Shown here one piece after another: positions 1-22,145 of a DNA stretch of 22,145 nt. Position 1 is the stretch's first letter. The number at the start of each line of letters is the position of its first letter. The DNA is from a virus. The translations under genes and the position numbers were made by a program. Below the pieces are notes generated by a model. That model did not search any database and was not told the origin of the DNA. It worked only from the letters and a program-made list of their open reading frames with translations. Location: positions 1 through 22,145 of IMG/VR virus record IMGVR_UViG_3300046002_001658, one strand, 5' to 3'.

Positions 1-1
1 T

Positions 2-43
2 GCGGTAGCAGCAGCAACAGGTGCGGTAGCAGCAGCGACTGGC
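2..43 (+). repeat. 21-bp tandem repeat encoding AVAAATG twice
   Basis: Bases 2-22 and 23-43 encode the same heptapeptide AVAAATG. They differ at three bases, all in third codon positions and all synonymous. A degenerate continuation (AAAGAPAG) follows at 44-67. The array may extend upstream of the window. Confidence 0.7.
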
Positions 44-814
44 GCGGCAGCAGGGGCCCCTGCAGGGGTAGCTTCTGCATTAGCTAGCGGGGTAAATGCT
101 TTACCGGGTGGTCAAAACGCAATATCTGCTGTAGTTAATTATGCCAAGGGTGCGACTAATGCTATCCCGGGTACGGCTGCTATAGGAGCGCTACTTACTA
201 ATACAACCACAGCAGTTACAAACGGGATATCATTACCTAATTCAATTTCGGGTGCAGTTGGCTCTATAACTGGAGCTGCTTCTAATCTATTGAGTAAAAC
301 TACCGGAGCAATTTCAGGCGTATTTGATAAGCTCAAATCAGGAACTACAAGTTTAGCATCAGTTGCTACAGGCGGACTGCCAAGTGCGGACGCCGCTCAA
401 CTTAATGCTGCTGTCGCCGCGCTCGGATCCGGTGGAGCATTCCCTATTAAATTACCTACAGTAGGATTGAACACAACAGATAGAAGCGCAATAGATGGGC
501 AAATTGGATCATTATTGGGGGCAGGTATTCCCAAGCCCAATTTCTCTGGAACAATTTCTGCCGCAGCAGTTTCGGCTCAGGCAGCTAATTTAGCAAAAGC
601 AGAACCAATCGCCGCAGCACTGGCTGAAATACAATCATTGCAGGATAAAGCTACCGTTGCTAAAGATCGATTTCAGGAGCTATCAAACACGTTACCACAG
701 GGTGATCCTCAAATTGCGGCAGCTAGCCAAGAACTAGCGTCATTGACCAAAGAGGTAACAGACAAGCAGTACGCTGAATTCGTAGCTAGTCAACCACGCG
801 CATACCGTATATAA
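2..814 (+). CDS. 3' end of an Ala/Gly/Thr-rich virion protein, unidentified
   Basis: The reading frame is open from the first bases of the window, so the true start lies upstream. Leu-98 of the visible part is a TTG codon at 290, but it is not the natural start because the frame continues well before it. It ends with tandem TAA codons at 812-817. The visible 270 residues fall into two parts. The first is low-complexity Ala/Gly/Thr/Ser with an AVAAATG heptad repeated at the very beginning. The second, from about 540, is more helical and richer in charge and Gln (ELASLTKEVTDKQYAEF near the end), possibly a coiled coil. No transmembrane segment or enzyme motif is visible. It sits directly before gene 25, where related phages carry baseplate hub or spike genes such as gp5 or PAAR proteins, so a tail or baseplate role is plausible. 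I do not recognise the family; it shows none of the octapeptide beta-helix repeats of T4 gp5. Confidence 0.75.
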   Translation, partial: AVAAATGAVAAATGAAAGAPAGVASALASGVNALPGGQNAISAVVNYAKGATNAIPGTAAIGALLTNTTTAVTNGISLPNSISGAVGSITGAASNLLSKTTGAISGVFDKLKSGTTSLASVATGGLPSADAAQLNAAVAALGSGGAFPIKLPTVGLNTTDRSAIDGQIGSLLGAGIPKPNFSGTISAAAVSAQAANLAKAEPIAAALAEIQSLQDKATVAKDRFQELSNTLPQGDPQIAAASQELASLTKEVTDKQYAEFVASQPRAYRI

Positions 815-819
815 TAAGT

Positions 820-827
820 GATAAATA
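820..827 (+). promoter_or_regulatory. T4-late-promoter-like GATAAATA before gene 25
   Basis: GATAAATA matches the T4 late promoter -10 consensus TATAAATA at 7 of 8 positions, and the identical octamer recurs before gene 6. The distance to the ATG at 832 is only 4 bp. A transcript started from it would therefore be leaderless or begin inside the gene, which weakens the promoter reading. It may instead be a conserved junction sequence, or chance in AT-rich DNA. Confidence 0.3.
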
Positions 828-831
828 GTTT

Positions 832-1281
832 ATGCCATCATATATCGGATTCAGCACAATAGGCGCAAATAAACCAAAGACCACTAACGCAGGTGGAGGG
901 GTTGATGGTGGTGTCGGTACCATCTTAAAACCTGTCAACACGGGGAAGAAATTTAGATTGGTTGATTATCCACTAGTTATACAAGACCTGATGAATGCGT
1001 TGAATATTAGGCAAGGACAAAAAGTAGGACAACCGGGATATGGTACTTCACTGTGGTCTTTTGTATTCGAACCCAACACCGCTGATGTTCAGTTTCAAAT
1101 AGAAGCAGAAATTCGTAGAGTAGCCAGTCTGGATCCTAGACTACAACTAAATTCAGTTAAAGCCTTCCCGCAAGAACACGGAATATTGCTTGAAGTTGAA
1201 ATGTCGGTCACCCCATTCAATAATGCTCAGATATTGAGTGTGTTCTTTGATAGCAATACCAGTCGAGCCGTAATACAATAA
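832..1281 (+). CDS. 25: Baseplate wedge subunit gp25 (TssE-like fold)
   Basis: The product is 149 aa; T4 gp25 is 132 aa. gp25 is an inner baseplate wedge protein. It binds the gp6 dimer and helps set the handshake that nucleates sheath assembly; TssE is its type VI secretion counterpart. The family signature is visible: RLVDYPLVIQDLMNAL at residues 42-57, then the conserved QPGYGTSLWSFVFEP at 67-81, where FEP leads into the amphipathic helix QFQIEAEIRRVASLDPRL. The DPRL at 101-104 corresponds to the family's 'EPR' region, and an alternating beta C-terminus follows. The first ~35 residues are a Gly/Thr/Lys-rich extension. The start is fixed at 832: an in-frame TAG lies at 826-828 and no earlier initiator is available. 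There is no good Shine-Dalgarno. The gene follows the upstream stop by 17 bp. Confidence 0.93.
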   Translation: MPSYIGFSTIGANKPKTTNAGGGVDGGVGTILKPVNTGKKFRLVDYPLVIQDLMNALNIRQGQKVGQPGYGTSLWSFVFEPNTADVQFQIEAEIRRVASLDPRLQLNSVKAFPQEHGILLEVEMSVTPFNNAQILSVFFDSNTSRAVIQ

Positions 1282-1313
1282 TCCTATCCTATTACAAGCA
1301 CGGTTTTAGGTAT

Positions 1314-1321
1314 GATAAATA
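1314..1321 (+). promoter_or_regulatory. T4-late-promoter-like GATAAATA before gene 6
   Basis: This is a second perfect copy of GATAAATA, in the 57-bp gap between genes 25 and 6 and 17 bp before the gene 6 ATG. The spacing would give a short leader still containing the ribosome binding site, as in T4 late genes. It differs from the T4 consensus TATAAATA only at the first base. No -35 element is needed for T4-type late promoters. Confidence 0.45.
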
Positions 1322-1325
1322 CTTA

Positions 1326-1333
1326 AAAGAGAA
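1326..1333 (+). promoter_or_regulatory. Ribosome binding site of gene 6
   Basis: The purine run AAAGAGAA lies 5 bp before the ATG at 1339, with AGAG as the likely Shine-Dalgarno core. It is the only clear ribosome binding site among the complete gene starts in the window; gene 25 and the giant gene have none of comparable strength. Confidence 0.5.
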
Positions 1334-1338
1334 CAACT

Positions 1339-4300
1339 ATGGCGACAAGCGCAAGACAATCTTCCCTATTCGGTGTAAATGACTGGAAAGCTATTTACCA
1401 AACATTCAGAGAAGCTGATTTTCGTAGTTTTGATTATGAAACGCTTCGTAAGAGTTTCATCGACTATCTGCGTGTCTATTATCCGGAAACGTTTAATGAC
1501 TTTATTGAAAGTTCAGAATTTATTGCAATTCTGGATGTCATGGCGTTCATGGGTCAAGGTCTCGCATTTAGAAACGACTTAAACGCCAGAGAAAATTTCA
1601 TTGACACTGCTGAGCGTAGAGACTCCGTTGTTAAACTAGCCAACTTAGTAAGCTATACTCCTAAACGAAACTTAGCTGCGCAGGGATATTTGAAAGTAGT
1701 TAGTATTCAAACCACTCAGAATATCTCTGATTTGAACGGGGTTAATTTAAGCAATCTTCCAATATTATGGAATGACCCGGCAAACGCTAATTGGGCTGAA
1801 CAATTTAATACTATTATTAATGCTGCATTGATAAACACACAGCGGGTAGGTCGCCCGGGCAATCAGGCTGATTTATTAGGGGTGACTACTAGTGAGTATA
1901 CTCTTAGTATTCCGGCGGATAATATCCCTGTAGTGCCATTCACCTCAACAGTAGACAGCCTCAATATGAATTTTGAGCTAGTAAGTGTTACAAGTGTAGA
2001 TAAAGATTATATATATGAAATTCCACCGATCCCATCGGGTAGATTTAATATGCTATATCGTAATGACAAATTAGGATATGGTAGTCCAAATACCGGATTT
2101 TTCTTTTACTTTAAACAAGGTGGCCTACAAAATTCTGATTTTAACTTAGAGCAGCAGATTACCAATCAGGTAATCAACATAGATATTCAGGGCATCAACA
2201 ATACTGACACATGGCTATATCAGCTTAGCGACAACAATGGCACCAGCGCACTTTGGAAACAAGTTGAGAATGTCTACGCCGATGCTTATCTGCAAACTGA
2301 AACTAGTAACAGAGCAATCTTTGCAGTAACTTCTAGATTTAACGATCAAGTAAGTTACACGTTTGGTGACGGGGTATTCTCGGAAATCCCAGTTGGAGCA
2401 TTTAGGGCATATGTTCGGGCTGGTAATGCGCTTACCTACACCATCGACCCGTCAGAAATGCAGGGCATCTCTATAACATTCTCGTATCTTAGCAGAGTGG
2501 GTAGAGTGGAACAATTAACAGTTGGGCTAGAATTACAGCTGCCAGTCTCTAACGCTCAAGCAAGAGAATCATTAGCAAGCATTAAACAACGGGCACCTAC
2601 TAGATACTACTCGCAAAATCGTATGGTCAATGGAGAAGATTATAATAACTTCCCTTATACACTATACAGTTCAATTCTTAAAAGCAAAGCTATTAATCGT
2701 AGCTCGATTGGTGTTTCTAAAAATCTAGACCTACTTGATCCAACGGGAAAATATTCAAGTTTAAATTCGTTTGCTACTGACGGTGCAATTTGGCAAAATG
2801 ATACCACCGATAGTCTAGCATTGACTATTAATTCTATCGGTAACATTATCACATTCCTGACTGACACCTTAGCTTCCACATTGTCATCTAATCGTGCGAT
2901 ACAATACTATACGCAAAATTATGCTACGTATTCAGTTGACGATTCAGGAACTAATACAGTTTATTGGCAAACCAGTTCAGTAGACGCTAGCTCGGTAACA
3001 GGATATTTTTACACTAAAGTAAACAATGTCAACACTCCGATCGGATTGGGTACGTACTCCACAACCAATGTAAAGTACATCACAACCGGCGCGCTTCTCA
3101 AATTTACTGCACCTCCTGGATATTATTTTGATAGCAATAATAGATTGGTAGCTGGCATTGCCGGCCCGTCAGATATTACTTCGATATGGACAACAGTTCT
3201 TAATGTTATTGGTGATGGGTACAATAACGGGTTAGGTGGGTTTACTAACGGTACTGGGCCAGTCACGTTAAACGGATATGTACCATCTAGCACACCGACA
3301 ATTACGGTATTACCATCGTTTGATAATACGTTAGCGAACGAGATTATACAGGAATGTATTACTAGAATGGAGTTACAACAGAACTTCTCACTGGTGTTTA
3401 ATAACGCATTAACAGTGAATCAGCTTCGTTGGAGTATCAATCAATACAACGATGTAAATTACTTTGTCAACTTCTTAAGTTTAGGTGGTAATAGATATAG
3501 CATTACATCGCGTTCATTAGCATATTATTTTGGTAGTGTAAAAGATACTAGATTCTCATTTGAACGAGATAAATTGGTGTATGATCCCTTCTCTGGAAAG
3601 ATTTTACAAGATTTTATTAAGGTGCTAGCTACTAATACACAGCCTAGTTCTAATTATCCACTAGCAACTTCTGTTTCGGCTAACATTGTTGGGCAGACTG
3701 TTGAATCAGATGGATATATCAATGATTTTGAAGTAGAGATATCAAGCACCGATATTAATAATCGTGGCTTAATTTTAAATCCTACATTCTTTCAAACAGT
3801 CACTGGATATGTATCTGGTAATACAAACATTGGTATATATGTCTTTTTTGAACTAATAGAGGACGCACTAAGTCTGTCTAGATATCAAATAGTGCCGTCA
3901 ACTGATGTAGTTTACACCTATCCTACTAATACCCAAGTAGAAGTTTCCAAGTATGATTATCCACTAGGACAGATATTCTACGCATATGCTGAAAATATAT
4001 TTTATATTACTGTGCAGGATATTACGGTATCTACGCCGTATTATGTCTTAGTACCGCAGCCTCAATATTCTACTAAACCCGGGCGACAAGGTCTGCAGTT
4101 CCAATATCGGCACAACTCTAATAACACCACTCGTATAGATCCAGCAACTACTAATATTATAGATTTGTATGTAGTAACGCAAGCATATTATACAGCATAT
4201 CAAAATTGGATACAAGACACTACAGATACAATACCACAACCAAATCAGCCAACTATTAGTGAATTGAATCAAGAATACGGTGAAGTAAATAATTACAAAA

Positions 4301-4707
4301 TGCTGAGTGATAGTGTTATTTTAAACAGTGTTGTCTTTAAACCATTATTTGGTCCTAAAGCAGCACCTGCACTTAGATCAACTATCAAAGTAATTAAAGC
4401 CTCTAACACGAACGCTAGTGACAGTGAAATTCGTAGCGCAGTACTTACGGCTATGAATAATTATTTTTCAATTAACAATTGGAATTTTGGAGATACGTTT
4501 TACTTCTCAGAATTAAGTGCATATCTGCATTCGGAAACAGGGGAACTAATTAATTCAGCAGTATTAGTTCCCAATGACCCAACAATGGCTTTTGGAGATT
4601 TATATGAAATTAAATGCGCACCGTACGAAATATTTGTAAACGCGGCCACAGCAAATGATGTGTTAGTTATCGCAGCCCTCACCCCAGCACAATTACAAAT
4701 AAGATAA
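1339..4707 (+). CDS. 6: Baseplate wedge subunit gp6, enlarged (baseplate J family)
   Basis: In T4, gp6 dimers form the ring that joins the wedges around the hub and contact gp25, gp53 and gp7. The product here is 1122 aa against 660 in T4. The N-terminus is typical: a helical segment with [19 protein letters not shown], then '[20 protein letters not shown]' and '[19 protein letters not shown]', matching the start of gp6-type proteins. The core follows with [12 protein letters not shown] near residue 342 and '[16 protein letters not shown]' near 426-441, landmarks of the baseplate J-like region. The C-terminal ~130 residues ([17 protein letters not shown] ... [17 protein letters not shown] ... 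VPNDP) match the end of the family. The extra length is mostly Thr/Asn/Tyr-rich beta sequence at about residues 500-1000. The start ATG has the ribosome binding site noted at 1326-1333. It ends 8 bp before the giant gene. Confidence 0.93.
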
Positions 4708-4715
4708 GTACTATT

Positions 4716-7700
4716 ATGGCCACAAGAATTAGAACATTATCATTTCTTCCGGAAATATTCCAAACACCCACTAACGCTCAATTTTTGAGTGCTACCCTCG
4801 ATCAATTGGTATCGCAACCAAATACTAAAAAAATTGAAGGGTATATCGGTAGTAAATTTGGATATGGCATTAATGCCAAAGACTATTATGTAACTGAACC
4901 TACTAAAACTAGGGTTGATTACCAATTAGATCCGGGTGTTGTTTTTACTAAACCCAACGAATCTGTTGCTCAAGATTTTATTAGCTATCCCGGTATATTG
5001 GATGCTCTTCAAATAGAGGGTGGCCTCACTGAAAACAACAACAGACTATTCAATAGTGAATTCTATTCGTGGGATTCATTTACTAACTTAGATAAGATAA
5101 TTAACTTCAACCAATATTATTGGCTTCCTGAAGGTCCTGATCAAGTTACTGTATCTACTGAAACTGTATACAGCAGTACCGCATATGCTGTAACTGATCT
5201 AGCAAACGGATATCAAATCTCTCCTGTGGGTACGGCCGGCGGCACTATAAACCCAACCTTGACAATGCTTCGTGGTGGGTCATATACGTTTGAAGTTAAT
5301 CAAAATTCTGCTTTTTGGATACAAACTGAACCGGGCGTTAGTGGGTATAGCCCTACTCAACCAAATATATATACACGTGAGGTATATGGTGTATCAAATA
5401 ACGGAGCAATGAATGGCATTGTAACGTTCGCTGTACCTAGTAAAACTGCACAAGACGACCAGTATAATTTTCCCGGGAACAATGTTGTTGGTGTAGTAAG
5501 CACATTGCCGTATAGCGACATCAATGGACAACTACTATCGCAAGTGGGAAACATTGACGGGATAACTTCTCTGGACGGGCTAACTGTAATGTTTTACAAT
5601 ACAGGATATCCATCTGAGATTGGATTTGTATCCAACTTCTTTGACTATACTAATTATGATGAAAATAATAACCTAGTTCCAGCAGAAACTATCACAGTGA
5701 CCGATACCAGTGCAACTGGAAATTTAATCACTTGTAATTCTACTGCAAATCTATCAGTAAACGATACTATCACCTTTACCGGAACTACATTCGGTGGAAT
5801 ACAATCTTACTTTACCGGCACACCTACAGTAATAGCTGCCGGGTCGTTTGCTATCGGGCAAGAATATGCTATCACTACTATTGGAACAACGGATTGGATA
5901 GCGGCAGGTGTAACAGCAAGTGCTGACATTACAGGCTCTATTGCTGGATACGCATTAACAGTTACTACAGTAAACTCAGGCTCGCTAGTTATAGGACAAA
6001 CACTAGCAGGATTTGGAGTTACCGCAGGTACAGTAATTGTTAGTTATGATTTAGCTACAGATACATACACGCTAGATCAATCACAAACTGTAGCTAGTAC
6101 TACTATTTACGGGTATGATATTGTAGCGGGTAAGATATTCACTGCGATAGCTGCTGGATCTGGCACCGGCAATGCGACTGCCTTTTTACCAACAATATAC
6201 TATATAAGTTCAATTTCGTCATTGACAGAATTTACTGTCTCCGCTCTGTTAGGCGGTAGCGACGTAGTACTAACCACTGCATCTGGATCAATGATCGGTA
6301 ATATCAATCAAGGTTTATATGAAGAGGGATATTACACTACAGTAAGTCAGACCTTTTACACAATTACTTATGTCGGTGACCCAACGGACCCTGTTATAAG
6401 ATTGATCCCAAGTAGCTCTATACCTACTAATGAAAAGATAACAGCGTTGTATGGTACACAATGGTTGAATAGATATTTCTATAAAAATCCAGCCGGCGCC
6501 ATTGTGTTAATCCCCTACATAACTGCGCCTCTAGATATATTGTATTACCAAGATGGAACTTCAGCTAATAAAGTTGGCATCATTAGATTGATCGAGAGTA
6601 ATGTTACTAACACCTTGGATGTTGATGCTGATATTTTGGGTAGAAAGAATTTCACATCATCAACCGGGATTGTATTTACAAATGGATTGAAGGTGGTATT
6701 TCAGGGAGACATCGTTCCCGCAAGCTATAAATCAGGGCAATATTATGTTGAAGGTGTTGGCAGCGCAATAGAACTAGTACCGGTTTCTGATTTAATATCA
6801 CCCGAAAGTTTTACATCTAGCACATACATACCATGGGATACTCTAGCGTATGATATTGGAAATTGGGAAGGTAACTCGTATGTTCCGGTAACACCCGATT
6901 ATATAACCATATCTAGAAATTCATTAGACAAAAATGCCTGGTCAAGGAGTAATCGTTGGTTCCACGTAGACGTAATCAACGCGGCAGCACTGTACAATAA
7001 CAATCCCAATTCAGTAAGTGTTTATGCTACCGCAGATAATAAAGCTAAACGCCCCATTATCGAATTTTATCCTAACTTACGGTTGTTCAACGCTGGAACA
7101 GAAGGTAAGTCGCCCGTTGATTTTATCGACACCAGAACTATAGATGCATTCTCTTTAGTAGCAGGACAACAAAATTACTATCCTGACGTTACAGTGTACA
7201 CCGCGTATAGCGGAACTATCGCATCTACTGATTATGTATCCGCTAGAATAGCTACTGATACTATCGGTACCGTGGCTCTTCCCGCAGTTTCAAATACTAT
7301 TACTTGCGATAGCACGGTTGGTTTTAGAGTTAATGACCTGATAGTGTTTAATGCGGTTGACTTGGGACCAGTATTTGGAGGGGTCGTAGCTGAAGCAAAT
7401 TATTATGTAAAAGAAATTATTGATTTAGTTACATTCACTATCTCATCTGAACAAAACGGTGATGTATTTGCCTTGTCAAGTTCGTCGGGGTCAATGCGAT
7501 TTTATTGGACACCACGCAGCACTGAAGTTGTAGTAGACAACACCGACGTAACAGGAACATTTGCTCTGGGGCAATATGTTACCGACTCAACTAATTTAAT
7601 ACCAACCAACGCGCTGATAACTGCGATCACCGTAACTACTAGTCAAACGATATTTGAAGTATCGTGGGATGCAAGTTCAGGCAGTTTCTTCGCCGGCACT

Positions 7701-10700
7701 TCCACTGCGTCGATTATAGCAACTGATACCACCAATGACACCTATGCGTTATTTGACGGTGCTCGGGTAGCGTTCACAGTAGATACAGATAAAAATGTAA
7801 GAGATAAGATTTATGTATGTCGTTTTTCGACAGTTACCAGCACTACTGATCCGGTAATTACGTTGACTGAGGCTACTGACGGACAAGTGTTAGTTAATCA
7901 ACAGACCGTTGCATTACGTGGATATTTTAATCAAGGTAACGAATTCTATTTTGATGGTGTGGAATGGATTAAAACACAACAGAAAACTCAAGTAAATCAA
8001 CCACCCTTGTTTGATGTATTCGATGATAACAGCATAAGCTTTGGTGACGCAGAAATTTACACCGGAACTTCGTTTAAGGGAAATAAATTATTCGCATATG
8101 GATTGGGTTCCGGACTTGTAGATGGTATTCTTGGATTCCCTATCCGATACAGCTCCATTGACAACGTGGGTGATATATCATTTGACATATCTCTTAACCT
8201 AGACACATTTAATTATGTTAATGGTTCTTCACCGATCACACAAAAAACCAACACTGGTTATGTGTACAATTACCCAACTCGCGTTGTGTATGAAAGACAA
8301 TTGGGATGGCAGACAGCGATCTCACCGAGCGTACAATATCAAATTTTTGAATTCTCATATAGCACACCATCACCTACTTCAGTGTATATATGTGATATTG
8401 CGCCAATGGATAGTACCACAACAGTCTGGCCTACTATTCAAGTTTACATTAACAATGTACTACAAACCGCTGCAGATTACACTGTTACTACCACTAGTAA
8501 CAGTACTACTGTTACGTTCATTGATCACGCGGTACTTAACCCTGTTCAAATATTAATATTAAGTGACCAAGTTAGTCCTACCGCTTACTACAGTATTCCA
8601 ATTAACTTAAATAACAATCCACTAAATGCAGACGTTACCACAGCAAACGTAGGTGATATTAGAGGACAATATCAAAGTATATTCTATAACAATCCTGACA
8701 CAACTGGAAATGTATTTGGTTCGAACAATTACCGTGACTTGGGTAATGTAGTTCCATATGGCACCCGTATTATTCAAAATAGCGCATCGTTGGTATTACC
8801 TGGCACATTCTTGCGAAAACAAAATCATAATTTGTTTAACTCGTTGATGTTCAACAGCAGAGAATATATTAAATTTAAAACTCTATTAGTTGATACGGTT
8901 AACAATGCGTCTTATTCACAGCGGTATGATCCTGCAACAATGTTGGATGATGCGCTGGATCAGATTGTTGCGTCTAAGACTGAGGAGCAGCCCTTTTTCT
9001 GGAGTGATATGGTGCCATCTAAGGCCCCGTATATTTCCAATTCTTATTCATTCGCAAACAGTTTAGATGTAAGCATTTATAAATTAAGCACCACATACGA
9101 TTTTACTAAAGCAAATTACAATGGCGTTTTAGTATATCTCACACGAACAACAATCGGTGTCACTTCTGTTAAACAACTAATTGTAAATGTTGATTATGTT
9201 ATCAGTACTGATTCACCGTCACTAACGGTAACGCTAGATTTACTACCTAATGACATTATCACCATTAACGAATACAATCAAACATATGGTAGTTATATAC
9301 CTAACACACCTACTAAATTGGGCCTATACCCTGCATATACCCCGGGCGTAGTGTTAGACAGTGATTATGCTCAGCCTACCTATTTTATTAAAGGGCACGA
9401 TGGTTCTTACAATAAGTTGTATGGTAACTATGATGCGACTTTAGAATTACTGATAGACTTTAGAGATCAAGTATTGTTAGAATACGAATTGCGGGTGTTT
9501 AACAACTTAAAGTTAAGTTCAATTATTCCTATTAAAGAATATGAAGTGTTGCCGGGCTTTTTCAGAGAAACCGACTATTCATACAATGAATTCTTAGAGG
9601 TGTATAGCGCATCATTCTTAAATTGGGTTGGACAAAATAGAATCAATTACAAGAGACAACTTTACAACAAGAATGACCAGTTTACTTATAATTATTATCA
9701 AAGTGGAAATAAGATAAACAAGAAACCTATTGAGCAAGGCTATTGGAGGGGAATTTATCAATATTATTATGATACTACTACACCTAACAGTACACCTTGG
9801 GAAATGTTAGGGTTTACCGAGAAGCCAACTTGGTGGCAAGACAGATATGGTCCAGCACCGTATACCAGTGATAACTTGATTTTATGGAATGATTTAGCAC
9901 AGGGAATTGATTGGAATAACGGTGTACCTATTGTAATCAAACAAGCTATTAGACCTGAACTGTTACAAGTATTGCCGGTTGACACTGAAGGCAATCTAGT
10001 ATCACCCCTAGATTCAATAGTAGGCAGTTATAATAGTAACATATTCCAACGTGATTGGAAAGTGGGAGATGAAGGCCCTGCAGAATTAAGCTACAGAAGA
10101 AGTAGCTCTTGGCCCTTCGACCTAATGAAAATATTAGCTTTAGCTAAGCCTGCTCAATTCTTCAATTTAGGTGTAGATTTAGATAACTACAAATATAATC
10201 TTGAATTTGACCAGTATCTAGTTAACAACAGAAGCCATCTTGTTATTAGTGATGTTCAAATATACGGATCAGGTACTGCTAAAACTAGTTATATCAATTG
10301 GATCGTTGATTACGAAAAACAAATTGGAGTAGATGCTACTCAGAATATCACCAACTTGTTATTTAACTTGGATGTTAGATTGGTATATCGCTTAGCGGGA
10401 TTTAGTGACAAAACATTATTAAAATTCTATGTTGAAAAAGGCACAGCAAATAATAGAAATGCGTCCTTATTAATTCCAGACGAAAGCTATGCGGTATTGT
10501 TATATGACAATCAACCTTTTAAGAAGATTGTGTATTCAGGCGTTGTCATTCAAATAGTTGACAGCGGATATACTGTATATGGCAATTCACAAACTGCTGC
10601 ATATTTCAAAACATTAAAGCCATTGGCTAACGGTAATACAAGCATTACTGAAGTGGATGCATTACGGGTAAGAACGGCAAACGACTACTCAACTCAAGAA

Positions 10701-13700
10701 GTAATCGTACCCTATGGTTCGCTGTTCTACACAGTAGAGGAACTAGCACAGTTTCTAAGAGCATATGGAGCATATCAAGAAGCTCAGGGTATGGTATTCT
10801 CATCTATTGAAAATGGTTTAGAAGTTACCTGGAATCAAATGATAGCTGAACTGCTATACTGGGCGCAAACTGGATGGGAAGTTGGCAGTGTGTTGACTAT
10901 AAATCCGGCCGCTAGCACTATGGAAATAAATCGTGACGGGTACATTGTTCAACCGTTAACAATGCGTGAAACTAACTTTGTATTGAATCAGAATTTATAT
11001 CCAATTCAATCAATGGATCTTGCAATTGTGCGCGACGAAACGCAATTTGTTATCAAACCATTAAATGCCGGTGACACCCTTGCGTATGGTCAATTTAATA
11101 TACATAGCATTGAGCATGGCATTGTTTTTGATAACATTACCCTGTTCAATGATGTCATCTACAATTTAACTACAGGTTTGCGTCAACTTCGTATTGTGCT
11201 GCGTGGAACAAAAACTGCTGACTGGAATGGTACGATCAATGCTGCTGGATTTATTCTCAATCAAGATAATATACAAGAATGGAATCGAACATTAACTTAT
11301 ACCAAAGGTGTTATTGTACAGTATAAAAATAAATACTGGACTGCGTTACGAGTAATACAACCTAGCGAGACATTCAACAGCAATGACTGGAAACGGACAG
11401 ACTACGAACAAATTCAAAAAGGGTTGCTACCAAACTCAAGCACTCGCTCATATGAAAGCACATTGTACTATAATGTTGACAAGGCTAACTTAGAATCAGA
11501 TGCTGATTTATTAAGTTTCTCGCTTATTGGATATCGCCCACGTGATTATCTTGCGTTAGCCGACTTAACTGACATTACTCAAATTAATGTATACAAGAAT
11601 TTAATTAAGAACAAAGGAACACTTAACGCTGCTAGTGCGTTCAAGGGAGTTAATCTACCGCAGGGTGGAATTAATTATGAGATTTATGAAAATTGGGCAA
11701 TCAAATCTGGCGAGTTTGGCGGGGTTCTCAACAGCAATTTCGTAGAGTTTAAGATTAATGAAAACTATATGACCGGTAATCCCTCAATTGTGGGATTAAC
11801 TAATGGTGTATACACGGATGGTGTGCAACAAGAAGTACCACTGTACTCACTGTATAACTATGGTAGACCAGTCTTTGATCCAAATGTTTTACCACAGATT
11901 TCATCAGCATTGCCACCAACTTTATTGCCCGATGCAGGCTATGTCAATTTTAATGATGTAAAAATGTCAGCTTTTTATTACTCGCAGTTAGCTAGCGCAG
12001 TTGATAAAAACGGTAAGGTTGTGCCTATACAAGATTTTTATGTTCGAGATTATCTTTGGTTAGCAAATTATCTCGAACAATGGCAAGTATACACACCTGC
12101 TTCTATTGGTCAAGTAATTTATGTAAAGAATAATTTGAATGGTACTGCTACAATAACATTCAATCAGGCGCATAACTTAGTTCAATATCAACCATTCGCA
12201 ATCGTAAACTTCAATCCAGCAGTTAATGGATATTTCTTAGCATCACTAATTGTTGATCCACAGCGAGTATTAGTAAATCTAACTCTTGATGCAAATACTA
12301 GAAACATCACTGGGCAAGGTATTGGACTGTTGTTCCAATCTCAGCGTGTAGCTACCCCAGCCGACATCGCCACACTCCCACTCTTAAGCGCAGAGTTCAC
12401 AAAAAATACAGTATGGGTAGATACGAACACTGATGGTGATTGGGCTGTATATAGAAAGAGTATTAATTACCAGTACGATACTGAAACCATTCGCCCAACA
12501 GGCGTGACCTTTGGTAGTGCGGTAGCATACACTTCAACACTAGGATATTTGGTTGGCGATGCTCAAGCAGGTGAAGTCTATAGATACACCTTTAACGATT
12601 TGGCTAACGACTACCAATTGATTCAAACAATCACGCACGATACTTCATTTGGAGCAACAATCGCATATGCCGGTGATATGTTCTTCATATCGGAACCAAG
12701 CAGCGCGGCTCCTAAAGTATATGCCTATCAGTTAAGCTCAACACTCACTAATGATGATTTAACCTTGTTCCAAACTGCTATTGCTGCCCCTGCAAGTTCA
12801 ATCAACTGGGGTAAGGCTATAGCTGTGTCAGGTGATACAAATTGGGTATACATATCTGACTATGATAATCCTTCGACACCTAACTTAGTCTATGTATACA
12901 GAAAATCACAGACAACGGATGAGTATGAATTGTCAACTACCATCACAACAAGTGGGCTAGTCGCGGGTGATAATTTTGGTTACTCTATTGCAACTGATTA
13001 TTACGGTGATACTGTTATCATAGGTACCCCTAACCAAGACTATAGCCCTACAATTGATAATTGGGGATATACATATGTGTTTTCTAGGGCGGTGCAGAAT
13101 ATAGAAACATCGCAGAATAGTATTCCTGATGTTGCACAAATATTTCAATTGGTATGGACACCTAGCACCACAGTTACTGATGTTAGCGCAACAGATGCGA
13201 CAACAGATGTCATAACTTGCACTAGCACTAGTGGATTTGTAGTTGACATGCCGGTACTATTCTCCGGAACTGTGTATGCTAGCAGCAACATTTCTCCAAG
13301 CACAATCTATTTTATTGAAAGTGTTGTTAGTGCAACTGAGTTCCGTATTAAAACTTCGGTAGATGCTATAATCCCGTTAGCTTTAGGCACTAGTAGTGGG
13401 AGCGGGATGATAGCTAACGTCCAGTCTACTCCTATCTATGTATCAGTTAATGGTACATTAGTAGACAACAGTAATTATGGAGTGATAGGTAATACATTAG
13501 TATATCCTAGCACATTGTCAGCCGGCGATATTGTTACTATAAGCGGAGATCAGTTTACATTAGTTCAAACTCTAACTTCAGAGGTAACACCAAAAGTCGG
13601 AGTTCATTTTGGAAATAGCGTAGATACTACCACCCACGCATCTGAAGTTATCATTGGCGCACCGTTCGAATTGACTACGCAGACAGAAGAAGGCGCTGTG

Positions 13701-16700
13701 TATCGCTATACCAATGGTGGTGGAAAATATGGAATGGTAATCGGTACTACTGACACCAATGTTACCTCTACCAGAACACTGTTAATTAATAATTTTGCTG
13801 TATATATTCCGATCGGAAATGCGACAGTTGCTGCTAATTCTATTTCTCAAGCAGGTATACCAAACATTGTGGCAACTGCTAGCAATGGTAAACTGATTAT
13901 ATCATTAATAAATTATGATTTAGCTATCCCAAATGAAAAGCTATTGATAGCTGTGGTGGATACTACCACATTAACTGAGTTAGGTATTTCAATTTATACT
14001 CAGACACAAACTATCAACTGCCCACACATTACTGGACCTACACAATTTGGTACAGTAGTTAAATTCAATGAATTTGATTCCTTCGTAGCTAGTGCCCCGA
14101 CTGGTACTAGATATGCGGCTACGACCTTTGATTTCACTGATGATGAAAATTTAGACAATGACACGGTGTTTGATAATAACGCAACGCAATGGATAGACCA
14201 GTTTGTTAATGCAGGTGCGGCGTATATGTTTGACTATCTAGCGGTGTTTGGTGAAAATCTAGACAACACTGGTAAGTTTGTATATTCGCAAAGTGTGAAT
14301 GACGTAAATCTAGAGTACGGTGCTCAGCCAATGTATGGTCAAGCAATGGATTTCAACAACTATCACGTTATTGTTGGTACCCCTGCATTTAGACCTGGTT
14401 ATGACAATGGGCTAGTAACATTGTACACTAATAGTTCAGGAATCACTGATTGGTCTGTATATAGAAGCTCAGCAGCAGTAGTTGACATCAACCGAATTCA
14501 AAACATACAGTTGTTTAGCGCAGAAACTAACAACACGCTAATTAATTTAGATTTCATTGATCCGCTTCAAGGGAAAATATTAGGTGCGGCCCGCGAAAAT
14601 ATTGATGTCATATCAAACTCAGATCCGGCTCATTACAATAACACTACGGTTCGTAGAGGGATAATCTGGGGAGCTGAGCACGTTGGTCAACTGTGGTTTA
14701 ACACATCAACAACGCGATTTGTAAATTATCACCAAAATGATGTAACCTACAATAGTAGATACTGGGGCGCAGTCTTCCCGGGGAGTAATGTCACGGTGTA
14801 TAGTTGGATTGCAAGCCCAAATCTACCGGTAAATTATAATGGCCCTGGTACTGTGTTTAATGTAGATTCATATGCTATACAGTATGTAGAGACAGCTAGT
14901 GGTACATTATCACCGATATATTATTATTGGGTGAGAAATACCAATATCATTTTTGAGAAGACTGGAAAGACCTTAGCAGATTCAGTTGTTGAATCATATA
15001 TTGCTCAGCCTAGAAATTCAGGCATAAGTTGGTTTGCACCATTGTTGCCTAGCGCATTTGGATTGTATAACTCTGCGGCCTATATTAACGCAAATGACAG
15101 TGTTCTTCAAATGGGATTTAGCACCGGCACGAATGATGATGTAGCACACAGTCAATATAGTTTAATTAGAGCCAACTACGCTGATGATTTCTTACCGGGA
15201 TTCCCGGGCATAGGTGGAACATTAATTCCTGAATCATTATACGACCGATTGCTAGATGGATTGTGTGGAGTAGATGAATTTGGAGCAGTTGTACCCAATC
15301 CATATCTACCCAAAGCAGTTCAAAATGGAGTGCTAGCTCGACCAAGACAAAGCTTCTTTATCAATAGATTTCTTGCGCTTAAAAATTATCTAACATATGC
15401 TAACACTATTTTAGCACAGTTTCCAATTACTGAAACAAGACAATATTCTTTCTTATTTACTGAGGGTCCAATAAACCCATCAACCGGTACTCCATTCTTT
15501 GTCACTGCTGATTATTGGGAATATGCAAATTGGTGGGCAATTGGTTACAATGATAACACTAAGTCTGCACTGCAAGTGCCACTCTATGCCAATCTACTCA
15601 CGCTATCAGTAGCTGTTAATACTATTGTTACCGTCGCTGCAAACAGTACTGGTAATGCAGAGACTTATATTTACAATACTGATGGGACTTGGACTCGCAT
15701 TGGATTAACGAACGGTACTATTAAATTTAAATCTGATTTGTGGGATTATGCCACTGCACGGATAGGATTTGGAGATAACTTCTATGATACCAATCCATAT
15801 GATGCATATCCGAGTGAAGAGACTAGAAATATCTTACGAGGATTGAACGAACAAATTTATATAAACGATTTACTAGTCTTTAGAAATAAGAGTCTAATAT
15901 TGATGTTTGAGTATATCCAAAGCGAGACTATTGATTCACAAAACTATTTGCCTTGGTTGAATAAAACCTCATTCATTGATGTGTCACACACCATTCGTGA
16001 ATTGCGTCCTATCAGTATATATCAATCAGATAACCAAGACTTTTTGGCAGGATATTTAAATGAAGTAAAACCTTACCACGTGGTAATTAAAGAGTTCTTA
16101 TTTAAATACACCGGTGCTGATGTCTATGCCGGAGATATCACTGATTTTGATTTGCCTGCAATTTTTGATTCATCAGTTCAACAATTCATCACCCCTGAGT
16201 TGGTATACTCTAACCCTAGCTTAGTATCACAGTTTTTACCTAGTAGTCCGATTTGGTCTGATCCAAGTTATATTTCTTGGTATAATAATTATGGGGTAAG
16301 CATTACTGGACAAGACAATGTTCAGATAGCTATATTGGACACCTATATTGCGTTGAATACAACAGCATTCGCTATATCAAACGCTCAGGGAATACCTATT
16401 AATGGGGTATTTAAAATTGGAAATGAACTTATCGCTTATGCAACGGTTGACAGATCAGTCAATGTGGTCAGCGGCCTAACTCGTGGGGTTAGCAATACAC
16501 CTATCACCAATCACATTCCAGGAGAGTTAATATACATTGATTTACCAGCAGTGTTGTTATTAGATGGCGGAAGAGGCTATTCTGAGCCACCGCGTGTAAT
16601 AGCTTATATTGATACGACAATTTACCCAGCACCATCACAGCCTGCGGTATTAGAAGCAGTAATGACATTAGATTCCGTATTAAGTATAACCGTAATTGAC

Positions 16701-19700
16701 CCGGGTCAAGGATATGCAGTATTACCTCAGATTATAATTGATTCTGCTATATCAAGTGAGTTTGCTAGTACAGCAGTCAGTCCAAGCTATAATACCATTC
16801 AATTGTACGCCCCGTTGCTACAAACCGGAGACTTGATCAAGTATACTGTTGGAATTGGTAGCACTGCGATTGGTGGATTGACAAATAATCAATGGTATTA
16901 TGTTAATGTATTAGAGACAGTACCTACTGTTACCGTAGCGTTGTATTCCAATTACAGAGATGCTCTCCAGGATCAAAATAGAATTGTATTATTCTCGACT
17001 GGTACAGGAACTACTCACGCACTAAGTGTAGGAGCTAAAGCATCTTGCATATCCAGTGCGGCCCCTATCAGAGAAAATAATATTGCGTTACGATTTGACA
17101 GAACTACATACAATTCACAAGTAACTGATTGGGAGATGGACCTATATTATGGTTCATACTTTGCCGGATTCGCAGGTGCGTACAATGACCCACAATCAGT
17201 AGCCAGTTCTTCTATACAATTACAAAGTACACAACCGGCTATTAGCACTATTCTGTCCAGTGCCCAAGGGGTAGGCTTTGAAATTGTCGATGTTCGGAAT
17301 GAGCAAACAGTTTCGTATTCTTCACTGATACGCCAAGTTGCTGAAATAATTGCGTTAAATCACGCTATTCGGTTAACACCTCTTGATGATGGCTCTAATA
17401 ATCCAAATGCGTCGGGTTCTACTATTGGTTTCTATGTTAATATGCCAATTGTATTCAAAGGTGCTGTGTTAGGTGGATTGGTAAACGATACAGTGTATTA
17501 TGTTAATAGTATAGTAGATGCTACAGACTTCACTATTTCACAATCAGTAGATGGACCTATCTTTGCTCTGACAGGTGGTACAGTTAGTGCTGCTGGTTTA
17601 GAATGTTCAGTTGGCGAAGTAACTAATCTTGCAGTACTTACGATTAATTATCCAGGCATCTTAGAGGTTACTGCGACTACGACAAGTACTAACACTATAA
17701 CTATTCCGGTTACCTTGGTGGGGACAGGTGGCACTAATGGCTTCTATGTTAACTTACCGGTATTCTTTACAGGAACCGTATTTGGTGGGATAGTTGAAAA
17801 CGAAATATATTATGTTACAACTGTACTCGATGAGCAAACGTTCACTATCGCTGAGTCCAAAGATCCAACAATGTTAGATGTGTCCGCTACTGCTGCTAGC
17901 ACAGACTATGTTACAATATCAACTGATACCCAATCTCTAAAAATAAATGATCCTGTAATTTTTAACTCAATGGTAATACTTGGAGTGGATGTTACCGTGT
18001 TTGGCAACATTGTTTCAGGCACAACATATTATGTTGCTAGCATTCCTAACAATAATTCAATACAATTATCTGCTGTAGTTAACGGATCAGTATTTCCATT
18101 AGCAGATCAGGCTGCTAGCGTAGACCCCTTGCTTCCTACTAACGCAGTATTAACCAGTCAACGAAATGTTGTTCAGTTGTCTACCGCAACAGGAAGTATG
18201 ACTATTAATGTGTCTATCCCGGTTAGCCCTGGTCAGATTAACGGTCAACAATTTACTTTATACAACACTTCAGAGCAATATCCTGACTTGGCAGGACCGG
18301 TTAGTTCATTAGTTACGCGAGAGATACAATCAACTATTGATACCGTAGATAGGGTTGCGATCAGTAGCTACAGTGGTGGATTAACAAACATATATGATAA
18401 TTTTCCATTACAGGTTGAAACAAATATTGGTGGCCTAGTAACAGGAACAACATACTATGTAGTAGATTCTGGATACATTGAGGTAGACGTTACTTCTACT
18501 TCACCATCTATTGCGTCAGCGGTAATTACCGGAGACATACTATCAGGCGCGCCAGTAAGCTTACTAACAGTTACCGGTGTCACATCGGGCGCGGTAGTTC
18601 CGGGCTGTTCTTTGGCCGGCGGCACCGTCATTCCTGGCACTAAGGTGGTCTCACAAATAGCCGGCACACCTGGCGGGGTAGGCTCTTATTTTGTAACAAA
18701 CTCACAAAATGTTATAAGCTCAACACTTACTTGCTCTCTAAGTGCGGTAACTTGTGACACGACTGATTCATTATACATAGGTATGCCGATTATATTCTCC
18801 GGTGTACCGCTAGGCACTATCGATCTCAATGTAGAATATTATGTTAGACATATTGTTAATGGAACACAGTTTGTGCTGACTAATACACCGGGAGGGGCAA
18901 TAACAACCCTGACGGTAGACAACGGAGTAATGACAGGTACCGGATCACCGTACATACAAGTATCAACAAGTCTTGGTGGAAGTGTAGAAGTATTAACTAC
19001 CGAGACTGCGGTAGTTAATTTAGTCCAGTATCCGCTAACACCACCACTATTCAGTGTTAGTTATCGTATGGGTGGCTATCAGGCTATTATCACTGATTCG
19101 GGTACAGGATATGCTATTGATAATACCATCTTAATATCAGGCAGTAGCGTGGGAGGAACAACTCCGAATAATGATCTTACCCTAACTGTTGTGGCAATCG
19201 GGACTAGCGGTGAAATAACAAGTGTTATCAGATCAGGCACAGTGCCTGGTATTTCTGACAGCTATTATTTGCGAGTAATTTCATCTACTGAATTAGCTGT
19301 ATTCTCAAATCCGTTAATGACTGTACCGGTATCAGGTATTGATTTCCCCTATATAGGCATAATCTCAACTACGGTAACCGGAACTACTAGTGGATCAAAT
19401 AGTATTACAGTTAACAGCGTAAGTGAATTTGCAGTTAATGATGCAGTGGTGTTTACTGGATCAGTAGCCGGAGGATTAATATTAGGACAAATATATTACG
19501 TGCTCACTGTATCACCGCTAACTGTTGGTACTGTTCCCAACGATGTTGGTTCTGTTGAAGTGTTGTCTACTACTTTATTGCAAGATTTCACAATGGCTAA
19601 GTATGGCTCATATGCAGTCTTACCGGAACCGTTCTATTTTAATCAGAGTATTGTTCGGTATAACAATAGAGTCTACAGTTGTCTAATTAGCAACCACGAT

Positions 19701-22145
19701 TCTGAATTTATATTTGGTAAGTGGCAGTTGTTAGATTCAGGTGATCGCAGATTAAATGCTTTAGATAGAGTTATTGGTTACTATCAACCGACTGCTAATA
19801 TGCCCGGCTACGACTTAACTCAATTAGTTAGCGGGATACAATATCCAAACAGCACGTATAAAGGCAATGCGTTTGCCCCTGACGAACAGTTCCAAATAGA
19901 TACTATCTTACAGGATCAACCATTCTATCCCACTGAAGTTGATATGAAAGCGATAATCTGGACCGGAACAAGTTACTTTAGTCCTGCTGAAACATCAACG
20001 TATTCGGGTGTTGTGTCGGGCAGTGACGGTGAAAATTGGGTTATTGATAAACTAGCCAACTCAGTGTTAAGTCTGACTGGTATTATATATGTAAATGGAA
20101 TATACCTTATCACGACTACTAACATTGCTACTCCTATCTTACGTAGTACTAACGCGATCACTTGGACTGCTGGAGGCCGCTATATACCCACAGCTTTGTT
20201 ACCGAACGAGTCAGTAACCTTAAGCTCATCAGGTATGGCATTGAATTCTGTTGGGTATCGTGACGGAGTGTACATTGTGGCCGGCAGCAGCATTGCATCA
20301 AGTGTTGACGCATCTATCTGGACAAATAGATTTACGTTCACAAATGGATTGGTTAACACTTTGTACGGCGTTAAGGGAGTGAGTACAAACTCATATTATG
20401 GATTTGTAGCCATAGGTAAAGGGCAGATTCCTGATTATTCAACCGGACTAACTGAAACTATAGATGTAAATCTGGTGCTAACTAGCTTAGACGGTATCTC
20501 ATGGTCACAAAGCCCGGCTTATAGTTTTAATGGGTTTTATAGCATAACGGACAACGGTAATATTATGGTTGCTGTTGGAGAGAACGGTGTTATTTACACT
20601 AGTCAAACTGGCATTGTTTGGCTAGGCGTGAATGAAGTTGCAGTTGTTAGTGTAAATTCTGACACTAATAATATCAACGTTTCTAATACTGATGGATTCT
20701 TGGTAAATGATGAGATTAGATTCTCTAACTCTTTTAACGTAATATCGTCTTCTGTCACCTATTATGTGGTGAACATTATTACCCAATCACAACTTCAGAT
20801 TAGTACTTCATTGGGTGGACTGCCAATCACGTTAAATGATGTTAATCCAAGCACAACAACTTATATGTATTTGTATCCAAGTACAAGTGATCTAAATGAT
20901 GTGTTATTTGATAATTCTATATTTATGGCCGTCGGTAATGACGGGTTAATTAGAACATCGGTGGACGGTTATGTATGGGTAACGCAAGTCTCTGGTACGC
21001 TAGAAAACTTAAATAGTTTGGTATATAACGCGACTGCGGCTACGTGGACTGTGGTAGGTGATAACAACACTATTATTCTAAGCTCTGATAATGGAGTAAC
21101 TTGGACTAGCTCTTCGATATTTGTTGTAGTACCCACTGTGTATGATGTACAGGGTGATCCGTTTCAGGCTGGATATGGTCCTGAGGAACTAGTAGCCGGC
21201 ATCATAAGCGATAACATAACGTTGACAGTGGCTACTAGACCTGGCACAAATTGGCCAGAAACTGTATATCAGCACGTGGGTTATAACGTGCTGTCAATCG
21301 AAATACAACCAACCTCAGCCACTCAGACTGATTACAGTTTTGATTTAGTAGCACAGACCCCGGCGCAACTTGCAGTGTTTGTCATAGACGGCATTACTGG
21401 TACGAGCACCTCGATATACGAACCTGATTACAGTATCGATTGGATTACTAATGTGATAACTTTAGCTATCCCGTTATCTTTCACTCCAATCACTGATACA
21501 TTACGAATTGATGTGTATGAAACAGGAAACGGAAACCAATTGGTTAAGGCTAATACAAAGACAGATCCAATTCGTGTTAATCTAACCACAGGGTGGAATG
21601 AAATATATGTAAATTGTAACTATTCTGCTACTATATTCTCCGGCAGTGGCGTTATTAGACCTGGAACGGCACCCATAGCAGTTGAAGCAATAAAAACTAC
21701 TGCGATAGAGAATACTATTACTTGCGTGGGAGTAAAGGATTTTGTACTTAATGACCCGATAACATTCCAAGGTACTACGTTTGGCAACATATTAGAAGAT
21801 ACTACCTATTATGTTAAAACAATTAGCACAGTAACTAGTAGTATTACTGTATCAAGTTCATATAATTTCACTTCAGGTACTGCAGGTCCTACTTTTGTGG
21901 TTACAACTGCTGTGGGTTCGATGTATGTAGTTATTGCTGTTGGATCGGGCGCGCCGTGGGCTGAACCATTAATGTATCACAATGGTGTGAAATTATTGCA
22001 CGGGTTAACTGGAACAGTCACCAGAACTAAAGCAACAAATAATGCAGTAACCTGTAACACAACAGGTGGGTTGGTAGTAGGTACTGTAGTAGTCTTTAGT
22101 GACACTATGTTTGGTGGGATTATTATACCGCAAACAACATACGTC
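4716..22145 (+). CDS. Giant modular virion structural protein, 3' end outside window
   Basis: One frame stays open for 5810 codons and runs off the window. ATG 4716 is the first initiator after the in-frame TGA at 4656, and there is no clear Shine-Dalgarno. It begins [20 protein letters not shown] with no signal peptide or membrane helix. In order it has: unique start; a 'YTFEV...FWIQT' cupredoxin-like segment (residues ~180-254); a nested module block (~324-530); unique scaffold to about residue 2590, including a Tyr/Trp-rich stretch (9600-9850); an FG-GAP propeller (~2599-3239); 'YLNEVKPYH' (~3790); a module-dense zone (3885-4850); a CBM5/12-like segment (~4970); an Asp-box propeller (~5100-5465); and more modules to the end. 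Cys is rare; Thr, Ser, Asn, Val, Gly and Tyr dominate. It follows gene 6, the T4 gene 7 position, so it is probably an outer baseplate or tail component fused to receptor-binding domains. I see no residue-level proof of gp7 homology. No frameshift is seen. Confidence 0.9.
5253..5477 (+). other. Cupredoxin-like 'YTFEV...FWIQT' domain in the giant protein
   Basis: Residues ~180-254 read [15 protein letters not shown], then FWIQTEPG, then [14 protein letters not shown] and a final YNFPG. This L-x-R-G-x-x-Y-x-F ... F-W-I-x-T ... G-x-V-x-F-x-V-P pattern recurs in phage tail proteins and resembles a copper-protein beta-sandwich. The Cys/His/Met ligands of a copper site are not visible, so it is likely structural. 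Confidence 0.55.
5832..6185 (+). repeat. 'GTTDW ... GSGTGNA' phage module, split
   Basis: The first part is [20 protein letters not shown] plus WIAAG. The second part is [20 protein letters not shown]. Joined, they match the familiar phage tail pattern 'G-x-x-Y-x-I-x-x-x-GTTD-F/W ... G-x-x-F-T-A-x-x-x-G-x-GTG-x-A'. The two parts are separated by the type-3 module at 5913-6113. Confidence 0.65.
5913..6113 (+). repeat. 'LTVT...SG...VGQTL...SQTVASTTI' module, copy 1
   Basis: The segment carries [32 protein letters not shown], and then [17 protein letters not shown]. This is a recurrent phage structural repeat of the form G-x-L-T-V-T...SG-x-L-x-x-G-Q-x-L...G-V-x-x-G-T-x-I...Y-T-x-x-x-SQTV-x-S-T-T-I. 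It is the innermost of three nested modules. A second copy lies at 18525-18734. Confidence 0.7.
7263..7502 (+). repeat. YYV module 2
   Basis: The unit runs [20 protein letters not shown], then [15 protein letters not shown], then VTFTISSEQ and a terminal SGSM. It carries all consensus landmarks, including the ITC cysteine (codon 7305). Confidence 0.75.
7902..8220 (+). other. Conserved-looking scaffold segment '[13 protein letters not shown] ... GLGSG'
   Basis: Residues ~1063-1168 include [50 protein letters not shown] and [18 protein letters not shown]. This region is non-repetitive and dense in aromatic residues. I have the impression it is a shared core of large aquatic-phage structural proteins, but I cannot verify that here. 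No known fold is assigned. Confidence 0.4.
11101..11260 (+). other. Unique scaffold segment '[20 protein letters not shown]'
   Basis: Residues ~2129-2181 contain [20 protein letters not shown], then [20 protein letters not shown] and AAGFIL. It directly precedes the first CBM5/12-like segment and belongs to the large non-repetitive scaffold. No enzymatic motif is visible. Confidence 0.4.
11295..11402 (+). other. Possible carbohydrate-binding (CBM5/12-like) segment 1
   Basis: Residues ~2194-2229 read [20 protein letters not shown], then [13 protein letters not shown]. The pattern Y-x-x-G-x-x-V-x-Y-x-x-x-x-W ... W resembles the short chitin-binding-like modules often found in tail fibres. It is short and may be only a structural beta hairpin. 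Confidence 0.35.
13167..13421 (+). repeat. YYV module 3, inserted in the FG-GAP propeller
   Basis: The unit runs [48 protein letters not shown] and a GSGMI ending. YYV is replaced by YFI, and the FGG loop is altered. It lies between propeller motifs 4 and 5. Confidence 0.7.
13711..14035 (+). other. Insertion between FG-GAP motifs 5 and 6
   Basis: About 108 residues follow the YRYTNGGGK strand and precede FGTVVKF. They include [41 protein letters not shown] and ELGISIY. The I-N-x-x-x-V...N-S-I-x-x-A-G-I-P-x-V-x-A-x-x-x-x-G-K-L-x-I pattern recalls the beta-alpha-beta insert common in flagellin- and tail-type proteins. It is not a YYV module. Confidence 0.4.
15963..16110 (+). other. Scaffold segment '[20 protein letters not shown]'
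   Basis: Residues ~3750-3798 carry [20 protein letters not shown] followed by [18 protein letters not shown]. It is helical, more charged than its surroundings, and free of repeats. It ends the central unique scaffold before the module-dense region begins. Confidence 0.4.
16368..16538 (+). repeat. '[13 protein letters not shown] ... LTRG ... H..G' phage module
   Basis: The segment reads [38 protein letters not shown] and [10 protein letters not shown]. It matches the frequent phage structural module G-x-x-x-I-G-x-E-x-I-x-Y...L-T-R-G-x-x-x-T...H-x-x-G. Only one copy is seen. Confidence 0.6.
16554..16745 (+). repeat. Paired 'GxGY..P' repeats
   Basis: Two half-repeats, [17 protein letters not shown] and [15 protein letters not shown], flank a linker with [11 protein letters not shown]. 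The G-x-G-Y-x-x-x-P-x-I/V-x-I pattern is a well-known tandem beta repeat of phage tail proteins. Here the first copy is GRGY and the second GQGY. Confidence 0.65.
16779..17045 (+). repeat. YYV module 4, divergent
   Basis: The unit has [20 protein letters not shown] followed by [13 protein letters not shown] and an [13 protein letters not shown] ending. The GGL loop and WYYV are retained, but the ITC and FTG elements are missing. Confidence 0.55.
17361..17609 (+). repeat. YYV module 5
   Basis: The unit reads [40 protein letters not shown] and FALTGGTV. Landmarks are F-K-G, GGL, YYV and F-T-I-S. It starts a group of five closely spaced modules (5-9) that runs to about 18944. Confidence 0.75.
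17667..17882 (+). repeat. YYV module 6
   Basis: The unit reads [33 protein letters not shown], then [20 protein letters not shown]. It is closest to module 5: both share GFYVN-[ML]-P-[IV]-[VF]-F, suggesting a relatively recent duplication between these two. Confidence 0.8.
17883..18122 (+). repeat. YYV module 7
   Basis: The unit reads [49 protein letters not shown] and VFPLADQAA. It abuts module 6 without a linker. Confidence 0.7.
18336..18524 (+). repeat. YYV module 8, cut short
   Basis: The unit reads [40 protein letters not shown] and VDVTSTSPS. After YYV only a short strand follows, and the usual F-x-I half is replaced at 18525 by a type-3 module. Confidence 0.55.
18525..18734 (+). repeat. 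'LTVT...SG...[10 protein letters not shown]' module, copy 2
   Basis: The segment carries [40 protein letters not shown], then [18 protein letters not shown]. It is the same fold signature as the innermost nested module at 5913-6113 but a more complete form with the GTPGGVGSY turn. It sits between YYV modules 8 and 9. Confidence 0.7.
18738..18944 (+). repeat. YYV module 9
   Basis: The unit reads [40 protein letters not shown] and [13 protein letters not shown]. It carries the conserved T-C site (codon 18753), F-S-G, YYV and F-V-L. Confidence 0.75.
19083..19265 (+). repeat. 'GTGY ... [13 protein letters not shown]' phage module
   Basis: The segment reads [20 protein letters not shown] followed by [18 protein letters not shown] and [11 protein letters not shown]. 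This closely follows the recurrent tail-protein pattern G-x-GY-x-x-x-D-T-x-x-I-x-G...GG-x-TP-x-ND-L-T-x-T-V. Confidence 0.7.
19368..19573 (+). repeat. YYV module 10
   Basis: The unit reads [20 protein letters not shown] followed by [18 protein letters not shown] and [15 protein letters not shown] and YYV are intact; the last strand is degenerate. Confidence 0.75.
19605..19737 (+). other. Possible carbohydrate-binding (CBM5/12-like) segment 2
   Basis: The segment reads [20 protein letters not shown], then [14 protein letters not shown]. The Y-x-x-x-x-I-V-R-Y-N-x-R-V-Y-x-C-L-x-x-H-x-S-x-x-F-x-x-x-x-W pattern is close to chitin-binding-like modules of phage and bacterial surface proteins. It is the better of the two candidates and lies just before the Asp-box propeller. 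Confidence 0.45.
19960..21120 (+). other. Seven-motif Asp-box (BNR/Ycf48-like) beta-propeller
   Basis: Seven motifs of the S-x-D-G-x-x-W type end in Trp codons at 20037 (GSDGENW), 20163 (RSTNAITW), 20319 (SVDASIW), 20502 (TSLDGISW), 20619 (TSQTGIVW), 20976 (TSVDGYVW) and 21102 (SSDNGVTW). The last is a near-perfect Asp-box. Most repeats contain a G-x-x-Y/F-x-x-V strand with A-V-G-x-N/D-G, as in [13 protein letters not shown]. Intervals are 39-61 residues except the fifth (119), which holds YYV module 11. Seven motifs fit one seven-bladed propeller of the sialidase-type superfamily. No sialidase catalytic set is identifiable, so a binding or structural role is more likely. Confidence 0.65.
20628..20880 (+). 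repeat. YYV module 11, inserted in the Asp-box propeller
   Basis: The unit reads [40 protein letters not shown] and [16 protein letters not shown]. It begins three codons after the fifth Asp-box Trp. Removing its ~84 residues restores a normal blade interval of about 35 residues. Confidence 0.75.
21687..21935 (+). repeat. YYV module 12
   Basis: The unit reads [40 protein letters not shown] and [10 protein letters not shown], with a terminal GSMYVV. It carries the ITC cysteine (codon 21723) and a clear GSM end. Confidence 0.8.
22011..22145 (+). repeat. YYV module 13, cut by the window end
   Basis: The first half is present: [37 protein letters not shown]. The window ends inside the Y-V motif, so the module, and the gene, continue outside. 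Confidence 0.75.

Follow-up and report, generated by a model that had tools for sequence, protein, structure and literature searches.

A giant open frame in the gene 7 position

The window analysed here, a stretch of 22,145 b that makes up an entire IMG/VR record, raises the question of what kind of protein a phage encodes when a single open frame of 5,810 codons stands directly behind two baseplate genes, in the position that gene 7 holds in T4, and of whether so long a frame is a gene at all. The original prediction held that this frame runs from an ATG at 4716 to the last base, directly after gp6, and the ORF list agrees. As the window is the whole record, its end is a contig end and not a gene end, and the giant gene is therefore cut by it. 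The genes in the window are as follows.

2..814, + strand: Ala-rich open frame truncated at the contig start, of which the C-terminal part remains, with a weak tape-measure profile match (phrog_1272, E 0.0025)
832..1281, + strand: gp25-like baseplate wedge protein, 149 aa (Pfam PF04965, E 6.3e-9; phrog_43)
1339..4707, + strand: gp6-like baseplate wedge protein, 1,122 aa (phrog_10646, E 1.3e-255; phrog_219, E 2.4e-21)
4716..22145, + strand: giant virion protein in the gene 7 slot, with an ATG start and an open 3′ end, 5,810 codons in the window

A tandem repeat (2.5 copies of a 21-bp unit) occupies positions 1-53, within the Ala-rich 5′ frame.

The base composition predicts ~383 stop codons over a length of 5,810 codons, and the five alternative frames have 280-634 each; a chance origin of the long frame is excluded. 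The contig was then extended to a stop codon, as the original prediction had proposed, by means of a second IMG/VR contig, 3300044987_000462, which is 99.991% identical with window positions 974-22142 (two mismatches and no gaps over 21,169 b). Its protein equals that of the window at every residue of the common stretch and continues for 710 codons to a stop at position 14278 of the extracted locus (L008:14278), which brings the full protein to 6,520 aa (~709 kDa) and the gene to 19.6 kb. In addition, 14 other complete relatives span 5,889-6,747 aa, with eight assembled from overlapping contig loci at 6,356-6,747 aa and those on six contigs of 230-525 kb at 5,889-6,652 aa. In one IMG/VR scan with the protein core, the frame was uninterrupted over the part present in all 80 homologous loci, and substitutions between relatives were most frequent at codon position 3, then 1, then 2 in nearly every 650-codon bin through to the gene end. 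These data clearly show that the giant frame is a genuine phage gene. A frameshift or an assembly join, either of which could have undone the original prediction, is very unlikely given the near-identical second contig, the 80 unbroken frames and the codon constraint.

One relative lies on a viral contig of 524,565 b (IMGVR_UViG_3300027749_002876), from which it follows that the clade of the giant gene takes in very large phages. No relative turned up when bacterial and archaeal genomes were scanned, which leaves no clue to the host. On the second contig, a 206-aa gene (L008:14447-15067, phrog_11259) and a 408-aa gene with a Peptidase_G2 (intramolecular chaperone) match (L008:15098-16321, Pfam E 6.1e-6) lie just 3′ of the giant gene, and a radical SAM gene (L008:20538-21932) is found further downstream; radical SAM genes likewise come after the giant gene in Atu_ph07 and Phosso.

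Membership of PHROG 10938

That the protein belongs to a virion protein family was confirmed by several comparisons. The profile phrog_10938, annotated as 'virion structural protein', matches in four collinear fragments (E 8.8e-48, 8.9e-104, 1.3e-44 and 1.3e-57), and by hhalign 2,326 columns of the freshwater family aligned with the isolate homologues (E 2e-209). By tblastn 59 phage records matched, those listed all being large phages that belong to the RaK2, PA5oct, Atu_ph07 or related groups. Phage CBB has an orthologue, CBB_236, next to the gp6 gene CBB_237, and MS has detected it in virions with 21 unique peptides and 7.72% coverage (PMC5259590, Table 4). In a BFVD structure search all named strong matches were proteins of the same kind, either uncharacterized or structural (an Atu_ph07 structural protein and proteins of uncultured Caudovirales), and an IMG/VR scan with the Deifobo core as query returned no relative.

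Gene order supports the placement in the gene 7 slot, as originally proposed: gp25, gp6 and the giant gene are consecutive in 80 of 80 homologous contigs, as they are in the window. Among cultured phages, the homologue stands directly after gp6 in RaK2, 121Q, CBB, Deifobo (PA5oct group), Atu_ph07 and Phosso (3,323-4,555 aa), and the 3,047-aa homologue of CM1 is likewise downstream of gp6; in Sinorhizobium phage AP-J-162 a 4,455-aa 'structural protein' occupies the same slot (PMC11242549). Adjacency to gp6 is not universal, since the 3,807-aa homologue of Salicola phage SCTP-2 lies ~92 kb away from gp6. In that phage the gene preceding the giant homologue encodes another protein of 3,096 aa. 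We also considered the aquatic 'moraphage' lineage (2025), for which the parts of the source consulted mention gp25 and gp6 and no giant protein, and offer no link to the giant family (PMC12619734).

The giant protein is thus a large new member of a family of giant tail proteins from large T4-like phages that had been catalogued before.

Conserved blocks and inserted modules

To map conservation, the protein was aligned with eight isolate homologues. Residues 1-180, 720-800, 1020-2400 and 3240-3840 are conserved, and the remainder is mostly insertion. The middle core is conserved family-wide, with invariant columns at 25-32% identity, and an HMM search with the core alignment against PDB sequences remained without a match even at an E-value limit of 10. 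The blocks are located as follows.

4716..5255, + strand: scaffold block 1, residues 1-180, with an LPEIFQT motif near the start (eight-isolate alignment)
6873..7115, + strand: scaffold block 2, residues 720-800 (eight-isolate alignment)
7773..11915, + strand: scaffold block 3, residues 1020-2400, the main core (phrog_10938, alignment; AlphaFold model of 1230-2420)
14433..16235, + strand: scaffold block 4, residues 3240-3840 (phrog_10938, isolate alignment)

Between and after these blocks we found a series of repeats and modules.

5712..5858, + strand: FCCH-like copy 1, residues 333-381 (iterated HMM)
6156..6290, + strand: FCCH-like copy 2, residues 481-525, overlapping an insert that eight complete relatives lack (iterated HMM)
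7287..7493, + strand: FCCH-like copy 3, residues 858-926 (iterated HMM)
9024..9275, + strand: putative beta-sandwich like tail-fibre/baseplate adaptors, residues 1437-1520 (VIA-align on the predicted model)
11265..11405, + strand: CBM5/12-like chitin-binding fold, residues 2184-2230 (Pfam PF02839, E 4.4e-5, below cut-off)
12939..13082, + strand: FG-GAP propeller repeat, residues 2742-2789 (Pfam PF14312, E 1.3e-7)
13197..13403, + strand: FCCH-like copy 4, residues 2828-2896 (iterated HMM)
16332..16751, + strand: RG module (residues 3873-3937) and GYxP module (3946-4012), both also in cyanophage gp7-slot proteins (iterated HMM, hhalign)
17394..22145, + strand: C-terminal extension with FCCH-like copies 5-13, copy 13 being cut by the window end and three more lying beyond it
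20220..21116, + strand: BNR-type propeller repeats, residues 5169-5467 (HMM search)

The most numerous of these is a module of ~65 residues, present in 16 copies in the full 6,520-aa protein and in none in the isolate homologues, both by iterated HMM search. A self-BLASTP of the giant protein showed no repeats, which emerged only with the iterated HMM, and one copy comes near Pfam E1_FCCH with an E-value of 6.5e-6, slightly short of the cut-off. At window positions 5916-6215 (residues ~401-500), a stretch of ~100 residues that is also present in the near-identical contig is almost absent from the eight other complete relatives; judged by these sequences, it is a lineage-specific module insertion.

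The original prediction that propellers and binding modules had been absorbed into the protein was upheld by Pfam, HMM and structural comparisons, which identified the FG-GAP and BNR repeats, the CBM5/12-like fold and the adaptor-like sandwich. The stretch overlapping the BNR repeats recurs in the 'baseplate wedge initiator' of cyanophage DSL-LC03 (E 2e-5). In the predicted model the CBM5/12-like fold superposes on the Milano baseplate chain 8fqc_P1 with an rmsd of 1.1 Å over 45 residues, and it corresponds to a gap in the aligned isolate homologues, i.e. it is an insert. The beta-sandwich gave VIA-align Z-scores of 7.9 with the Kp9 tail chain 7y1c_g and 7.6 with the P1 baseplate chain 9vzk_T; with Z under 8, this modelled likeness to fibre or baseplate adaptor domains is suggestive.

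Relation to T4 gp7 and to the cyanophage giants

T4 gp7 is a multi-domain monomer, present in six copies per tail as a component of the wedges, with the gp6 ring on one side and the periphery on the other (PMC3004832), and the 242-residue gp7 orthologue of the simple phage XM1 joins a gp6-like pair and anchors spikes (PMC10457771). Homology of the giant protein with T4 gp7 did not emerge from our searches: BLASTP gave an E-value of 0.14, which is not significant, profile-profile comparison by hhalign gave a probability of 0.3%, and the N-terminal 200 aa had no profile match to the gp7 core, although an LPE motif near the protein start resembles that of the core by eye only. The following segment gave a match to the KGT part of the gp7 core.

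11595..11675, + strand: KGT motif, residues 2294-2320, weakly like the gp7 core KGT (hhalign E 0.011-0.13, not significant)

Its score was 20.85, against a maximum of 20.72 among 60 column shuffles, and we regard this sequence match as a weak lead towards gp7 and not as proof. An AlphaFold model of residues 1230-2420 was usable (mean pLDDT 76.5), whereas a second one, made for the 121Q KGT region, was of too low a quality for any use (mean pLDDT 49.6). With the former, Foldseek and VIA-align gave single-module matches only, with no T4 gp7 among the matches listed, a result in which an absent match is no proof of absence.

Cyanophages with the same gene order carry proteins of 3,048-7,041 aa in this slot (S-PM2, ACG-2014e, S-SRM01, DSL-LC03, P-HM2, P-SSM2 and S-P4), including S-P4 gp047 (7,041 aa) and those of P-SSM2 (5,195 aa), P-HM2 (gp7, 4,454 aa) and DSL-LC03 (4,107 aa); smaller slot proteins occur in HTVC008M (1,016 aa) and BUCT-ZZ01 (607 aa). 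In Synechococcus phage S-P4 the 7,041-aa frame (L299:112-21237) has no internal stop and gives ~21 GYxP module hits. By hhalign the KGT motif links the cyanophage group to T4 gp7 with a probability of 68%, T4 gp7 matches phrog_2885 with an E-value of 1.3e-4, and a T4-GC969 protein has been detected in S-SM1 virions (PMC3037559).

The size and gene 7 position of the giant protein are therefore already documented in isolated jumbo phages and in cyanophages, one of which has a longer protein still. A reading of the architecture as singular and unusual does not stand, as the same slot holds proteins of 3,047-4,555 aa in the jumbo isolates and of up to 7,041 aa in cyanophages.

Probable role in the baseplate

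Taken together, these data suggest that the giant protein is probably the baseplate wedge protein that a freshwater T4-like jumbo phage encodes at the gene 7 position, and a long orthologue of the PHROG 10938 virion proteins. This reading draws support from the 25-6-giant slot, the phrog_10938 homology, the presence of an orthologue in virions and the types of module, and also from the cyanophage slot giants, which match T4 gp7 by the KGT motif and share the RG, GYxP and BNR modules. Against it, neither T4 gp7 nor a profile of the gp7 core was matched significantly, gp7 was not among the structure matches listed for residues 1230-2420, and the SCTP-2 homologue does not adjoin gp6; moreover, unrelated proteins can come to share modules. 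Of the wedge protein originally proposed, then, the slot, the virion family and the modules stood, whereas homology with T4 gp7 found no significant support and a singular architecture did not hold.

On this wedge reading, the conserved blocks (residues 1-180, 720-800, 1020-2400 and 3240-3840) would make up a scaffold, bound in each of the six wedges to the gp6 dimer in the manner of T4 gp7, and the modules between and after them (FCCH-like, propellers, chitin-binding fold and adaptor-like sandwich) would build the baseplate periphery, where those inserted might contact fibres or the cell surface. The protein would have grown by the addition of modules to the scaffold. Both the contact with gp6 and the function at the surface are deduced by analogy. 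A bolder proposal, that one chain of ~700 kDa took over the wedge scaffold together with much of the T4 periphery (gp7 and the roles of gp8, gp10 and receptor binding), appears unlikely; if true, six copies would amount to about 4 MDa of baseplate.

The strongest competing explanation is that the protein belongs to the baseplate periphery of the virion, or to a fibre or whisker, and is merely encoded after gp6, the gp7 role lying elsewhere or being missing. The lack of demonstrable homology with gp7, the recognizable domains, which are surface and adaptor modules, and the SCTP-2 gene that does not adjoin gp6 all fit such a protein. Nevertheless, the 25-6-giant order is retained across freshwater and isolate lineages, the middle core keeps its invariant columns throughout the family at 25-32% identity, and the corresponding slot of cyanophages is occupied by a gp7 homologue that has some of the modules too, so that we consider this explanation a serious one with a clear minority share of the probability. 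The size and modular layout of the protein might instead point to a polyprotein, a single chain later cleaved into several proteins of the baseplate, and the MS coverage of CBB_236 is low enough to permit such partial presence; yet the frame is always whole although its module content varies, and no cleavage evidence was found here or reported in the parts of the literature consulted, which makes this improbable. That the frame arose from an assembly error or a frameshift, or from the wrong fusion of two genes, has a negligible chance of being correct, for although the window stops inside the gene, the second record with only two mismatches reaches a stop, and the other complete relatives show the same scale of length with codon constraint to the gene end.

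Comparison with known systems

A very long phage open frame is thus established as genuine, with its full length known, and is tied to a named but poorly described family. At least two branches of T4-like phages have giants in the gene 7 slot, which grow by module insertion, and how much of a baseplate a single chain can make up is testable in cultured phages such as 121Q, RaK2 or PA5oct.

With T4 gp7 itself, which at 1,032 aa is six times shorter, the common point is the position after gp6. The closest likeness is to PHROG 10938 of the RaK2-, PA5oct- and Atu_ph07-like jumbo phages, with which the protein is homologous over the conserved blocks of residues 1-3840 and shares the slot after gp6; however, the isolate proteins have 3,047-4,555 aa and no detected FCCH-like repeats, whereas those of the freshwater clade have 5,889-6,747 aa and 11-16 such repeats. 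The giants of T4-like cyanophages (PHROG 2885, 4406 and 701; T4-GC969) resemble it in the 25-6-giant order, in their equally extreme size and in the RG, GYxP and BNR modules common to both families, but most of them begin with a gp7 core (LP...KGT) that matches T4 gp7, a core to which the window protein has no significant match.

Follow-up and report, generated by a model that had tools for sequence, protein, structure and literature searches.

A probable three-level nest of small insertion modules in a giant phage virion protein, and its alleles among relatives

In a giant phage virion protein, residues ~326–527 (about 324–530) are arranged as Y{G{L}}: a module L splits a module G, and the G{L} unit in turn splits a module Y. 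Here Y denotes the YYV module, G the GTTDW/GSGTGNA module and L the LTVT...SQTVASTTI module. We consider it very probable that this stretch is a three-level domain-insertion nest of small self-folding modules within a virion protein of ~6,500 residues.

Architecture and junctions of the nest

The DNA analyzed here, hereafter the window, is a virus record of 22,145 bases, in which baseplate wedge genes are followed by a giant frame reaching up to the window end (Table 1). The frame is kept throughout ORF 4716–22145, and the protein is complete in the near-identical record G001 (about 6,520 amino acids). The window phage is a freshwater one and, because the giant frames of its relatives reach 7,347 codons and their contigs 335 kb, probably a jumbo phage. 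A further frame rich in Ala, Gly and Thr, open at the window start (2–814), matches a tape-measure-like PHROG only weakly (E 0.0025), and upstream of the gp25-like gene two contigs that are otherwise 98–100% identical differ by a 105-base, in-frame-sized indel (L038:146–150 versus L039:989–1098). Elsewhere in the giant protein we noted a partial match to the chitin-binding CBM_5_12 domain, under the curated cut-off (window 11277–11345; E 2e-4), an FG-GAP_2 repeat (12939–13082; E 8e-5), and about a dozen more Y modules recovered by profile HMM, dispersed over 7281–22145 and many of them in tandem near the C-terminal half. A second L module (residues 4610–4671, window 18543–18728; E 2e-11) directly precedes a Y lacking its first strand, and the two may together be another Y whose first loop holds the L.

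Table 1. Features of the window; residue numbers are those of the giant protein.
Feature	Window positions	Residues	Strand	Basis or remark
gp25-like baseplate wedge protein	832..1281		+	PF04965 E 6e-9
gp6-like baseplate wedge protein	1339..4707		+	phrog_10646 E 1e-255
Giant virion structural protein	4716..22145		+	phrog_10938; 5,810 codons, 3' end open at window edge
Y module, segment 1	5691..5828	326-371	+	HMM, Y-only alignment, AlphaFold2 pLDDT ~95
G module, segment 1	5829..5921	372-402	+	HMM 2-31, AlphaFold2
L module, contiguous, innermost	5922..6122	403-469	+	HMM 1-65 E 1e-14, junction scan
G module, segment 2	6123..6191	470-492	+	HMM 34-50, junction scan, AlphaFold2
Y module, segment 2	6192..6296	493-527	+	HMM, Y-only alignment, AlphaFold2

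The profile HMMs of the three modules, for which only other viruses supplied sequences (the window and its near copies were excluded), tile the protein as follows: first half of Y, first half of G, whole L, second half of G, second half of Y. The two Y matches (hmm 1–48 at residues 326–389, E 7e-13; hmm 29–75 at 475–527, E 5e-8) both overrun into the insert at their inner ends; the G matches cover hmm 2–31 at residues 373–402 (E 6e-6) and hmm 34–50 at 472–488 (E 0.7, this second half being weak when alone); and L matches uninterruptedly (hmm 1–65 at residues 403–464). We located the junctions by sliding an excised stretch along the protein and rescoring the profile. For the inner insert the G score peaks with 403–469 excised, rising from 30.6 to 51.8 bits, and for the outer one, excising ~121–127 residues from a start at 366–372 lifts the Y score from 45.4 to 98–103 bits. 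Alignment to 22 Y-only relatives places the outer insert at 372–492, that is, 121 residues between SYFTGTPT and TIYY. The nested order claimed in a preliminary description of this DNA is thus borne out by independent HMM tiling and junction scanning, as is its statement that each host module becomes recognizable once the inner one is removed. Of the junctions given there, the two points of resumption, PTIYYISSI for Y and VAGKIFTA for G, are right to within 1–2 residues; the two cuts were placed too early, that of Y (after FGGI) by ~10 residues and that of G (after DWIAAG) by 4.

Three other samples have contigs with this arrangement, and two of these contigs differ from the window by an identical set of 7 SNPs; an assembly artefact is therefore excluded. 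There is accordingly a negligible chance that the pattern is an assembly chimera or an accidental likeness between beta-rich stretches of low complexity: all three modules abound in T, S, G and V, but the HMM E-values with their complementary halves, the sharpness of the junction scan and the recurrence across samples all contradict such a reading.

We made two AlphaFold2 models, one aligned with Y-only relatives and the other with 55 free-standing G copies. In the first, Y is predicted to fold from two separate segments (pLDDT ~95), with the 121-residue insert at low confidence; in the second, G is likewise predicted to fold from two separate segments (pLDDT ~95). L, which had no usable alignment in these nested models, came out at low confidence. 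The proposed test for three compact domains in the region thus yields two predicted ones, Y and G, with L at low confidence, and the predicted split-segment folds are what an insertion model demands, unlike one continuous domain. In structural comparisons with VIA, the Y model aligns to small beta domains of Uba6 (Z 8.4, 75 residues, 2.2 Å) and the phi92 endosialidase (Z 6.9) and to the insertion domain of the P22 coat protein (Z 6.0, 78 residues, rmsd 4.7), matches that may reflect no more than a common arrangement. A Foldseek search of the nested model against the PDB returned nothing at E ≤ 0.001, the G{L} model gave no VIA match among the 3 chains compared, and matches in BFVD were weak.

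Alleles at the site and the order of insertion

With residues 1–315 as query we recovered 399 related stretches, of which 80 were fetched and compared between two conserved anchors. Most of the 80 loci carry Y alone (about 98 residues), and 20 have only a linker of 12–22 residues; counted as distinct relatives, Y alone is seen in 37/59 and the linker only in 16/59. A few loci hold more: Y with a single G, at two loops that differ from the window's (L034 and L064), Y with three G copies (L009 and L049), and Y with another YY-type module (L058). Across the relatives G occupies three different Y loops, and the full Y{G{L}} arrangement at this site is found, among those fetched, in the window lineage only. 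In one closely related pair, L071 with a linker and L072 with Y, the flanking DNA is 91% and 89% identical, and the module takes the place of the linker instead of plainly interrupting it. DNA similarity searches with the site against isolate phages found none. The empty and Y-only alleles, the L071/L072 pair and the split-segment folds together lend strong support to the earlier suggestion of successive in-frame insertions at loops; the order is not the same everywhere, and module-free versions exist.

A midpoint-rooted tree built from the flanks of 59 distinct rows places the window lineage inside a Y clade (99/97) and shows three separate occurrences of Y within a mostly linker-only clade. 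A complex ancestor that held all three motifs, with most relatives having lost the inner parts, would account for the same alleles and finds some room in the midpoint-only root, with which Y may have been either gained or lost in the linker-only clade. Such wholesale deletion is nonetheless improbable, with G and L standing alone in dozens of unrelated proteins, G lying in a different Y loop depending on the relative, and the window lineage being a single tip within a Y-only clade.

Under insertion, the relative chronology that had been read from the nesting is partly established on these sequence comparisons: a G would have received L, and a Y that was already present would have received G, either by itself or as G{L}. 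The precedence of Y over G{L} holds up; G and L may have come to this site one after the other or together, since among the fetched relatives, which include module-free and Y-only versions, we found no Y{G} lacking only L at the window's exact site. For this reason G{L} was possibly built elsewhere and entered Y as a single unit, a variant of the insertion model that we regard as a fair contender, if somewhat unlikely. L often occurs in tandem and also in unrelated genes, as that variant would have it, but no second G{L} unit was seen in any fetched locus, and L298 has Y{G}, without L, at about the same Y loop as in the window.

Distribution, self-nesting and a putative mechanism

None of the three modules, nor residues 313–532 as a whole, matches Pfam up to E 10, and NCBIfam has no family for Y, G or L; L forms part of PHROG profiles. 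An intein was considered and rejected, the same Pfam search giving no HINT splicing domain in residues 313–532. G was recovered in 437 matching stretches of viral contigs but, among some 85,000 species genomes of bacteria and archaea, at only 12 loci, a ratio that is indicative only, because the patterns differed between the two scans. Among the fetched loci we distinguished 51 context clusters for G, 22 for L and 8 for Y. Free-standing copies of G and L occur in many unrelated phage proteins, the contexts of G including T7-type tail fibre/pectate-lyase and GpJ-type tip proteins and those of L including SU10-type adaptor proteins. In L108, L275 and L280, L and YY-type modules also stand in tandem and seem to interleave; by inspection, these loci appear to be from small phages and to encode P22 gp10-like tail proteins.

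Several further nests, with halves that complement each other, came to light, among them Y{L} (L051 and L062), Y{G} (L176) and cases in which G is inserted into its own copies. For instance, L152 has G{G} at hmm 18|20, and L188 and L200 have G{G} at hmm 38|39, a site that is empty in L204, whose flanks are 95% and 89% identical to those of L200. L139 has an A{B{C}} stack of G copies between two Y parts, in which B is cut exactly at hmm 20|21. The record of L051 (G025), with a giant frame of 7,347 codons, contains 12 G matches, versus one in the window's record. The deepest nest seen lies in an 822-codon frame on a relative's 250-kb contig (L297:2671–5136; G004:C1): within a split Y, four successive G heads with the same end position are followed by one complete tail and three further tails (QGNGTAA, QGTGTAV and QGTGTAV). 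Its sequence may be interpreted as the stack Y{G{G{G{G}}}}, with G nested in itself four deep inside Y. Three of the heads, compared in register, are 54–59% identical pairwise and are therefore not fresh tandem copies; slippage keeps some residual probability as a source of the short tails. Within the N-terminal ~2,000 residues of the giant protein, Y accounts for 5.6% of the sequence and contains four of six independent G insertions (binomial P 1.3e-4, post hoc). The loops of existing modules seem especially permissive, and domain insertion is, to judge from such sequences, common in phage structural proteins.

The near-constancy of G across many unrelated genes and its repeated insertion into itself might instead suggest a selfish element acting at the DNA level, comparable to the in-frame mobile repeats known as Rickettsia palindromic elements and spread as DNA. 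This reading is very improbable and largely refuted by the behavior of synonymous positions. Between G copies of unrelated proteins, fourfold-degenerate sites agree at 32.1%, against 30.6% expected from composition, in the same comparisons in which protein identity is 50–80%. These copies are thus not recent DNA repeats, their synonymous sites being saturated to chance level. Moreover, the protein is under strong purifying selection: the median dN/dS among orthologous G copies is 0.11, close to the 0.07 of their flanks, which indicates that G is kept by selection once in place. A candidate for recent exchange of G, the pair L129/L130 with a module more conserved than its flanks, was rejected, as its sliding profile is equally explained by constraint. 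A search for a DNA signature of the insertion process, such as a visible trace of transfer, found none.

Returning to domain insertion, we propose that new copies would stem from rare events in which structural genes of phages recombine non-homologously (illegitimately), and that the survivors would be in-frame events in permissive loops that tolerate a self-folding domain, with the split host module still able to fold from its halves. Judging from the gene context, the modules may serve as exposed accessory domains at the virion tail end, in surface attachment, spacing or stabilisation, and could diversify that end of the virion with the core undisturbed. More speculatively, and at present doubtfully, uncatalogued small phage modules might preferentially enter each other's loops by a biased process that yields self-nested stacks and growth of giant proteins. 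If true, giant virion proteins would grow by recursive module insertion besides tandem duplication. The nests seen here suggest one possible route to the great length of the 6,000–7,000-residue proteins of jumbo phages.

Comparison with known systems

Nested insertion architecture and domain sharing among unrelated phage proteins are both already known (PMC13114784; PMC10684548). In the literature searched we found no account of giant phage proteins whose modules nest in themselves and are polymorphic for presence and absence, and the string GTTDF occurred in PMC full text only in an unrelated paper. The three modules described here add to the known repertoire widespread phage modules that curated family libraries lack.

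The domain mosaicism of phage proteins, in which domains are common to otherwise unrelated and mostly structural proteins, was surveyed by counting shared fragments, and the words 'nested' and 'inserted' are absent from the text of that survey (PMC10684548); unlike its mosaic domains, Y, G and L lie outside Pfam and NCBIfam. Ig-like domains are described as small accessory beta domains in unrelated phage structural proteins (Fraser et al., 2006, as cited in PMC13370021). They share with Y, G and L the character of small modules spread among unrelated structural proteins; however, neither an Ig-like profile nor any other matches any of the three (Pfam up to E 10). Most Ig-like domains of phages are appended, or are single insertions.

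The insertion domain of the P22 coat protein, a six-stranded beta-barrel (PMC11243222), is like the nest in being a small beta domain inserted in a virion protein. We found no sequence link between it and Y, and its structural score is one that common arrangements also reach, with Uba6 and the phi92 endosialidase scoring higher. Rickettsia palindromic elements share with G their in-frame insertion into many unrelated coding genes, but they are DNA repeats, whereas G copies have no DNA conservation beyond that of the protein.

The closest parallel is with the nested A1-B1-C-B2-A2 architectures catalogued from ECOD, which reach up to six levels (PMC13114784). Like Y{G{L}}, these have a discontinuous host domain and an inserted domain that in turn hosts another, and we found here recursive interruption, predicted split-segment folding of Y and G, and insertion-free homologues. 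Against the usual size rule of the ECOD nests, the innermost insert here (67 amino acids) exceeds its host module (~50 amino acids) in size, and, unlike in those nests, a module inserts into its own copies. Nested domain insertion has so far been known mostly as an ancient, fixed architecture. In the present system, unlike the ECOD nests, presence/absence alleles exist among related phages: the same site is empty, holds one module or holds three nested modules, so that the process of domain insertion looks ongoing. Its order, its mechanism and how far it is tolerated therefore become directly testable.
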